Part shown: piece by piece, positions 1 to 61,504 of the stretch
Layout: each line of letters begins with the position of its first letter
How positions within the stretch are numbered: the first letter of the stretch is position 1
IMG/VR virus record: IMGVR_UViG_3300022074_000039
Coordinates: 1-61,504 of that record
DNA: 61,504 nucleotides
Strand: one strand, 5' to 3'
DNA from: a virus
Made by a program: the position numbers and the translations under genes
The notes under the pieces: model-generated
The model's database searches: none
What the model was told of the DNA's origin: nothing
The model's input: only the letters and a program-made list of their open reading frames with translations

Positions 1-64
1 TGATTCCATAGCTTACACCACAGGTAATGGTCTTCCTGGTGATTTAACGTGTCGCTCAGTGGTC

Positions 65-275
65 CTGGTATCGACTTAGCCCACCTACCAGATTTAATTG
101 GTGGGTACCGTTGTAGCGATAGTGGGATTCGAACCCACCTTCGGACTTGTCCGCCCCTCTGCCGAGGTTATCGAAGGCTACCTTTGAACCTTTCAGGTGA
201 GTTAAACCCACCAAGACCTTCGAGGCGAATTGCTTCTGACGCCATCCCCTGTGTTCATGCAGGGTCGTTATCGCT
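65..275 (-). ncRNA. Structured tRNA-like RNA with 3' pseudoknot (left copy)
   Basis: On the minus strand a 7-bp acceptor-like stem (AGCGATA at 275-269 with TATCGCT at 121-115) is directly joined to a canonical 5-bp T arm (GTGGG, loop TTCGAAT, CCCAC; 138-122), i.e. the complete upper half of a tRNA. The sequence between them is about 120 nt instead of about 45 and does not fold as a cloverleaf; it starts with a hairpin whose loop contains ATGAAC. Downstream, bases 105-65 form an H-type pseudoknot: CCCACC pairs with GGTGGG, CTGGT with ACCAG. The right copy keeps every stem by paired changes. No standard anticodon arm or convincing tmRNA tag is seen. It could be a tmRNA-like, tRNA-mimic or new RNA class. 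Confidence 0.7.
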
Positions 276-365
276 ATGTGTCGGGGACTCATCCACCGTC
301 TTGAGTGGACAGCTCAACCATCAATCGGTTGCCCTACAAAGGTAAGGAATAAAATCGTTAAGTTC

Positions 366-373
366 CAAATTTA
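366..373 (-). promoter_or_regulatory. Putative -7 promoter box TAAATTTG (leftward)
   Basis: The minus-strand octamer matches the Bacteroidetes -7 consensus TAnnTTTG and sits after a small hairpin (AACTC/GAGTT) and an A-run. The same arrangement occurs at 1870-1877 and 58649-58656. It lies just downstream of the 86-residue gene and upstream of the structured RNA, so it may drive that RNA. No -33 TTG is seen at the right distance. Confidence 0.4.
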
Positions 374-384
374 TTTTTGTAACT

Positions 385-645
385 CTATGAGTTAGAGTCG
401 TTTACAACCACCCCATCGACCTGATGAGAGTAGCACCAATGACCATCGTCAAGTGTGAGTACGTAGTTGTCTTGTAGGTGTAACACCTCATCCACTTCGT
501 TTCCGTATTTCTCGCTTGGATGGTAGGTTTTTTCGATGGCTACAACGCCTGCTACGGTTCTAGCGTCACGCCCAAATCCTCCGCGATACACGACTTTAGT
601 GCCTATGCGGATTGGTAATCGTTCGTTCAAAAATTTTGTTTTCAT
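385..645 (-). CDS. Hypothetical small early protein (86 aa)
   Basis: Function not recognised. The protein (start MKTKFLNERLPI) has the look of a small beta-barrel fold: a short strand-rich segment around VVYRGGFGRDARTVAGVV, then a stretch ending in LTLDDGHWCYSHQVDGV. The ATG at 645 is chosen because it lies just after the stop of the 38-residue gene upstream; the open frame extends further but that extension only mirrors the neighbour. The right-end copy (58668-58928) differs at several residues (K to Q, D to N, a changed C-terminus) while staying in frame, showing that it is a real gene under protein-level constraint. Confidence 0.75.
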   Translation of the reverse strand: MKTKFLNERLPIRIGTKVVYRGGFGRDARTVAGVVAIEKTYHPSEKYGNEVDEVLHLQDNYVLTLDDGHWCYSHQVDGVVVNDSNS

Positions 646-646
646 C

Positions 647-763
647 TTAGATGTCGTTTTCATATTCATATGCTCGGTCTGCTTCTTCCATGATGTCATA
701 CTCATATGCATCATCGTCATCGCTTGGGTAGTCATACCCCTCTCGCCATCGAGTCAATTTCAT
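647..763 (-). CDS. Hypothetical acidic micro-protein (38 aa)
   Basis: A short frame starting MKLTRWREGYDYPSDDDD and ending in YENDI, rich in Asp, Glu and Tyr. It overlaps the end of the upstream 65-residue gene and ends immediately before the ATG of the 86-residue gene. The right copy (58930-59046) keeps the frame despite several substitutions and even uses a different stop codon, supporting that it is translated. Function unknown; small acidic early phage proteins often bind host proteins, but nothing here proves that. Confidence 0.65.
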   Translation of the reverse strand: MKLTRWREGYDYPSDDDDAYEYDIMEEADRAYEYENDI

Positions 764-929
764 TGTCTCTGATTATAGTTAGGTCAAAACGTGTTCCCTT
801 GAAAGCATCCTCCAATATCTTGGAGTTACCGCCATCGGCTTGCATATATGCGCAGATCAATGCGTTTTCGAATCCGCCACACGTCTTGCGCCGTTCGTAC
901 AAGGCGTCGATTTGTTCTTGAGTTTTCAT
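732..929 (-). CDS. Hypothetical early protein (65 aa)
   Basis: Starts MKTQEQIDALYERRKTCGG, helical at the N-terminus, with the central segment ALICAYMQADGGNSKILED. Function not recognised. Its start overlaps the stop of the 50-residue gene (ATGA), and its 3' end overlaps the 38-residue gene by about 30 bases. In the right copy the same gene ends six codons earlier at a TGA, so its last residues here (SMARGV) are not conserved and probably dispensable. Confidence 0.7.
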   Translation of the reverse strand: MKTQEQIDALYERRKTCGGFENALICAYMQADGGNSKILEDAFKGTRFDLTIIRDNEIDSMARGV

Positions 930-1078
930 TGTATTGAGTAGTTAACAAGGTTAATATTCGTTTTGTTTGAGAATGCTTCTGCGACTAAGGCACAGCCCCC
1001 GTAATCACGAGTATCTGTGAAGTATGCATATGCATCAATGAGTTCGGGAATCGTGAACTCCATAAAGTGGTTTATCAT
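926..1078 (-). CDS. Hypothetical early protein (50 aa)
   Basis: A frame of 50 codons from ATG at 1078 (MINHFMEFTIPELIDAYAYF) to a TGA that overlaps the next ATG in an ATGA junction. The composition is protein-like and the tight coupling on both sides supports expression in the leftward early operon. Function not recognised. Identical in the right copy at 59209-59361. Confidence 0.65.
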   Translation of the reverse strand: MINHFMEFTIPELIDAYAYFTDTRDYGGCALVAEAFSNKTNINLVNYSIQ

Positions 1079-1089
1079 CGTGTTAGGCG

Positions 1090-1485
1090 TTAGCAGTACA
1101 TTACTTCTCCGAAGAGCGACAGCTGAAGGAATACGTCTGCCGTAGTGGCATCGTCATTCTCCTGAATCAAATCATCGAGATGATGGGGGTAATCGTTAGC
1201 CATCAGTTGCATTGCCTTACACATGGAGTCCCAATTCAAGGGATAAACACCATCGGAGAACTCATCGGCTATCAGCACTTGGTGCTTTGCGTTACCCCTT
1301 AGGTATGCAAACACCTGAGGCTCCCAACATTCGGGAATATCCAAGTCAGCCAACGCTTCGGGGTTCTCTTTAGCCCACTTGTAGGCTTTTTCAAGTTCAC
1401 CGTCGAGGGCGGTGTAGTCACGGTATGATGCATTACACATCATGTTAAGCATATGCGTATCGGGGATTTCAACAGTCAATTTCAT
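1090..1485 (-). CDS. Hypothetical early protein (131 aa)
   Basis: The ATG at 1485 (MKLTVEIPDTHML) overlaps the stop of the 104-residue gene in an ATGA junction and is preferred over a longer frame whose extra N-terminus is only the antisense-like continuation of the neighbour. The protein is acidic, with helical segments such as LEKAYKWAKENPEALADLDI and a C-terminus with NDDATTADVFLQLSL. I do not recognise a family. Identical to the right copy 59373-59768. Confidence 0.7.
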   Translation of the reverse strand: MKLTVEIPDTHMLNMMCNASYRDYTALDGELEKAYKWAKENPEALADLDIPECWEPQVFAYLRGNAKHQVLIADEFSDGVYPLNWDSMCKAMQLMANDYPHHLDDLIQENDDATTADVFLQLSLFGEVMYC

Positions 1486-1796
1486 TTGATTGGGATTTCG
1501 AAGTTTGGAACGCCTAAGGTGTAGCCTTGGCGTGAGTCGTGGAGAATGAGCATCGGATGGATGTCGATGGGATTGCCATCGCCCCAAACGTCGATGCCCT
1601 CTCCAATCACACCTTTTTCTTGTAGGTATGTATATGCTTGTGTCAGGATATTGCCTGTCGCATAATCGTAAGGCAAGAACTTGGTGACGTTGTTACGTTC
1701 ATCCTTGATTCTAACCCTTGCACCTCTGGTGTTAGTCGGACCGTAGAACTGAACGTGTATGGAACGGAGTCGGGGGATTGAAGCATTAAAAGGCAT
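1482..1796 (-). CDS. Hypothetical early protein (104 aa)
   Basis: Starts MPFNASIPRLRSIHVQFYG, followed by a strand-rich segment GARVRIKDERNNVTKFLPYDYA; likely a small alpha/beta protein. Function not recognised. The leader immediately before its ATG (CAATCAAAATCTTTAACACT) is nearly the same as that before the gene at 58588 and similar to those before 57976, 57824 and 3465, suggesting shared translation or regulatory signals for early genes. Downstream coupling by ATGA to the 131-residue gene. Confidence 0.7.
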   Translation of the reverse strand: MPFNASIPRLRSIHVQFYGPTNTRGARVRIKDERNNVTKFLPYDYATGNILTQAYTYLQEKGVIGEGIDVWGDGNPIDIHPMLILHDSRQGYTLGVPNFEIPIK

Positions 1797-1869
1797 AGTG
1801 TTAAAGATTTTGATTGGACAGCGTCGTTGCTGTCGCGTTAATAAGTTAAGGATGAAAATTCGGAACTTC

Positions 1870-1877
1870 CAAATTTA
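1870..1877 (-). promoter_or_regulatory. Putative -7 promoter box TAAATTTG (leftward)
   Basis: Second occurrence of the minus-strand pattern small hairpin (ACCC ATA GGGT), A-run, TAAATTTGGAA. It lies in the gap between the DUF7178-like gene and the 104-residue gene and could start an internal early transcript. No -33 TTG is visible at 19-21 bases. Confidence 0.4.
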
Positions 1878-1882
1878 TTTTT

Positions 1883-2509
1883 TTACCCTATGGGTATCGA
1901 TTCGGTTTTTAGCCATCGGTTACGCATCACGACCCATACGATGGCCTGAAGCTCGTAAGGCTTATAATCAAGGCGTAACGCGACATTCACGAAGTGAGTT
2001 TGGAATCGGTCGTACTGCTTTAGGGTGAAGGTCTCAGGCGTTTTCCTTGGCTTCAACGAAGTTGTGCTGAAGGCTCTTGCCATCCACTTGTCAAGCGTTA
2101 CGACTGACTCGTCACGATCCCCCACGTTTAACGCAAAGGCATACGTCTTAGGCGAGTCCTTGGTGATGGATACAGCTCCACCACGAATACCCCAAGCCCT
2201 GACCTTGTTAGCGTTGTAAGTGCAAACCTTGAAGTCGTCAAGCGTCAGGCCATCTGCATATGCCTGACACAAAGTCCAAGCGTCAACCTTGTTGCGAGGC
2301 CACTTGTTGTTTGGTGATAATGCCGAGATGATAGCGGCGGCCATTACTCTGGTAATGCTGAAATCATCTGACAGCAACTGAGCAAAGGCCATCGCGTCAT
2401 CGTACCACTCGATTCCATCGCGTAACTCCTGAGGCGTGGCTCGCCTTAGGTGTACTGCAATGCGCTTCGTGGCATCGTTGAGTTTGATGTTTGAGATTGA
2501 TGTTACCAT
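1883..2509 (-). CDS. DUF7178-like phage protein
   Basis: A 208-residue protein from the ATG at 2509 (MVTSISNIKLND); an in-frame ATG eight codons earlier overlaps the terminator region and is less likely. It has the pattern AAIISALSPNNKWPRN..DA, a middle YNANKVRAW segment and a VTLDKWMARAF segment, which resembles the phage family DUF7178, found in many phages and thought to have a helical DNA-glycosylase-like fold. No biochemical role is established. It sits in the early operon just after a terminator, suggesting dampened expression relative to the upstream two genes. The family assignment is from memory of sequence patterns, not a search. Confidence 0.7.
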   Translation of the reverse strand: MVTSISNIKLNDATKRIAVHLRRATPQELRDGIEWYDDAMAFAQLLSDDFSITRVMAAAIISALSPNNKWPRNKVDAWTLCQAYADGLTLDDFKVCTYNANKVRAWGIRGGAVSITKDSPKTYAFALNVGDRDESVVTLDKWMARAFSTTSLKPRKTPETFTLKQYDRFQTHFVNVALRLDYKPYELQAIVWVVMRNRWLKTESIPIG

Positions 2510-2531
2510 GTTATGGTGATTTAATGGCAAC

Positions 2532-2558
2532 AAAAAAGCACTCCGTAGAGCGCCTTTT
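2532..2558 (-). terminator. Rho-independent terminator (leftward)
   Basis: Read on the minus strand, GGCGCTC-TACG-GAGTGCT is followed by six Ts. The stem is continuous only in minus-strand RNA, because two pairs are G:U there but A:C mismatches on the plus strand, so it acts leftward. It separates the 51-residue and K/A/P-rich genes from the DUF7178-like gene. Confidence 0.75.
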
Positions 2559-2584
2559 CGTGTGCCGTGTTATACATATACGCC

Positions 2585-2740
2585 TTACTCGTCTTCTAGA
2601 TGTTCATTGAGCAAATCAATAGCACCTTGGACTGCTTCGTCATCTTGACTGAAGAATTTTGAACTGCTGTCTAAGTTGAACAATTGGAATTCTTCCAATT
2701 TATCAACTAACTGCTGAATTTGTTCTTTTGATAATTGCAT
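2585..2740 (-). CDS. Hypothetical early protein (51 aa)
   Basis: A 51-codon frame starting MQLSKEQIQQLVDKLEEFQ and ending in LLNEHLEDE; strongly helical and acidic, with a heptad-like N-terminus that could form a coiled coil. It follows the K/A/P-rich gene in the first early transcript and precedes a terminator. Function not recognised. The right copy is identical. Confidence 0.65.
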   Translation of the reverse strand: MQLSKEQIQQLVDKLEEFQLFNLDSSSKFFSQDDEAVQGAIDLLNEHLEDE

Positions 2741-2778
2741 AGCAAAGAAATTTTTGAAGGTTTAATATTAATCTACGA

Positions 2779-3465
2779 TTAGAAATTCAATTCGATTTGA
2801 CCTGTTGTTTCATCCGTGTTGATTGACGCTAACAACTCCGCTTCTAACGCCTCACGCTTGGCTTGCTGGATGGCTTGTCGTCGGACGGCATCCTGAGGTG
2901 ACTCCCCTTCGTTTAGGCTGAAAGCACATTCATTCGGAATCGAGCCGTTATGTTGCTTCTTTTGAGCAACCTTAGCAGCCTTGGCTGCCGCATTACGCTT
3001 ACCAAGGCTTTCAACAGCCTTCCTCGCCTTAGGCACTGAGGCCGTCTTACGCTTCGACTTGGTGATGGGGCCGACCTCCTTCGGTTGGCGCTTCATCTCA
3101 TCGGAATCGGCGACAATCTCAGAAGGGGTACGTTTGGTTGACGTGGCCTTCTTCGCCTTACGCTTCGCCTTACGCTTGGCTTTCGGTTTCGGCTCGGCTT
3201 CCGTAGGGATTTGAACCAAACCCTGCTCGACAAGGAACTCGACAACAGCCTCCAAATCCACAGGAACTGAAGGTGCGGATTTCGCCTTAGGCTTCGCGGC
3301 CTTCGGCTTGGGTTGCTCCATGAACTTGACATAGTTCCATAGGGCGTTGATAGCTTTCAAGGCCTCGTCCTTCCTACCCTTGGTAGGATTGAAGGCGACT
3401 TTGTTGACTGACTTGGTTACTTCCTGAAGTAACTGTACACGGTTGGGTTGCTTGGCGTTTGCCAT
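2779..3465 (-). CDS. K/A/P-rich basic protein, probably DNA-binding
   Basis: A 228-residue protein from ATG at 3465 (MANAKQPNRVQLLQ). After a helical N-terminal domain of about 60 residues come low-complexity tracts of Lys, Ala and Pro around residues 60-130 (PKPKAKRKAKRKAKK), resembling histone H1-like or HU tails, then a second basic KR-rich segment and an acidic C-terminus. It is the first gene after the leftward promoter at 3510-3541. I infer nucleic-acid binding, perhaps in host takeover or genome organisation; no enzymatic motif is seen. Its leader contains the early-gene motif TCAAAATCTCTATGTC. The right copy is cut by the window end. Confidence 0.7.
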   Translation of the reverse strand: MANAKQPNRVQLLQEVTKSVNKVAFNPTKGRKDEALKAINALWNYVKFMEQPKPKAAKPKAKSAPSVPVDLEAVVEFLVEQGLVQIPTEAEPKPKAKRKAKRKAKKATSTKRTPSEIVADSDEMKRQPKEVGPITKSKRKTASVPKARKAVESLGKRNAAAKAAKVAQKKQHNGSIPNECAFSLNEGESPQDAVRRQAIQQAKREALEAELLASINTDETTGQIELNF

Positions 3466-3509
3466 GACATAGAGATTTTGATGAACCAACAACGGCGTCG
3501 ATTCGGGGC

Positions 3510-3541
3510 CAAAGTTACTGCGACGAATCCTATAAATCCAA
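3510..3541 (-). promoter_or_regulatory. Leftward early promoter (TTG-N21-TAACTTTG)
   Basis: On the minus strand TTG (3541-3539) is separated by 21 bases from TAACTTTG (3517-3510), matching the Bacteroidetes housekeeping promoter (-33 TTG, -7 TAnnTTTG). It lies about 45 bases before the ATG of the K/A/P-rich gene and faces the rightward promoter at 4002-4032, so host RNA polymerase would read both arms from this region. Confidence 0.65.
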
Positions 3542-4001
3542 ATTTGATTTCGCTGATATAAGTTATCCCCCTAAAGGGGAGATAGGTCGGCATCAGAACC
3601 ATGTATGCGTATGCGGTGTGCATACGTGTATGCATATGCGAAGCTTCCTGCGTGAAGGGGAGCCGATTCTGTTCCGATGGCCCGACCGATAATGCCAACA
3701 CAAAAGGTTCGACTACTGTCGAAAGCAAAGCCAATACTAACACAAAACAGCAAACAAAAAGCTGGAAATGTGTGCAGAAACTGTACGTCAAGCAAGGCAC
3801 GGGGTTTCCATGTGCGATTTCCTATGTGTGTGCGTAGCGTGTGTATATATATATAATCCCCCAGATCTGTACTTCTGATCAAAAACCAAAAAAAAGGAGA
3901 AGGAGCGGGGGTAAAAGGAGGGGGGGTATATATGTGTCCACTTTTTAAACACACCTTTCCCTAAATATCGTCTAAGGAACTGTACATTTTGTTTCAAGGG
4001 G
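3542..4001. other. Divergent intergenic control region, candidate origin
   Basis: About 460 bases without a credible gene, between the leftward and rightward early promoters. It holds a cluster of TATGC/GCATA units in both orientations (3603-3641), an alternating TA run (3844-3855) and a marked purine-rich tract with runs of five and seven Gs (3888-3926). Frames here translate into low-complexity or cysteine/histidine-odd peptides and look accidental. Divergent transcription, repeats and an AT-rich element fit an origin or transcriptional switch, but this is inference. Confidence 0.45.
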
Positions 4002-4032
4002 TTGACTTTTTAAAAAAAAAGCTGTAACTTTG
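4002..4032 (+). promoter_or_regulatory. Rightward promoter (TTG-N20-TAACTTTG)
   Basis: TTG at 4002-4004, a 20-base spacer with an A-run, and TAACTTTG at 4025-4032: a near-ideal Bacteroidetes promoter using the same -7 octamer as the leftward promoter at 3510-3541. It precedes the 44-residue gene at 4166 with a leader of about 130 bases. Confidence 0.7.
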
Positions 4033-4165
4033 CCTTACATTGTTAGTGATGACGCTCAACAAGTTGTTTTAAACATTACAGTGGTTCTTATTTGAGTGCG
4101 TGTACGCACTTTAGAACAAACTCACGTCAATCAAACTCAGTGGCTGTAAAGGCACAAGGACTGTC

Positions 4166-4300
4166 ATGATAGTAAAGAGGAAGAATACCTACGAGATCCG
4201 CAGCAAAAAGGGGAAGTTGCTAGGTAAGTTCTTGACTGAGAAGGCTGCTAAGAAGAGATTGCGGCAGATTGAGTTCTTTAAAAACAAAAAAAATAAATAA
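4166..4300 (+). CDS. Conserved small basic phage protein (44 aa)
   Basis: Starts MIVKRKNTYEIRSKKGKLLG and continues KFLTEKAAKKRLRQIEFF before a Lys/Asn-rich end. This pattern (a self-contained strand pair, then a K-A-x-K-R-L-R-Q-I-E-F/Y-F helix) is familiar from many tiny environmental phage proteins of unknown role. It is the first gene on the rightward arm. The next promoter box begins three bases after its stop. Confidence 0.7.
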   Translation: MIVKRKNTYEIRSKKGKLLGKFLTEKAAKKRLRQIEFFKNKKNK

Positions 4301-4302
4301 GC

Positions 4303-4310
4303 TATATTTG
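4303..4310 (+). promoter_or_regulatory. Late-type -7 box TATATTTG, 4 bases before ATG
   Basis: TATATTTG is followed by TGGC and then the ATG of the 141-residue gene. With a normal Bacteroidetes -7 box position, transcription would start at or next to the ATG, giving a leaderless mRNA. No -33 TTG is found at 19-21 bases. Confidence 0.6.
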
Positions 4311-4314
4311 TGGC

Positions 4315-4740
4315 ATGGCAGTATTGACAGTCACAATTAAAGAGGAGGTTACTTTGAATGGTAGCCTCAAGACGTTTGAGAACGTCCACACTGAAACAGT
4401 AGATGACATCTTCCATAGGATCTATGGGGTGCTGCACACGGCTGAGTCCGAGCTGTTGAACTTTGCCACAGCAGATGCTGGTGGTGTATTCTCTGATGCA
4501 GACTTAGATTACTTGAGAATAACCAATCTAGACTCAACTAATTTCATAACTGTTCGTGTTCTTGGGAGCTCCAAAGAGTATTTTGTAAAGATCGAGGCGG
4601 GGGACAGCCTTATTTTAAATAACTCTATTATAGATGCAAACGCAACAGGATCTCAATCCTTTAGTTCGGGCAACATTGATAGCATAAAAGCTCAAGCAGA
4701 CAGCGCCACAGTAAACGTAGAAATACTAGCATTAGCATGA
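4315..4740 (+). CDS. Putative virion/decoration-type protein (141 aa)
   Basis: A strand-rich protein without charged tails, starting MAVLTVTIKEEVTLNG. The centre (residues ~62-100, with YLRITNLDSTNFITVRV and a FVKIEAGDSLIL strand) resembles the corresponding parts of the proteins at 24969 and 25370 (VYLKN... and a W/F-containing strand), suggesting three related beta-sandwich proteins in this genome. I infer a structural role; no known family is recognised. Overlaps the following gene by 4 bases (ATGA). Confidence 0.6.
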   Translation: MAVLTVTIKEEVTLNGSLKTFENVHTETVDDIFHRIYGVLHTAESELLNFATADAGGVFSDADLDYLRITNLDSTNFITVRVLGSSKEYFVKIEAGDSLILNNSIIDANATGSQSFSSGNIDSIKAQADSATVNVEILALA

Positions 4741-5573
4741 AGCACATTAAGAAGCACGGTGGTATCCACACCATGAAAAAAGGAGGTATGTATGACGCCA
4801 TCATGAAGTTCATGGGTGGTGGCAACATGGAATACATGCAGGAAGGTGGTAAGCCCGATTTTTTGGACCTAGACAAAGACGGTAACAAGACAGAATCCAT
4901 GAAGTCTGCCGCTGCTTCTGCTAAGGAGATGGGTAAGGGTGGCCGCATGTACAGAATGGGTGGTATGAATGAGATGGGCCACGGAGGCGTACACAAGTAC
5001 CCACATGGTGGCGTTCATAACGACGATTCTTCTTCAGATATTCAAGTCATGGCTAAGGACAGCTATAAAACAGCTGATGATCCTCAACCAGGAAGAGACT
5101 TCATATATTTGGTAGATGGACAGCCTACTGATTTCACTCACTCCGACATAGCTAACTTGCTTCAGTCTGAAGGTATTACTGGAAAAAACCTGAACACCAG
5201 AATGAGCGAACTCTTCACTAGCTTTCCCTCAAGAGGTGGAAGCGTCGAAGAGGAGAGAGCTTTCAGGAAAAGACAGATGGACAAGGTTTTGAAAGATGTG
5301 GAGAGTATCGCCTTGGCTGAGAAACGTGTTGAAGGCGGAGGGCAGTACATAGCACCCACAATGGGAACGGGAGCAATGGGTAAGGTAGGACTGGGTAGAT
5401 TAATAAAAAGTGTTCGAAGAGGAGATGAGGCCAAGGCTACTGACGTTGGATTCATGTCCAATGAGGATCAAATGAAAATGACGAAGCTTGGGGAAATGCA
5501 AGAAGGAACCCCCAAGAATGTCAATACCGACGAATTCTTGAGGGCCCTTGCTCGAAACTTTCGAGGAAGTTAA
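4737..5573 (+). CDS. Gly/Met/His-rich phage protein with KYPHGGVH motif
   Basis: A 278-residue protein. The first ~95 residues are very rich in Gly, Met, His and Lys with repeated GG-containing units (KKHGGIH, KKGGMYD, GHGGVHKYPHGGVH), plus an acidic loop-like DLDKDGNKTES segment (residues ~42-53) followed by SAAASAKEMGKGG, a motif seen in marine phage proteins. The rest is helical. The same KYPHGGVH motif opens the protein at 48724. Function unknown; position with endolysin and small basic proteins suggests a virion-associated or morphogenesis role. Its stop overlaps the stop of the convergent gene at 5570 (TTAA). Confidence 0.6.
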   Translation: MKHIKKHGGIHTMKKGGMYDAIMKFMGGGNMEYMQEGGKPDFLDLDKDGNKTESMKSAAASAKEMGKGGRMYRMGGMNEMGHGGVHKYPHGGVHNDDSSSDIQVMAKDSYKTADDPQPGRDFIYLVDGQPTDFTHSDIANLLQSEGITGKNLNTRMSELFTSFPSRGGSVEEERAFRKRQMDKVLKDVESIALAEKRVEGGGQYIAPTMGTGAMGKVGLGRLIKSVRRGDEAKATDVGFMSNEDQMKMTKLGEMQEGTPKNVNTDEFLRALARNFRGS

Positions 5574-5977
5574 TATTCTTCTAGTAAAAAGTCTGTGTAG
5601 TTATCCTGTCCCCCTACAGTAAGGGACACGATAGGAGATGGTTCTACGACCTGTGCGCTTACATTTCCAAGCCCGTCCTGCACTACGTAGGCACTAAAGC
5701 TGTGAGTGAACTCGCCGTCTCGGTTGTACATATCTACAATCACGAGAGATCCTAAGGCGAGGGCGGTGCTGTTCCTTCCGCACATCTGACCACCAGGAAG
5801 CAGCTGAGTTTTATTGGCTCGTTGATTTACGTTTCCGTCACGATCAACGAAGAACACATCAGCGAATGTGTAATCCAAGTAATTGAACGGGGCGATATCG
5901 ATGTTGTACTGGACAGCATCTTGTGCGCTGAGCGCTGTTGTGGCGATTAAGCCGAAGATTAAAATAAGATTTTTCAT
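5570..5977 (-). CDS. Secreted small protein with signal peptide
   Basis: A 135-residue protein. The ATG at 5977 gives a clear signal peptide (MKNLILIFGLIATTALSAQ, cleavage probably before QD), so this start is chosen over a longer frame. The mature part is strand-rich (VQYNIDIAPFNYLDYTFADV, FVDRDGNVNQRA, HSFSAYVVQDG), with one Cys near the middle. It stands alone on the minus strand within rightward genes, as accessory 'moron' genes often do, and shares four bases with its convergent neighbour. It may alter the host envelope; no family recognised. Confidence 0.65.
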   Translation of the reverse strand: MKNLILIFGLIATTALSAQDAVQYNIDIAPFNYLDYTFADVFFVDRDGNVNQRANKTQLLPGGQMCGRNSTALALGSLVIVDMYNRDGEFTHSFSAYVVQDGLGNVSAQVVEPSPIVSLTVGGQDNYTDFLLEEY

Positions 5978-6065
5978 AGCAAATAACTGTTTTTGATTGT
6001 TTTGTAAATTCGGTTTGCTGATCTCAGTATAGGGGTAAAAAACCATTGCCTCCAAATTTTTTACA

Positions 6066-6073
6066 TAACTTTG
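6066..6073 (+). promoter_or_regulatory. Possible -7 box TAACTTTG before the endolysin
   Basis: TAACTTTG at 6066-6073, with TTG at 6046-6048 (17-base spacer, shorter than the usual 19-21). It lies 81 bases before the endolysin ATG in the gap after the divergent secreted-protein gene. Weaker than the other promoter calls. Confidence 0.35.
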
Positions 6074-6154
6074 CTATATTCAATCATAGATTGAAAAAAT
6101 ATTACCACAACCCTCGTATCAAACGAATAGACCCCTCTTGGGTAGCCAATCGAA

Positions 6155-6625
6155 ATGCAGTTAAGCAAAAACCTATCACTGAAAGAAGTCGTGAAATCCA
6201 ACACGGCCAGCCGCCTTGGGATCGATAACACGCCCGAAGACTGGGAGATCGAAAACCTCAAGGCTGTAGCAAAGAATGTATTCCAACCTATCCGCGATCA
6301 CTTCGATGTGCCGATTGCTGTAAGCTCTGGATACAGAGGAAAGGAGCTGAACAAAGCTATAGGAGGGAGCAAGTACTCTCAGCACATGGTAGGGGAAGCC
6401 CTCGACTTAGATGCCGACGTCTACGGTCGTATCACGAATGCAGATATCTTCAACTTTGTGAAAGACAACCTGGTGTGGGACCAGATGATCTGGGAGTTTG
6501 GAGATAACGAAGAACCCAACTGGGTGCATATCTCCTACAAGTCTATAGGGAAAAACCGCAAACAGATTAAGAGAGCCCACAGAGACAAAAAGAATAGAGT
6601 TTATTACACTGTAGAAAATGCCTAA
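6155..6625 (+). CDS. Endolysin, peptidase M15 type
   Basis: A 156-residue zinc peptidase of the M15A type (D,D- or L,D-peptidase cutting peptidoglycan cross-links). The diagnostic SSGYRGKELN (residues ~57-66) and SQHMVGEALDLD (75-86) are present, with His77 and Asp84 as zinc ligands and His125 in WVHISYK as the third; Glu114 in the WEFG segment could be catalytic. It has no signal peptide, so it needs a holin, and one is encoded at 48290. The start follows a 170-base gap after the divergent gene. Overlaps the next small gene by 8 bases. Confidence 0.88.
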   Translation: MQLSKNLSLKEVVKSNTASRLGIDNTPEDWEIENLKAVAKNVFQPIRDHFDVPIAVSSGYRGKELNKAIGGSKYSQHMVGEALDLDADVYGRITNADIFNFVKDNLVWDQMIWEFGDNEEPNWVHISYKSIGKNRKQIKRAHRDKKNRVYYTVENA

Positions 6626-6752
6626 GCAAGTATTTAACTATTCCCCTGGGGACAGCAAGCGTAAGCGCCCAGGAGTACATGCCAAGACAAAGACGTCTAG
6701 CAACAAACAAAGCAAAAGCTACAAGAAGGCTTATCGCGGGCAGGGCCGTTAA
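6618..6752 (+). CDS. Conserved tiny basic phage protein (44 aa)
   Basis: Starts MPKQVFNYSPGDSKRKRPGV and continues HAKTKTSSNKQSKSYKKAYR to an end in GQGR. This RPGVHAK-KTS-NK-SK-YKK-YRGQGR pattern is a recurrent phage miniprotein of unknown role, often near structural genes. It overlaps the endolysin end and shares four bases (TTAA) with the stop of the convergent regulator. Confidence 0.75.
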   Translation: MPKQVFNYSPGDSKRKRPGVHAKTKTSSNKQSKSYKKAYRGQGR

Positions 6753-7168
6753 AGTGAGTTGTAGAAGCGCTGTACCGCTAGCCTGCCTTTCTGCGACATC
6801 GCATAACGAACTCTGTAGTTATATTTTGTTTCATCACGGAACAAATGATCTTCCATTGTTTGAGAAGGACTAAGCTTGTCGAAGTGCTTGTACAGATATC
6901 CAGCATTTACTAGCGGGTATATGATTCTATCCGACATGCTGTTCCTGTTTATCTGATAGTTTTCTGCTGCCCACGATATAGTAAAGAATTCTAGGTCGTA
7001 TGCGAACAGCAAAAAGTGCAGATACGATTTGGTTAAGTCTGGGTTAGAATCAATAAAGCTGTCTGTTGCCGATCTTAAGTTTTTGAGGTGGTTATGCTTG
7101 ACATATTTCTTGGGCATAAAAGAAACATCTCTGAACATCCTCTTCTTAGTAACTGTCGATTTCGGCAT
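6749..7168 (-). CDS. MarR/winged-helix-like transcriptional regulator
   Basis: A 139-residue protein whose centre reads as a winged helix-turn-helix: FLLFAYDLEFFTISWAAENY (helix), NRNSMSDRIIYPLVNAGYLY (recognition helix and turn) and a later strand pair ending in YRVRYAMSQKGRLAVQRF, the pattern of MarR/PadR-type regulators. It is transcribed opposite to the flanking genes and faces the 7209 gene across an imperfect 31-bp palindrome that covers the rightward promoter, so auto- and neighbour repression is a natural reading. Family assignment is by pattern only. Confidence 0.6.
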   Translation of the reverse strand: MPKSTVTKKRMFRDVSFMPKKYVKHNHLKNLRSATDSFIDSNPDLTKSYLHFLLFAYDLEFFTISWAAENYQINRNSMSDRIIYPLVNAGYLYKHFDKLSPSQTMEDHLFRDETKYNYRVRYAMSQKGRLAVQRFYNSL

Positions 7169-7177
7169 CTATGATAT

Positions 7178-7208
7178 GTTGTATATTTGATTCAAACGAA
7201 TTTACAAC
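7178..7208 (+). promoter_or_regulatory. Promoter TATATTTG inside a 31-bp operator-like palindrome
   Basis: TATATTTG at 7182-7189 lies 19 bases before the ATG at 7209. The surrounding 31 bases form an inverted repeat (GTTGTA...TACAAC outer ends; 12 of 15 positions match about the central C at 7193). It separates the divergent winged-helix regulator from the rightward operon. Confidence 0.6.
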
Positions 7209-7514
7209 ATGAGCCCTAGCGACACCCTCTTCTTTGCTGAAATGTATTCTCTAGTCAAGAAGATGGAGGAGACGATAGATGAGTTCGATATGAAGGATCG
7301 AACGATGGCATCAATCGTCATAGGCGTACTCGACTTAGACGCAATAGAATACGGAGAGACAGAGACAGAAATGAAGACCATGTACAGCTTTAACCTTCAA
7401 GACAGGGCAGAGCTAGAAACCGTAAAGTCGGTCATGGACAATGCGTACAAAGACGATGACGACGACGTCGATCTCGATGACTTCTTGGGAGGCTTGGGCA
7501 TATCCCTAAACTAA
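7209..7514 (+). CDS. Hypothetical protein with acidic tail (101 aa)
   Basis: Helical N-terminus (DTLFFAEMYSLVKKMEETID), a central AELETVKSVMDNAYKDDDDD stretch and a run of Asp residues near the C-terminus ending in FLGGLGISLN. Function not recognised. First gene of a tightly packed operon (one-base overlap with the next, TAATG) controlled by the palindromic promoter. Confidence 0.6.
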   Translation: MSPSDTLFFAEMYSLVKKMEETIDEFDMKDRTMASIVIGVLDLDAIEYGETETEMKTMYSFNLQDRAELETVKSVMDNAYKDDDDDVDLDDFLGGLGISLN

Positions 7515-7750
7515 TGGAAGGACTTATTAGAAAGATCGTGGTTGGTCTCGATCCTAAAAACGGCATGGCATATTATGTGGGCATGCGAGCAGGAAGCGGA
7601 GAGATATCTGCAATAGTGGAAGACGAAAGGCACCTGCATAAATTTGGTAAGCAGAGATATCTGATCTACATTGAGAACGAAGATGGAACTATGCTTTGGA
7701 AAAGCATAGATGAAATGTCTTGTATCCTTGAATTTGATCTAAACTTCTAA
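7514..7750 (+). CDS. Hypothetical protein (78 aa)
   Basis: A small alpha/beta protein (MEGLIRKIVVGLDPKNGMAY, later RYLIYIENEDGTMLWKSID). No family recognised. Coupled on both sides by TAATG junctions, so it is probably co-expressed with its neighbours. Confidence 0.6.
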   Translation: MEGLIRKIVVGLDPKNGMAYYVGMRAGSGEISAIVEDERHLHKFGKQRYLIYIENEDGTMLWKSIDEMSCILEFDLNF

Positions 7751-8061
7751 TGAATAGAAACAATCTTCTAACTGAAGGCAACGAGTTTCGACTCCCCAAC
7801 GGAAACCTTTACACTGGTCAGTACCATGTCCATATATCAAAAGGAGCTATGGTAGGGGCAAGGCATGTAAACGCGCCCCATGATCTGCTGACTCCAGTTA
7901 ATGAAACCGTAGCAGAAAAAGTATCTTCGATTCAAGAAGAGCTAACAGCTCAGCGTCAGCGTCAGTTAAATCTAGCAATAAATTCAAACAATCAAGCTTC
8001 TGCTCAATCGTCTTCCACCCCTCCTCCTTCTGGAGGAAGCAGTGGCGGTGGGGGCTACTAA
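7750..8061 (+). CDS. Conserved phage protein with YTGxYHxHxxxGAMVGA motif
   Basis: A 103-residue protein. Residues ~15-50 read GNLYTGQYHVHISKGAMVGA followed by RHVNAPHDLLTPV, a motif I know from many marine phage proteins near structural genes, with unknown function. The C-terminus is low-complexity Gln/Asn/Ser then a Gly/Ser-rich end (GGSSGGGGY). Probably virion-associated. Confidence 0.6.
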   Translation: MNRNNLLTEGNEFRLPNGNLYTGQYHVHISKGAMVGARHVNAPHDLLTPVNETVAEKVSSIQEELTAQRQRQLNLAINSNNQASAQSSSTPPPSGGSSGGGGY

Positions 8062-8071
8062 ATTTTAATTA

Positions 8072-8656
8072 ATGAAAACATTCAATTTGTTTATTGTCGA
8101 GTTAGAGAAGACAGTAAACGACACCATCACAACGTCTGGTGGTTTAGAGTTATACATAGACAATAGATTCAATGAGTTTGAAAACAGAGTTACAGAAGGC
8201 CCTGTCGTGGCTGTCCCGTTCAAGTACGAAACTTGCGTCGAGCCTGGCGACACGCTTTACTTCCATCACCTCGTGGTTGTCAACGAAGGTCAGCCACTTA
8301 CTGGTAATGATAATCACTACCTTGTCAGGTACGATGAAGACCACGCTATCAATAATCAAGCTATTGCTTTTAAAAGTAGCAGTACTGGGGCTATCTATCC
8401 TCTTGCGGGTTGGAGCCTTCTTGAACCCGTCGAAGAAGAGAAAGTTCAAAAATCGGAACTTATCGAAGTTGTCAAACTTAAGCAGAAACCAACAACAAGA
8501 GGTAGAGTCGCATTTACGTCTCCTGGGGTTGAAGCGCTAGGCTTGGAGGTTGGTGACGTAGTTGGCTTCAAAGAAAACAGAGACTATCGGATTAGGATAG
8601 ACGGCAAGGAATACTACAGAACCCGCACTGAAGACCTTATGTATGTTGAAAGATAA
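8072..8656 (+). CDS. Tandem GroES-like co-chaperonin
   Basis: A 194-residue protein with two GroES-like halves. The second (residues ~130-194) is the clearer: ALGLEVGDVVGFKENRDYRI, then RIDGKEYYRTRTEDLMYVER, the GroES signature of a GD-V-F loop, a KI-DG-EY strand and a final R-ED-M/I strand. The first half shows NRVTEGPVVAVPF, EPGDTLYFHHLVVV and YLVRYDEDHAI. Phage co-chaperonins such as T4 gp31 replace host GroES so that GroEL can fold the capsid protein; this protein likely serves that purpose. Normal GroES is about 95 residues, so this is a doubled or extended form. Confidence 0.75.
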   Translation: MKTFNLFIVELEKTVNDTITTSGGLELYIDNRFNEFENRVTEGPVVAVPFKYETCVEPGDTLYFHHLVVVNEGQPLTGNDNHYLVRYDEDHAINNQAIAFKSSSTGAIYPLAGWSLLEPVEEEKVQKSELIEVVKLKQKPTTRGRVAFTSPGVEALGLEVGDVVGFKENRDYRIRIDGKEYYRTRTEDLMYVER

Positions 8657-8666
8657 TTTATTTAAT

Positions 8667-8978
8667 ATGACCATGATGGCATCTAAAGAACGAGCAGCAG
8701 AACAACTAATGTCTACCCTAGAGCAACACGAATGTTTGATTGCTGATGGTTTTGACGAGGCTATAATAGGCATGAGTCACGGAGCTGTCCCCAAGGCCGT
8801 GTACGATATAGACCAGATTATCGACATCCTTTGTAGGGACGATGAGATGACTCGTGAAGACGCTATTGAGCACTTCGAGTTCAATATCGGGGGATCATAC
8901 GTTGGTGAAAAAACACCGCTCTTCGTTTATTGTAACGAGGGTGGATCTTACTGGATAGGTGATGAGCCGTTCGAATAA
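8667..8978 (+). CDS. Conserved phage protein of unknown function (103 aa)
   Basis: Reads MTMMASKERAAEQLMSTLEQ, then GFDEAIIGMSHGAVPKAVYD, IIDILCRDDEMTREDAIEHF and a final FNIGGSYVGEKTPLFV segment. This arrangement is known from many phage hypothetical proteins and may bind nucleotides or metals, but no role is established. An earlier in-frame ATG at 8643 overlaps the co-chaperonin gene by 14 bases and cannot be excluded as the start. Overlaps the next gene. Confidence 0.65.
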   Translation: MTMMASKERAAEQLMSTLEQHECLIADGFDEAIIGMSHGAVPKAVYDIDQIIDILCRDDEMTREDAIEHFEFNIGGSYVGEKTPLFVYCNEGGSYWIGDEPFE

Positions 8979-9255
8979 GTTCACTACGGTCAGCGCTGCT
9001 CGACGCCTTATGTCAAGCATGGAAGTAGCCATCAACAATATGATTGAAGAAATCAAAAAGCCTGTCGATCCAGAGGCTGGTGGGTCTGCTAGGAAGGCTG
9101 AGCTCCAATCGATTAAGCAAACAGCAATAGACTGCAAAGAACTTCTGGTAGAGCGCCAGAGATTAGAACAAATGGTTAAAGAGTTACAAGCAAATGGAGA
9201 AATCGAACAAGACAAAGACTACTCAGGAGGATTCGCAGAAAAATTCTCAAAGTAA
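8962..9255 (+). CDS. Helical protein before terminase; possible small terminase
   Basis: A 97-residue, almost wholly helical protein (AARRLMSSMEVAINNMIEEI, then KAELQSIKQTAIDCKELLVE and a coiled-coil-like LEQMVKELQ). Its length, helical content and place just upstream of the large terminase (with tRNAs and HNH between) fit a small terminase subunit, but no helix-turn-helix is obvious, so this remains inference. The ATG at 8962 is chosen over the GTG one codon before. Confidence 0.5.
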   Translation: MSRSNKFTTVSAARRLMSSMEVAINNMIEEIKKPVDPEAGGSARKAELQSIKQTAIDCKELLVERQRLEQMVKELQANGEIEQDKDYSGGFAEKFSK

Positions 9256-9336
9256 TCCTACTGGGTTGATATACTGGTGCGACTATGACTTTAAAAGTGA
9301 AAACACCGTATCTAGTAATTTGCGCGTAAACTTCAA

Positions 9337-9408
9337 GCTCTCTTAGCTCAGCGGTAGAGCAGCGAACTCATAATTCGTAGGCCATTGGTTCGAATCCAAT
9401 AGGGAGCA
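9337..9408 (+). tRNA. tRNA with CAT anticodon (Met/fMet or Ile2)
   Basis: Full cloverleaf: acceptor GCTCTCT/AGGGAGC (one G:T), D arm with GCTC...GAGC, anticodon stem GCGAA/TTCGT with loop CTCATAA (anticodon CAT at 9369-9371), T loop TTCGAAT, discriminator A at 9408. CCA is not encoded. Which amino acid (Met, initiator Met, or Ile with modified C34) cannot be decided from sequence alone. Confidence 0.92.
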
Positions 9409-9412
9409 CACG

Positions 9413-9757
9413 GTGCCATACAAAGACAAAAAAGATCAGGCTAATGCGGCAGCTAAACACTACCGAGAAAACAAGGGGAAAATAATCTCTAGAAGCTCTG
9501 CTAGAAACAAAAGGCAAAGAAAGAAAAACAAAGCATTTGTAGACCGAGTAAAAAGAATGTTTAACTGTGTGGACTGCGGGGAGTCAGATCCAGTAGTTCT
9601 TGATTTTGATCACGTAAAAGGGGAAAAGAAAAAAGCGATAGCTGATATGGTTTCTAACTACTACAGCATAAAAACAATAAAGGAAGAAATGAGGAAGTGT
9701 GAAATAAGATGTGCAAATTGTCATCGGAAAAAAACACATGAAAGAATGCACTCGTAG
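9413..9757 (+). CDS. HNH homing-type endonuclease between two tRNAs
   Basis: A 114-residue basic protein with a zinc-ribbon HNH motif: Cys52-x2-Cys55 (NCVDCGESD), the catalytic LDFDHVKG (Asp66-His67) and Cys100-x2-Cys103-His104 (RCANCHRKKTH). It nicks or cuts DNA and is typical of mobile phage endonucleases. The start is GTG at 9413, four bases after the first tRNA; the stop TAG lies inside the second tRNA acceptor stem. The insertion between tRNAs suggests tRNA-linked mobility. Confidence 0.88.
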   Translation: MPYKDKKDQANAAAKHYRENKGKIISRSSARNKRQRKKNKAFVDRVKRMFNCVDCGESDPVVLDFDHVKGEKKKAIADMVSNYYSIKTIKEEMRKCEIRCANCHRKKTHERMHS

Positions 9758-9821
9758 CTCAGTTGGATAGAGCATCTGCCTTCTAAGCAGACGGTCACAG
9801 GTTCGAATCCTGTCGGGTGTA
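9748..9821 (+). tRNA. tRNA-Arg (anticodon TCT)
   Basis: Acceptor GCACTCG/CGGGTGT (two G:T pairs), D arm GCTC...GAGC, anticodon stem TCTGC/GCAGA with loop CTTCTAA (anticodon TCT at 9782-9784, reads AGA), T loop TTCGAAT, discriminator A at 9821. AGA codons are common in these genes, so the tRNA may supplement host decoding. The first ten bases overlap the HNH coding end. Confidence 0.93.
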
Positions 9822-9834
9822 CAAATTAAATTCA

Positions 9835-11952
9835 ATGTCTGTACTTGTAGATATAGATGGCTATGAAACTAAAGGGATTAAGATCGACCCTAACGGCACA
9901 GAGGGAGGTCACTTCGAATCGAGTGGGCTACTTATTGTGCTACCAAAAAAACCGAAGCGATCTGAAATACTCTTCCATGAAGAGCCAAAGAAGTTGCAGC
10001 TGTGGAGACGCTTGCCTATGCCCGAAGAACTGCAAAGGATTCGAAGTATGGATGAGTGGTTCGAGAAACCTTCCGAGTTTCGGTCAAAGTTTCGTGTATA
10101 CATCGAGAAAGAGTTTCAACGCAGGAGGGACGGCGTTTGGTTTTACAACCATGGGGAGCCTACGTATATTACAGGGAGACACTATATGTTTTTACAGTGG
10201 TCTAAAATTGATATCGGATACCCATCATACCTTTCTTTCCAAAGAGAGATCTTTCTTCACATGGCCGCTTGCGAAGTTGATCCCCGTTGTTTCGGTCAGC
10301 TATATACTAAGTGTCGTCGTTCTGGCTACACTAATATATGCTCTGCTGTACTTGTTGACGAAGCTAGTCAAGTTAAAGACAAGCTTTTGGGCATTCAGTC
10401 AAAGACTGGTAAAGACGCTCAGGAAAACATCTTCATGAAAAAAGTGGTCTCTATTTTTAGAGGCTACCCCTTCTTCTTCAAACCTATCCAGGACGGTACC
10501 ACAAACCCCCGCATGGAGCTGGCTTTCCGTGAGCCGTCTAAACGAATCACGAAAAACAACAAGACGTCTTACCGAGGTGATGCATTGAACACAGTCATCA
10601 ACTGGAAGAACACTACAAACAACGCATACGACGGTGAGAAACTACATATCCTGTACCTCGACGAAGCGGGCAAATGGGAGAAGCCTACGGATATCCGTGA
10701 AGCGTGGAGGATAGAAAGAACCTGCTTGATTGTCGGTAAGAAGATTGTAGGGAAAGCCATAGTAGGGAGCACCGTAAACCCTATGGACAAGGGCGGTAAA
10801 GAGTACAAAGGTCTTTGGCATGACTCTGATCCAAACGAAAGAAATGCTAACGGTAGAACTAGGTCGGGCCTTTACAGGATATTTATTCCTGCTTACGAAG
10901 CCTTAGAAGGATTCTTTGATGAATATGGTAATCCTGTCATTGAGGACCCTGCCGAAAGCGTACACATACATGGTATAGATGGTGAGCTGATAGAGAGCGG
11001 AAGTAAGTCTTACTTAAAAAACGAAAGGAAATCTTTTAAGGATGACCCTTCAGAGCTGAACGAAATAACTAGACAGTTTCCCTTTACTGAGGACGAGGCC
11101 TTTAGAGACAGTATTGAAAGCAGTCTATTTAACATTGGGAAGATATATCAGCAGATAGAGCATAACGATGAGCTGTACCCCAACCCCGTAGTAACAGGAA
11201 ACTTCCTGTGGAAGGAAAAGGACAAAGAGGTTGTTTTTTCTCCAACGCCTAACGGTAGATTTAAGGTGTGTTGGATGCCAGACCCCCCAGACAGGAATAT
11301 TATAAGGTTAGAAAGGGGTAAGCCAGTTCCTCCGTTTCCAGAATATGGTTGCGGAGGTGTTGACTCTTACGATCTTGACGCCACAGTTGACAACCGAGGA
11401 TCAAAAGGTGCGCTTCACATGTACAATAAATTCAACATGAATCGCCCTGCTAATATGTTCGTCGTTGAGTACGCTTCTCGTCCAGATCTAGCTAGCATCT
11501 TTTACGAAGACGTCTTGATGTGTGCTTTCTTTTATGGCTATCCTCTCCTCATAGAGAACAACAAGTATGGCATCGCAAGGCATTTTGAGGCCAGGGGTTA
11601 TGACGGTTATCTTTTAGGTAGACCATCCCACCTTATGAGCAGGACAGCTCCTAATAACTCTGTAAAGACGAAAGGAATACCTTCTAACTCTCAAGACGTA
11701 ATTCAGTCTCACGCTCAATCTATTGAATCATTTATTCATAGTCATGTTGGAATCAATCACGAAACAGGAGAAGTAGGCACTATGTATTTTAATAGAACCT
11801 TAGAAGATTGGATAGGATTTAAGATAGATAAAAGAACAAAGTTTGACCTTACCATAAGTTCTGGTTTAGCATTGTTAGCTGCACAAAAAGCAAAACCTAA
11901 AAAAGAAAGCAACTTTAAGGAAAGGGTATTTTTCAGAAAATATAACGTCTAG
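9835..11952 (+). CDS. terL: Large terminase subunit
   Basis: A 705-residue DNA-packaging motor. The ATPase domain has a deviant Walker A (CRRSGYTN, residues ~160-167; Tyr replaces the usual Lys after Gly, with Arg residues before it as in other terminases) and a strong Walker B (ILYLDEAGKWE, ~272). The C-terminal RNase H-like nuclease begins near GCGGVDSYDLDA (about residue 510), with later acidic positions. It cuts concatemers and pumps DNA into proheads through the portal encoded next. A GTG frame extends six codons upstream into the tRNA, so the ATG at 9835 is preferred. Confidence 0.88.
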   Translation: MSVLVDIDGYETKGIKIDPNGTEGGHFESSGLLIVLPKKPKRSEILFHEEPKKLQLWRRLPMPEELQRIRSMDEWFEKPSEFRSKFRVYIEKEFQRRRDGVWFYNHGEPTYITGRHYMFLQWSKIDIGYPSYLSFQREIFLHMAACEVDPRCFGQLYTKCRRSGYTNICSAVLVDEASQVKDKLLGIQSKTGKDAQENIFMKKVVSIFRGYPFFFKPIQDGTTNPRMELAFREPSKRITKNNKTSYRGDALNTVINWKNTTNNAYDGEKLHILYLDEAGKWEKPTDIREAWRIERTCLIVGKKIVGKAIVGSTVNPMDKGGKEYKGLWHDSDPNERNANGRTRSGLYRIFIPAYEALEGFFDEYGNPVIEDPAESVHIHGIDGELIESGSKSYLKNERKSFKDDPSELNEITRQFPFTEDEAFRDSIESSLFNIGKIYQQIEHNDELYPNPVVTGNFLWKEKDKEVVFSPTPNGRFKVCWMPDPPDRNIIRLERGKPVPPFPEYGCGGVDSYDLDATVDNRGSKGALHMYNKFNMNRPANMFVVEYASRPDLASIFYEDVLMCAFFYGYPLLIENNKYGIARHFEARGYDGYLLGRPSHLMSRTAPNNSVKTKGIPSNSQDVIQSHAQSIESFIHSHVGINHETGEVGTMYFNRTLEDWIGFKIDKRTKFDLTISSGLALLAAQKAKPKKESNFKERVFFRKYNV

Positions 11953-11963
11953 CAGCGATTTCT

Positions 11964-11971
11964 TATATTTG
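11964..11971 (+). promoter_or_regulatory. Late-type -7 box TATATTTG
   Basis: TATATTTG between terminase and portal genes, 29 bases before the portal ATG. Identical octamer to those at 4303, 7182, 24941, 30565, 31462 and 32793. Confidence 0.55.
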
Positions 11972-12000
11972 CGAGATATCGAGTATAGTGCCAGAAAAAT

Positions 12001-14442
12001 ATGAATTATACAAACAAAAAAGGTAAGAGTTCTTTTCCCGATCCTCTGGCGAGCACGGAAGCTAAAAGCACAAAGGAGTACGGAATCGAGTATGCAAAAG
12101 CTGTTGAGTCTCAATGGGGTAAGATGGGCGCAACTAGCTCTTTGTTTGGCAGAAGAAACTTAGTATTTGATAGAAGTAGGGACTACGCAAACGGCACCCA
12201 AAGCACAGATATTTACAAAAAGCTGCTTAGATCTTTGAACCCTAACGATGGGGATGGCAGCTTGATGAATTTGGATTACACCCCAGTCCCTGTTCTTCCT
12301 AAGTTTGTTCGAGTTGTAGTAAATAAAATTCTCTCTAGGTCTCCGTATCCCAATTTAGAGGCTGTCGATCCGTTATCTTCTTCAGAGAAGAACAGAAAAA
12401 AAAGAAAGATAGAGCTTCAGATTCAGCAAAAAGAACAGCTGATGAAGCTCAAGCAAAGCACTGGTGTTGTCTTTGATATAGATCCAGATCAGCTTCCAGA
12501 TAGCGAGGAGGAGTCAGAGATCTTTATGGGCACAAACACCAAGACTGACGCGGAAATCGCCGCTCAGATTGGAACGAATCTAACTCTGTCTTGGAATAAC
12601 TTCGTTGACGGCACGTTTAGGAGATGCGTAAATGATCTTGTTGCTTTGGGCATGGCTGTCGTAAAAAGATCCAATGACCCTAACCAGGGCATTAAGACTG
12701 AGTACGTAGATCCTACTAGGTTTATACATAGTTATACAGAGGACCCCAACTTTGAAGATCTCATTTACGCTGGTCATGTAAAGACCATATCTATTCAGGA
12801 GCTGAAGAGGCTTGCTGGTCATGAGCTTGATGAAGACGATTTTAAAAAGATCGCTGAGTCCGCTAAGAACAGCTACGGTAATGACTCTGCTAGCTTGCAC
12901 AAAAGCTCTTACAACAAATCGCGTATGCGTCAGGAGTATGGGTATGATGAGTATATGGTTGACGTACTTGATTTTGAGTTCATCTCCGTTGATTGCATAC
13001 ACTTTGAAGAAAAAGAAAATCGTTTTGGTAACGTAAACTTCTTTATGAAGGGCTTTGATTATGAGCCGAAGCAGGGAAGCGTGTACCAGAGAACCCCACA
13101 CAAGATGGAGGTTGCAACGCTCTACGGCGGGAGTTACATCATGGGCGCTGGAAAGATATTCAACTATGGTATGTCAAATAACATCCCAAAGAATATTCAT
13201 GACCTGACTCGTTGCACTCTTTCTTATTCGGCTACTGCAACAAACATAAGTAACATGATGCCTAAGTCAATGGTGGATAGCTGCACTGGTTTTGCAGATA
13301 TGCTTCAGTTGACGCATCTTAAAATACAGCAGGCCATAGCTAAGGCAAAGCCTGACGGTTTGATTATTGACATCGAAGGTTTGGAAAACGTACAGCTCGG
13401 AAAGGGCGGTGAACTTCAGCCTTTGGATCTTCACGATATCTATGAGCAGACGGGTGTCTTCTACTACAGGAGCAAAAACCCAGAGGGTGGATTCCAGAAT
13501 CCTCCAGTAAGAGAAATCGGAAACAGCATTAGAAATATTAATGAGCTTATTGGGCTGTACAATCATTACTTGAGAATGATTCGTGACGCGACTGGCATCA
13601 ACGAAATGATGGATGCGTCTACTCCGAAAGGTGATACCCTGGTTGGTGTTCAGCAACAGGCGATCGCAGCTGGAAACAATGCCACTTATGATATCACAAA
13701 TTCTTCTATGATTCTTTTCAAAAAGGTCTGCTCAGATATCGTGAAGTGTTTGCAGATCTTACCCAAGGACTCTGTTATCTATTCGGCCTACGCCAATGCT
13801 GTAGGTAAAGAAAACATGGATGTTCTTGCTTCCTTCGACAGTTTACCTATGTACAACTTTGGCGTTCAGGTGGTGAAGGAGATGGAGGACAAGGATAGAG
13901 CATATCTTGAGCAAAACATACAGATGTCTATTCAGCAACAAGAACTAGACATAGAGGATGCAATTGCCATTAGGCAGTTGAAAGATGTGAATCAGGCAGA
14001 GAGGCTGCTTGTTGTTAGAAGAAAGAAGAGGATTGCTCAGAGACAACAAGTCGCAATGCAAAACTCTCAGCAGCAGGCTCAGATACAACAGGCTTCTGCA
14101 CAGGCTACTTCTCAGGCAAAGATGCAGGAGATGCAAGCGCAGGCTCAGATAGATGCTCAAAAGATGCAGCTAGAGGCGCAGCTTGAGTCTCAACTTGAAC
14201 AAATAAAACATCAGTTCAGAAAAGAGATTGAGATCATAAAGGCTCAGGCAATCTTAGGCGTTAGATCTGATGACCAGGAGTTCAAGGAAAAGCTAGAGGT
14301 TCTGAAAGAAGACAGAAAAGACGACAGGGTGAAGAAGCAAGCAGTAGAGCAAAGCAAGCTAATATCCCAAAGGAAAGGGTCTAGAGGTGAGATACAGGAT
14401 TCTCCCGTTGGCTTAGGTATAACAAATCAGTTGATGCAATAA
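12001..14442 (+). CDS. Portal protein
   Basis: An 813-residue protein directly after terminase. The central part has features typical of phage portals: a long DNA/clip-region helix set (MVDSCTGFADMLQLTHLKIQ), an NPPVREIGNSIRNINELIGL segment, a DATGINEMMDAS loop and a GDTLVGVQQQAIAAGNNATY helix. The C-terminal ~150 residues are a long Gln/Ala/Glu-rich coiled coil, likely the barrel helix or a scaffold-interacting tail. It forms the dodecameric ring for DNA entry. The next gene begins in the stop codon (TAATG). Confidence 0.82.
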   Translation: MNYTNKKGKSSFPDPLASTEAKSTKEYGIEYAKAVESQWGKMGATSSLFGRRNLVFDRSRDYANGTQSTDIYKKLLRSLNPNDGDGSLMNLDYTPVPVLPKFVRVVVNKILSRSPYPNLEAVDPLSSSEKNRKKRKIELQIQQKEQLMKLKQSTGVVFDIDPDQLPDSEEESEIFMGTNTKTDAEIAAQIGTNLTLSWNNFVDGTFRRCVNDLVALGMAVVKRSNDPNQGIKTEYVDPTRFIHSYTEDPNFEDLIYAGHVKTISIQELKRLAGHELDEDDFKKIAESAKNSYGNDSASLHKSSYNKSRMRQEYGYDEYMVDVLDFEFISVDCIHFEEKENRFGNVNFFMKGFDYEPKQGSVYQRTPHKMEVATLYGGSYIMGAGKIFNYGMSNNIPKNIHDLTRCTLSYSATATNISNMMPKSMVDSCTGFADMLQLTHLKIQQAIAKAKPDGLIIDIEGLENVQLGKGGELQPLDLHDIYEQTGVFYYRSKNPEGGFQNPPVREIGNSIRNINELIGLYNHYLRMIRDATGINEMMDASTPKGDTLVGVQQQAIAAGNNATYDITNSSMILFKKVCSDIVKCLQILPKDSVIYSAYANAVGKENMDVLASFDSLPMYNFGVQVVKEMEDKDRAYLEQNIQMSIQQQELDIEDAIAIRQLKDVNQAERLLVVRRKKRIAQRQQVAMQNSQQQAQIQQASAQATSQAKMQEMQAQAQIDAQKMQLEAQLESQLEQIKHQFRKEIEIIKAQAILGVRSDDQEFKEKLEVLKEDRKDDRVKKQAVEQSKLISQRKGSRGEIQDSPVGLGITNQLMQ

Positions 14443-14894
14443 TGGCAAGTAAGGTAAACTTAGACGTAGCAGAAAAACTAGACATCACCTGTAGAAGGGG
14501 TGATACTTTTTCTTTGACCTTGACTTTGAAAGATTCGAGCGGAACTGCTTTGCAGCTTAGTACTTTGGGATATGAGTTCTTGATGGATGTAAAGACGAAT
14601 AGCACTAAGGTGGTTGGTGGCATAAAGCAGCGCGATACGATAGCCTCTAGTAATAAGTCTGCATCTAAATCCGACGCTAAGTCTTTAACGCAGGCTCAAC
14701 AGGATCAGCTCTCTAATGCTTTTGTTTTTAGCGATGGGACTGACTCTGGAGTTGTTACTGTCACCGCTTCGGCTAGCGTTATGAGTCAGTTTCCTGTTGG
14801 AGTTTTTACATATGACATTCAACAAAATGTTGGAGGTGTTGTAACTACAATACTGCGTGGTTCATTTAGAGTAAAAGAAGATATATCGAACTGA
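14442..14894 (+). CDS. Baseplate/fibre-type beta protein (BppU N-terminal-like)
   Basis: A 150-residue strand-rich protein. Residues ~10-60 ([20 protein letters not shown] then a YEFLMDVKT strand) and the end ([20 protein letters not shown]) follow the pattern of immunoglobulin-like N-terminal domains of phage baseplate upper proteins. The genes after it encode fibres, so it could link fibres to the tail. Family match by pattern only. Confidence 0.55.
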
Positions 14895-14895
14895 T

Positions 14896-15351
14896 ATGCC
14901 TGAGTCAATAACAGTAACTATACCTGACGCTATTTCCCTTAACGTCACGTCCCCCAGCCCAGCTGGGGTTTCTGTGCTGTCTCCAGGCGCTAGCTCGCTA
15001 ACAGTTACCGAGAAAGGCATTAAAGGCGATACTGGAGCCACTGGAGCTACTGGCCCAACAGGTCCTCAAGGAATTCAGGGGATTCAAGGTCCAGCAGGAG
15101 CTGACGGATCTGACGGAGGCACAGATATTTCTCTTGATTCAAGTCCACAGCTAGGGGAAAACCTCGACGTACAGGCTAGGTCTCTTTTTACTAGTACTAC
15201 CGATGGCGACATACAGCTTACTCCAAATGGAACTGGAAGCATAAACCTAGACGGAACTGTTAAGTTTAAAAGATTCTCATCTGCTCCCGCTGCATTTGAA
15301 GGCGGCATGTACGCAGACAATGCTGACAATTTATACTTCGGGGTTTCTTGA
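14896..15351 (+). CDS. Collagen-like fibre protein
   Basis: A 151-residue protein. After a short beta N-terminus come Gly-X-Y triplets (residues ~39-70, [20 protein letters not shown] and on), forming a collagen-like trimeric shaft, then a head-like C-terminal part with a [16 protein letters not shown] segment also seen in the larger fibre genes. Probably a tail fibre or its trimerisation stalk. Only two bases from the previous gene. Confidence 0.75.
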
Positions 15352-15381
15352 TAAATTATTACTTTTACAAAAAAAATATAG

Positions 15382-16848
15382 ATGGCTACTTGGAAGAAAA
15401 TATTAACGGAAGCAGATGCTCAAAGAGATCTTATAGCAGGCGCTGGTCTTTCTGGAGGAACAAATAATAATGTTCTTATTGGTTCTGATGCTGATGTTAC
15501 TATCGCAGTTGATATTAATGGAGCCACGGATTTAGGCAGCAGTGTTGCATCTGCGGATGAGCTTTTGGTCTCTGACGCTAACGACAGCAACAACATTAAA
15601 AAAACTACGGTAGGCGATATTGTAAACCTTGCTAGTAGCGGGGTTAGCGGAAATACGTTTGCTAGTGATTTAAAGATTGGTAGAGATGCAGACAACCTGA
15701 TTGACTTTGCCACCACTGATAATGAAATTACGTTTAGGGTTTCGGCTGCTGATGTCTTAGAGCTTACAAATGCCAGCAGTGACGTTGTTCTAACGGTGTT
15801 GACGGCAGATAAGAATTTCACAGTTAAAGGAACTGACGGTTCTTCTGCAATCACGGCCCTTGATATTGACATGGCGGCGGCTGGTAAAGCCACCTTTAAC
15901 GGAGAGATCGTTGCCCCATCTCTAGATATTGAGAATGACGTCGATATTAACGGAACTTTAGAGGCTGATGCCATCACCATCAACGGTACGGCTATTGCCT
16001 CTGTATTGAGCCCAGTTGCTGGTAACACTAGCCTTGTAACTACTGGCGCTCTTGATACTGGTTCTATTACTTCTGGGTTTGGAAACATTGACATTGGAAG
16101 CAGCAACTTAACAGCCACTGGTACTATATCTTTAGGGGCTACCTCTTTCAATGACAACAACATCACTAATGTCGGTGATATTAACGCTGACTCTATCTCT
16201 GTTGATGCGGCGTCAGTGGGTTTGAATATTGATTTTTCTGGAGCCAATACAGCAAAGAGTTTTATTACGATTGGTGATAACCTTGCGGAGGCACTGGTTA
16301 TTCAAGAGGGGAGTAATGATTACCTTCAGATTGTTACTACAAACAGCAGCGAGGCTGTAAAGATTGGTCATGGCGTTTCTGGTACCGCAATTACGATCGG
16401 CCACACTACGTCAGAGGTTACCATTGGAGATAACCTGACCGTGACGGGTGACTTAACAGTTAGTGGAACAACTACTACGATAAACACCACAAACCTTGAA
16501 GTTGAGGATCACATTATCCTGTTGGCAACGAATGCAAGTCCAACTCCAGATACTGGTGATGATGCAGGTATTTCCGTAGAGACAAGCAGCACTGCTGGTG
16601 ATAGGGCTAGAATTACTTGGGCAAAAGACCAGGGTGCATCAAATGATGGAACGTATGATGGTAGCGGCACAGCCACTGGCCTCACTGGGTGGTCATGCAC
16701 AAACCACCAAGAAAGCAATCAGGCCTCTTTCCCGATTGCCATCATGGAGTTTAGTACTAACTCAACTGCACCTACCAACAACTCTGCTGGTGTTGGCAGT
16801 TTTCACTATGATACTGGAGATGATAAATTGTACATTAGAACAGCTTAA
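15382..16848 (+). CDS. Tail-fibre-like protein with shared N-terminal anchor
   Basis: A 488-residue protein rich in Asn, Thr, Gly and Ser with short repeated beta strands of a triple-helix shaft. It opens with MATWKKILTEA, nearly the same as the 17164 gene (MATWKNILTEA), likely a particle-attachment anchor. The segment LTVSGTTTTINTTNLEVEDH followed by ILLATN resembles T4-type tail fibre repeats; the C-terminal part (GWSCTNHQESNQASFPIAIM) may be a tip. A promoter is not evident; it probably reads through from the preceding gene. Confidence 0.72.
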   Translation: MATWKKILTEADAQRDLIAGAGLSGGTNNNVLIGSDADVTIAVDINGATDLGSSVASADELLVSDANDSNNIKKTTVGDIVNLASSGVSGNTFASDLKIGRDADNLIDFATTDNEITFRVSAADVLELTNASSDVVLTVLTADKNFTVKGTDGSSAITALDIDMAAAGKATFNGEIVAPSLDIENDVDINGTLEADAITINGTAIASVLSPVAGNTSLVTTGALDTGSITSGFGNIDIGSSNLTATGTISLGATSFNDNNITNVGDINADSISVDAASVGLNIDFSGANTAKSFITIGDNLAEALVIQEGSNDYLQIVTTNSSEAVKIGHGVSGTAITIGHTTSEVTIGDNLTVTGDLTVSGTTTTINTTNLEVEDHIILLATNASPTPDTGDDAGISVETSSTAGDRARITWAKDQGASNDGTYDGSGTATGLTGWSCTNHQESNQASFPIAIMEFSTNSTAPTNNSAGVGSFHYDTGDDKLYIRTA

Positions 16849-17027
16849 TGAGCGCCATATTGAAAAAGCAGGGCATTGACGTAAAAGACTTCAATGCTCA
16901 AGAATTAAATTACCTGCTCTCTCTTATTTCTAAATCTAATTTTGAGGGTAGGGATGTCTTCGTAGTTGCAGACATTGTAAATAAAATTAACTCAAAAATT
17001 AAATCTAATGAAGCTCGAAATCAATGA
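16848..17027 (+). CDS. Hypothetical protein (59 aa)
   Basis: A 59-codon frame starting in the stop of the fibre gene (TAATG): MSAILKKQGIDVKDFNAQEL..., mostly helical with VFVVADIVNKINSKIK near the end. The next gene overlaps it by 20 bases. Function not recognised; small helical proteins between fibre genes may be assembly chaperones, which is only a guess. Confidence 0.6.
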   Translation: MSAILKKQGIDVKDFNAQELNYLLSLISKSNFEGRDVFVVADIVNKINSKIKSNEARNQ

Positions 17028-17163
17028 GGTTCAGATCTTAAATCAAGCAATATCAAATTCTACGATTAAAGGTTCTGACGCAAAAACAGTTTCTGTAATT
17101 ATCACCAAGCTGGAGAAAGAGTTCGAAAGGCTGTACAAGCTCCAGGAAAAAAAAGTAAGCTAA
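17008..17163 (+). CDS. Hypothetical helical protein (51 aa)
   Basis: A 51-codon frame (MKLEINEVQILNQAISNSTI, then a helix VSVIITKLEKEFERLYKLQE) overlapping the previous gene and ending just before the GTG start of the next fibre gene. A small coiled-coil-like protein of unknown role. Confidence 0.6.
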   Translation: MKLEINEVQILNQAISNSTIKGSDAKTVSVIITKLEKEFERLYKLQEKKVS

Positions 17164-18723
17164 GTGGCAACCTGGAAGAACATATTAACAGAAGCTAGCA
17201 CTTCCGCCACTAACCTCACAAGTGTTGGTACCCTTACGACTTTGAGCGTTGACAATATTACTGTTAACGGTAATACGGTAAGTTCCACGAATACTAACGG
17301 CAATATTTTATTGGCGGCCAACGGAACTGGCAAAATAGAAGTAAGAGGTAATACTAATTCTGGTGCTGTAATTCTAAACTGCGAGGATAATAGCCATGGT
17401 GTAACATTACAGGCTCCAGCTCACGGCAGCTTTGCTGGTAGCTACACCCTAACGCTTCCTATCAATGATGGGGATGCAAATCAGTTTTTGCAAACCAATG
17501 GTAGCGGTGTGCTTTCTTGGGATGACCCTGCTGCCCTTACTGTAGCACAGGGTGGAACTGGGGCTACTTCCTTTGCTGACAAGGCGGTTCTTATCACGCA
17601 AGATAGCGGAACCGACACGGTAGCGGCTGCGGCTATGTCTACTAACGGTCAGCTACTGATTGGCGGAACAAGTGGTCCTGCTGTAGCTACCTTGACAGCA
17701 GGCAGCAACGTTACAATCACCAATGCTGATGGAGCCATAACGATAGCATCTAGTGGCGGCGACGGCAGCGGCGGAATTGCTAGCCTCTCTGAAGATAGCA
17801 ACCCAACGCTTGGCGGTGATCTCATTGTTGGGAGTAATGATATCAAGTCTGTTGGTGATGTAGAGATAGTCGTGGATAGCGACAACAACACTACGGATAG
17901 TTCCTTTACTGTTAAGAACGGAGCTGGAACTGTTTTATTTAACGTTAATGAGTCTGGGGTTACCAGCGGCTTGTTAACTACTACTACCCCTACAGCCACC
18001 TTGGGGAGCAGCTTTCAACAGGGGGCTTCTGTTACTGGCACGGTAGATAATTTTGATTCTGGCGCAACATACGTTGCAAAAATATTTAATAGCGGTGGCA
18101 CCGAACAAACGAGCAACGCAGTTACCATAAGCAGTAGCGGAGCAATAAGTTTTACCGCACCCAGCACGGTAGCTTCAGGATATGAGCTCAGGATATCTGC
18201 GACAGGAACTGGCAAGCTTATTAGCGATGAGGTGGTAAAAACTTTTGCCATAACCGCTGCCACGACTTTTGCTCACTGGAGACTTCAAGGAGTTGATTCA
18301 AGCGGTAACAATACCGCTAATAAGTGGTTTTTGCTCGACGTTGTGTTTTGGACTGGTCAGAACGCAAGCGGAACTGAATACCCTACGTCTCATTTATCAT
18401 CAGATTCAGGCGGTGGAATAAATGTAACTAGTGGTTATGCTCACAGCAGTACATACGATGATTGGAAAGCATTTGATGACAACCAAGGCAGTGGTCACTG
18501 GACCCTAGGCAATAGTACCGCAAATAATAACTGGCTTCAGGTTGAGTTTACTGCTGGAGCACTTAATGTACAAAGTATATACATAAAATCGAACACAACC
18601 TACACTGACATGCATGGCATAAAGGTTATGGGAAGCTCAAACGGGAATTTCTCTGGCGAAGAGGTTACCGTCACTACGATTACTGGTAACGATTCTACAG
18701 CTGTTACAACAACTAACCTATAA
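17164..18723 (+). CDS. Tail-fibre-like protein with C-terminal discoidin-like domain
   Basis: A 519-residue protein starting at GTG 17164 directly after the previous stop (TAAGTG). It shares the MATWKNILTEA anchor with the 15382 gene and has the same repetitive shaft (GNTVSSTNTNGNILLAANGT). The C-terminal ~145 residues (FAHWRLQGVDSSGNNTANKW, YDDWKAFDDNQGSGHWTLGN, QVEFTAGALNVQSIYIKSN) look like an F5/8 type C (discoidin) carbohydrate-binding fold, a plausible receptor-binding tip recognising surface polysaccharide. Two fibre paralogues with different tips suggests two host-binding specificities. Confidence 0.72.
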   Translation: MATWKNILTEASTSATNLTSVGTLTTLSVDNITVNGNTVSSTNTNGNILLAANGTGKIEVRGNTNSGAVILNCEDNSHGVTLQAPAHGSFAGSYTLTLPINDGDANQFLQTNGSGVLSWDDPAALTVAQGGTGATSFADKAVLITQDSGTDTVAAAAMSTNGQLLIGGTSGPAVATLTAGSNVTITNADGAITIASSGGDGSGGIASLSEDSNPTLGGDLIVGSNDIKSVGDVEIVVDSDNNTTDSSFTVKNGAGTVLFNVNESGVTSGLLTTTTPTATLGSSFQQGASVTGTVDNFDSGATYVAKIFNSGGTEQTSNAVTISSSGAISFTAPSTVASGYELRISATGTGKLISDEVVKTFAITAATTFAHWRLQGVDSSGNNTANKWFLLDVVFWTGQNASGTEYPTSHLSSDSGGGINVTSGYAHSSTYDDWKAFDDNQGSGHWTLGNSTANNNWLQVEFTAGALNVQSIYIKSNTTYTDMHGIKVMGSSNGNFSGEEVTVTTITGNDSTAVTTTNL

Positions 18724-18725
18724 TT

Positions 18726-18956
18726 ATGACGCTAAAGGAAGGAGCTACACAGGAGATAAACTCTAGGTGGCCTGAGCACAAACAAAGAAACTGTGCTCTT
18801 GTAAGAGATTTTTATGGAGATCAATATTACAAGAATATGTCCTCTGGTATTAGGCTTGTAGTTGACTTATATCAAGCCTTAAAAGAATCTGGAGCATCTA
18901 CTTGGTCTATATCTTCTTCTGACTCTTCTATACTAGACGATTTGGCTGAAACCTGA
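18726..18956 (+). CDS. Hypothetical protein (76 aa)
   Basis: Starts MTLKEGATQEINSRWPEHKQ, then a helical IRLVVDLYQALKESGAS and a Ser/Asp-rich end. Not recognised; placed right after the fibre gene (two-base gap), so perhaps a fibre-associated factor. Confidence 0.55.
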   Translation: MTLKEGATQEINSRWPEHKQRNCALVRDFYGDQYYKNMSSGIRLVVDLYQALKESGASTWSISSSDSSILDDLAET

Positions 18957-18971
18957 CACTTTTGTTTTTAT

Positions 18972-18979
18972 TACCTTTG
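18972..18979 (+). promoter_or_regulatory. -7 box TACCTTTG, 4 bases before ATG
   Basis: TACCTTTG then CTAA then ATG: the same 4-base spacing as the boxes at 4303, 31462 and 32793. It would start the transcript covering the DUF6321-like gene and the T9SS cassette. Confidence 0.55.
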
Positions 18980-18983
18980 CTAA

Positions 18984-19280
18984 ATGTCTTTGACTAAAAG
19001 CGAAAAAGCAAAGCTGAAGCGACTTGGCCTGTCTGGTTTAAGCAAGCCAAAGAGGACCCCATCACATCGTACAAAGTCGCATGTAGTAGCTGTAAGAGTC
19101 GGAGGCAAAATTAAAATTATTCGTTTTGGACAACAAGGCGCTAAGACAGCAGGAAAACCAAAGCCTGGTGATAGCGCTAAGACAAAAGCCAAACGCAAAT
19201 CATTCAAGGATCGACACAGAAAAAATATAGCTAAAGGACCATCCAGTGCTGCGTACTGGGCAAACAAAGTAAAATGGTAA
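18984..19280 (+). CDS. DUF6321-like small basic phage protein
   Basis: A 98-residue basic protein with VAVRVGGKIKIIRFGQQGAK, KPKPGDSAKTKAKRKSFKDR and a final SSAAYWANKVKW, the pattern of the phage domain DUF6321 (from memory). Function unknown; possibly a virion DNA-associated protein. Its end overlaps the start of the T9SS cargo gene by 7 bases, so the two are translationally linked. Confidence 0.7.
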   Translation: MSLTKSEKAKLKRLGLSGLSKPKRTPSHRTKSHVVAVRVGGKIKIIRFGQQGAKTAGKPKPGDSAKTKAKRKSFKDRHRKNIAKGPSSAAYWANKVKW

Positions 19281-21346
19281 GACTAATTCTATTTTTATTA
19301 CTGTTACCATTATATGCTTTTGCTCAACCTAGCTGGGTAAACGTCACCATACTTAGCGATCTCTACAGCGGAGAAACTACTTGGGAGATATACAATGGGC
19401 CACAAGTTGTGGCTCAGTCCTCTATACCTTACCAGAGCAATAACCTATCTAACGAGATGGTGTATCTCCCGTCTGGGGATTACGAGTTTGTAATCTATGA
19501 CTCTTTCGGAGATGGAATTTGTTGCGAGTTTGGTGAAGGGTGGTTTGCTCTTAGTAACACGTGCGGAGTTGACACGGCGGTATTCGATTTCAACATCGAT
19601 CAGTTAACAATTCCGTTTGTACTTGAGCCATGTGAGCCTCTCATCCCTGGCTGCATGGATGAATCAGCAAACAACTATAACCCTTGGGCTAGCGTAGACA
19701 ACGGAAGCTGCAACGTAAGTGAGTGCCCAGAAGGCGAGGCATTTGTATCTATGGAGCTCACGCTAGACAACTGGCCTAATGAAACTGGTTTTACTCTCGT
19801 TGACTTGGCCGTTGGTGAGTTCTATGAACAGGTGCTTCCAGGGCAGTTTAACTTCGCTGATCAATTAGCTACGTACACCTACGACTTTTGCGTGGCTCTA
19901 GGTTTTGAGTTAATCCTCACAGATACGTATGGCGACGGGCTCAACGGTACCTCTACAGGGGGCGTGGCTGATGGAGCTGTCACTATTACTGCCTGCGGTG
20001 ATTCTGTTATATGGGAACTAGAGGACTTGGGATTTACTGAGAACGGTGGAAACGTAGCTTACTCTGGCGCCGTGTTTGTAGAGCCCTGCGAAACGGACAG
20101 CGTAATCATGGGCTGCATGGACGACGACTACGTAGATTACAACCCAGAGGCCACAGAGCCAGCAGACTGCTTGACATTACACACCTGGGGTTGTATGGAT
20201 ACAGCAGCATTCAACTACGATGTAAACGCTACTATCTCCGATCTGAACAGCCCCTGCGTAACGACCATTACCCTTGAAGATGATGCAGGAGATGGATGGG
20301 GCAACTCACACGTAGGCGTAAAGCAAGGAGACTTGCAATGGATATTTACCGTCGGGCCAGGAGAGTTCTCTCAGTCATGGGATTTAGTGTTAGACTCTGA
20401 CGAAGAGGTAGATGTATACTACTTCGAGATCGGAGGACCACAACAGCCTCCACAAGAGACGCAGTTTCAGACGCTTCACAACTCTATTATTATAACCAAC
20501 GAGGCTGGGGACACCCTGATGGTTGAGGGGGACAATCCATTTTTTGATAACGGGCAGGGTGCCCTACAGCCATTTGGTAATCCTGAGTGGAACGTATATC
20601 ACTTTACCCCGTACTGCGGAACTAGCTGTTTACCATACGTTTACGGATGCTTAGATGTAGACGCACAGAACTACATTGACGAGGCTAATACAGATGACGG
20701 AAGCTGTTACTATGCTGCTGGTTGTACACAAGCTGGATACCTAGAATATTATACACAAGGCTACGAGGCAGATTTTGACGACGGCAGCTGCGAAGTGCTA
20801 GCAGTATTCGGATGTACAGACGCCGAAGCCCTGAACTATAATGAAGAAGCAAATGTTGATAACGACAGCTGTGTCCCCGTGATCGTAGGATGCACAGATA
20901 TCAATGCTTTCAACTACGACGAGGAGGCCAACACGCCAGACAACGAGTCTTGCCTGTACGATGCTGACTGCGTAGGAGAACCAGGCGATCCGTACTGGGC
21001 CAACGACGAGTGCTACATGTGGGTGATTGATGTTGACCCGTACTGCTGCGAGTCTGAATGGGATAACACCTGCGTAAGCCTGTACAGCTATTGCCAAGAC
21101 GGTACCGCCACATACATCCCTTACTTCGATTCTGAAGTAAAAGTGTTCCCAAACCCCGTGGCTAGAACCTTGACTGTGAGATCTAGCAATCCTGTAACCA
21201 TTGAGGTTTACAATTCTCTAGGAGCTCTTGTTGTTCCGCAAACTACTGACAATCAGATTGATATGTCTGCTATGCCAGTAGGAATGTATCAAGTTGTTAT
21301 TAGACATGACGGTAGATCCATCGTAAAAAACATATCTAAGCAATGA
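19274..21346 (+). CDS. Secreted Cys-repeat protein with T9SS sorting domain
   Basis: A 690-residue extracellular protein. It has a signal peptide (MVRLILFLLLLPLYAFAQ), domains with VNVTILSDLYSGETTWEIYN and DSFGDGICCEFGEGW, and about seven units of the pattern GC(M/T)D..A.NY...A..D..SC spread through residues ~115-575, common in marine Flavobacteria surface proteins. The last 67 residues (624-690, from VFPNPVARTLTV to IVKNISKQ) are a type A T9SS C-terminal sorting domain, so after Sec export it should be sent through the host T9SS and anchored to the surface. Such cargo is normally chromosomal; here it is in a phage operon. Possible roles are surface remodelling or superinfection exclusion, or virion association. 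Confidence 0.82.
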   Translation: MVRLILFLLLLPLYAFAQPSWVNVTILSDLYSGETTWEIYNGPQVVAQSSIPYQSNNLSNEMVYLPSGDYEFVIYDSFGDGICCEFGEGWFALSNTCGVDTAVFDFNIDQLTIPFVLEPCEPLIPGCMDESANNYNPWASVDNGSCNVSECPEGEAFVSMELTLDNWPNETGFTLVDLAVGEFYEQVLPGQFNFADQLATYTYDFCVALGFELILTDTYGDGLNGTSTGGVADGAVTITACGDSVIWELEDLGFTENGGNVAYSGAVFVEPCETDSVIMGCMDDDYVDYNPEATEPADCLTLHTWGCMDTAAFNYDVNATISDLNSPCVTTITLEDDAGDGWGNSHVGVKQGDLQWIFTVGPGEFSQSWDLVLDSDEEVDVYYFEIGGPQQPPQETQFQTLHNSIIITNEAGDTLMVEGDNPFFDNGQGALQPFGNPEWNVYHFTPYCGTSCLPYVYGCLDVDAQNYIDEANTDDGSCYYAAGCTQAGYLEYYTQGYEADFDDGSCEVLAVFGCTDAEALNYNEEANVDNDSCVPVIVGCTDINAFNYDEEANTPDNESCLYDADCVGEPGDPYWANDECYMWVIDVDPYCCESEWDNTCVSLYSYCQDGTATYIPYFDSEVKVFPNPVARTLTVRSSNPVTIEVYNSLGALVVPQTTDNQIDMSAMPVGMYQVVIRHDGRSIVKNISKQ

Positions 21347-22578
21347 AAAAACTATTAGCTATTGCAATGACGGCAATGAGCTTTTGCTCGTTATCTCAGC
21401 CAGACCTGGTTGTAAGTGAGCTCTACACGGACAGCCTTTGTGTTAGTAACATACCCTACTACTCTGTTCACTTCGTTGTAACTAACGAGGGTGATGAGGT
21501 CAGCGATTACTTCTGCTACGAGCTAGACGGAAACGAAGCCTGTCCAGACACCTCTAACGGTAATTACCCGTTGAGTCCAGGCGGCAATAGATCCTTCAGT
21601 GTGGGCTGGCTTAATTTCAATAATTTTGGTGAGCCTCTAACTGTTGAGGTTGTAAACGATGAAGATGAAGTAAACACGTTAAATAATTCATCAACCATTA
21701 TTATACCAGATCAACATGAGTGTCCTCCCCTTGAGGTTGATCTTAGCGTAGACACAGTGCTTTATGATTTTGGTTGCGACGTGCTTGGCCCGTATCTAGA
21801 ACCGCAGATTTTTATGTCCAATCATGGCACTGAAGACATAACCGAATTCTGTGTAAAGTTTCAGATACTCGGACAAACAAATGATACTGTTTGTTTTACT
21901 GGTCAAAGCTATCTTCCCCTAGCGTCTGGCTCTATGGCTGTCCAACAGTGGCCTAGGATATATGTAGATGGAGTTCTTAGTCTTCACCTTCTAGATGTAA
22001 ATGGGGAGGGTGGATTTTGGTGGATGGATTTTGGTATTGATGAGAACACATATAACAACACTTATGTGGAGGTGCTGCCTAACATAGACACTTCTTGGTG
22101 TACGTCTGGATGTACAGATGAGATGGCTTGTAATTATATAGGTGATGTATTTATAGACGACGGTTCATGCGAGTACCCAGAGCTGTACTACAATTGCGAA
22201 GGTGAGTGCGAGTACGATACAGACGAGGACGGAATCTGTGATCAGCTTGAGATCCCTGGCTGCACTGATCCGCTAGCTAACAACTACAATGCAGACGCAA
22301 CAGACGATGATGGTACTTGTGAGTATACAGTAAATGTAGCTCGTGAGGTATACGATATAGAACAGTTAAATGTCTACCCCAACCCGTTTGATGATGTAAT
22401 CTACGTGTCAAACATTCCTGGATCTCTTTGTAGAGTAAGAGATTTAAACGGAAGAGTTGTGGTAGAAAGAACTACTTCTGCTGTGATAAGCATGAACTAC
22501 CTAAGTGAAGGAACTTACTTGGTTGACTGGATCGTAGAGGGAAAAGTAATTCTAACTAAAAAGATTATGAAGAGATGA
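21343..22578 (+). CDS. Second secreted protein with T9SS sorting domain
   Basis: A 411-residue protein with signal peptide (MKKLLAIAMTAMSFCSLSQ), a strand-rich CARDB-like region (residues ~20-240, e.g. YYSVHFVVTNEGDEVSDYFC), two Cys repeats (GCTDEMACNY, GCTDPLANNYNADATDDDGT) and a C-terminal T9SS type A domain (344-411, VYPNPFDDVIYVSNI to ILTKKIMKR). Start overlaps the previous stop (ATGA), so both cargo proteins are made together. The same export route is implied. Its binding target is unknown. Confidence 0.8.
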   Translation: MKKLLAIAMTAMSFCSLSQPDLVVSELYTDSLCVSNIPYYSVHFVVTNEGDEVSDYFCYELDGNEACPDTSNGNYPLSPGGNRSFSVGWLNFNNFGEPLTVEVVNDEDEVNTLNNSSTIIIPDQHECPPLEVDLSVDTVLYDFGCDVLGPYLEPQIFMSNHGTEDITEFCVKFQILGQTNDTVCFTGQSYLPLASGSMAVQQWPRIYVDGVLSLHLLDVNGEGGFWWMDFGIDENTYNNTYVEVLPNIDTSWCTSGCTDEMACNYIGDVFIDDGSCEYPELYYNCEGECEYDTDEDGICDQLEIPGCTDPLANNYNADATDDDGTCEYTVNVAREVYDIEQLNVYPNPFDDVIYVSNIPGSLCRVRDLNGRVVVERTTSAVISMNYLSEGTYLVDWIVEGKVILTKKIMKR

Positions 22579-23615
22579 GGCTGATTGCTGCTTTGATTTT
22601 TGTGATGTTCAGCTTTACTGCTGAAGCTCAGTTCTTGAAGAAGACATTCAAGTTCGCTACTTTCTACACAGCTTTCAGCGGGAACAACTCTGTGTCTGAC
22701 GTAGATGTTTACTCTGTAGCCAACGGACCACTGCAAGTAGACGTCATCGAGACCCCGTTTGACTACTCGCTCACAGCGGGCGTAAGAAAGATCGCTAGGT
22801 TCTCATACGAGAACAGAGCTAACAACTTCTACAGTGGCAACGAGCAGTCATATAGCGATGCTGCTACAATCGGAAAGGTCAAGGGCTTTGAGTTTCTATT
22901 TCAAGGCTCGTACCAAAGGCAGCAAGGAGTACAGTTCCTAAACCAAGATCACTTCCTTAGATACGTAGCGAACAACTGGATCGCAAAAGTTGAGTACCTG
23001 CAAGACGGGTTTGCTGACGTTAGTTACTTTGAGGGATCGCAAAGAGGCAGGTTGAACTTAGGTAAGAAGCTTTCGCTTAACCTTGGCGTAGTGCAAAGGC
23101 TGTCTGAGCCATACGGCTATGATCCGCTCGCAGATTGGACGCTAGAAAACAACAGCATCCACTATACACAACTAGCCATCGAGGAAGGTTACAACGTAGA
23201 CTTTGACTCTGGAGAGTTCCTGAGCCCTGACGGAGACTTAGTTGCAGAGAACGTACAAGTATGGGAGTCTGTGGTAATACCACAAGTTTTGATTGACTAC
23301 ACAGATAGAAAGCGTAGCGAACTACCCAGCCAGTGGAATTACTCTTTGATTGCTGGTTTTGACTTCTACCATTTCACGCAGGACTTCTGGCTTCACAGCT
23401 GGGCTAACGTATTGCCATATCACCTAGATTCAGAAAGCGAATACTCTTATCAAAACTTTCTAGATGGAGACCAATGGATTGACTACTCAGGAGGGTTGGT
23501 ATTCGGGTGGAAACTAAACAAGAGCCTGGGGATGTTCCTAGAAGGCAGATACCATAAATACTGGAACAGAGAGTGGCACAACTTCTCTGTCGGTGTGAAC
23601 TACGTAATTATTTGA
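22575..23615 (+). CDS. Outer-membrane beta-barrel protein
   Basis: A 346-residue protein with a signal peptide (MRLIAALIFVMFSFTAEAQ) and alternating hydrophobic/aromatic strands ending in FSVGVNYVII, a typical C-terminal barrel strand. Segments such as GGLVFGWKLNKSLGMFLEGR and YHKYWNREWHNFSVGV fit an 8-14 strand barrel. It follows the two T9SS cargo genes (ATGA overlap), so it may be their outer-membrane partner or receptor-blocking factor. Not recognisably a PorV/PorP homologue. Confidence 0.72.
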   Translation: MRLIAALIFVMFSFTAEAQFLKKTFKFATFYTAFSGNNSVSDVDVYSVANGPLQVDVIETPFDYSLTAGVRKIARFSYENRANNFYSGNEQSYSDAATIGKVKGFEFLFQGSYQRQQGVQFLNQDHFLRYVANNWIAKVEYLQDGFADVSYFEGSQRGRLNLGKKLSLNLGVVQRLSEPYGYDPLADWTLENNSIHYTQLAIEEGYNVDFDSGEFLSPDGDLVAENVQVWESVVIPQVLIDYTDRKRSELPSQWNYSLIAGFDFYHFTQDFWLHSWANVLPYHLDSESEYSYQNFLDGDQWIDYSGGLVFGWKLNKSLGMFLEGRYHKYWNREWHNFSVGVNYVII

Positions 23616-23616
23616 T

Positions 23617-23901
23617 ATGGCAAAAGAACTAAACGAAGACACAGGATTTCACGTAAGCGTCAAAACGCTTGCAGGTATTGGCGCTGGAATGGCAGCCATC
23701 ATCAGCATGTGGTTTGTGCTACAGGCAGACATTGCAGAAGCAAAGGAGCTTCCCGTGCCACCAGACCCAGAGATTACACGTATGGAATTTGATATGAAGG
23801 ACCAATTAATTCGACAGACTATTATGTCTACTCAGGAAGATGTCACTGAGATTAAACAGGATATGAAAAGGATCGAAGAAAAAATCGACAAACTAAAATG
23901 A
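23617..23901 (+). CDS. Single-pass membrane protein with coiled coil
   Basis: A 94-residue protein: soluble N-terminus, a hydrophobic helix at ~18-37 (LAGIGAGMAAIISMWFVLQA), a Pro-rich linker (LPVPPDPEITR) and a C-terminal coiled coil (VTEIKQDMKRIEEKIDKLK). Topology resembles phage holin/antiholin or spanin-like accessory proteins, but could also be a periplasmic tether for the neighbouring envelope proteins. Two bases after the barrel gene. Confidence 0.65.
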   Translation: MAKELNEDTGFHVSVKTLAGIGAGMAAIISMWFVLQADIAEAKELPVPPDPEITRMEFDMKDQLIRQTIMSTQEDVTEIKQDMKRIEEKIDKLK

Positions 23902-23904
23902 GGA

Positions 23905-24270
23905 ATGAAAACTCTTGCCATTGTATTATTTGCGCTATTATCGGCAACTGCTTTTGTGGCTGTTGTAACGGCTGAGGAAACGGAAGTCTGTCAGTCAGGA
24001 ATTTGTGTTGTTGAATTCAATGCTGCTTTCAACGCACAGAATAGCGTAGATTGGATTGATAAACTTAGCGACTGCGAAGTGGCTAGGGTTGATATCCTTG
24101 AGCGCCCCGATATGCAAAAGGATCACAATATAGTTGTGGTTCCTACGATCATTGTTTTTAATGAAGGCGAAGAAGAAAAGCGCTTTCAGGCTAACATTAT
24201 GATGACCGTTGACGCAACAAAAAAAGATGTGCAGGGTGTGATAGATGAAATTATAATGAGCTCTTTCTAA
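23905..24270 (+). CDS. Secreted thioredoxin-fold-like protein
   Basis: A 121-residue protein with an N-terminal signal/anchor (MKTLAIVLFALLSATAFVAV) and a mature part that fits a thioredoxin core: VVEFNAAFNAQNSVDWIDK, then the VVVPTIIVFNEGEEEKRF segment with the cis-Pro. The redox CXXC is absent; Cys residues are at CQSGIC (C-x4-C) and later DC. It likely lacks classic disulphide reductase activity. Located between envelope genes and small basic proteins. Confidence 0.65.
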   Translation: MKTLAIVLFALLSATAFVAVVTAEETEVCQSGICVVEFNAAFNAQNSVDWIDKLSDCEVARVDILERPDMQKDHNIVVVPTIIVFNEGEEEKRFQANIMMTVDATKKDVQGVIDEIIMSSF

Positions 24271-24464
24271 TGAAAACTTTGAAATACAAAAAGGGTGGTA
24301 AGTTCAGCATCACCAACAAGAAGATGTCAATCGATCCCCCTAAGGGCTATCACTGGATGGAAGAAGGAGGTAGATACTATCTGATGAAAGGAGACTACGC
24401 TCCACACCCTGGAGCTGTAGAGAAGGCTACTTTTAAAATGGCGGACCACCCAAAGAAGAAATAA
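24270..24464 (+). CDS. Conserved small phage protein (64 aa)
   Basis: MKTLKYKKGGKFSITNKKMS, then PPKGYHWMEEGGRYYLMKGD and PHPGAVEKATFKMADHPKKK. The PPKGYHWM...G..Y.LM...Y.PHPGA pattern is a familiar phage miniprotein of unknown function. Start overlaps the previous stop by one base (TAATG). The KKGGKFS start resembles those of the 24727 and 4737 proteins. Confidence 0.7.
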   Translation: MKTLKYKKGGKFSITNKKMSIDPPKGYHWMEEGGRYYLMKGDYAPHPGAVEKATFKMADHPKKK

Positions 24465-24730
24465 TGGCAAAGAACGCAGCACAACAGGCAGCTATTGCTA
24501 TCTCTAAAAAAGAAAGAGGCGAAGCGCCCAAAGCCAAAAAGGGCATGAAGTTCAACCCGAAGTATACTCGTGGCAGTTCAGACGTGTCCAGAAGAAAGAA
24601 GCTTATGGCACAGATCTCTGCTATTTACAAAAAACACAGAGGCACAAAACAAAAAAGAAAGAAGAAAGGATTTCCACCAGCCGTTGCCGCTCGACTGAAG
24701 AGGCTCATGGCACAAAGAGATAAGATATGA
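24464..24730 (+). CDS. Small basic phage protein (88 aa)
   Basis: Starts MAKNAAQQAAIAISKKERGE, with KAKKGMKFNPKYTRGSS and strong Lys/Arg tracts (GTKQKRKKKGFPPAVAARLK). Highly basic, probably nucleic-acid binding or virion-associated; overlapping neighbours on both sides (ATGG, ATGA). Function not known. Confidence 0.65.
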   Translation: MAKNAAQQAAIAISKKERGEAPKAKKGMKFNPKYTRGSSDVSRRKKLMAQISAIYKKHRGTKQKRKKKGFPPAVAARLKRLMAQRDKI

Positions 24731-24936
24731 AAGTATTAAAGAAGGGCGGCATGTCAGGTTTGGATGCTGCTCAAAAACAAGTGTATCGTAGAGGGCTTGC
24801 GGCATACATGTCTTCTGGCAACCGACCAAAGGTTTCTCAACATGCTTGGGCTATGGCTAGAGTAAAGTCTGCTTTTGGCAAGAGGGAGGCGGCTAAGATC
24901 AGGGCTGGCAAGGGTAAAAAGAAGAAGAAAAAATAA
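24727..24936 (+). CDS. Small phage protein, QxxYxRGLAA...HAWAMARVKS type
   Basis: A 69-residue protein: KKGGMSGLDAAQKQVYRRGL, AAYMSSGNRPKVSQHAWAMA and a poly-Lys tail. The AxQ..YRRGLAA...SG.RP..S...WAMARV.S pattern is a common phage domain (DUF5824-like in my memory). Overlaps the previous gene by four bases. Function not established. Confidence 0.7.
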   Translation: MKVLKKGGMSGLDAAQKQVYRRGLAAYMSSGNRPKVSQHAWAMARVKSAFGKREAAKIRAGKGKKKKKK

Positions 24937-24940
24937 TGGT

Positions 24941-24948
24941 TATATTTG
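24941..24948 (+). promoter_or_regulatory. Late-type -7 box TATATTTG (capsid operon)
   Basis: TATATTTG four bases after the previous stop and 20 bases before the ATG at 24969; the box at 30565 has the same 20-base gap. It starts the operon that runs through scaffold and major capsid genes. Confidence 0.6.
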
Positions 24949-24968
24949 CATTTATATAAAGAATAATT

Positions 24969-25370
24969 ATGGCTACAACCACTGCAACAATTACACTTTC
25001 GAGTAGTGACCTTACTGGTGACGCTCTTGCGCTGTCTACTACAGCGACACTAACCAAAGCTGGAAACTCAACTGGTTTAACTCAGACTACTGGTATCGGT
25101 AGAAAAACCACATCTGCCACCTCTCAATACGTTTTGTTTGATGGGTCCAGCTATGGTAACGGAGCTCACAAAGTTTATTTAAAAAACACTAGCACTATTG
25201 CTGGGGAGTTTTTAACTATTGAAATTAATTCTGAGCAGATGGGTAAGCTTTATGCTGGTGACTGGGCTTTCTTCCCTTGGGAGGCAAACGCTGACACTAA
25301 CGACATTAAGATTGCGCCAAGTGTTTCTACAGCAATAACCTTGGAGTACGCTTTGTTTATTGACGAGTAA
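24969..25370 (+). CDS. Putative structural beta protein 1 (133 aa)
   Basis: Ala/Thr/Ser-rich strand protein, ITLSSSDLTGDALALSTTAT near the start and YLKNTSTIAGEFLTIEINSE in the middle. Related in pattern to the next gene and to 4315. Probably a capsid decoration or spike-like protein made with the capsid operon. Stop and next start overlap (TAATG). Confidence 0.6.
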   Translation: MATTTATITLSSSDLTGDALALSTTATLTKAGNSTGLTQTTGIGRKTTSATSQYVLFDGSSYGNGAHKVYLKNTSTIAGEFLTIEINSEQMGKLYAGDWAFFPWEANADTNDIKIAPSVSTAITLEYALFIDE

Positions 25371-25789
25371 TGGCAACAGTACGCGCTTCACTCAGCCTGA
25401 ATAGTGCTGACGTGCTTACAAGCGCGTTGGCCTTAACTACGGTGGCTAATCTTAACTGTGACTCTGGCGCTTTGATCAGAGCCAAAGTAAAAGCTACCGA
25501 TCACGATACTACTGCTCTCCGTATTTACGCTGCCAATCAGTGTAACGAAAGGGCTTACGTCTACTTAAAAAATCTTGATACTGAGCTTGAGCAATACGTT
25601 TACATATACAACGACTCTGAAGCTGATGCTCTTGTAGCCAAGATCGGAGGCGGTGAGTTTGCTTTTGTCCCCGTTGCAGTGGACAAAGCTTACGTAGTTT
25701 ATGCAACCAAGGTAGACACGATGGTCGAGTACGGTGTATTCGGTAACGACAACTCAACTGTTCCGTTCACTGGAGCTGGAATAGATTAA
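25370..25789 (+). CDS. Putative structural beta protein 2 (139 aa)
   Basis: MATVRASLSLNSADVLTSAL, then RAYVYLKN-like segment (ERAYVYLKNLDTELEQYVYI) and FAFVPVAVDKAYVVYATKVD. Same architecture as the upstream protein, likely a duplicate. Function inferred only from location. Confidence 0.6.
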   Translation: MATVRASLSLNSADVLTSALALTTVANLNCDSGALIRAKVKATDHDTTALRIYAANQCNERAYVYLKNLDTELEQYVYIYNDSEADALVAKIGGGEFAFVPVAVDKAYVVYATKVDTMVEYGVFGNDNSTVPFTGAGID

Positions 25790-25799
25790 TAGATAAGAC

Positions 25800-26522
25800 A
25801 TGGCACAAACGAAGGGTTTTTTAGAAAAGCTAGTTGGTCAAAGCATGGCTGCTCCTGGCACCTACAACAAAGCCACTGGCGGACAGGGCTACGCCGTTGG
25901 GATTACAAATGGTCAAAAATTTTTTGCTGGGTTGGGCTTTGATGGAAAAACCATTAATGTTGATGGTGCTGCCTCACACGGCTATGTGTACACGGACAAC
26001 GATGAAGATCTCGAAGTATTCGTAGACACAGCCGCTAAAATTGTTTACCCTACAGGAGAAACTGAAACTCTAATATCTATGGATGACGCTGAGATTATCA
26101 AAGGCTCATTGGTCTTAATCGAAGGTCACGTTGATAGCGATGGGCTTAGCAATGACGGGCTGTACAAAGTTAAGAGCTTTGATGCCAGTGCGTCTTCTTT
26201 TCACCTTGAAAACATCAACTTTGAAGGGTTTTTAGACGACATCAAGGATGGGGTGTCTGACGCAGACGACTCAGGATCTGTTTATGGAACAATGACGTTG
26301 CTTCCGTTTCCCCCTACGTTTAAAATAGTTCCGCTTGACGATGGAGGAATTGCTTCTATTCAGGCTAACAACTGGGCTGGAACAGACGATATTGTAGCAG
26401 ATATTCCAGCGGGAACAGAGCTTCTGGTTGAGGCATTCCAGGTTACTTCTGCTGGCAGCAATGCTTCTTGTATCTGTTACTTGCCCTGCTACCCCAGCCT
26501 CAAGTTCCATCCGCAGAAGTAG
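25800..26522 (+). CDS. Putative head-associated protein (240 aa)
   Basis: Opens MAQTKGFLEKLVGQSMAAPG and contains KSFDASASSFHLENINFEGF, a loose hint of a beta-rich structural protein ending in a Cys-Pro-containing tail (NASCICYLPCYPSLKFHPQK). It is in the capsid operon just before the scaffold. Not recognised as a known family. Confidence 0.55.
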   Translation: MAQTKGFLEKLVGQSMAAPGTYNKATGGQGYAVGITNGQKFFAGLGFDGKTINVDGAASHGYVYTDNDEDLEVFVDTAAKIVYPTGETETLISMDDAEIIKGSLVLIEGHVDSDGLSNDGLYKVKSFDASASSFHLENINFEGFLDDIKDGVSDADDSGSVYGTMTLLPFPPTFKIVPLDDGGIASIQANNWAGTDDIVADIPAGTELLVEAFQVTSAGSNASCICYLPCYPSLKFHPQK

Positions 26523-26552
26523 ACTTTACAAGACACAATTAAATAAACATAA

Positions 26553-27689
26553 ATGAATAATCAACCTGATCAAATCGCAGGAATGAAGGTCTTCAGTAAT
26601 CCTGAGGACCTTGCTGCATCTATGAATACCGCTTCAGAAACCACAACTGAGGCGCCTGTACAACAAGAAGAAGCTGCCCAAGAGCAGCCCGTAGAACAGC
26701 CTGTAGTCGAGCAACAGCCCCCACAAGAAGCTGCTCCAGTACAGCAAGAAGAAACAGTTCAGGCTCAACCACAAGCGGTTGAACCTACAACAAATACAGA
26801 ACCTGAGTATACAGAGCAAGACGTCGAGTCTGCTGTGTTTTCTTTCCTGAGTAATAAGCTTGGTAGAGACGTCACTTCACTCGATGATTTGTCTGTTACT
26901 CAACAAACAGAAGCAAAAGCTTTAGACGAAAGGATCGAGGCCATCGCAAAGTTCGTAGAGGAAACGGGCCGCGCACCAGAAGATTGGTTTAGGTTTCAGT
27001 CATTGAATCCAGAGGGTATGGATGATATGACGGCTATCCGTATTCAGGTAGCTAATGAGCACCCAAACTTGTCGTATGATGAGCTCAATCTATTAGTCAA
27101 CAGCAAGTACAAGTTGGACACAGACCTCTACACAGAGGACGAAGTAAAGCTTGCACAGCTTCAGTTAAAAATGGATGGTGACAAAGCCAGAAGCAGCATT
27201 GAGGGAATCAGAAGTAGCTATTCTGCCCCTGCGTCTCAGGACAGCTCCCCATCCGAACCAGAATCTTTGATTGACGATGCGTGGATCGCAGAGATGTCCA
27301 AAGAGGTTGACGCGCTTGACGGTTTAGAGTTTGACCTGGGCGACGAAAACACTCTTGAGTTTGGACTAGATGCCAACTACAAATCGCAATTGAAGGATCG
27401 CAATGCTCGTCTTGACGAGTTCTTTGACCCATATGTTCGGGATGACGGTAGCTGGGATCACGACAAGCTGTCGGCCCACATGGCAGTTATCGACAACATC
27501 GACAGGATTGTAAAGTCGGCTTACACCAGAGGATTAGGTGACGGCCAGCGGACTCTTGTTGATACAGCCGCTAACGTCTCTACTGAAAGTCCGCAACAGG
27601 TGGTTCAAAACCAACAAACCAATCCGTTGGCTGACCAGCTAAAAAATATTCTCGGCAGTCAGTCCAACAGACTAACTTTTAAAATCTAA
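26553..27689 (+). CDS. Scaffold-type prohead protein
   Basis: A 378-residue acidic protein directly upstream of the major capsid gene. The first ~95 residues are low-complexity Gln/Glu/Pro/Val (PVQQEEAAQEQPVEQP), followed by helical segments (SAVFSFLSNKLGRDVTSLDD, EAKALDERIEAIAKFVEETG) and a basic-free C-terminus ending in LADQLKNILGSQSNRLTFKI, which may bind the capsid. Composition, size and location fit a scaffolding protein that guides procapsid assembly and then leaves or is digested; no protease is seen nearby. Confidence 0.75.
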   Translation: MNNQPDQIAGMKVFSNPEDLAASMNTASETTTEAPVQQEEAAQEQPVEQPVVEQQPPQEAAPVQQEETVQAQPQAVEPTTNTEPEYTEQDVESAVFSFLSNKLGRDVTSLDDLSVTQQTEAKALDERIEAIAKFVEETGRAPEDWFRFQSLNPEGMDDMTAIRIQVANEHPNLSYDELNLLVNSKYKLDTDLYTEDEVKLAQLQLKMDGDKARSSIEGIRSSYSAPASQDSSPSEPESLIDDAWIAEMSKEVDALDGLEFDLGDENTLEFGLDANYKSQLKDRNARLDEFFDPYVRDDGSWDHDKLSAHMAVIDNIDRIVKSAYTRGLGDGQRTLVDTAANVSTESPQQVVQNQQTNPLADQLKNILGSQSNRLTFKI

Positions 27690-27695
27690 AAAATT

Positions 27696-29117
27696 ATGGC
27701 TACTACAGCTACTACAACCGTAGACCATACAGCATCTGGTGCTCAGTATAGACTGACACCTGAGAAGTATACTACGATTGATACATTGCTAGATCCTACA
27801 AAGGATTTTGTAATTCCTCAACTTGTTGAGACTTACGGTGATCAAGGTATCACTGGATTCATGAAAATGACTGGCGCGGTTATCGCTGGTGGAACTGCCG
27901 ATCAAGTTGATTGGTGGGAAATCGGTCGTCGTCACAGAACCATCCTTGGTACTTTGGACGCAACATCTGGTCAGTCTGATGTCTTTGTTCCTGATGGAAC
28001 TGCTGAAACTGCTGGAGCCAACGAGGATCCTGCTACTATTAAGCACTTGCAAAACAACGACATCATTATGAATGTCGCTAATGGCGCGCGCTACTTGGTT
28101 ACTGATGATCAAAGAACAGAAACCTCCACTTTGGATGGTGATGCTGTGACTGTTGTTCGCTTGGACGGTGCAGCCTTTTCTTCTGCTGACCCAGTAGTTA
28201 CAGGAACTTTTGCCGTCGTTGGTAACATGTACGCTCAGGGTTCTGATCAGCCTAACCGCTTTGTAACTCAAGACCTCAAGAGACGTCAGTCTCCGTTTGC
28301 GATTGTGAAGGGTCGTTACGAAGTCAACGGCTCACAAGCAACCAACATCGGATGGATTGACATCGGAGGCGGTGACTTCCGTTGGTTCATGTACGAAGAG
28401 GCTAATGCTCGTAAGCGCTTTGAAGATCAGCGTGAGTTGACTATGTTGTTTGGTGAAAAGCAGGCAGATACTTCTACTGCTGTAGCTAAAGACATCGCTG
28501 GTACTGAGGGTTACTTCTCTGCTTTGGAAAACAGAGGCATTCAGGTGAGCAACGCCAATGCTAACCCTCTCGATTCTTTCGCTGAGTTTGACGACATCAT
28601 CATCGAGCTCGACCGTCAAGGCGCTCCTGCTGAGTACGCTATGTACGTAAACAGAAAGCAAGACCTCGCTATCGACGACATGCTCGCATCTGGTATCGCA
28701 ACTAGCGTTACTGCTGGTCTCCCAGGTCAGTTCGGTGCATTCCAGAACTCTCCTGACATGGCTGTACAGCTTGGATTCAAGAGCTTCACTCGCGGTGGTT
28801 ACACTTTCCACAAGCACGACTGGAGATTGTTGAACGATCCTACTTTGGCTGGAGCTGGCGTAGCATTCCAAGGCGTTATGTGCCCTATGTCTCAAGTGGC
28901 TGACCCACGAACAGGATCTAAGGCTCCTGCTTTGGCGATGTACTACAAAGAGGCAAACGGATACTCTCGTGAAATGGAGCACTGGGTATCTGGTGGCGGT
29001 GTATTGGGTCACACCAACAACGGTGACGCAGGTACTGACCAGGCTGTATTCCACTACAGATCTGAAATTGCTATGTGTGTCCGCGCTGCTAATCAGCACG
29101 TACTCATCAAGGGATAA
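27696..29117 (+). CDS. Major capsid protein
   Basis: A 473-residue protein following the scaffold. Features in keeping with an HK97-fold major capsid protein: an N-terminal arm, LIPxx-type EKYTTIDTLLDPTKDFVIPQ, an E-loop-like stretch around IGRRHRTILGTLDATSGQSD, mid-domain FVTQDLKRRQSPFAIVKGRY, and C-terminal GGYTFHKHDWRLLNDPTLAG to MAMYYKEANGYSREMEHWVS. Codon usage looks the most uniform of all genes in the window, as expected for a very highly expressed product. A strong hairpin follows the stop. Confidence 0.82.
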   Translation: MATTATTTVDHTASGAQYRLTPEKYTTIDTLLDPTKDFVIPQLVETYGDQGITGFMKMTGAVIAGGTADQVDWWEIGRRHRTILGTLDATSGQSDVFVPDGTAETAGANEDPATIKHLQNNDIIMNVANGARYLVTDDQRTETSTLDGDAVTVVRLDGAAFSSADPVVTGTFAVVGNMYAQGSDQPNRFVTQDLKRRQSPFAIVKGRYEVNGSQATNIGWIDIGGGDFRWFMYEEANARKRFEDQRELTMLFGEKQADTSTAVAKDIAGTEGYFSALENRGIQVSNANANPLDSFAEFDDIIIELDRQGAPAEYAMYVNRKQDLAIDDMLASGIATSVTAGLPGQFGAFQNSPDMAVQLGFKSFTRGGYTFHKHDWRLLNDPTLAGAGVAFQGVMCPMSQVADPRTGSKAPALAMYYKEANGYSREMEHWVSGGGVLGHTNNGDAGTDQAVFHYRSEIAMCVRAANQHVLIKG

Positions 29118-29130
29118 TAATTTGAAGTGA

Positions 29131-29158
29131 GAGAGTGGACCCTTCGGGGTCTACTCTC
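29131..29158 (+). terminator. Strong hairpin after the capsid gene
   Basis: A 12-bp stem (GAGAGTGGACCC with GGGTCTACTCTC, one G:T) closed by a TTCG tetraloop, 14 bases after the capsid stop. There is no T-run after it, so it may act as a processing or mRNA-stabilising barrier rather than a simple terminator. Confidence 0.7.
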
Positions 29159-29181
29159 AATCTTCATAATAACAAACTATT

Positions 29182-29616
29182 ATGGCTATTAATAAATCAT
29201 ATCCAGGACCTCAGGTTGTTTCTAGGCGATTTATCGTTGATGATGGATTGACTGGAAGCGGAGACACTGCTATTTACGGCGTTACTCAGCCCGCAAACAG
29301 TGTTCTTGAAAAGGTTTTTGTCAGAGTTTTGGCGGCTCCTACGCTAACATCTGGAGACATTTCACTTGAGGTAGGCACTGAGTCAGATGATCCTGATGAC
29401 ATCATTAACGATACTACCGCCCTGAATAATGTTCTTGATGGTGCAGTTACGATTGCGGTTAATACTGTTAAGGACATGACTTCGGAACTGGAGTCGGGTG
29501 TTGCCACTACCTTGAGGACAGACGATACTCAAGTCAACTTTAGGCTGAGAACATCCACTGCTGTTAGTGTGGCGGGCAAGTTTGAAGTTTCTTTTGTCTT
29601 TAGAGTCTTCGAATAA
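29182..29616 (+). CDS. Putative capsid-associated protein (144 aa)
   Basis: A strand-rich acidic protein, ALLKVFVRV-type strands near residues 40-55 (VLEKVFVRVLAAPTLTSGDI) and an FRLRTSTAVSVAGKFEVSFV end. Follows the capsid gene hairpin; a decoration or auxiliary capsid protein by location. Next element is a terminator. Confidence 0.6.
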   Translation: MAINKSYPGPQVVSRRFIVDDGLTGSGDTAIYGVTQPANSVLEKVFVRVLAAPTLTSGDISLEVGTESDDPDDIINDTTALNNVLDGAVTIAVNTVKDMTSELESGVATTLRTDDTQVNFRLRTSTAVSVAGKFEVSFVFRVFE

Positions 29617-29627
29617 TCTATTATGAG

Positions 29628-29652
29628 AAAGGGGGCTTCGGCCCTACTTTTT
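29628..29652 (+). terminator. Rho-independent terminator with TTCG loop
   Basis: GGGGC-TTCG-GCCCT stem with an extended A-tract/T-tract lower part and T-rich tail (CTTTTTAC). Located between 29182 and 29691 genes. Confidence 0.65.
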
Positions 29653-29690
29653 ACTTTGTATGATTTGTTTTACTACATAAACTAAAAAAA

Positions 29691-30512
29691 ATGGCTGCAA
29701 AATATTTGTACTTTAATGCCGCTGCTGATGACGCTGTTACGCTTCCAGTAGAAGCATTACAATCAATGAACCACAACGGTGCTAACACCGTTGTGTTTGA
29801 ATTCCTTACCGACAAGGTAAACGGTAACGTATCAATTACGATTACTACCGCTACTGATAAGGAAAAAGAATTTATGGAGGACGTTTCAAATGCTATTGCT
29901 TTTGGAAAGGATCAGTTTCTTGTTATTGCAGATGACGAGGACGGAAAATATATTTCCACTAACGTAGGAACTTCAGGATCTGTAGTCGCTGCTATTGGCA
30001 GAGATGTAGGGCCAAAAAGAAAAGTTGAAGATGTGACTGGAGCAACTAATGCTTTGACTGCTGCTCAGTCTGGAACAATCTTTACAGTTAATGTTGCTTC
30101 TAACGCGGCAACTACTTTGACGCTTCCTGCAATTACTGCTATTAATATTGGCACGTACTACGAGTTCTTTATTGGAACAGAGAATACTGGAGGCATTGAC
30201 ATCTTGACTGCAAGCACTGACGACACAACTGGTGACGTTTTTGTGGGGGCTTTAGGCATTGGCATCAATGGTGCATGGGGTGCTGACACGGCGCAAGACG
30301 GAGGTGTTTTCTACTTAGTTGCTGGCGCTGACGACAACCAGATTAACTTGACGGGAACTGAAGCTAATGGCGCTGGAGAGGTAGGCTCTTACGTGCGTTG
30401 CGTTGCTGTAAAGCATGATGGCTCAGCTCACAGTCAATGGCAAGTAACTGGTTGGATTGGAACCGACGATCCTAACGGAACTGGAGCACAAGTCTTCTTA
30501 GACAGAGATTAA
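29691..30512 (+). CDS. Putative structural beta-rich protein (273 aa)
   Basis: Starts MAAKYLYFNAAADDAVTLPV; much Thr/Val/Ala/Gly with a GTYYEFFIGTENTGGIDILT segment and VGALGIGINGAWGADTAQDG, consistent with a trimeric or spike-like beta protein. Lies between two hairpin terminators in the capsid region, so it may be expressed at its own level. Role inferred only. Confidence 0.6.
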   Translation: MAAKYLYFNAAADDAVTLPVEALQSMNHNGANTVVFEFLTDKVNGNVSITITTATDKEKEFMEDVSNAIAFGKDQFLVIADDEDGKYISTNVGTSGSVVAAIGRDVGPKRKVEDVTGATNALTAAQSGTIFTVNVASNAATTLTLPAITAINIGTYYEFFIGTENTGGIDILTASTDDTTGDVFVGALGIGINGAWGADTAQDGGVFYLVAGADDNQINLTGTEANGAGEVGSYVRCVAVKHDGSAHSQWQVTGWIGTDDPNGTGAQVFLDRD

Positions 30513-30531
30513 TATCTTTATGTGTTATAAG

Positions 30532-30557
30532 AAAGGCTCCTTCGGGGGCCTTTTTTA
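30532..30557 (+). terminator. Rho-independent terminator
   Basis: AAAGGCTCC-TTCG-GGGGCCTTTTTT: nine paired positions and a T-run, in the gap after 30512. Ends the preceding transcript; a new promoter box follows eight bases later. Confidence 0.8.
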
Positions 30558-30564
30558 TTTTCAT

Positions 30565-30572
30565 TATATTTG
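30565..30572 (+). promoter_or_regulatory. Late-type -7 box TATATTTG after terminator
   Basis: TATATTTG 20 bases before the ATG at 30593, in the same place as the 24941 box relative to its gene. Terminator and promoter alternate repeatedly in this module. Confidence 0.6.
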
Positions 30573-30592
30573 CACTACTAATTCAATTTAAT

Positions 30593-31426
30593 ATGACTAC
30601 ACAAACTAAGAAGTCTCCTGGGAGACCTAAAAAAGCCCAGGCACCTGCACAGGCAGTAGCACCTGCTGCCCCTGCAAAGAGGAAAGCTCCAATCCGTAGA
30701 AAAGAAAAGGTTAACGAGCATAAAGAGTATCAGATTGTTCGCGGTGGAGGAATTGTGTATATGCTGCCGCAGAAGGGAGTTACCATATACGACAAAGAAA
30801 CGGACAGCGTAAGAGAGATTAGGTATTGCCCTAATGAACAGTCTATCTTTAGAGATGAGCAATCAGACAACGCACGTCGTGAATCTGTAGCCTTTCGTGA
30901 CGGTAGACTGTTTGTCCCAAAGGAAAAGCCTAACCTAAGAAAGTTTATAGAGGCTCATCCGCAAAACCAAGCAAATGGAGGGTCTGTCTTTAGGGAAGTG
31001 AACAAGAAGAAGGATGCTGAAAAGGAGCTCAATAAAGAGTTCTTGGTAAACGAAGCGGTCATGATGGTGCGCGACAAAAGCATTGAAGAGCTGCTACCTA
31101 TGGCCCTGTACTTCAAAGTAGGCATTAATCAGCCAACCACTGAAATCAGATTTAACTTACTGCGCATTGCAAAAAGCAAGCCCAGTGAGTTTATGGAGGC
31201 ATTTGATTCACCGCAGGTTCAATGTCGAGCGACTGTAACTCAGGCGGCAGACTATCAAATCATTAATGTAAAGTCTAATGGTGTATACTGGTTTGACGCC
31301 AACAGCCTAATTGTTTCGGTACCTGTAGGTCAAGATCCTTTAGATGTAATGGTTAGATTCTGTTTGACAGAAAAGGGCGCCTCCGTCTTGTCGTCCCTAG
31401 AGGAACGGCTTGAACGTCTAGCATAA
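30593..31426 (+). CDS. Hypothetical protein with KAP-rich N-terminus (277 aa)
   Basis: Residues ~1-40 are Lys/Ala/Pro-rich (RPKKAQAPAQAVAPAAPAKR), a basic disordered tail; the body has YQIVRGGGIVYMLPQKGVTI, VREIRYCPNEQSIFRDEQSD and an ending SVLSSLEERLERLA coiled-coil helix. It could be a head completion or DNA-ejection-related protein; no family recognised. Preceded and followed by terminators with their own promoter. Confidence 0.6.
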   Translation: MTTQTKKSPGRPKKAQAPAQAVAPAAPAKRKAPIRRKEKVNEHKEYQIVRGGGIVYMLPQKGVTIYDKETDSVREIRYCPNEQSIFRDEQSDNARRESVAFRDGRLFVPKEKPNLRKFIEAHPQNQANGGSVFREVNKKKDAEKELNKEFLVNEAVMMVRDKSIEELLPMALYFKVGINQPTTEIRFNLLRIAKSKPSEFMEAFDSPQVQCRATVTQAADYQIINVKSNGVYWFDANSLIVSVPVGQDPLDVMVRFCLTEKGASVLSSLEERLERLA

Positions 31427-31430
31427 AGAA

Positions 31431-31456
31431 AAGGCCACCGAAGGGTGGCTTTTTTG
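31431..31456 (+). terminator. Rho-independent terminator
   Basis: AAGGCCACC-GAAG-GGTGGCTTTTTT stem with GAAG tetraloop and T-run right after the 31426 stop. Confidence 0.82.
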
Positions 31457-31461
31457 TTTCG

Positions 31462-31469
31462 TATATTTG
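31462..31469 (+). promoter_or_regulatory. -7 box TATATTTG, 4 bases before ATG
   Basis: TATATTTG then TTTC then ATG (31474). Same 4-base spacing as 4303, 18972 and 32793, predicting a leaderless mRNA. Confidence 0.62.
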
Positions 31470-31473
31470 TTTC

Positions 31474-32775
31474 ATGGACAGAAAGTTTTTCTTCTTTCGT
31501 AGGGAGCCAGAGTCAGAAACCAGTTCATCTTTTTCTGATACGGGTGTAGGGCTGAGCACGGTGGCTATACCATCTGAAAATCTGACGTTTATAACGGCGG
31601 GTAAAAAGAAGGTTACGTTCACATTTAAAGATTGCAACGGATTTGAAGATTCTTTGCTTCAAGAGGGCGAGTCGATCCCAAAAGCAAACATTACTGTATC
31701 GTGTAAAGAAGGAGAGGAAGCTAGCCTTATTGAAAGCGTCATAAACTTTTTGTCTAGAAACACGCCCAAAAACATCATGAAGTTTGATGTGGTTGCTGGT
31801 GAGTCTACTTTCAATCAAGCTGTAGTCGATAACATTAGCGACGTGACCTCTGTCATCCCTGCTAATCCTGTCAACACCTTTACTAAAGAGGTTTCATTGG
31901 GTGAAACCAAGCTGAAGTTTCAAAATACTATAGCTGGTATTACGTTTCCTGGAGAGTTGCCTGTATTAGATTTTAACCACGAGCTTATTTCTGGAATAGC
32001 AGAAGGCGGTGGTGCAATTAGCTCAATACCAAATGCAGGCACGGCTGCTGTAGATACTGGTAATTTTACTTTTGTAAGCAGCGGTGTATTTGGCCCCTCT
32101 GACGAAAGCTCTCTAAAAGAAAAGGCTGTCACTATTGGATCTACCGCTAGATTTAAGATGGCGTCTAATCTTAATGTTACCTCAGGGGATTACACGGTTT
32201 ATGCAGCTATTAATTTTGGCTCTTTTACTGATTCTAATTTATACGGTATAGGCGTTTTATATTCAGATTCTGCTGGAGAGTGTTTTGGGTTTGGCGGCAG
32301 ACATAAAAACAATGGTGCTATTAATCAAGGTAATGATGAGTTAATTTCAAGAAGAGACGTGTTTTCTGTCAGGCATGCTGGGATCACTGGTATAGCTCCC
32401 TTTGCAAGCACTGTTTCTACTGAAGACGGAACTAAATCTACCCGAATACCAGATTCAAATGTAGATGCTAGCAATTACGATGCGAATCACGTATTTATCA
32501 TAAGAAGAGATAAAAACTTCAATATATTTCTTCACGATAGAAGCGGAAATATTATATCTAAGATACCTGCTAAAACAAACATAACCGACCCTTCTCTGGT
32601 GGCTTCTTCACCAGGAAGAACGGATGGAGATTTTGTTGTTAATGGTGTAGGTTCAATAAGGAACAACATAGGTAGGTTTTACTTAAACAGGTTTGGAATT
32701 ATAAGTAGCGACATTGGTGCAAACAACGCTGCCAACCTGGCAAAGCAACTACACAAGTTTTACGGCACAAAATAG
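31474..32775 (+). CDS. Structural protein with LamG-like C-terminal domain
   Basis: A 433-residue protein. The N-terminal part is strand-rich; the C-terminal part (residues ~220-433: YTVYAAINFGSFTDSNLYGI, FIIRRDKNFNIFLHDRSGNI, GRFYLNRFGIISSDIGANNA) resembles laminin-G/concanavalin-like lectin domains used by virions to bind glycans. Own terminator before and leaderless promoter. A head spike or fibre is plausible. Confidence 0.6.
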   Translation: MDRKFFFFRREPESETSSSFSDTGVGLSTVAIPSENLTFITAGKKKVTFTFKDCNGFEDSLLQEGESIPKANITVSCKEGEEASLIESVINFLSRNTPKNIMKFDVVAGESTFNQAVVDNISDVTSVIPANPVNTFTKEVSLGETKLKFQNTIAGITFPGELPVLDFNHELISGIAEGGGAISSIPNAGTAAVDTGNFTFVSSGVFGPSDESSLKEKAVTIGSTARFKMASNLNVTSGDYTVYAAINFGSFTDSNLYGIGVLYSDSAGECFGFGGRHKNNGAINQGNDELISRRDVFSVRHAGITGIAPFASTVSTEDGTKSTRIPDSNVDASNYDANHVFIIRRDKNFNIFLHDRSGNIISKIPAKTNITDPSLVASSPGRTDGDFVVNGVGSIRNNIGRFYLNRFGIISSDIGANNAANLAKQLHKFYGTK

Positions 32776-32792
32776 CTGCCTTTTGTTTTTTG

Positions 32793-32800
32793 TATATTTG
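32793..32800 (+). promoter_or_regulatory. -7 box TATATTTG, 4 bases before ATG
   Basis: TATATTTG then TGTT then ATG (32805). Because the box itself lies in the frame upstream, the ATG rather than an upstream TTG is the start of the next gene. Confidence 0.65.
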
Positions 32801-32804
32801 TGTT

Positions 32805-33584
32805 ATGGTAAGCGTAATACAAGTATATAATGCTTTGAAGGACCTAATGAATAAGGAGCAGAAGGGTTTTATCACCCCTGCTGTATTTAATTCGTTTGCC
32901 CCACTTGCTCAAATCAATATATACAACGAGATATTCTCTGAGCTCATAACTTCTAAGCGGCTGTCTCGTCAAAACTTCGATCCAGGTGGCAATGTATCTC
33001 AAAGAAAGCAAAAGCTAGAGGATCTGTCATTTTTTGTTAGAAGAGAGACGATTAGTGTTGGGAGTGCATTTGATGCAGACGAAACAATTTCTATATCTGG
33101 CTTAAGTCCAGATAGCTTTCAAAAGCCTGACGACTTATCAAAGATCATATCTATATCTGCTGTTGCCACAACAGATGAGAATGTTCTTATCGATATCAAC
33201 CCCTGTGAAATAGTTTACAATCCAGCGGATTTAGATAATCTTTTGGTGAGCAATTTGTCTTCACCAACCAATATGTTTCCTGTTGCGTTTGTGTCTAACA
33301 CTACAATAGAGCTGTTCCCAGAGGATGCAAGTGGGGACATAGAAATAACGTACTACGCCAAGCCCACCTCTTTTAATGCTGATGGAGGGATTGAATCTGG
33401 TCAACCAAACATAGATGTGCTTTTAGTCGGAGGCACAGAGCTTCCTGGGCCTTCAAGTAGAAACTTTATGTTGCCTGCTCACTACTTAAATGAAGTAGTT
33501 GTAGAAATGGCTAAGCTAGTAGGGGTTAGATTAAGAGATCCCAATGTAACAGTATTTGCAACGAGAGAAGAAGCTTCTGAATAA
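32805..33584 (+). CDS. Putative head-tail connector/adaptor protein (259 aa)
   Basis: Starts MVSVIQVYNALKDLMNKEQK; mostly helical N-terminus (residues ~10-60) then a strand-rich middle (TIELFPEDASGDIEITYYAK) and helical end (HYLNEVVVEMAKLVGVRLRD). Helices plus a beta insert is the pattern of head completion or adaptor proteins in podoviruses. Stop overlaps next start (TAATGG). Confidence 0.55.
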   Translation: MVSVIQVYNALKDLMNKEQKGFITPAVFNSFAPLAQINIYNEIFSELITSKRLSRQNFDPGGNVSQRKQKLEDLSFFVRRETISVGSAFDADETISISGLSPDSFQKPDDLSKIISISAVATTDENVLIDINPCEIVYNPADLDNLLVSNLSSPTNMFPVAFVSNTTIELFPEDASGDIEITYYAKPTSFNADGGIESGQPNIDVLLVGGTELPGPSSRNFMLPAHYLNEVVVEMAKLVGVRLRDPNVTVFATREEASE

Positions 33585-34492
33585 TGGCACAGCATAAAGT
33601 AAAACTTAGTCAAGTCATTGGTGATTTTAAACTCACGATGGACGGAGATGATTACGCTAGTAACGTCTCTGATGTGGCGCTCAGAAACTTTGCTTTGAGA
33701 GGGGTGAGAGAAATAGGTTTTGATTTAGGCAAAAAAATCAAATCTATAAAGCTTCCGATTGCTTCAAACAATAGCGTTGCTCTGCCCAACGACTTTGTAG
33801 ATATGTCTAAAATTGGCATTGTAGACACGGATGGGGTGTTGAGGGTGTTTGGCAATAATAAGTACATCAACTACTCTCGCAAGTATTCTGCCAATGCTGA
33901 TGGCGTTGCAACAGTTCTTTCGATAGACAATCAATACGTAACACCTACTGATTTATCAGAATCTGGTTCTGATAGCACATCGATTTACGATGGTGGTGAT
34001 CATGCGATTGCCAGCAACAAAGTTTTAGATACGGAATCTAGCAAGGGGTCTACTACTGGTGCTTCTGACGATCCAGATGCTGGCGACCTGAGCTTCTATA
34101 TATTTGAAAACTATCTGTACCAGGGCGGAACAGGCAGGCTTTATGGCTTTGGAGGGGGGCATACGCCAGGCGAGTACAGGCTAAATCTTGATGAGAACAG
34201 AATCGAGATAGACACCAATAACGACTACACGGAAGTGGTGTTAGAGTATGTGGCTGATGAAGCTAGGTCGGTAGACCCTGAGGTCCACGCATATGCAGAA
34301 GAAGCCCTGAGGTCTTACATGTACTACAAGATCGTAGAAAGAAAGGCATCTGTTCCGTCTAACGAAAAAGCTAGAGCTAGGGCAGAGTATTACAACGAGA
34401 GAAGAAAGGCCAACGCTAGACTCAGCAACTTCACAAAAGAAGAAGCACTTAAGACGATTCGTAAAAACTTTATGCAAGCACCTAAGTACTGA
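33584..34492 (+). CDS. Tail tube/ring-type connector protein (302 aa)
   Basis: N-terminal helical/strand part (VIGDFKLTMDGDDYASNVSD, RNFALRGVREIGFDLGKKIK), central Gly-rich beta region, and a C-terminal helical bundle: EEALRSYMYYKIVERKASVP followed by basic ARAEYYNERRKANARL and a KTIRKNFMQAPKY end. This architecture resembles podoviral gp4-type/TTP-A-like connector rings and crAss-like ring proteins. Family recalled by pattern, not searched. Confidence 0.6.
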   Translation: MAQHKVKLSQVIGDFKLTMDGDDYASNVSDVALRNFALRGVREIGFDLGKKIKSIKLPIASNNSVALPNDFVDMSKIGIVDTDGVLRVFGNNKYINYSRKYSANADGVATVLSIDNQYVTPTDLSESGSDSTSIYDGGDHAIASNKVLDTESSKGSTTGASDDPDAGDLSFYIFENYLYQGGTGRLYGFGGGHTPGEYRLNLDENRIEIDTNNDYTEVVLEYVADEARSVDPEVHAYAEEALRSYMYYKIVERKASVPSNEKARARAEYYNERRKANARLSNFTKEEALKTIRKNFMQAPKY

Positions 34493-36264
34493 TGCCGATA
34501 GATAAGATTACACCTAGGCAGCTTGATTCTGATGCGGACTCAAAGCTGGTCAAGAAGTCGTCTTTTCTAGACGCTTTGAACCTGTATTCTGGCGATTCAG
34601 AAGAAGGGAATAGAGGGGTGCTTAAAAATATCAAGGGCAACAAGGAGTTGGAATATGGCCCCGTACGGCCCTTTGAAGGCTCAAGGATTGTGGGCAGCGT
34701 AACGGATAAAAAAACAGACATAGTATATCTTTTTGTTTTTGCTTCAGATCCAACTTATCATGGCGTTTGGGCTTATGACTCTAGAGGAATTCTTGCGGGT
34801 GATGGTATAGAAATAGTTAGGTGCATATACAGAAGCAATCAGTTCAATTTTCCTTCTCAGGGTTTTGTAAAAGGAGATGTGGTTCACATCAACAAAAAAA
34901 CCCTGAATAGCGATGATCCTGACTTAGAGAAAGACGCTATACTATACTTTACAGACAACGTCAATGAACCAAGAAAGTTAAATGTATACCGAGCATATGA
35001 CTTTGTGATTGGTACAAATAACATACACGGGTATACTGGAACACAAGAGGAAATATATGACGAAGCAGACTTCATAACTGCCTGTCCTAAAGCGCCCGTA
35101 GAGCCGATAACTTTTTCGTTCTCTAACGACAGCTCCAGAAAAACAAGCAACTTCAAGACCGAGCCTGGCTTCCAGTTTGCGTATCAGAACGTGTATCAAG
35201 ACGGCTTTGAGTCAGCAATATCCTGCTACTCTGATATAGCCTTTCCGCCTACAATTATTGGTCAGGGAGCTCAACAGGTAGATCACTCTTTGTTCAATCA
35301 ATGCGACCTAGTGATTCCAGCCCAGGGCAAGGAGATAGCAAAGGTGAAGATCTTAGCGCGTAAGGGCAATACATTTAACTTCTTTGTCATAGATGAGGTA
35401 GACGTTGTGCCAGGTGTGGCAACGACATTTCCATTTAGAAATGACAGAATTACTAAAGGTGTCCCTGAGTCAGAAGTAAATAAGCAGTTTGACAACTTGC
35501 CAAGAAAGGCGCAGTCACAAACTGTGGCTTCTAACAGGCTTATGTACGGCAACTATCTAGACGGGTACGACAACGTAACAACTTCATGTATTGCCACTTT
35601 GCAGTATGCCGACAGGCCAAAAGACTTCGTTGATTTGAACATCAAAGTGAAGCCTGCTTTGAGCTTGCACGGAGTGGGTCAGAAATCAACTGGATTCGAA
35701 TTAGACCTCTCTGAGATCCCTGATGTTTACAGCGCAGGAGACACTGTGAACTTTACGATTACTATAGCTCCAGAAGGCAACTGGCATCTTTACAATTTCT
35801 CAGGCAACGAAACTTCTTACCATCAGACAAGATTGGTTGGAGCTGTAGAACAAGAGGCCCCCGATGGGCTAATAGATGGCATCAATGAAGAAATAGGGCT
35901 TTTCGTTCAAGAGGCTGGTACGGCTGGAGAGGCTTATCTCGCTGATAATGATTTTGCTTTTGGTAGCGGAGGAGGTGTAAATAATTCAACGCAAGTAACG
36001 TGGAAATCAGGAGGTGGTAATGTAGATGTAGATGGGGATACAACTCTCGCTGTATATGGAAGCAGCGCAGGTGCGCCTTTGATACTGAAAGGTGCGCCAG
36101 TTACCTTTACTGCTAACTTTAGTTTTGGGGTTGACTACCCTGATGGCGGAAGAAATGCAGTCGCTAGGGCTATAAGTTTGATTATATCGCCAGGTCCAGG
36201 CAGCGGGGCCGAAGACGATGCTGGAGGCGATGGAGACTTTACAGAAAACGGAGATAACGTATAG
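34492..36264 (+). CDS. Tail stabilisation-type protein (590 aa)
   Basis: Starts MPIDKITPRQLDSDADSKLV (one base overlap with previous stop). Features: LNLYSGDSEEGNRGVLKNIK, IVGSVTDKKTDIVYLFVFAS, then beta-propeller-like strands and a central RKTSNFKTEPGFQFAYQNVY. The opening parts resemble podovirus/crAss-like tail stabilisation proteins analogous to P22 gp10. The Asp/Gly-rich C-terminus is low complexity. Forms part of the short-tail tube assembly with the next two genes. Confidence 0.6.
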   Translation: MPIDKITPRQLDSDADSKLVKKSSFLDALNLYSGDSEEGNRGVLKNIKGNKELEYGPVRPFEGSRIVGSVTDKKTDIVYLFVFASDPTYHGVWAYDSRGILAGDGIEIVRCIYRSNQFNFPSQGFVKGDVVHINKKTLNSDDPDLEKDAILYFTDNVNEPRKLNVYRAYDFVIGTNNIHGYTGTQEEIYDEADFITACPKAPVEPITFSFSNDSSRKTSNFKTEPGFQFAYQNVYQDGFESAISCYSDIAFPPTIIGQGAQQVDHSLFNQCDLVIPAQGKEIAKVKILARKGNTFNFFVIDEVDVVPGVATTFPFRNDRITKGVPESEVNKQFDNLPRKAQSQTVASNRLMYGNYLDGYDNVTTSCIATLQYADRPKDFVDLNIKVKPALSLHGVGQKSTGFELDLSEIPDVYSAGDTVNFTITIAPEGNWHLYNFSGNETSYHQTRLVGAVEQEAPDGLIDGINEEIGLFVQEAGTAGEAYLADNDFAFGSGGGVNNSTQVTWKSGGGNVDVDGDTTLAVYGSSAGAPLILKGAPVTFTANFSFGVDYPDGGRNAVARAISLIISPGPGSGAEDDAGGDGDFTENGDNV

Positions 36265-36267
36265 GCT

Positions 36268-39200
36268 ATGGCGCAACTTACTGATCAAGAAATACAAAAT
36301 CTCATAAACAATGATGAGATAATTGGAGCAACAGAAGATGGCGTTTCAAAAATAGTTTTGCAGCCTAACGGCCACCGATCTATTTCTGAGGTGAGCGTTA
36401 ACATCCCTCTGTCCGACGGCCAGATAATACCTCAAAGCCGTATTGCTGACCCCAATGACGAGACTAGCCCTCTGTCTAAACTTATTGTCGCCGTCCAGGA
36501 ACAAGGCGCTAGCCCAGTTGACCCAGAATCGATGGTGCCTATAGGCTTTTTCATAGTCAATGAATATAAAGCTGACTTTGATCTTGAGATAACAAATGAA
36601 GATGTAACAAGGCCAAGGTTCATTATAGCTATAGATAGGTTGTTTGATGTTCAAACTGTTACCTGTTTGCATGCTCCTCCCAATCAATTCGTTAATAATT
36701 TAAATACTGATGAGTTTGTTCTTGGATCTCCAGTTACAGAGAATTTGGGGTGGATTGTCTTGACTCGTCCGACAGCAGAAGCTTTATTCAATGGTATTCT
36801 TGCGGGAGAATCTTACACCTTAAACACTTTTTTAAGTGAGACGGGTGTAGGCACATACCTTGAGACGTTACTCACTACCCCATTTAATTTAGACGTTGAA
36901 GGAATTGATAGTTCATTAGACACATTGCCTAATTATTTGCGTCAAGTTGGTTATTTAGATGCTTTTAATTTAGTTGCCTTGACTGGATCAGACGCTCCAT
37001 CTTCTTTTTCTTTGTTAGACGGTGAGGGTGGTCCAGGAGGCGGCAGGGCAAGGGGTGTGGTGCAGCATACCAATGAGGAGGGCGAGCTGGTTGATGTCGG
37101 TCAGGTTGATTTCGATGATGCCCTTATGTTTAATCAGGGTTCGGTAACGGTAAACCCAGATCCCGATTACACGGGAAATGAGGCCAATAACAGGTACGAA
37201 AGCTTGTTTTTTTACACTGGCACAAAAAGCGTTTTGTTCAAAAAAGATCTCTCTGATGGAGTTAGCTTTAGGTATCAATCTTCTCTTCCTCAAATAAACA
37301 GGAGAAATGTTGAAGTAGGAAGTGGCGACACCGTTTCATTATTTCCCCTTAACGGTACAGAAGGTGAGTTGCCTGAATTCCCGCCTGGTCAAATTGCTGT
37401 GGGTATTGTAGATTTTAAGAGGCTTCACTCTTTCGCTGAAATATCTACGCTTCTTTTCTTTATAAACAACAGGAACATAGAGGATAGGTCGTTCAAGACT
37501 AACGCGAACCACGACTTCGGAATCATATACTACGATCAAAGGGGCAGGCATGGCTTTGTAAATCCTTTGGTGACTACGTATGTACCTGGGTACTCAAATG
37601 ATGAAAGGCAAGGCCCTCCTGGCTCTGTATCTGTAGAACTACAGCTCAACCATACTCCTCCAGACTGGGCACACAATTACAAGATTGCGTACTCTAGAAA
37701 TACTAGCGTAGGAAACTTCGTGCAGTATTCTTCTGGTGGCGCTTTTATCCAAGAGATACAGGATCAAGAAATTTCTGAATCAAACCAGAACATCTATGTG
37801 TCTCTTAATTACTTGCAGCAGCACCCTATATCTTACTCTACTGCTTACGGAGCAAGAGGCATTGATGGCGGGCTAAATATCTACAAGTATCAAGAGGGCG
37901 ATAGGCTGAGAGTTATATCTTTTGATAACGGAGGAAACGAAAATAGAGAATACGTTCCTTCTAGCTTTGAGTTCGAGGTGGTTGATTACAGAATACTAGA
38001 GGACAACGTAGATAATCCTTTGGCAAATGTGCCTGTTCCTACGAATCAACTTGGAGCTTTTGTTGTTTTGAAAAATAACCCCTCGGCATATGGATTTAAC
38101 TATTCTGCTGTTTCGGCATTGTCAGACAATTGGGGGAAGAACTGCATCTTTGAGCTGTACAGCCCCTTGAAGTCTGCCGAAGAAGAGGATAGGATCTACT
38201 ATGAAATCGGTAGCACTGGAGCTGTGCAGTATAACGCTGACGCTACGGCCCTCGTTCACGAGCCTCAAACTATTACGCTAACAAAGGGTGATGTGTGGTT
38301 TAGAAAGGTGCCTGTCAACGTAAGAGAGTTTTCTTCTGGTCAATTCAACGACTTAATTTTTGACCAAGATGGAGAGATAGGTAACCCCACACCCAACTTC
38401 AAGTCTGTTTACCTAGAGACCATGTCGGTTAGCGATCTTTTCAGATCTAACTCGCACTCTATAGGCAGGCCAAACGTAGTATCTGAGTCGGCTGGACAGG
38501 TAATTAGAGAGTCATCAATCACTTACTCTGATCCTACCGACCCTTCGTCAAAGAAGCCTAAGTTTTCTTCCTTTAATCTGTTCAATATAAACTTCAAGGA
38601 TCTGCCTGAGGTGTATGGCAACCTGACGTATCTCGCAAACTTCGGTGAGTTCCTGGTTGCGCTACAGAAAGACAAGGTAAGCCTAGTCCCCTTGAATAGA
38701 AACGTACTGTCTGACGCTTCAGGTGGGCAAAATATCATCGCTTCAAAAGAGATATTGGGCAGTGCAATCTTTGTAGATGAAGAGAAAGGCTCTGATTCTC
38801 CAAGCTCCGTAATCGAGATAGATAGCAAGATATACTTTGGTAGCACGGGATCTTTTTCTATTTGCAAAATGGAGAAGTCCAAAAGAGGCTTACTTACTAT
38901 TTCTGATAAGAACGTAACTGCTCTAATTAGAGATGAGATAATCGCAAAGCAGGGAGGGGCTGGCGTGGTTAGGCTGGTGGGCGGATACGATCCCCTAAAA
39001 GAAGAGTACCTCATAACTATTTTATCTGTTGAAGAGATATCATTTGATGACGGCACTAATCCGCAACTTGTTGAACAACCAGGAGGTCCTGTTCAAGACC
39101 CTGGCCCACAGATAGCGGATAGCTTGATTGTTCCAGACTCCAACCTAGACGGTGTTATAACCATCGAGGATCTATTGGCTCTTGAGCTTTATCCGCCTTT

Positions 39201-39966
39201 GATTACGATAGATGCGCTGGAAGAAAATGGCTTTACTGTTTTGGTTGAGGGCCAAGTAGCGGTTGACCCAGACGCAACGGTAGAGGACCTTATAGAAGCG
39301 GGCTTGCTTACCGTTGCAGATATTTTGAATTCTGGCGTGATAGATGTAGAAGACCTATTAGTTGAGGGTCAAGTAGTAGTGGATGACCCAACCCTGGTTG
39401 CTAATCCAGGCGACTTTATTGTCCCAGACCTGAACGAAGATGGTGAGCTTACTATTAATGAGATACCTGGAATAAATGCTGAGAATTTTGTAACTCAGGC
39501 TGCATCTTATTTGAATAATCAAGTAGGCACATTTGAGGTGTTTATGCAATTGTTTGACGCTTTAGGAATAGACATCAATGATGTCGCTGAGGAGTTAGGT
39601 GTAGAAGTTGGTGGCGGACTGACAAGTTCAATCACAGACCTCAATCAGGATTCAGTTATTAGCGTAAACGAAGCGCTTGATTTTGCCTCTGATAAAAAAG
39701 TAATTAGCGCCCTTATCCAAAAGCTTTCTTCTCCCTCGCAATCTGTTAGTGGCGACAATCTAGATGGAGAGCTGGTAGATTTGGGAGATATTAGAAGCCT
39801 TTTGTTAAAGCTAAAAGCAATAGACTTAAATACTTTAAAAAAATTGCTTAGCGATTCTAACGTCGATAGTCTTACTGGCACTGATGATTTGCTTACCATA
39901 TTGGCAAACTATGGTCAATATACAACCGACCTTGACTTAGGTGTAACATTTGATCCAGACGAATAA
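36268..39966 (+). CDS. Large tail protein with dockerin/EF-hand-like repeats
   Basis: A 1232-residue protein; N-terminal QEIQNLINNDEIIGATEDGV, many beta segments (RRNVEVGSGDTVSLFPLNGT, VSVELQLNHTPPDWAHNYKI). Near the C-terminus (residues ~950-1150) are several calcium-binding loops of the D-x-N-x-D-G-x-x-T-I-x-E type (VPDSNLDGVITIEDL, VPDLNEDGELTINEI, TDLNQDSVISVNEAL) like dockerin/EF-hand repeats. It likely builds the short tail with the 34492 and 39966 proteins; the calcium loops may set stability or trigger steps. Confidence 0.6.
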   Translation: MAQLTDQEIQNLINNDEIIGATEDGVSKIVLQPNGHRSISEVSVNIPLSDGQIIPQSRIADPNDETSPLSKLIVAVQEQGASPVDPESMVPIGFFIVNEYKADFDLEITNEDVTRPRFIIAIDRLFDVQTVTCLHAPPNQFVNNLNTDEFVLGSPVTENLGWIVLTRPTAEALFNGILAGESYTLNTFLSETGVGTYLETLLTTPFNLDVEGIDSSLDTLPNYLRQVGYLDAFNLVALTGSDAPSSFSLLDGEGGPGGGRARGVVQHTNEEGELVDVGQVDFDDALMFNQGSVTVNPDPDYTGNEANNRYESLFFYTGTKSVLFKKDLSDGVSFRYQSSLPQINRRNVEVGSGDTVSLFPLNGTEGELPEFPPGQIAVGIVDFKRLHSFAEISTLLFFINNRNIEDRSFKTNANHDFGIIYYDQRGRHGFVNPLVTTYVPGYSNDERQGPPGSVSVELQLNHTPPDWAHNYKIAYSRNTSVGNFVQYSSGGAFIQEIQDQEISESNQNIYVSLNYLQQHPISYSTAYGARGIDGGLNIYKYQEGDRLRVISFDNGGNENREYVPSSFEFEVVDYRILEDNVDNPLANVPVPTNQLGAFVVLKNNPSAYGFNYSAVSALSDNWGKNCIFELYSPLKSAEEEDRIYYEIGSTGAVQYNADATALVHEPQTITLTKGDVWFRKVPVNVREFSSGQFNDLIFDQDGEIGNPTPNFKSVYLETMSVSDLFRSNSHSIGRPNVVSESAGQVIRESSITYSDPTDPSSKKPKFSSFNLFNINFKDLPEVYGNLTYLANFGEFLVALQKDKVSLVPLNRNVLSDASGGQNIIASKEILGSAIFVDEEKGSDSPSSVIEIDSKIYFGSTGSFSICKMEKSKRGLLTISDKNVTALIRDEIIAKQGGAGVVRLVGGYDPLKEEYLITILSVEEISFDDGTNPQLVEQPGGPVQDPGPQIADSLIVPDSNLDGVITIEDLLALELYPPLITIDALEENGFTVLVEGQVAVDPDATVEDLIEAGLLTVADILNSGVIDVEDLLVEGQVVVDDPTLVANPGDFIVPDLNEDGELTINEIPGINAENFVTQAASYLNNQVGTFEVFMQLFDALGIDINDVAEELGVEVGGGLTSSITDLNQDSVISVNEALDFASDKKVISALIQKLSSPSQSVSGDNLDGELVDLGDIRSLLLKLKAIDLNTLKKLLSDSNVDSLTGTDDLLTILANYGQYTTDLDLGVTFDPDE

Positions 39967-40925
39967 TGACCATAGCATACTCAGACAAATACAATTTGTG
40001 GACCACCAGGTACAGCTTTGAGCCTACCTGCTATGGCACCGTAGGGAACACCATGATTTCGTCAAAAGAAAATGGTATATACAAGCACGACGTCAACGAG
40101 ATTAGGTGTAACTTTTATGGCGATAGCTTAGGTTGTAGCCTTGAAGTCGCTTCGAATCGAGACCCTTCTGCCATCAAGTCGTTTAACTCAATCTCTTTAG
40201 AAACCAACAGTCCCGATTGGACGGCAACTGTATTTACGAATGATGAATACAGCTCAGCGAGTCAAGAAGCGCCTGTCGGTAATTTAAACCCCGTCAGCGG
40301 CCGTAGTTTTAGATCTAGAGAGGGCTTTCAATATGCTGCAATACGTAGAGACACAAAGAACTCAACTAAAAATATTTTTTCTATAGGTCAAAGAGTTTCT
40401 AGTGTAGATGTCATTGGGCTCGAACAAACAATTGCGACTGTTAGGCTCAACTATAACTCTAGCATACCGCCTAATATTCCCCATACTACTAATTTGCTTA
40501 ACAATACTTCGGTAAAAACTATTGAGGGTGCGGTAGGATCAGAGCAATTAGTCAATGTCATAGAGGGTGCTACCATGAAAGCTGTTGGTTTGGGGGATCG
40601 TAGCCTTACGGTTCAATTCCCAAACAACAATTTCTATTATAATGAAGATTCTATTGACGCTATTTTTCTTCCAGAAGATGATGGTGTTTCCTTGGGTTTA
40701 ATTTTAGTTGTTGAGTCTACTTCTGCCTTAAATGGAGACAAAATGAGGGGGCCATATGCAAGAGTATCGTTAAGCACTACTACTACCGAGGCTATTGAGC
40801 TGCATGCCATAAACTTGGACTACAGCCTTTCTCATTTGGACGCTAGCTTGAGTCAAAATGTTACAAAAAAGAAGCAGTCAGCCCAGCAGCCGCGCAGTAA
40901 TTCACGTTTAAGTCAAAATCGTTAA
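39966..40925 (+). CDS. Tail protein, continuation of stabilisation module (319 aa)
   Basis: Starts MTIAYSDKYNLWTTRYSFEP with GTVGNTMISSKENGIYKHDV, a pattern that in crAss-like and similar phages belongs to the C-terminal part of stabilisation proteins. Remaining strands (LGLILVVESTSALNGDKMRG, SLSTTTTEAIELHAINLDYS) are beta-rich; Ser/Gln tail is low complexity. Overlaps the previous stop by 1 base and its own TAA starts the next promoter box. Confidence 0.6.
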   Translation: MTIAYSDKYNLWTTRYSFEPTCYGTVGNTMISSKENGIYKHDVNEIRCNFYGDSLGCSLEVASNRDPSAIKSFNSISLETNSPDWTATVFTNDEYSSASQEAPVGNLNPVSGRSFRSREGFQYAAIRRDTKNSTKNIFSIGQRVSSVDVIGLEQTIATVRLNYNSSIPPNIPHTTNLLNNTSVKTIEGAVGSEQLVNVIEGATMKAVGLGDRSLTVQFPNNNFYYNEDSIDAIFLPEDDGVSLGLILVVESTSALNGDKMRGPYARVSLSTTTTEAIELHAINLDYSLSHLDASLSQNVTKKKQSAQQPRSNSRLSQNR

Positions 40926-40930
40926 ATTTG
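40923..40930 (+). promoter_or_regulatory. -7 box TAAATTTG overlapping a stop codon
   Basis: TAAATTTG whose first three bases are the TAA stop of the previous gene, 6 bases before the ATG at 40937. Another closely spaced box and a likely near-leaderless start for the internal virion operon. Confidence 0.5.
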
Positions 40931-40936
40931 TAAATC

Positions 40937-41848
40937 ATGATGGATTTATTTTGGTTCGACTTCCCAGGATTGAGTTATGCGATTGATCCCATAACTATAG
41001 CACTTCTTGCTGGTAGCGCAGCAGCGGACTATTTTTCTGCTGAGTCAGCGCGTGATGACGCTCAATCAGACGTGAATCGAGCACAAGCTGAAGCCAGGGG
41101 GTCAGTAGCTGATCTGGCTAAAGAGAGATACAAGAAGAGTCAGGACGATGCAAACTTAGAGGCCATGATGACTGGCTTCCGATCTGTTGGTATGGAGCCC
41201 TTGCAGACAGTTCAGGCTCAGACCCTAGAGGCCCTTAGTACTGGAGGTGAGCGAGCGCTTATGGCGGGGGCTACACCTCTTGCGAGTCAAAGTGTACAGG
41301 CTCAAACTGCCACCCAGGACATGGACTTTGTTAGGGAGCTACAAGGAAGGCAGGTTGCGGCTGAACGGACCGCAGAGATAGATGCTGCTAACGCGGCTGC
41401 TTCTCAGCAGGCTGCATTGCTCCAGGCACAATTAAATCAAGATGCTTTGACGCAAGCTCAGGCTAACCTTGGACAAACAGAGGCGGATCTTGCTTCTTCG
41501 CTTCCAGAGAGCTTAGCCGCTGGGCTTCAGCTTGCTCAGGTTATGGAAGATGGGGGTAAGCCCGTAGTTCAAAAGCTCGATGGCCCAGAAGACCACGACA
41601 AAAAGAAGTTCGCTATTATGGAAAGCGGAGCTGTCATAGACGAGGACAATGGTGAGAAAGTAGCAGAAGCTACGGGTCAGGAATACATACTTAATTCAAA
41701 GCAGGCAAAGGGTATTCACGATGAGTACGATACAGTAACAGAAAAGATTAAGTCTGGTAAAGATCTCAGCGAAGAAGACTGGATGGTTTTTTACAAAGCT
41801 GTAGACGCTGTATTTAGCTTGCCACAATTCAATGAAGAAACAGCGTAA
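40937..41848 (+). CDS. Internal virion protein, Ala/Gln-rich (303 aa)
   Basis: After a hydrophobic N-terminus (ITIALLAGSAAADYFSAESA) it is Ala/Gln/Glu-rich coiled coil (VNRAQAEARGSVADLAKERY, AANAAASQQAALLQAQLNQD) and ends in a compact charged domain (IKSGKDLSEEDWMVFYKAVD). This matches the first small internal (ejection) protein of T7/P22-type podoviruses. Two adjacent ATGs; the first is used. Next gene begins in its stop (TAATG). Confidence 0.6.
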   Translation: MMDLFWFDFPGLSYAIDPITIALLAGSAAADYFSAESARDDAQSDVNRAQAEARGSVADLAKERYKKSQDDANLEAMMTGFRSVGMEPLQTVQAQTLEALSTGGERALMAGATPLASQSVQAQTATQDMDFVRELQGRQVAAERTAEIDAANAAASQQAALLQAQLNQDALTQAQANLGQTEADLASSLPESLAAGLQLAQVMEDGGKPVVQKLDGPEDHDKKKFAIMESGAVIDEDNGEKVAEATGQEYILNSKQAKGIHDEYDTVTEKIKSGKDLSEEDWMVFYKAVDAVFSLPQFNEETA

Positions 41849-43719
41849 TGTCAGAAAGTGTAACACCTTACGTTCAGAGAACTACTTTTGCTGATGCTAT
41901 AAGAAGTGTAGTTCCTCTCATGGCGCAACAACAGGCGCAAGCACAGAGGCAAGAACAGTTTGAGCAATCGCTGGCTTTGAGGTTGGCTCAAGAGCAGAGG
42001 CTAAGCGCCAAGAATCTTTACGATGCTCAACAAGATCAGTTGAAAGCGGGCCGCAAAGCACAGGCAGAGCTTGCTGGATTGAGTGGCGATTTCAATTACG
42101 ATGATGCAGAGGTGGCCGTAAAAGCTTTTGCTCAAAAGGAATTTGAAGAAAACCCTGAGCTGTTGACTAGTTTCAAAGATCAGCTAGGGACTTTTTACTC
42201 CAGGGCTCAAGCAACACATGATTTCTTGGACGAAAGACAAGGCGAGTTTGCTGATTACACATATGGAATCAAGAGCATCGATGGTCAACAATGGACTGGC
42301 AAAGAGCAAGATTTGAATAACATTGTAAAGCGATTAAACTTTGGTGCTTTTGATCCTACAAGCCTTACTCGTGACGGAAATACCATCGTAGCTTCATACT
42401 ACGGGCCTGAGATGGATGAAAATACTGGTAAGCCAACCATTGTTGGCACGGGTCCAATCGAAGATGCCCCTTTCTATGACAGAGAGATACAGATGGGTCA
42501 ATTTAGCCTGTCTGCATATACAGCTCCACTTGCTAGTAGAGATCCGCTAACCTTCTATGAGAATAACATAGATAGCATACTTGATAATGTAGTATCGCAA
42601 AGGGTTCAAGGTCAGCTTTCAGATTTAGAAGCTGAAAGAAAATACATTCAAACATCTCTCATCAGTGCTTTGAGCCCCCAAACTGGATTAAGCCCTGAAT
42701 TAGAAGAGGCTAAAAACACGGCCATAGAGATGTATGCTAACGCTAATGGCAAGCAACTAAGTGAAATCAGAGGCAATCAAGATGAAATTGACAAAGCTGT
42801 TGCAGCGTATGCTGGAGGCGTATCAGAGCTTCACGTTGGCGGATCTAGTGACGATCAGAGGTATGCTGGTGTTTCAACTCTATACAACAAAGACTTTGGC
42901 ACTATATACAGGCAAATAGAGAAGTTGCCTATTTCAGAGCTTGAAAAAGAATCAGAGTTTAGACAACGTGTTCACAACATGGTTTTTAATGAGGCAATAG
43001 GTAATAGCAATGCCATGAGGGGTGCTAGAAACTTTGCCAAGAATGATTATTTAACTGAAAACAGCGGTAACGTATCGGCTGATACTTTAGATGACGATGA
43101 TCGAAACAATTATCTCCAGGACCTCGAAGACGCGCTGATTGGGATTGCCCCACCCTTTACTGATTCCGCTAAATCTAAGGCGACCTCTACTGAAGTTAGG
43201 AAGGGACAAGAGGCTAACGCAATTTTGGAAAGCGCTTCTCAAATCTCTTCTTTACCGCTTTCAGACTTTGATGCTGAGATCTACGAAGGGGCTGGGGTTG
43301 AGGTTGGAGAAGATTTTGATGTAAGCACCTTTGAAATGCCTACATTAAATGTTGGTTTTGAATTGACTCAATACCTTACGGATCAGTACACAAGAGAGCC
43401 AGGAAAAAGGATAAAGAGAACGATCGATGAGGATGGTAAGCCAATACCAAAGAGTCAACAGGTATATGAAGAGCTTCCAGGTGATGCCAAAGAAATAGTT
43501 GAGGCACCTAAAAAAATATCTGCCTTCATAGATGAACAGGGTCAAAAGATCATTATGCTTCATGGGTTTGCAGATCCAAGCATACCTGCTGTTTTCATTA
43601 ACATCACTCAAGACCAGCAATCTAAAAACAGAATTGATCAGTTGCTTTCAAGCCCATTTGGGGGTAACATATCGATTGATGAGTTGTTTTTAATTCACAA
43701 CAAAAATTTATTTAAGTAA
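41848..43719 (+). CDS. Internal virion/ejection-type protein (623 aa)
   Basis: Helical N-terminus full of Gln, Arg and Ala (MAQQQAQAQRQEQFEQSLAL), many acidic helices (ELLTSFKDQLGTFYSRAQAT) and a strand-containing C-terminus (ISAFIDEQGQKIIMLHGFAD). No enzymatic motif seen. Position between two other internal proteins suggests a second member of a three-protein ejection apparatus. One-base overlap at both ends. Confidence 0.6.
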   Translation: MSESVTPYVQRTTFADAIRSVVPLMAQQQAQAQRQEQFEQSLALRLAQEQRLSAKNLYDAQQDQLKAGRKAQAELAGLSGDFNYDDAEVAVKAFAQKEFEENPELLTSFKDQLGTFYSRAQATHDFLDERQGEFADYTYGIKSIDGQQWTGKEQDLNNIVKRLNFGAFDPTSLTRDGNTIVASYYGPEMDENTGKPTIVGTGPIEDAPFYDREIQMGQFSLSAYTAPLASRDPLTFYENNIDSILDNVVSQRVQGQLSDLEAERKYIQTSLISALSPQTGLSPELEEAKNTAIEMYANANGKQLSEIRGNQDEIDKAVAAYAGGVSELHVGGSSDDQRYAGVSTLYNKDFGTIYRQIEKLPISELEKESEFRQRVHNMVFNEAIGNSNAMRGARNFAKNDYLTENSGNVSADTLDDDDRNNYLQDLEDALIGIAPPFTDSAKSKATSTEVRKGQEANAILESASQISSLPLSDFDAEIYEGAGVEVGEDFDVSTFEMPTLNVGFELTQYLTDQYTREPGKRIKRTIDEDGKPIPKSQQVYEELPGDAKEIVEAPKKISAFIDEQGQKIIMLHGFADPSIPAVFINITQDQQSKNRIDQLLSSPFGGNISIDELFLIHNKNLFK

Positions 43720-46700
43720 TGGAGGATAAGTTTTCACAGCTGTATGATTACTTGAGTAAGAATCAGAACTACTCCTCCCTTTTCCCTGAGGGCACTACGC
43801 AAGACTCATTCAAGCAGATGTATGTTTCTGGAGAGCGCCCCATCGGTAGATTGTTTCAAGGACTTTCTATGGAAGAACAGCTCCCTTTCGATTTGGGCAA
43901 CCTGTCTCAGTTTTCTGAGGACTACTTCGGCGTAAAAAAAAAAGAATCGACCGTACCGTTCGAGGGGGTCGCGGGGGATCAGGAATTACAGCAGGCTTTT
44001 CCTTCGGCCCGTCCTTCTACGGTTGCTTCGTCACGCGCAGATCAGCTGGTAAGTCAAGGCGATGGAGCCTTGGACTTCACTGTAAGACCTGGCCTGTTCG
44101 GGTTTAATGATATTAGTATCAAGCCAGAGAGGCAGTTTCTTCAAGGCAATCTTGGAAATAATGTAAACAAAACACCAATTGTTGGCGGTCTATTCGATCA
44201 ATACTCAAGGGCTCTAGCTGTAGGCTTCAGCAACTTCAAAACGATAGACGAAACCAGGGCTATGTTTGCTGGTCCTGATGAAGAAACAGTAGAGGCGTAT
44301 TATAATTCTATGCTTGAGCACCAGCAGAGAATTGATCAGTATGGCGAGAGCGCAGCGATGAAAGAGTTTCTAAAGAGTGCAAGGGAATATGTTGATGGAG
44401 GGAATGCATTTGGTGGGCTAAAAGCAATGCTAGAAAATCCTAGCGTAGTGCCAGAGTTTTTGTTGCAGAGCGGTCTAAACATGATCGACCCTGAGGCTAT
44501 AAAATCTGGCTTAAAGGTTTTAACCACGGGCGTTGTAGCAGGCGGAGGAATAGGCATGTCATTTGGCGGGCCCTTAGGCGCTGTGCCTGGAGCTCTCGCT
44601 GGAGGTGCAATGTCAGTCCCATTTGCTATGGCAGCGATCAATGGAGAAGTCGATATAGTTATGTCATCAGCTGAGTTCCTCAATGAAGAACTAGAAAAAG
44701 CTGGCTTAGATTTTGAGCCAGAAGCTATACTTCAGATCCTTTCAGATGACGAAAAGTATAAGTCGATTAGGAATAGAGCTGTAGCTAGAGGCAATACGGT
44801 TATGACTGTGGATGCCGCATTTGGCGCTGTAGCTAGCAACGCTTTGAGGGCTTTAAGAGTTGCAAACAGAATTAGCGATAAAGTTCTTGTGGCTAGCGAG
44901 CTTGCAGGCGAGGTTGCGGCTGGAGCTGGAGGGGAGTCACTCGCTCGATCCGTGGCTGGTCAGGAGCAAGACCCTCTTGAAACAGGCATAGAGGCTGGTG
45001 TTTCGTTATTCACGACTGGCCCTACTAATCTTGCTTCTACCTATGTAGGAATGAGGCGAGATAAAATGTTGAATGGAGAGATTGAACGATTGGTATCAGC
45101 CAACAACACTAAAGCCTATTTCATAAATGATGGCAGGCTTGACGCCGATGGCTTTTCTGACTTCATAGAAACTGCCACCAATGAACAGCTCCTAAACACA
45201 AACATAAGGGTAGACAACGATCCAAGGATGCTTGGATTTGTAGAGGGTAAGTTGGAAAGAGCTCAGATAGAAAACGGTTTGCCAGAAGGTGTTTCTGATC
45301 AACAGAGAGCACAGCTTATAGAGTTGGAGACTAGGCTGAAGAGATTGGATGGTAGCACTAATCGTAGCGCTGAATCAGTAAGAAAGAAGTTGAGGTCGGA
45401 GATAGACGATATAGTTGAAAATATAGAAGCCCCCACTACAGCTCCCGTAGAGCCATCCTTAACAGGAGATCCCGCCTCACCAGAAGCTACTGTAAGCCAA
45501 GCGGAGATAGACGCTGCTCAGGCAGCAGATCAACAGCAAGCAGCTGAAACTCAAACCATGAGATCTCAGCAGACTCAAGAGGCTAGGTCTTTGAGGCAAA
45601 GACAAGAAGCGGAGGGTGTGTACTTTGAAAAGTCATACAGCTTTAGTAACCCTAAAGAGTTTCTTGCCGATGTTTTAAACAACAAAACGAAGCTGCAACG
45701 CAAATGGCTTCGTGCTAGTAGGTTAAACCCTAGGTCGGTGTTTGATGCAGTAGAAGCTAAGCAGGCTTTTATCAGCTCAGAAATGAGCAAGGTGCAGGCT
45801 CACGCAAAAGAATTTGGAAGGATAGAAGCTTCTATTGCTAAAGAAAGCAGAAATGATTGGGCGCAGCAGTTTGATGCTTTACTCAGAGGCGGAGAGCCTG
45901 GGGAGCTTATGAACTCCCAGTCTATTTCTCTTGCGAGAGAGATGAGAACCAACGTAGACAACCTGTCTTTGCGGCTTGTAAATGAAGGAGCTGTAAAGAT
46001 GAGCGAGGTGGACAAAGTATTGTCAAACCTTGATACATACCTTACGAGATCCTACAAGCTTTTTGAGCAGAGGGGATACAAGAATCAGCTTGCTTCTGCC
46101 GAGGGGCAAGAGATAGTCAACAAAGCAAAGCTGAGGCTTAGAGCTGATAACTACGAAGGAGTAGTAGATCTCGCTCAAAGAGATGCTTTTGGCTCTGAAA
46201 CCTACACAGCAGAAAACAATCCTGATCAACTAAAGTTTGAGGAGTTGCTTGAGCAGCGTCTTGACGCTAAAGTGTCGGGCATTCTCAACAGAGACGGTAA
46301 TTCGTTTGCTGGTAACCCCAAGCTTGCTAGCAAGGACTTAAACGTCTTAAAGGAAAGAAAAGAAATACCTGTAGAGATTAGGGCGTTGATGGGGGAGTTC
46401 AGTGATCCTCTTCAAAACTACGCTCAAACTATTCTTCGACAATCTCAACTTGCAGAGAACCATAGAGCGCTAACGACAATAAGAGACAAAGGCAAGGGTG
46501 TTTATTTATTTGATCAACCCCAAGGAGCTTTTGACACATTAATAGCATCTGAAGGTAGCGAATCCTTGAGCCCGTTGAACGGTCTTTATACCACAAAAGA
46601 AGTCGCCGAAGAGTTCAATAAAGCTGGAGCCAATATGGACTTTAGCGGTCCATCAGAAAAGATTATGGGCAACTTTTTTAGCGGATGGCTTAAAGTTACT

Positions 46701-48293
46701 GGTTCGGTTAAATGGGCAAAAACGATTGGATCTGTTGGAACTCACTTTAAGAACGTATTGGGCAACCTGGGCTTTATGTGGTCCAATGGTCACACAGATC
46801 TTACGATGATTCGTGAGACGTTCAATACCGTGAGGAATGATTTAGGCAGCATGTCTGATGCAGATTTAAATGCAAAGATGCAGAAGTACATATCCTTAGG
46901 TATTGTAAAGCAAAATGTGGGGCTGGGAGAGGTAAGATCTATGCTTGGTGAAGAAGGCAGCTTTGACGATATCGTTTCCTCTAGGCTTGACAGCAGAGGA
47001 AAAAAAATGGCTCAGTCAGGCAAAAAGTTTGCCGAGGATTTGTATCAGGCTGAGGACGATTTCTTTAAAATAATTGCATACGAAAACGAAGTATCCCGTT
47101 ATTCAAATGCGGAGTACGGGGTCGAGCCATCCAAGCTTACAGGGCAGCAATCACAAGAGTTGGATGCTAAAGTTGCAGAAATAGTAAAAAACACCTATCC
47201 AACTTACAGCAGGACACCCGAAGCTGTTAGATTCTTGAAGTTGAATCCCGTCATAGGAAACTTTGTAAGCTTCCAGGCTGAGTCATACAGAACTGCCTTC
47301 AACATTATTGATACGGCTCAAAAGGAAATAAGATCAGATAACCCAGAGATAAGAAAGATAGGGGCCAAAAGACTGGCTGGCGTTACTACCTACCAAGGCG
47401 CAAAGACTGGATTGATAGCATATGGCGGTTCGGCTGCGGGTGCTGGACTTATGGGTGTAGCAGGAGCGTTAAATCCAGGTGCTACCGAGATAGAAAAACA
47501 AAGAGAAAAGGACATTAGGATGTATTTACCTTTTTGGTCTGAAAACAGCGACCTTTATGCTAGCAGCGGAGTTGAAAATGGAAAGTTCCGATACAGAGAC
47601 CTATCCGCTTCAGATCCTTTTGGCGGCATATCAAAAGTCATGAACGCTATCGCCCTGTCAGAGGGTGGCATAGACGGAGAGGTTAGCATGAACGCCTTTA
47701 TAGACGGGTATCTAGCTGTGCTTGAACCTTTTGTTGGCGTTGACATTGCTACGAGAAGAGGATTTAATTTGCTGAAAAACGAAGATGATTATGGTCGGCA
47801 GATATACAACCCAGAAGATTCTTTCTCAAACCAAACAAGAGAGATACTGAGCTATGGGTACGAAGTGCTAGAGCCTGGTACGTTTACTTCTTTGCGTAAA
47901 ATCTACAATTCTGAAGAAAAACTCAATGAGTTGTTTGGTCAAGCTACTGGCTTAAAAGAGTTTGAAGTGGACTTTGAAGAGCAATTTGGCTTCAAAGCCA
48001 AGGCTCTGGGCGAGCGTATGGCTGATGCAAGAGACCTTAGAAAGAAGAACGCTGACTATGAAACAGACTTTTATGAACAAGAGTCTGTTGATTTGGCAAA
48101 CGATGCGCTAGAAAAAATAGAAGAAGAGATTAGAGAGTTCGCAAGAGCAGCAAATAGACTGGGTGTTCCAGAGGAGTTTCTTATAGAAAAGATGCGTCGC
48201 ATGACAAAGTCTGAAGGCAACGTAAGCCTTTCAGAAGAAAGAGCAAGAGATATATACAACGGTATATTTGTACCACTAACAACAGAGAGATGA
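43719..48293 (+). CDS. Giant internal virion protein (1524 aa)
   Basis: The longest gene. A hydrophobic, Gly/Ala-rich segment (residues ~268-305: TGVVAGGGIGMSFGGPLGAV, GALAGGAMSVPFAMAAINGE) looks membrane-active; elsewhere it is mostly long helices, some Gln/Ala-rich, and a C-terminal membrane-like segment (GAKTGLIAYGGSAAGAGLMG, ~1228). This resembles T7 gp16-type ejection proteins that span the cell envelope, though no transglycosylase motif was recognised by me. ATGA overlap with the holin gene. Confidence 0.68.
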   Translation: MEDKFSQLYDYLSKNQNYSSLFPEGTTQDSFKQMYVSGERPIGRLFQGLSMEEQLPFDLGNLSQFSEDYFGVKKKESTVPFEGVAGDQELQQAFPSARPSTVASSRADQLVSQGDGALDFTVRPGLFGFNDISIKPERQFLQGNLGNNVNKTPIVGGLFDQYSRALAVGFSNFKTIDETRAMFAGPDEETVEAYYNSMLEHQQRIDQYGESAAMKEFLKSAREYVDGGNAFGGLKAMLENPSVVPEFLLQSGLNMIDPEAIKSGLKVLTTGVVAGGGIGMSFGGPLGAVPGALAGGAMSVPFAMAAINGEVDIVMSSAEFLNEELEKAGLDFEPEAILQILSDDEKYKSIRNRAVARGNTVMTVDAAFGAVASNALRALRVANRISDKVLVASELAGEVAAGAGGESLARSVAGQEQDPLETGIEAGVSLFTTGPTNLASTYVGMRRDKMLNGEIERLVSANNTKAYFINDGRLDADGFSDFIETATNEQLLNTNIRVDNDPRMLGFVEGKLERAQIENGLPEGVSDQQRAQLIELETRLKRLDGSTNRSAESVRKKLRSEIDDIVENIEAPTTAPVEPSLTGDPASPEATVSQAEIDAAQAADQQQAAETQTMRSQQTQEARSLRQRQEAEGVYFEKSYSFSNPKEFLADVLNNKTKLQRKWLRASRLNPRSVFDAVEAKQAFISSEMSKVQAHAKEFGRIEASIAKESRNDWAQQFDALLRGGEPGELMNSQSISLAREMRTNVDNLSLRLVNEGAVKMSEVDKVLSNLDTYLTRSYKLFEQRGYKNQLASAEGQEIVNKAKLRLRADNYEGVVDLAQRDAFGSETYTAENNPDQLKFEELLEQRLDAKVSGILNRDGNSFAGNPKLASKDLNVLKERKEIPVEIRALMGEFSDPLQNYAQTILRQSQLAENHRALTTIRDKGKGVYLFDQPQGAFDTLIASEGSESLSPLNGLYTTKEVAEEFNKAGANMDFSGPSEKIMGNFFSGWLKVTGSVKWAKTIGSVGTHFKNVLGNLGFMWSNGHTDLTMIRETFNTVRNDLGSMSDADLNAKMQKYISLGIVKQNVGLGEVRSMLGEEGSFDDIVSSRLDSRGKKMAQSGKKFAEDLYQAEDDFFKIIAYENEVSRYSNAEYGVEPSKLTGQQSQELDAKVAEIVKNTYPTYSRTPEAVRFLKLNPVIGNFVSFQAESYRTAFNIIDTAQKEIRSDNPEIRKIGAKRLAGVTTYQGAKTGLIAYGGSAAGAGLMGVAGALNPGATEIEKQREKDIRMYLPFWSENSDLYASSGVENGKFRYRDLSASDPFGGISKVMNAIALSEGGIDGEVSMNAFIDGYLAVLEPFVGVDIATRRGFNLLKNEDDYGRQIYNPEDSFSNQTREILSYGYEVLEPGTFTSLRKIYNSEEKLNELFGQATGLKEFEVDFEEQFGFKAKALGERMADARDLRKKNADYETDFYEQESVDLANDALEKIEEEIREFARAANRLGVPEEFLIEKMRRMTKSEGNVSLSEERARDIYNGIFVPLTTER

Positions 48294-48727
48294 GTGAGAA
48301 GAAGAAAATAAAAAACACGAAGCTTGGGGCTTGGCTAAAGAGTAAGGCGCCTAACGTACTCGACACGGTAGGGGAGCTGTTGCCAGACCAGGGGGCTCTG
48401 GGGATAGTAAAGAATCTGATTGACAAAGATCCCGAAGTAAATACCGATGAAGGTGCAGCTATGGTAGATGCAGAGATAGAGTTCCAGAAGAACGTAACCG
48501 AGCGATGGAAGGCAGACATGGGCAGCGATGTAAAGCTTGCTAAGTTGATTCGTCCCATCACCCTGATCGCTTTGATGAGCATGTTCATGATTACCATGAT
48601 CCTCGACAGTCTGGATAACTGGCCGTTCAATGTAAAGGACAGCTACATAGACTTGTTGCAAGTGCTCATGCTCACAGCTTTTGGTGCATACTTTGCAGGT
48701 AGAACGATTGAGAAAGCGAAGCGATGA
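48290..48727 (+). CDS. Holin, GTA_holin_3TM-like
   Basis: A 145-residue protein. Residues ~60-90 include AEIEFQKNVTERWKADMGSD followed by VKLAKLIRPITLIALMSMFM, then hydrophobic helices (ITMILDSL, LLQVLMLTAFGAYFAG) and a basic end. The E-RW-AD-x-SD...RP pattern is that of holins in the 3TM family. It would make pores that let the M15 endolysin (6155) reach peptidoglycan; note the two lysis genes are far apart. Overlaps both neighbours. Confidence 0.72.
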   Translation: MSEKKKIKNTKLGAWLKSKAPNVLDTVGELLPDQGALGIVKNLIDKDPEVNTDEGAAMVDAEIEFQKNVTERWKADMGSDVKLAKLIRPITLIALMSMFMITMILDSLDNWPFNVKDSYIDLLQVLMLTAFGAYFAGRTIEKAKR

Positions 48728-49566
48728 AGATAAAGAAGTATCCACATGGCGGTGTCCACCGACCAGTAGCGGAGTCAACATCTGTTCAGATGCCTGACCC
48801 TAAAGCATTGCAGGCCCTTGAGGATGCGGAGAGATTGAGCTCTGTAAGAAGACAAGAGGAAATAAATACATTGGGCTACCCTGCTAGTCATGGTGGTTCG
48901 GTAAGGTCAGTAAACCCGTTGTTTGACATCCTCTCGATTGGCGGACCAAAGTTTTTTTCTCAAATAGGTAAAGCTGGGATCAAGCAAATAGCCAAGTTTA
49001 TAGGCAACACACCCAAGACTCAGCTTGACAACATGGCGCCAAGAGATATCGTGCTCAAGGCGTTAGACCCTATGGACGAGCTGGCTGAACGCAGAGCCAA
49101 AGAGAACCTTGAGTTTGTATCTGAAAGAGCGATTAAGCAGGCTGGTGCAGAAGACTCTGGGGCGCTAATAAACTTGCAATCTAGATCCGATGCTTTGCTT
49201 GATGACGCCATGGCAAAAGAGATTTCAGAAAGACTCAGGCTTGGCAGGAAAGCAGATGATATATTCAGTCAGGCTTTGGTGGATGACGTGACTAGAGTTC
49301 GAAATGTTGGTAGCGCTAAAGATGTTTCTAGAATTGAAAACTTGCCTGGTTACGACAAGGCAGATGAGTACGCAAAGCTTTTTGAAGAGCTGGGGTTGAG
49401 CAAGGATCAGGCTATGACTCTGCTAGAGGAAAGATTCATGATGGACCCAGACGCTGTAAGATTGCCTTTGAGCGCATATGGTAAGCAAACTAAACGTCTG
49501 AACAGATACGGCGGTGTTGTGCCAAAGAAGAAGAAGAAAAAAGGCATGAGGGTCAAGAAGAGATGA
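48724..49566 (+). CDS. KYPHGGVH-type phage protein (280 aa)
   Basis: Opens MKIKKYPHGGVHRPVAESTS, sharing the KYPHGGVH motif with the 4737 gene, then YPASHGGSVRSVNPLFDILS, long helices, and a basic Lys-rich tail (GVVPKKKKKKGMRVKKR). Function unknown; location after the ejection proteins and holin suggests a virion or lysis-linked role. ATGA overlaps with both neighbours. Confidence 0.6.
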   Translation: MKIKKYPHGGVHRPVAESTSVQMPDPKALQALEDAERLSSVRRQEEINTLGYPASHGGSVRSVNPLFDILSIGGPKFFSQIGKAGIKQIAKFIGNTPKTQLDNMAPRDIVLKALDPMDELAERRAKENLEFVSERAIKQAGAEDSGALINLQSRSDALLDDAMAKEISERLRLGRKADDIFSQALVDDVTRVRNVGSAKDVSRIENLPGYDKADEYAKLFEELGLSKDQAMTLLEERFMMDPDAVRLPLSAYGKQTKRLNRYGGVVPKKKKKKGMRVKKR

Positions 49567-49859
49567 GAACTAAAAAGAGAGACCCCAAGGTGGGTACGGG
49601 CAAGAAGCCCAAGGGATCAGACAGGAGGCTGTATACTGACGAAAATCCGAAGGACACTGTTCGGATAAAGTTTGCTACCCCCGCTGACGCTAGGGCTACG
49701 GTAGCCAAAGTGAAGAGGGTCAATAAACCGTTTGCTAGAAAGATACAGATCCTTACAGTTCTTGAGCAACGAGCTAAAGTCGCTAAGAAGCTAGAGCAAG
49801 CTAGGATAGCTAAGGCTGGTAAAGAAGCCATACGCAGAGCACACAACCGTAAGGCTTAG
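49563..49859 (+). CDS. Conserved basic phage protein, RRLYTDENPKDTVRIKF type
   Basis: A 98-residue basic protein: KKPKGSDRRLYTDENPKDTV, RIKFATPADARATVAKVKRV, NKPFARKIQILTVLEQRAKV. This pattern is a recurrent phage protein of unknown role, probably nucleic-acid binding. It ends the late operon; its TAG overlaps the TAA of the convergent early gene at 49856 (TTAG). Confidence 0.7.
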   Translation: MRTKKRDPKVGTGKKPKGSDRRLYTDENPKDTVRIKFATPADARATVAKVKRVNKPFARKIQILTVLEQRAKVAKKLEQARIAKAGKEAIRRAHNRKA

Positions 49860-50350
49860 TAATCCGTCTTGTACTTCCAGGTCCTGTAAGAGCTAATAGA
49901 CTTTAGGTCGGACAGATTAATTCTAGTGATTACATCCTCCCTGTTTTTTCTCTGATATTTCTTTTTGTATGCGTCAGCTTTGTCTGTAACCATAACGTCC
50001 TCTACGTGATCTTCGCAGTACTTCCTTAGGTCTTTGGTATCTACTACGCAGAAGCCTCCCTCTTCAGGCATATCAAATGCTACGATGCTGGAGTAGCCGT
50101 ACATCCATCCAGGATTCCCATTTACGTTTCTGAACTCGCACCATATCTCGTCAGGTAGATTGTTTCCTTTCACGTCCACCCCGTGATTTGACCCACCCTC
50201 AAAGCTCAACCAATAGTCTACATGCATGTGTATGTCTTCCGAGCTGCGGCTCTTCATGACTTTTAGTCCGAGCTCTTCTGCCGCTCTTTTGAAGCGCGTT
50301 TCAGCTACCCAGCCCGTCTTCGAAGAGTATCTTCGCCTGCTCTCCTTCAT
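49856..50350 (-). CDS. PD-(D/E)xK-like nuclease
   Basis: A 164-residue protein from ATG 50350 (MKESRRRYSSKTGWVAETRF). Pattern GWVAETRFKRAAEELGLKVM ... DIHMHVDYWLSFEGGSNHGV ... DVKGNN ... WCEFRNVNGNPGWMYGYSSI fits a PD-(D/E)xK nuclease core (Glu in the first helix, Asp, then the D-x-K strand). Possible roles: replication/repair exonuclease or host-DNA breakdown. Ends the leftward early transcript, sharing four bases with the late operon end. Family inferred by motif only. Confidence 0.6.
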   Translation of the reverse strand: MKESRRRYSSKTGWVAETRFKRAAEELGLKVMKSRSSEDIHMHVDYWLSFEGGSNHGVDVKGNNLPDEIWCEFRNVNGNPGWMYGYSSIVAFDMPEEGGFCVVDTKDLRKYCEDHVEDVMVTDKADAYKKKYQRKNREDVITRINLSDLKSISSYRTWKYKTDY

Positions 50351-50582
50351 CGTAATTTGATTCAAAGTGTTCGTAACATGCATCTTTTACTAAGTCTAAT
50401 TCGTGATCAAGCATAACTTTCATGACGATCAGCATGTTGGCGACAACGCCTGGGTTTATGCAGGGGCTACCGTTTTTGTCATGCAGATCTTCGTAGAAGT
50501 CTGTTACTATACTATGCAGCCTTATCGTCGCTATTAAGTAGCTTTCGGCTAGCTGCTCTTTTGTTAGCTCTTTGTTTACCAT
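50301..50582 (-). CDS. Hypothetical protein (93 aa)
   Basis: Starts MVNKELTKEQLAESYLIATI, helical, with CINPGVVANMLIVMKVMLDH and an acidic end. Overlaps the 3' neighbour by 50 bases and the upstream gene by 71. Function not recognised; its heavy overlap suggests tight co-translation with the nuclease. Confidence 0.55.
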   Translation of the reverse strand: MVNKELTKEQLAESYLIATIRLHSIVTDFYEDLHDKNGSPCINPGVVANMLIVMKVMLDHELDLVKDACYEHFESNYDEGEQAKILFEDGLGS

Positions 50583-51045
50583 ACCCTAGTTCTTTAATCT
50601 TTTCTATCGCCTGTTCTATCTGACCTTTGTTTTTGCAAATGAACAAAGCTGGGACTGGTTTTCCTGAGTCTATCAAGTGATTGAGGAACAGCTTCCAACG
50701 CATCGGAAAATCATGATGCGAAGGAGTGTACCCCTTGGTTTCGATTATCCATCCCTCGCCTGGTCCAACGAAGTCTGGTGTGTATTTAATTGGTAAAACG
50801 ACTCTATTGCTCCTGTCGGAGAGGTCTTTCGCCTTGGACGTCATCTTCAAGTACGTGCCTGGGTATCTGAACTTATCAAGCAGGACGTATTCGTGTTGCT
50901 CGTAAGAAAACTTAAGTCCAGATCCAGACAAAAGATCAGCGCAGGTCTTCTCTAAACCGCTTTTGTACTTTCCTAAGTTCTTTTTTTTGGCGGTTTTGCG
51001 TCTAGCAGTTCCTTTTTTGCTACGCTTCACGACCAAAATATACAC
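50512..51045 (-). CDS. T7 gp3-like PD-(D/E)xK endonuclease
   Basis: A 177-residue protein. KNLGKYKSGLEKTCADLLSG, KFSYEQHEYVLLDKFRYPGT, then YTPDFVGPGEGWIIETKGYT gives the PD...ExK active site (Asp in PDF, Glu-x-Lys in ETKG), followed by HDFPMRWKLFLNHLIDSGKP. This matches phage T7 endonuclease I-like enzymes that resolve branched DNA during replication and packaging. GTG 51045 or 51030 must be the start because no ATG is present. Confidence 0.7.
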   Translation of the reverse strand: MYILVVKRSKKGTARRKTAKKKNLGKYKSGLEKTCADLLSGSGLKFSYEQHEYVLLDKFRYPGTYLKMTSKAKDLSDRSNRVVLPIKYTPDFVGPGEGWIIETKGYTPSHHDFPMRWKLFLNHLIDSGKPVPALFICKNKGQIEQAIEKIKELGYGKQRANKRAASRKLLNSDDKAA

Positions 51046-51046
51046 C

Positions 51047-52864
51047 TTATTCGTTCAAAAACGAGTCGTTTCTAGGAAAATTAAAGTTTGATTGACTTCC
51101 ACCATCTAAATCTAGGCTACCGAACAGATCCTTCTGGGTCTTGTACATCCTAAATCCTGTGCGTGAAGTATTCATCTCAAATCTGACTGGCTCTTCGATT
51201 GGCGTTGGCTCTCCGCCCGTTTCTACGTCGCGCACTTTACGTATGTGAAGTTCTGTAATCTTTCTATCAGACGGAATGGGATGCTGCACCTTTCTGTGAA
51301 TCGTCATAAAACAATCCGACCTGTTTACAAACTTTCCACCACCTTCTGTGTCCTCTGCATACGGTGCAATCGGCAAGCCATCGCTTCCTTTCCTGCGTTG
51401 CGCTTCTGTCACGGCATGCATGTTCAGCCAGACTGCTACGTTCTGAGAGGTAGATAGAGTCAAAAACTCTGAGGCAGCTTCATAGTGGTAGTCATGCACC
51501 CCAATAGAGCTGTTCTTCATGTCTAACTTCAGGCTGTTGTATGGATCAACAAAGACCCCGTCCACTGGCTGCTGCTTAAGTATCTTTTCTAAAAACAGGA
51601 TAATATCAGAGTAGCTGTATATCTGCTTGTTGCTGATAATCGTAAAGTGTTTGCCCAGCCACTCGTATGCCTTCTTGCGTTCGGCATGAGTCATAGAAGA
51701 TATGTTCTTATTTAAGGCAAACTGAATTAATGACATCTTCAAAGAAGCCGTTCTATTTTCCGAAGAGTACACCACCCAGTTCCATTTGTGGCGCACCGTG
51801 GAGTTGATCATCATGTACAATGCCATCGTGGTTTTACCTACGTTGCTGTGACCATTGATGATTACAAACTCCTTCTTGTATCTAAAGTATTTATCTAGCT
51901 CAGGGTCTCCTGTATCTAACCCTATGGGTATTTTACCTTCAGCAAAATCCTCAATCCACCTGAAGTCTTCGTCATCGGATGATATGAAGGACATATCCCC
52001 GTCGTTAATCAACAGCTCCCTTCTGACTTTCTTTTCGTCATCTATGGTGACCGTGATGGGATCTTGCTTTCCTTTATCTAAGGCCTCACGTATTGTGCGT
52101 ATAGTGTGCTCCTCATCCTCAACGTCGCGCTTAAGTATTTCCCTGGTGAGTACGCGAATGACCTCCTGCTCCTCCATCCTGCCAGCAGACACGAACCCAC
52201 CACATAGCCTAGCCGCACGTAAAAGCGTATTGTGTTTTTCCCCGTCGGGAGCTTGACGTATCATCTTCGCCGCTAAGTTTAGCTTGACGTAGTCGGTATA
52301 GTCTATCGCTTGAGATGATGCTACTTGTTCTTTCTTTTCTTCAGATGCAAAGGCGCCAAAAAGATGACTGCTCTCGTTTACTACAATGTCAGGGTCGTAT
52401 GACTCGTAGCAGGCTCTAGATTCGTTTATTCCCGTGCTGTCTACATCTAGCTGGTATTGCTTGTCGAAGTAGTCTACAAGGGCTCTAAAATGGTCCCTGT
52501 GGCGTTCAGGATTGGTAATCCTTACCAAAGCCTTTAATCCATCACCTGATGGAGATATCCAACACGAATACACGTATGGATCAGTTGCAAGTATTGGCTT
52601 TGATTTTACTACATCAATGTGGTCAAAGTCTAACACCACAAAGGAGCTGTGCTTTTCAATCCCCTCGTCTTTCCTATCACCAAACTCTCCGCTAAACAAG
52701 ACAACTGGCAGGCTTTTCTTAAAACTCTTGTCCCCTCCCCGTATCTTTTTTATTGTCTCTTCAGAACTCCCTTCTTTGATTCTTCTTAAAGCATCTGCAA
52801 TAGCGACTGTGTATGCATCGTTCTTCGCCTTCTTGAAGATGTTTTTATAGATGGTTACTCGCAT
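51047..52864 (-). CDS. Primase-helicase (VirE_N-like / DnaB-like)
   Basis: A 605-residue two-part protein. The N-terminal third (SSFVVLDFDHI, residues 73-83; SPSGDGLKALVRI, 105-117; ACYESYDPDI) resembles VirE_N/BT4734-type AEP primase modules. The C-terminal RecA core has Walker A GHSNVGKTT (338-346), Walker B VDGVFVDPYN (434-443) and a later NMHAVTEAQRRKGSDGLPIA loop typical of DnaB-like replicative helicases. It would unwind DNA and prime the lagging strand. Starts 20 bases inside the preceding gene. Confidence 0.78.
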   Translation of the reverse strand: MRVTIYKNIFKKAKNDAYTVAIADALRRIKEGSSEETIKKIRGGDKSFKKSLPVVLFSGEFGDRKDEGIEKHSSFVVLDFDHIDVVKSKPILATDPYVYSCWISPSGDGLKALVRITNPERHRDHFRALVDYFDKQYQLDVDSTGINESRACYESYDPDIVVNESSHLFGAFASEEKKEQVASSQAIDYTDYVKLNLAAKMIRQAPDGEKHNTLLRAARLCGGFVSAGRMEEQEVIRVLTREILKRDVEDEEHTIRTIREALDKGKQDPITVTIDDEKKVRRELLINDGDMSFISSDDEDFRWIEDFAEGKIPIGLDTGDPELDKYFRYKKEFVIINGHSNVGKTTMALYMMINSTVRHKWNWVVYSSENRTASLKMSLIQFALNKNISSMTHAERKKAYEWLGKHFTIISNKQIYSYSDIILFLEKILKQQPVDGVFVDPYNSLKLDMKNSSIGVHDYHYEAASEFLTLSTSQNVAVWLNMHAVTEAQRRKGSDGLPIAPYAEDTEGGGKFVNRSDCFMTIHRKVQHPIPSDRKITELHIRKVRDVETGGEPTPIEEPVRFEMNTSRTGFRMYKTQKDLFGSLDLDGGSQSNFNFPRNDSFLNE

Positions 52865-53096
52865 CGGAAGTAGTTCCTACTTGTTTGATTGATTCTATCC
52901 CTTGTATTATTATTCTTCTGTTCTTGGCCTTGGGAGGCAACAGCTCCCTATCAAGACGCGCCATGGTCCACTGGTCGTAAGCCATGATATCTTTTGGGTT
53001 ATCGTACCTACTTACGATCCATACCGATCTCTTCTGTAAGAATTTTTTCTTGTGGAATCTGACCGTAGCGGTCATGTAGTATATAGGCTTGCCCAT
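52845..53096 (-). CDS. Hypothetical protein (83 aa)
   Basis: Starts MGKPIYYMTATVRFHKKKFL, basic N-terminus, strands (RSVWIVSRYDNPKDIM), and a RRIIIQGIESIKQVG end. Placed between the SSB-like gene terminator and primase-helicase; possibly a replication accessory factor. Not recognised. Confidence 0.55.
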   Translation of the reverse strand: MGKPIYYMTATVRFHKKKFLQKRSVWIVSRYDNPKDIMAYDQWTMARLDRELLPPKAKNRRIIIQGIESIKQVGTTSDASNHL

Positions 53097-53107
53097 GCGT
53101 AAGGGGA

Positions 53108-53142
53108 AAGAAAGGGGGTGGAGCTCAAGCCCACACCCCCAA
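53108..53142 (-). terminator. Putative terminator (leftward) after SSB-like gene
   Basis: On the minus strand a GGGGGTG/CACCCCC 7-bp stem is followed by CTTTCTTTCC, a moderately T-rich tail, between the SSB-like stop and the next start. Loop of about 13 bases. Could be a weak terminator that lets some readthrough into the primase gene. Confidence 0.5.
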
Positions 53143-53170
53143 TCGATGCGTAAACCCTTTTACTCCTATG

Positions 53171-53473
53171 CTAGAACGGAAGGTCAGTAGCCTTACCGTT
53201 TTTTGCCTGATTGTTTCGGCGCTCCTGAGCAGCTTCGCTGTTCGGGTCCCACACGCTAAGGCATGCCTTACCCGCTTGAGACATAAATAGTTTGAAGCGC
53301 ACATTACCGCCTTGACCATTCGCATCACGCTTGGTGGTGTACTGGTCAACGCAGTCTTTCAGTTCGTTGTCCTTGAGGCGGAAACTCCACCCCATCAACT
53401 CACCGTTTTCATTGTAGCTGGGCTCATCAGCCCAACCTACGAGAACACTCTCGTACTTTTTCTTTTCACTCAT
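53171..53473 (-). CDS. SSB-like single-stranded DNA-binding protein
   Basis: A 100-residue protein with an OB-like strand set (MSEKKKYESVLVGWADEPSY, GWSFRLKDNELKDCVDQYTT, VRFKLFMSQAGKACLSVWDP) and a short C-terminal tail ending DLPF, matching the conserved acidic tip of SSB proteins that binds helicases and repair enzymes. Located in the replication operon beside recombination genes. Inference by motif and place. Confidence 0.6.
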   Translation of the reverse strand: MSEKKKYESVLVGWADEPSYNENGELMGWSFRLKDNELKDCVDQYTTKRDANGQGGNVRFKLFMSQAGKACLSVWDPNSEAAQERRNNQAKNGKATDLPF

Positions 53474-53475
53474 GA

Positions 53476-53562
53476 TTAGAGGATTATAAAGATTAAAATA
53501 AATAGAATTACTGGTATGAGACCTTCAAAAATCTCTTCCGTGTGTTTGTCATTAAACTTCAT
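53476..53562 (-). CDS. Membrane micro-protein (28 aa)
   Basis: A 28-codon frame from ATG 53562 (within the end of the RecE-like gene) reads MKFNDKHTEEIFEGLIPVIL followed by FILIFIIL: a charged N-terminus and a single hydrophobic helix reaching the end. Two bases before the SSB-like start. Could be a membrane-active micropeptide or a translational-coupling leader; unknown. Confidence 0.5.
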   Translation of the reverse strand: MKFNDKHTEEIFEGLIPVILFILIFIIL

Positions 53563-54334
53563 ACTGTAAGTAATCTTTTGTTGGGTCGTAGTCTTCTCTC
53601 AAGAAGGTTCTGATCCTGTTTATTGCATCATTGAATTTCATTTCTCCCACAAAGATTGTCTCGTCTGTACACTTGACAAGCGCTGGAAGGTACGGATAAG
53701 TTTTCTCCTGCACAACCCAATAGAAGTCTTTTATTCCAAAAACCTTCGTGTATATGTAAGCCTGTATGTCGTAACAGAAGTCTCTCACGGCGTACCGAAA
53801 CTTCTCTGCACTGCGAGCAGACTTGCTGTCGCTGATGAATCCGTTACCAAGGCAGTCGAGGAATCCTTTTACTTGTATTCCATTTATCTCTTCGAGAAAG
53901 CCTACTTGGTAGTCGCCCGCTAGGTAGGTGTCAAGTAAGCCACATGTAGCAAGGCGGTCAATCATATCGTTTGCCATCTTCCAATCATCGTGTGATACGA
54001 TTGTCTTTCCCTCCTGAAGGCTTTGCGTTTTCAAGAGCTGTACTGCCGCCTTATACTCTGAAGTCATAGATGGTTTCTTGGTATTTTTCGCTCTGTCAGA
54101 TAGCTGTGCCATGATGTGTGTCTCTGACATTACCACGTAGTGATTCATTGCTTTTTCTCTTTCGAAAAGCAGCATGTCGTACAACGTACCAAAATCAAGC
54201 GCGTCTGATTTGTACATAAGTTCACCTTTCATGTATCGGTCAAACTGAGCCATATCACCTAACGCCTGTTTTACTGATGAGTAGGACAGGTGTGACTTGT
54301 CGTATCGTTTCTTTAGTTCTTCGGGTATATTCAT
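53552..54334 (-). CDS. RecE/ExoVIII-like exonuclease (PD-(D/E)xK)
   Basis: A 260-residue protein. SHLSYSSVKQALGDMAQFDR, ALDFGTLYDMLLFEREKAMN (the helix after FG-T), QVKGFLDCLGNGFISDSKSA with the catalytic D and DSK, and YAVRDFCYDIQAYIYTKVFG. These match PD-(D/E)xK exonucleases of the RecE/ExoVIII-DUF3799 type, which chew DNA 5' ends for annealing. Encoded with the annealing protein as an operon pair. One-base TAATG coupling with the upstream gene. Confidence 0.75.
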   Translation of the reverse strand: MNIPEELKKRYDKSHLSYSSVKQALGDMAQFDRYMKGELMYKSDALDFGTLYDMLLFEREKAMNHYVVMSETHIMAQLSDRAKNTKKPSMTSEYKAAVQLLKTQSLQEGKTIVSHDDWKMANDMIDRLATCGLLDTYLAGDYQVGFLEEINGIQVKGFLDCLGNGFISDSKSARSAEKFRYAVRDFCYDIQAYIYTKVFGIKDFYWVVQEKTYPYLPALVKCTDETIFVGEMKFNDAINRIRTFLREDYDPTKDYLQYEV

Positions 54335-54627
54335 TAGTCGTAAATTGCTCTTCCTTCTTCGTCTTTGTATTCGTATGTTTCAATCTCCGCCCAATGCGTG
54401 GGATCGCTTGGCGTAAGCCAAAATTTCTTGCCCTTGGAGTTGATGAAAAACTCTGCGATATCTATGTCACCCACGAAGTCTTTGTGCTTTATGAAAAAGA
54501 GGCCAGAGAAGTCTGGGTTACTATCTGATGTAGCAACCCATGACTTCTTCATCTTTAGCTTCAACGCAGATGCTCTAAATGCAGCATACTCTTTCGGGTC
54601 TGTCCTGACCCTATCAACTTTATTCAT
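54334..54627 (-). CDS. Hypothetical protein (97 aa)
   Basis: Starts MNKVDRVRTDPKEYAAFRAS, with a YKDEEGRAIYD C-terminus and a strand segment ADFSG... FFIKHKDFVGDIDIAEFFIN. Between annealing protein and exonuclease, so possibly a recombination helper; not recognised. Confidence 0.55.
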   Translation of the reverse strand: MNKVDRVRTDPKEYAAFRASALKLKMKKSWVATSDSNPDFSGLFFIKHKDFVGDIDIAEFFINSKGKKFWLTPSDPTHWAEIETYEYKDEEGRAIYD

Positions 54628-55136
54628 CTAACAAACTTCTTCAGCCCTGCTATTTGCTTCTCTGTGAGCTGATCGCCTTTCTGCTTTATGATTAAATCAA
54701 AGGCTTTTTTCTTGTCTGTTTGAGACTTCAGGTATGCCACGGCCTTGTCCATCATATTCTCTTCGGGCTCTGACTTCTCTTGCTTTGCGATAGCATCTGA
54801 CACTTCGTTGGCTGAAGCGATAGAAGTTTCTATGCCTATGCCCAGCATTGCTAATGCTCTGCCTATGGCTGATGTCTCGCAGTTTTCTATGAAGCTCGTC
54901 TTGTTAATCATGCTGCTTCCATGCACTTCGTGTGCGTGACCTGTAGCTATAATGCGATGCTCTGTGTCTGCTACTGATGCCTTGCACACACATTGATCGG
55001 ACTCAAGCAACGGGAACTCCGTTATTAGACTCCAGTTTTTGTATTGGTCTTCTTGCCTAAAGAACTTGATTCGCTCGTTGACTTCTACGTAGTCCTTGCC
55101 TTTAATCTTCGTTGTTTTGAACTTGTAGTTGCTCAT
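54624..55136 (-). CDS. Single-strand annealing protein (Rad52-superfamily-like)
   Basis: A 170-residue protein with the hallmarks of phage annealases: YVEVNERIKFFRQEDQYKNW, CVCKASVADTEHRIIATGHA, HEVHGSSMINKTSFIENCET, AIGRALAMLGIGIETSIASA. These match Rad52-like/DdrA or Sak-type proteins. It anneals complementary ssDNA, with the RecE-like nuclease and SSB. Typical C-terminal variable tail. Overlaps neighbours at both ends. Confidence 0.78.
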   Translation of the reverse strand: MSNYKFKTTKIKGKDYVEVNERIKFFRQEDQYKNWSLITEFPLLESDQCVCKASVADTEHRIIATGHAHEVHGSSMINKTSFIENCETSAIGRALAMLGIGIETSIASANEVSDAIAKQEKSEPEENMMDKAVAYLKSQTDKKKAFDLIIKQKGDQLTEKQIAGLKKFVR

Positions 55137-55506
55137 TTGTTAACCTTTGATTTAATTGTTCTGCTACACCTTGTAGCGTTTTAATTCTTCTGTTTACCCG
55201 CGATATAGCGGATTGTATTTTTTCTCTCTTCAGCCAAGTGTCACACAGCGACCTCGCTAGGTCGTAGTTGTCTTTGTATCCTGCCCAATGCTCTAGGTTC
55301 GCCTTATGCTTGCGCTTGTGATGCAGCACGGTTGCGTGGTTCATCCCGAAAGACCTTGCTACGTTTACCACGGGCATCTCTTTGGTCATGGCAACCATCA
55401 TGGCTGCTCTGGGCTGTACTTGATAGGCTAATCTGCTGTTGTTTCTTGGGATGAGGTTGAGTTCTTTGTAGTACTCACTAAGCATCTTCTGAACTTTCAG
55501 TTCCAT
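55102..55506 (-). CDS. DnaA C-terminal-like DNA-binding protein
   Basis: A 134-residue protein; residues ~35-80 (PRAAMMVAMTKEMPVVNVAR, SFGMNHATVLHHKRKHKANL) resemble the helix-turn-helix of the DnaA C-terminal (domain IV) that reads origin boxes. It lacks any ATPase part. The ATG at 55506 is chosen because upstream GTG overlaps the promoter box. It heads the replication operon and may guide origin use. Confidence 0.65.
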   Translation of the reverse strand: MELKVQKMLSEYYKELNLIPRNNSRLAYQVQPRAAMMVAMTKEMPVVNVARSFGMNHATVLHHKRKHKANLEHWAGYKDNYDLARSLCDTWLKREKIQSAISRVNRRIKTLQGVAEQLNQRLTNEQLQVQNNED

Positions 55507-55524
55507 GAATTGAATTTTGTCCAC

Positions 55525-55555
55525 CAAACGTACAATCGAATTGTTAATAATCCAA
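55525..55555 (-). promoter_or_regulatory. Leftward promoter (TTG-N20-TACGTTTG)
   Basis: On the minus strand TTG (55555-55553) is 20 bases before TACGTTTG (55532-55525): a full Bacteroidetes-type promoter 18 bases before the DnaA-C-like gene, matching the spacing of the 4002-4032 promoter. Confidence 0.72.
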
Positions 55556-55635
55556 GAACAGGAGGAACTTTGTTTCTCAACGCTCTCTAACAGCGTGTCA
55601 CGGGATCTCCCCGCGCACCATGCGTCCCTCCCTGG

Positions 55636-55950
55636 TCAGCGTTCTGACCTCTTCTTCAAATCGTGATGTATCTGAGCGTACCTCACCATGCTCTCGGATA
55701 TGTTCAGTGTTGCTTCCATAAACTTACGCTGATATTCTTTTGTCTGCATTGATTCTTCGAAATGTTCTTCGGCTACGTTTGTGCCGTGTTTTACGAACTG
55801 TTCAAGGTGCTCGTGTACGGGCGTGTTAACCCAAAACTCTACGTCGAAGTCAACAATGTCTTGTATGGCAAATAAACGTGCTAGACGCGCTGGTGGCGAA
55901 TCATTTGGGTATTTTCTTTTAACAAATACTACGGCTTCGTGATTGGTCAT
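55636..55950 (-). CDS. Hypothetical protein (104 aa)
   Basis: Starts MTNHEAVVFVKRKYPNDSPP; a helical C-terminus (ATLNISESMVRYAQIHHDLK). Overlaps the HTH gene by 32 bases; function not recognised. After it come about 80 bases without a gene before the replication promoter, including a small inverted hairpin (ACGCT/AGCGT). Confidence 0.55.
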   Translation of the reverse strand: MTNHEAVVFVKRKYPNDSPPARLARLFAIQDIVDFDVEFWVNTPVHEHLEQFVKHGTNVAEEHFEESMQTKEYQRKFMEATLNISESMVRYAQIHHDLKKRSER

Positions 55951-56230
55951 TAAGTATTTTTTTTCGGTTTCTTGCGTGTCGTGGAAATCTCCACCTGAGT
56001 TCCCGTATCTCTGTCATGTCAAGCATCTTGCTCATGGCGTTTTGCACCCTAATAGGTTTGACCCTCTGTGATTCTGCAATCTCTCGCTTTGTGAAGCCTG
56101 ATGCCCACAGCGTCAGGTACGTGATCAATTCGTCTTTGGTTACGATAGAGCCTTTGGTTGCTCTGAAATGGTTGGCCTCGTTTATCACCAAGTCAACTTG
56201 GTCGAGGGTGTTTTGGGAGAGCTGTATCAA
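55919..56230 (-). CDS. HTH-containing small regulator
   Basis: About 103 residues if TTG 56230 is the start; a GTG at 56323 would add 31 residues but that stretch is the shadow of the frame described next. The core (ELITYLTLWASGFTKREIAE, SQRVKPIRVQNAMSKML) fits a helix-turn-helix of the sigma-4/LuxR kind, with a basic end. It may bind DNA in early regulation. Family by pattern only. Confidence 0.5.
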   Translation of the reverse strand: MIQLSQNTLDQVDLVINEANHFRATKGSIVTKDELITYLTLWASGFTKREIAESQRVKPIRVQNAMSKMLDMTEIRELRWRFPRHARNRKKILNDQSRSRSIC

Positions 56231-56397
56231 TGTTATTGAGTTTACGTTTGTAATTAATTTTAACTTGTGAGTAGACGTGTTGTATCCACTCGTTGTAATC
56301 CTTCGCGGGATCTTCGTTTGCACTACTCCTCACACAGATGGTCGAGGTAGTCAATCCATTCGAGGCCGTAGATTTCTTGGAGTTGTTCATGTGTCAT
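56193..56397 (-). pseudogene. Short gene apparently split by a frameshift
   Basis: From ATG 56397 (ATGA overlap with the 135-residue gene) the frame reads MTHEQLQEIYGLEWIDYLDH and stops at TAG 56323 after 24 codons. The +1 frame continues with protein-like SANEDPAKDYNEWIQHVYSQ, VKINYKRKLNNIDTALPKHP to a stop at 56193. Joined they would make a coherent ~67-residue protein. Either an assembly/sequencing frameshift, a decayed gene or recoding. Alternatively the 24-residue peptide is complete and the GTG at the TAGTG junction starts the next gene. Confidence 0.5.
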
Positions 56398-56801
56398 GCT
56401 GCTTTTTCTGTTCCAATCTTTTCTATGGTTTTGTCAATCAGGCTATCAAGCATAGCTCCGAGGTCTTTGTGCCAGTGGTCCGCACCCAAGTCCTCCACCT
56501 TCATCTTGACTAAACGCACGTTGTCGTGGTCCCCCGTGAATTGGGCAACAGTATCAAAGAAGCTACCGTAGAACGAGGAGATTGAATGCTCGTCGCACTC
56601 GTAGTTGCCGTCATCGTCGTACATCTCTTCGCTCTCGATGATGTTGCATCCACCGTTGTTGTAGACGTCGTAGTAGATTCGGCTGATGGCTCGGAGTGCC
56701 TCGCCTTCGCTAGTGGCTGCTCTGCCTGTGTCGGGTACAAGTGCCTTCCAGTATGCGTTGTACTCCTGTTGGTATCGTCCTTGTTCGTTCCAGTATTTCA
56801 T
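56394..56801 (-). CDS. Hypothetical acidic protein (135 aa)
   Basis: MKYWNEQGRYQQEYNAYWKA, then EALRAISRIYYDVYNNGGCN, an acidic EEMYDDDGNYECDEHSISSF and KMKVEDLGADHWHKDLGAML. Not recognised. ATGA overlaps on both sides place it firmly in the early operon. Confidence 0.62.
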   Translation of the reverse strand: MKYWNEQGRYQQEYNAYWKALVPDTGRAATSEGEALRAISRIYYDVYNNGGCNIIESEEMYDDDGNYECDEHSISSFYGSFFDTVAQFTGDHDNVRLVKMKVEDLGADHWHKDLGAMLDSLIDKTIEKIGTEKAA

Positions 56802-57043
56802 TGCTCTAAGTTTTTGATTAGTTTTTCTTCCAACAGGTAGTACATAGTTTCTGTAATGGCATCCGAGATTTTCTCCATCAGCCAGTCATTGTCATCGAGC
56901 GCACTTGTAAGAACCTTCTTCATGTCTTGCTCGCTCAGGGTGATGCCCGTCTGTCCTGTCAATCTTTCGACATCTCGTATGTCCCATTGCATGGACGGAC
57001 CTACAAAGACACCTGCGTCATTAATTAGAGGGTATTTATTCAT
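56798..57043 (-). CDS. Hypothetical protein (81 aa)
   Basis: Real start is MNKYPLINDAGVFVGPSMQW at 57043 (ATGA overlap with the zinc-ribbon gene), since the longer frame N-terminus is antisense-like. Helical (ISDAITETMYYLLEEKLIKN). Unknown. Confidence 0.6.
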   Translation of the reverse strand: MNKYPLINDAGVFVGPSMQWDIRDVERLTGQTGITLSEQDMKKVLTSALDDNDWLMEKISDAITETMYYLLEEKLIKNLEQ

Positions 57044-57240
57044 TGTTGTGAAGGCATTTGAATGTTGTCTTGTTCGAAGAACACGAGGCTGTAATGCTCG
57101 TCCCACGTAGTACCGCAGTTGTGGCACTTGACGTCGAAGTACACAGCATCGGGGTCGTACTGGTCTTTCAGCGTGCTGTAACTGATGTGGCTGTCAGCCT
57201 TGCAGTTTGGGCATACGCCTTGTAGTGGGTCTTTTATCAT
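57040..57240 (-). CDS. Zinc-ribbon small protein (66 aa)
   Basis: Contains two Cys-x2-Cys pairs (VCPNCKADS and KCHNCGTTW) separated by 28 residues, a zinc ribbon. Starts MIKDPLQGVCPNCKADSHIS. Such small early zinc proteins often bind nucleic acid or host polymerase, but this is only inference. ATGA overlap at both ends. Confidence 0.65.
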   Translation of the reverse strand: MIKDPLQGVCPNCKADSHISYSTLKDQYDPDAVYFDVKCHNCGTTWDEHYSLVFFEQDNIQMPSQQ

Positions 57241-57434
57241 CGGTCTATTATTACTTCTTGTATTGCATCTGAAAGGGCGTCTTCCATCTTAGCTACCACA
57301 GTTTCAATTTCACTGAATGAAAGTTCCTGTTGACAAGCATATAGTATGGCAGTCAGCCTCTTGTATGCACCTGTGTCATTGAATGCTGTGCTGATGCGCT
57401 CCAGTAATTGGTCGGTTTGTTTTTTTGTCATCAT
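57237..57434 (-). CDS. Hypothetical helical protein (65 aa)
   Basis: MMTKKQTDQLLERISTAFND, then RLTAILYACQQELSFSEIET, wholly helical. First ATG is used although a second adjacent ATG exists. Not recognised; coupled to the zinc-ribbon gene by ATGA. Confidence 0.6.
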   Translation of the reverse strand: MMTKKQTDQLLERISTAFNDTGAYKRLTAILYACQQELSFSEIETVVAKMEDALSDAIQEVIIDR

Positions 57435-57453
57435 GTCTTGTAGGTTGAGGTTA

Positions 57454-57660
57454 TCATTTCTCGTTGTGGTTTATAGCGCATAAGCGCAGTTCATGCATTT
57501 CTTGTTCTGTATTGGCTTTGAAGTCAAAGCGTTTCCATGATATTCCGTCGAATGTAAAGTCATAGAGGTCTTCGTGAAGCTCGGTATCATGCACCTCGAT
57601 TACTACGAGTGCATCATCGGGGTATCCCGCCATCAGGTCAATTAGTTCTTTCTTTGTCAT
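57454..57660 (-). CDS. Hypothetical protein (68 aa)
   Basis: MTKKELIDLMAGYPDDALVV, with VIEVHDTELHEDLYDFTFDG, typical small phage early protein of the 'MTKKELIDLL...PDDAxVxV' kind. Function unknown. ATGA-coupled to the upstream gene. Confidence 0.62.
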   Translation of the reverse strand: MTKKELIDLMAGYPDDALVVIEVHDTELHEDLYDFTFDGISWKRFDFKANTEQEMHELRLCAINHNEK

Positions 57661-57824
57661 AGTCGTGGTAAAAAGTGTTCGTCATTAGCCAAGATTCCCA
57701 AGATGTCGTGTACGATATCCTGTGATCGTATGTTTGTGTCTGTGTCGTTGGCTGTGTTAGCCACACGCTGTGCCCATTGGCGGAAGATTTCGAATTGTTC
57801 GTAGCTCATAGTGTTGCTATTCAT
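57657..57824 (-). CDS. Hypothetical early protein (55 aa)
   Basis: Reads MNSNTMSYEQFEIFRQWAQR, then an acidic SQDIVHDILGILANDEHFLP segment. Start overlaps the upstream stop (ATGA); preceded by the shared early leader (AATCTCTAACAC). Function not recognised. Confidence 0.58.
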   Translation of the reverse strand: MNSNTMSYEQFEIFRQWAQRVANTANDTDTNIRSQDIVHDILGILANDEHFLPRL

Positions 57825-57976
57825 GTGTTAGAGATTGGTTGAATGTTGTCCCAATCGCGGTTTATCTCAATCGGGAGTTTGTAGTAAGTATTGGTCACGG
57901 GGTCTACCCAAGTTTCGTATTCACCTGCAAAGGTTTCTTCTACGTACTCAAGTCTGTTGCGGATGTATTGTTCCAT
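57821..57976 (-). CDS. Hypothetical early protein (51 aa)
   Basis: MEQYIRNRLEYVEETFAGEY, with ETWVDPVTNTYYKLPIEINR and DWDNIQPISNT. The ATG follows the recurrent leader (AAAACTCTAACAC). Just downstream of the structured RNA in the right copy and absent from the left copy because the window begins there. Unknown role. Confidence 0.58.
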   Translation of the reverse strand: MEQYIRNRLEYVEETFAGEYETWVDPVTNTYYKLPIEINRDWDNIQPISNT

Positions 57977-58129
57977 GTGTTAGAGTTTTGAGTTAATGTG
58001 GTCGGCTTTGTTTATCCCTTCTATCCACGCCACGCAGAGTTTCTCTCTCGTAGGTGCAAGCCTCATGATTCCATAGCTTACACCACAGGTAATGGTCTTC
58101 CTGGTGATTTAACGTGTCGCTCAGTGGTT

Positions 58130-58340
58130 CAGGTATCGACTTAGCTCACCTACCTGATTTAATGGTGAGTACCGTTGTAGCGATAGTGGGAGTCGAACCC
58201 ACCTTCGGACTTGTCCGCCCCTCTGCCGAGGTTATCGAAGGCTACCTTTGAACCTTTCAGGTGAGTTAAACCCACCAAGACCTTCGAGGCGAATTGCTTC
58301 TGATGTCCATCCCTTGCGTTCATACAAGGACATTATCGCT
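58130..58340 (-). ncRNA. Structured tRNA-like RNA with 3' pseudoknot (right copy)
   Basis: Same RNA as 65-275, but with paired changes: hairpin CCTTG/CAAGG here versus CCCTG/CAGGG; pseudoknot stem 1 CTCACC/GGTGAG versus CCCACC/GGTGGG; stem 2 CAGGT/ACCTG versus CTGGT/ACCAG; outer stem ATGTCC/GGACAT here is perfect. Acceptor AGCGATA/TATCGCT unchanged; T loop TTCGACT also canonical. One base of loop 1 is missing here. This is direct evidence of a selected RNA fold. The central 100 bases are identical in both copies. Confidence 0.72.
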
Positions 58341-58348
58341 ATGTTTGA

Positions 58349-58588
58349 TTATTCTGAAGGAAGACCATTGCATACGTTGTCCCACTCGTCCTTCGGGATG
58401 TCGTGCCAATCAGTCCAGTACATAAACTCGTCTTCGAACGCCTCATGCAGTGTGGTGTATTCGTGTTCTTGACAGATGCGGAGGGCGTCCTTTTCGTACT
58501 TGACGTAGAAGAATCCAATTCCTTCGAAATACCAACCCTCCCACATGGGTTCGTTGGTGATTGAGCAGTATCGGGGTGCGTTTTCCAT
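58349..58588 (-). CDS. Small phage protein CSITNEPMxEGW type (79 aa)
   Basis: Reads MENAPRYCSITNEPMWEGWY, then FFYVKYEKDALRICQEHEYT and an acidic EAFEDEFMYWTDWHDIPKDE. The CSIT.EPM.EG(W/Y)...Y.KYE.DAL...E.YF/YWT.W pattern is a recurrent phage protein of unknown role. It is preceded by the CAATCAAAATCTTTAACAC leader and is absent in the left copy. Confidence 0.68.
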   Translation of the reverse strand: MENAPRYCSITNEPMWEGWYFEGIGFFYVKYEKDALRICQEHEYTTLHEAFEDEFMYWTDWHDIPKDEWDNVCNGLPSE

Positions 58589-58648
58589 GTGTTAAAGATT
58601 TTGATTGCTGAATTGCCCCACAAAGATAAGGCAGAGTTTTCGTTATTC

Positions 58649-58656
58649 CAAATTTA
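58649..58656 (-). promoter_or_regulatory. Putative -7 box TAAATTTG (right copy)
   Basis: Counterpart of 366-373 with the same upstream hairpin and A-run, here before the 58588 gene and the structured RNA. Confidence 0.4.
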
Positions 58657-58667
58657 TTTTTGTAACT

Positions 58668-58928
58668 CTATGAGTTAGAGTCACTTACAGACACCCCATC
58701 GACCTGATGAGAGTAGCACCAATGACCATCGTCAAGTGTGAGTACGTAGTTGTCTTGTAGGTGTAACACCTCATCCACTTCGTTCCCGTACTTCTCGCTT
58801 GGATGGTAGGTTTGTTCGATGGCTACAACGCCTGCTACGGTTCTGGCGTTACGCCCAAAGCCTCCGCGATACACGACTTTAGTGCCTATGCGGATTGGTA
58901 ATCGTTCGTTCAAAAATTGTGTTTTCAT
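58668..58928 (-). CDS. Hypothetical small early protein (86 aa), right copy
   Basis: Allele of 385-645 beginning MKTQFLNERLPIRIGTKVVY, with K-to-Q, D-to-N and changed C-terminal residues (GVSVSDSNS). The frame is kept and substitutions are scattered, as in a natural variant. Confidence 0.75.
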   Translation of the reverse strand: MKTQFLNERLPIRIGTKVVYRGGFGRNARTVAGVVAIEQTYHPSEKYGNEVDEVLHLQDNYVLTLDDGHWCYSHQVDGVSVSDSNS

Positions 58929-58929
58929 T

Positions 58930-59046
58930 TCATATATCGTTTTCATATTCATATGCTCGGTCTGCTTCTTCCATGATGTCATACTCATATGCATCATCGT
59001 CATCGCTTGGGTAGTCATACCCTTCTCTCCATTCAGTCAATTTCAT
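58930..59046 (-). CDS. Hypothetical acidic micro-protein (38 aa), right copy
   Basis: Allele of 647-763, MKLTEWREGYDYPSDDDDAY; Arg5 is Glu here, and it ends with TGA overlapping the region just before the next ATG. Conservation of the frame supports translation. Confidence 0.65.
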   Translation of the reverse strand: MKLTEWREGYDYPSDDDDAYEYDIMEEADRAYEYENDI

Positions 59047-59212
59047 TGTCCCTGATTATAGTTAAGTCGAAACGTGTTCCCTTGAAAGCATCTTCCAATA
59101 TCTTGGAGTTGCCACCATCGGCTTGCATATATGCGCAGATCAATGCGTTTTCGAATCCGCCACACGTCTTACGCCGTTCGTATAAGGCGTTGATTTGTTC
59201 TTGAGTTTTCAT
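59033..59212 (-). CDS. Hypothetical early protein (59 aa), right copy
   Basis: Allele of 732-929 (MKTQEQINALYERRKTCGG), shorter by six residues because of an earlier TGA. N-terminal residue D8 is N. Unknown function. Confidence 0.68.
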   Translation of the reverse strand: MKTQEQINALYERRKTCGGFENALICAYMQADGGNSKILEDAFKGTRFDLTIIRDNEID

Positions 59213-59361
59213 TGTATTGAGTAGTTAACAAGGTTAATATTCGTTTTGTTTGAGAATGCTTCTGCGACTAAGGCACAGCCCCCGTAATCACGAGTATCTG
59301 TGAAGTATGCATATGCATCAATGAGTTCGGGAATCGTGAACTCCATAAAGTGGTTTATCAT
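59209..59361 (-). CDS. Hypothetical early protein (50 aa), right copy
   Basis: Identical to 926-1078 by eye. ATGA overlap with the next gene is retained. Confidence 0.65.
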   Translation of the reverse strand: MINHFMEFTIPELIDAYAYFTDTRDYGGCALVAEAFSNKTNINLVNYSIQ

Positions 59362-59372
59362 CGTGTTAGGCG

Positions 59373-59768
59373 TTAGCAGTACATTACTTCTCCGAAGAGC
59401 GACAGCTGAAGGAATACGTCTGCCGTAGTGGCATCGTCATTCTCCTGAATCAAATCATCGAGATGATGGGGGTAATCGTTAGCCATCAGTTGCATTGCCT
59501 TACACATGGAGTCCCAATTCAAGGGATAAACACCATCGGAGAACTCATCGGCTATCAGCACTTGGTGCTTTGCGTTACCCCTTAGGTATGCAAACACCTG
59601 AGGCTCCCAACATTCGGGAATATCCAAGTCAGCCAACGCTTCGGGGTTCTCTTTAGCCCACTTGTAGGCTTTTTCAAGTTCACCGTCGAGGGCGGTGTAG
59701 TCACGGTATGATGCATTACACATCATGTTAAGCATATGCGTATCGGGGATTTCAACAGTCAATTTCAT
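59373..59768 (-). CDS. Hypothetical early protein (131 aa), right copy
   Basis: Identical to 1090-1485. Confidence 0.7.
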   Translation of the reverse strand: MKLTVEIPDTHMLNMMCNASYRDYTALDGELEKAYKWAKENPEALADLDIPECWEPQVFAYLRGNAKHQVLIADEFSDGVYPLNWDSMCKAMQLMANDYPHHLDDLIQENDDATTADVFLQLSLFGEVMYC

Positions 59769-60079
59769 TTGATTGGGATTTCGAAGTTTGGAACGCCTAA
59801 GGTGTAGCCTTGGCGTGAGTCGTGGAGAATGAGCATCGGATGGATGTCGATGGGATTGCCATCGCCCCAAACGTCGATGCCCTCTCCAATCACACCTTTT
59901 TCTTGTAGGTATGTATATGCTTGTGTCAGGATATTGCCTGTCGCATAATCGTAAGGCAAGAACTTGGTGACGTTGTTACGTTCATCCTTGATTCTAACCC
60001 TTGCACCTCTGGTGTTAGTCGGACCGTAGAACTGAACGTGTATGGAACGGAGTCGGGGGATTGAAGCATTAAAAGGCAT
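59765..60079 (-). CDS. Hypothetical early protein (104 aa), right copy
   Basis: Identical to 1482-1796, including the CAATCAAAATCTTTAACAC leader. Confidence 0.7.
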   Translation of the reverse strand: MPFNASIPRLRSIHVQFYGPTNTRGARVRIKDERNNVTKFLPYDYATGNILTQAYTYLQEKGVIGEGIDVWGDGNPIDIHPMLILHDSRQGYTLGVPNFEIPIK

Positions 60080-60152
60080 AGTGTTAAAGATTTTGATTGG
60101 ACAGCGTCGTTGCTGTCGCGTTAATAAGTTAAGGATGAAAATTCGGAACTTC

Positions 60153-60160
60153 CAAATTTA
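60153..60160 (-). promoter_or_regulatory. Putative -7 box TAAATTTG (right copy)
   Basis: Counterpart of 1870-1877. Confidence 0.4.
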
Positions 60161-60165
60161 TTTTT

Positions 60166-60792
60166 TTACCCTATGGGTATCGATTCGGTTTTTAGCCATC
60201 GGTTACGCATCACGACCCATACGATGGCCTGAAGCTCGTAAGGCTTATAATCAAGGCGTAACGCGACATTCACGAAGTGAGTTTGGAATCGGTCGTACTG
60301 CTTTAGGGTGAAGGTCTCAGGCGTTTTCCTTGGCTTCAACGAAGTTGTGCTGAAGGCTCTTGCCATCCACTTGTCAAGCGTTACGACTGACTCGTCACGA
60401 TCCCCCACGTTTAACGCAAAGGCATACGTCTTAGGCGAGTCCTTGGTGATGGATACAGCTCCACCACGAATACCCCAAGCCCTGACCTTGTTAGCGTTGT
60501 AAGTGCAAACCTTGAAGTCGTCAAGCGTCAGGCCATCTGCATATGCCTGACACAAAGTCCAAGCGTCAACCTTGTTGCGAGGCCACTTGTTGTTTGGTGA
60601 TAATGCCGAGATGATAGCGGCGGCCATTACTCTGGTAATGCTGAAATCATCTGACAGCAACTGAGCAAAGGCCATCGCGTCATCGTACCACTCGATTCCA
60701 TCGCGTAACTCCTGAGGCGTGGCTCGCCTTAGGTGTACTGCAATGCGCTTCGTGGCATCGTTGAGTTTGATGTTTGAGATTGATGTTACCAT
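60166..60792 (-). CDS. DUF7178-like phage protein, right copy
   Basis: Identical to 1883-2509. Confidence 0.7.
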   Translation of the reverse strand: MVTSISNIKLNDATKRIAVHLRRATPQELRDGIEWYDDAMAFAQLLSDDFSITRVMAAAIISALSPNNKWPRNKVDAWTLCQAYADGLTLDDFKVCTYNANKVRAWGIRGGAVSITKDSPKTYAFALNVGDRDESVVTLDKWMARAFSTTSLKPRKTPETFTLKQYDRFQTHFVNVALRLDYKPYELQAIVWVVMRNRWLKTESIPIG

Positions 60793-60814
60793 GTTATGGT
60801 GATTTAATGGCAAC

Positions 60815-60841
60815 AAAAAAGCACTCCGTAGAGCGCCTTTT
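60815..60841 (-). terminator. Rho-independent terminator (leftward), right copy
   Basis: Counterpart of 2532-2558. Confidence 0.75.
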
Positions 60842-60867
60842 CGTGTGCCGTGTTATACATATACGCC

Positions 60868-61023
60868 TTACTCGTCTTCTAGATGTTCATTGAGCAAATC
60901 AATAGCACCTTGGACTGCTTCGTCATCTTGACTGAAGAATTTTGAACTGCTGTCTAAGTTGAACAATTGGAATTCTTCCAATTTATCAACTAACTGCTGA
61001 ATTTGTTCTTTTGATAATTGCAT
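60868..61023 (-). CDS. Hypothetical early protein (51 aa), right copy
   Basis: Identical to 2585-2740. Confidence 0.65.
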   Translation of the reverse strand: MQLSKEQIQQLVDKLEEFQLFNLDSSSKFFSQDDEAVQGAIDLLNEHLEDE

Positions 61024-61061
61024 AGCAAAGAAATTTTTGAAGGTTTAATATTAATCTACGA

Positions 61062-61504
61062 TTAGAAATTCAATTCGATTTGACCTGTTGTTTCATCCGT
61101 GTTGATTGACGCTAACAACTCCGCTTCTAACGCCTCACGCTTGGCTTGCTGGATGGCTTGTCGTCGGACGGCATCCTGAGGTGACTCCCCTTCGTTTAGG
61201 CTGAAAGCACATTCATTCGGAATCGAGCCGTTATGTTGCTTCTTTTGAGCAACCTTAGCAGCCTTGGCTGCCGCATTACGCTTACCAAGGCTTTCAACAG
61301 CCTTCCTCGCCTTAGGCACTGAGGCCGTCTTACGCTTCGACTTGGTGATGGGGCCGACCTCCTTCGGTTGGCGCTTCATCTCATCGGAATCGGCGACAAT
61401 CTCAGAAGGGGTACGTTTGGTTGACGTGGCCTTCTTCGCCTTACGCTTCGCCTTACGCTTGGCTTTCGGTTTCGGCTCGGCTTCCGTAGGGATTTGAACC
61501 AAAC
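61062..61504 (-). CDS. K/A/P-rich basic protein, right copy, cut by window end
   Basis: The C-terminal ~147 residues of the 2779-3465 protein; the N-terminus lies beyond the window end. The truncation reflects the sequence end, not a mutation. Confidence 0.75.
   Translation of the reverse strand, partial: LVQIPTEAEPKPKAKRKAKRKAKKATSTKRTPSEIVADSDEMKRQPKEVGPITKSKRKTASVPKARKAVESLGKRNAAAKAAKVAQKKQHNGSIPNECAFSLNEGESPQDAVRRQAIQQAKREALEAELLASINTDETTGQIELNF

Follow-up and report, generated by a model that had tools for sequence, protein, structure and literature searches.

Enzymes that mature tRNAs, namely RNase P, RNase Z and the CCA-adding enzymes, recognise the acceptor stem, the T arm and the elbow (PMC4919922, PMC4477674). 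RNase P and RNase Z also excise the members of the mascRNA/menRNA family (RF01684), found at the 3' ends of animal lncRNAs (PMC4919922). The t-elements of plant mitochondria, which are organellar and derive from recognisable tRNA genes, are tRNA-like structures at mRNA ends that are cut by the same two enzymes, CCA-tailed and not aminoacylated (PMC11658184, PMC8003010). The tRNA-like ends of MALAT1 and MEN-beta, together with the t-elements, are RNAs of this shape that are cut out, set the ends of mRNAs and remain uncharged (PMC4919922, PMC11658184, PMC8003010). Among phages, T4 RNA C (rnaC, species 1 RNA) was detected as a discrete RNA by Northern blot (PMC9697503) and is a single phage RNA of unknown function (PMC9697503, PMC3014915). 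T4 RNA C excepted, I found no description of anticodon-less tRNAs in phages in a literature search mostly of papers outside subscription; no Rfam family covers the RNAs reported here, and an earlier description is possible.

The window, which is the whole stretch of DNA analysed and a 61504-base IMG/VR virus record, encodes such a tRNA-like RNA near its end. The isolates nearest to its TerL are phages of Flavobacterium, Cellulophaga and Maribacter, at identities below 60%, and its host is therefore probably a member of the Bacteroidota. The contig ends (1-3221 and 58066-61504) overlap at 95-99%, with 98.7% identity between 329-3221 and 58613-61504 and 94.6% between 1-279 and 58066-58344, and an indel gives the tail allele an extra 94-aa ORF. 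The map is circular and about 58.3 kb long, and the contig runs past its full length into a slightly different strain. The first-pass annotation had described two end copies of the RNA that differ at mutually pairing positions. The covarying differences stand, but because the contig ends overlap at 94.6-98.7% identity the head and tail copies represent one locus in two strain alleles, not two genes, and it is as alleles that their differences are informative. Elsewhere in the window, tRNA-Met and tRNA-Arg (9337-9409 and 9748-9822), which are retained in many relatives, lie just upstream of TerL, and a 194-aa ORF (8072-8656) with a GroES-like Cpn10 domain at its end is also upstream of TerL.

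The tRNA-like RNA of the window

The tail allele is a 163-nt RNA on the minus strand (58340-58178) with the complete acceptor stem and canonical T arm that had been claimed for it. The 5' acceptor strand, AGCGATA (58334-58340), is preceded by the leader ACAT, overlaps with its first bases the stop codon (TAG) that ends the upstream ORF, and forms a perfect 7-bp stem with the 3' strand TATCGCT (58179-58185), after which comes the discriminator A58178. The consensus T arm, GTGGG-TTCGACT-CCCAC (58186-58202), is separated from the 5' acceptor strand by 131 nt. These begin, directly after the acceptor, with a D-arm-like hairpin (58303-58333; stem ATGT/ACAT, inner hairpin CCTTG/CAAGG, loop end GATGG), whose loop contains a GG that is the putative G18G19 partner of the T loop. 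In place of the anticodon arm there follows a 100-nt multi-helix central domain (58203-58302) with the helices CGCC/GGCG, TCGAAGG/CCTTCGA, GGTGGG/CTCACC and CCTC/GAGG and an invariant stretch of 28 nt. The head allele of the same RNA occupies 113-275, also on the minus strand, position 113 being a C after the discriminator A114.

A scan for a 7-bp acceptor, a 5-bp T stem and a TTCRANT loop gave three matches in the window (both alleles and tRNA-Met) and none in 60 Markov-shuffled windows. The RNA forms a more favourable fold than shuffled versions do (z = -2.8). At minimum energy the head allele adopts the proposed structure, and in the tail allele the T arm pairs instead with the central GGTGGG hairpin. 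The alleles differ at paired positions in four helices, where at least three had been noted earlier: a U-A pair becomes C-G in both the D stem and the inner hairpin, and the remaining two helices are the stems of the adjoining pseudoknot (U-A to C-G in stem 1, A-U to U-A in stem 2).

Further members of the window family were found in viral contigs with a pattern taken from the invariant core. Across eight distinct sequences 99.4% of 352 cells are paired, against 39-56% for slid structures, and the homologues keep the acceptor (100% paired) and T-arm pairings. Three pairs change in a compensatory manner: they are located in the D stem, in the inner hairpin and in the stem that closes the central domain. 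The acceptor and T stem vary only via G-U. Since the sequences are few and related, covariation support for the predicted fold is good, though short of overwhelming. An intron-bearing type II tRNA, suggested by a variable-arm hairpin at GGACAAGTCC, was considered and rejected, as this hairpin is absent in L152 and L191 (L numbers are my handles for the phage sequences compared).

Like a tRNA (RF00005), the RNA has a consensus acceptor and T arm (TTCRANY loop) and a GG-containing first hairpin; unlike a tRNA, it does not form a cloverleaf with an anticodon arm and 7-nt loop. ARAGORN and Rfam at gathering thresholds report the two ordinary tRNAs of the window and nothing at this locus. No Rfam family matches the RNA at threshold, and a permissive Rfam search yields no tRNA match up to E = 5. 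BLAST against isolate phages gave short matches only, for example to the T arm of an Erwinia phage tRNA-Leu. These negative searches, and a multi-helix domain where the anticodon arm belongs, bear out the earlier view that this is not a normal tRNA. Having no anticodon, RNAs of this kind are skipped by tRNA finders, which leaves phage genomes annotated as empty at these places, and for the same reason the mimics would be unable to read codons.

The adjoining pseudoknot and the comparison with tmRNA

An H-type pseudoknot lies beside the RNA on the minus strand, at 58129-58169 in the tail allele (CTCACC/GGTGAG and TCAGGTA/TACCTGA) and, with approximate boundaries, at 64-105 in the head allele (CCCACC/GGTGGG and TCTGGTA/TACCAGG). 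The pseudoknot reported by the first-pass annotation is real and covaries, but I read its stems as 6 and 7 bp, the second having been given as 5, and its loops as 6-7, 0 and 9 nt. Its two crossing stems are 100% paired in five sequences, with three compensatory pairs, C-G/G-C and A-U/U-A among them. L083, L191 and L232 lack it after their window-type RNAs, and in L236 it follows a tRNA-like RNA of another kind. Since it occurs with other tRNA-like RNAs and is missing after some of the window type, the predicted pseudoknot is an independent neighbouring module and not a part of the tRNA-like RNA. A third conserved, structured stretch (AAATCACCAGGAAGACCATTACCTGTGGTGTAAGC...; 58028-58118, minus strand, boundaries approximate) lies downstream of the pseudoknot; in L017 and L242, too, it comes after tRNA-like RNAs. 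A further conserved element, ending GAGGGGCATAGCCCGCA, lies directly 5' of three different tRNAs or tRNA-like RNAs (L017 626, L085 2938, L235).

An acceptor and T arm without an anticodon, with a pseudoknot nearby, are shared with tmRNA (RF00023), and a mini-tmRNA had been among the earlier suggestions. A reduced tmRNA serving ribosome rescue is nevertheless scarcely credible. The sole permissive Rfam match (E <= 5) is to the 17-nt T arm of RF00023, at 12.3 bits against a cut-off of 47, and no full-length match was obtained; no tag-like frame was seen, judged by reading; and the pseudoknot is separable from the RNA and not obligatory. In addition, the window acceptor has C3-G70, not the G3-U70 pair of alanine.

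The shell in related phages

Relatives were gathered by helicase-primase and TerL. A scan for acceptor plus T arm over 2.1 Mb (window and relatives) gave 104 matches versus one in reversed sequence; many of these are ordinary tRNAs and about 20 distinct ones are not. The T-loop motif GGTTCRANTCC, which is absent from Flavobacterium phage elemoF, occurs at 107 sites in 51 relative genomes, where its reversed form has 14, and inspection of the surrounding regions added more tRNA-like elements. The relatives hold more than 30 distinct anticodon-less RNAs with an acceptor, a T arm and usually a GG-looped first hairpin, around bodies of 14 to 132 nt. Family A, the window type, has bodies of 130-132 nt, family B of 96-98 nt and family C, with GTGAGTG acceptors, of 62-85 nt, while family D consists of minis with bodies of 14-25 nt, which leave no room for an anticodon arm, and of the same shells with inserts. 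Single cases also exist outside families A-D. The start of family C, TCTGGATTCGG, presumably resembles the D domain of tmRNA, which I count in favour of a reduced tmRNA; the minis, on the other side, are too small for a tag.

The predicted fold of family B is the strongest covariation case. In its 11 sequences 16 of 44 pairs show compensatory changes (acceptor, inner hairpin and body), and 94% of cells are paired, versus 85% when shuffled and 40-49% in slid structures. A CTTCYACCC...TTATGGCAA domain is also conserved in this family. Not every member of the set has a perfect acceptor, and in family B a U-U mismatch at 6:67 is frequent. Over 982 kb, a family B covariance model recovers its own members first and then, at E 0.01-5, almost only other families, both window alleles included. 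These weak matches are singly not significant, and it is their coincidence with independently found elements that counts. Ordinary tRNAs also score weakly, as expected from the shared shell.

Across elements the first hairpin begins right after the acceptor, and GG stands at its loop end, as a D-loop/T-loop elbow needs, in 29 of 34 elements versus 12 expected from shuffled bodies, although the rows are not independent and families C and F fit the rule poorly. N73 among the 34 is A in 25, C in 8 and T in 1, and the leader is often ACAT or ACA. Many members lie at gene junctions on the coding strand. By gene calls that are crude, about half start no more than 14 nt from the upstream stop, and for several the next same-strand ATG comes 14-31 nt after their end. 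An anticodon-like arm with almost no D arm is found at L089 13251-13326 and L167 2470-2548 and in L187 and L200, and an ordinary tRNA lies nearby in some of these phages.

One shell can enclose different inserts: 17 nt in L137 and 41 nt in L083, or 21 nt in L017 and 50 nt in L146, the last two differing by a compensatory change in the acceptor. In L083 four different tRNA-like RNAs stand in a row. Could these RNAs be decayed tRNA genes or remnants of integration sites? Odd tRNAs, such as those with almost no D arm (L089, L167), do occur in these phages. However, the compensatory changes in acceptor and body argue for selection, several unrelated body types share one shell and the 5' acceptor strands are intact, so decay is disfavoured and highly improbable.

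The phage mimics resemble mascRNA and menRNA in combining an acceptor, a short D-like hairpin and a T arm without an anticodon. Three phage minis align end to end with RF01684 (model positions 1-56), the best at 24.1 bits versus a cut-off of 42.5; the search also matches ordinary tRNAs and, below the cut-off, 9 of 14 control genomes, and the likeness is therefore one of shape and not of membership. The window RNA itself has no RF01684 match. T4 RNA C is 139 nt long, its 3' T arm, CCGGG-TTCGAAT-CCCGG, lies beside an acceptor-like closing stem, and no anticodon is seen. Between it and a Karamvirus homologue an acceptor A-U becomes G-C and a T-stem G-C becomes U-A (compared by hand, two sequences). 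It differs from the window-type RNAs in having two U-U mismatches in the acceptor, a place within a tRNA gene cluster and an unrelated body. T4 RNA C has the same anticodon-less shell, an analogy that covers the shell only.

Proposed processing by tRNA enzymes and possible roles

The sequence, the conserved fold, the absence of an anticodon arm, the recurrence in many phages and the placement at gene junctions are directly supported. By analogy with the systems above, I propose, with a probability of roughly 60%, that the window RNA is an anticodon-less tRNA mimic in a phage transcript, which host tRNA enzymes process and which thereby marks mRNA ends and frees a stable RNA. The same processing is proposed because the like-shaped MALAT1 and MEN-beta ends and the t-elements are excised, define ends and escape charging; like the t-elements, the phage mimics are tRNA-like structures, many of them placed at gene junctions on the coding strand. 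A tRNA mimic using RNase P or the CCA-adding enzyme, or a new class of phage RNA, had been offered by the first-pass annotation, and the evidence favours that suggestion. The mimic would sit in an early phage transcript, where host tRNA-processing enzymes would read its acceptor/T-arm stack and D-loop/T-loop elbow. RNase P would cut between the leader ACAT and the acceptor, RNase Z would cut after the discriminator, and CCA might be added to the 3' end. Such cuts would give the upstream mRNA its 3' end and the downstream mRNA its 5' end, and would free a stable, non-decoding RNA, to which the swappable body could give a second task. If the RNAs are so processed, bacterial viruses cut mRNA by tRNA mimicry, which is best known so far from mitochondria and animal lncRNAs.

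The freed RNA might instead be the main product, the tRNA shell serving as a natural scaffold that lends stable ends to a functional body (an sRNA, a protein sponge or a regulator), with mRNA punctuation as a side effect. The 28-nt invariant stretch in the window-family body, the CTTCYACCC...TTATGGCAA domain of family B, the same shell with different inserts (L137/L083, L017/L146) and the discrete T4 RNA C on Northern blots (PMC9697503) all point this way. I consider it unlikely, if not strikingly so, and the minis, whose 14-25-nt bodies could hardly accommodate an effector, are kept all the same.

For marine Bacteroidota viruses, which carry intergenic copies of the tRNA end and elbow, marks for cutting and stable scaffolds, produced by the tRNA-processing enzymes of the host, are most likely the role of these copies. 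Whether the mimics form a general modular phage class, with shells, bodies of 14 to 130 nt and places at gene junctions, which punctuates mRNA via RNase P and RNase Z, displays effector RNAs and includes T4 RNA C, is a more tentative matter, and I would put it at clearly below even odds. If so, T4 RNA C, which has gone decades without an explanation, would belong to a modular class. Comparison within the element set gives a way into T4 RNA C, and the set is testable in cultured Cellulophaga and Maribacter phages.

In Cellulophaga phage phi38:1 the element lies at 20817-20679, between gp031 and gp030, and is conserved in phi40:1 and the Calle phages. It stands directly upstream of a PF01139 gene in phi38:1 (L260 20660-20835), and in Calle (L268 301-776) directly upstream of a gene annotated in Calle_1 as the tRNA-splicing ligase RtcB. 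This neighbour, and the occurrence of several distinct mimics as an array in a single phage (L083), would suit decoys that soak up host defence enzymes attacking or modifying tRNA ends or elbows. Such a role is nonetheless improbable: lacking an anticodon loop, the mimics would be useless against anticodon nucleases, no defence partner was found, and none of the 20 window proteins scanned with Pfam matches an RNA-repair family.

In Maribacter phage Panino the element (4941-5031) begins 9 nt after CDS0022 and ends about 22 nt before CDS0023. Part of it recurs in phi14:2 (Crassvirales) with weaker acceptor pairing, and a pattern made from the Panino/phi14:2 element matched one contig only. Unannotated tRNA-like stretches are also seen in Klebsiella phage Sugarland (L267 706-824; a 7-bp acceptor, an 88-nt body and two T-arm-like hairpins), the 3' part of which recurs in several Klebsiella phages, and, as a mini element with a 32-nt body, in Vibrio phage 150E35-1 (L269 764-826). 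Podoviridae sp. ctfjg026 (MW202828; L262 637-698) has a 62-nt mini with the acceptor AGCAGAG/CTCAGCT and one mismatch.
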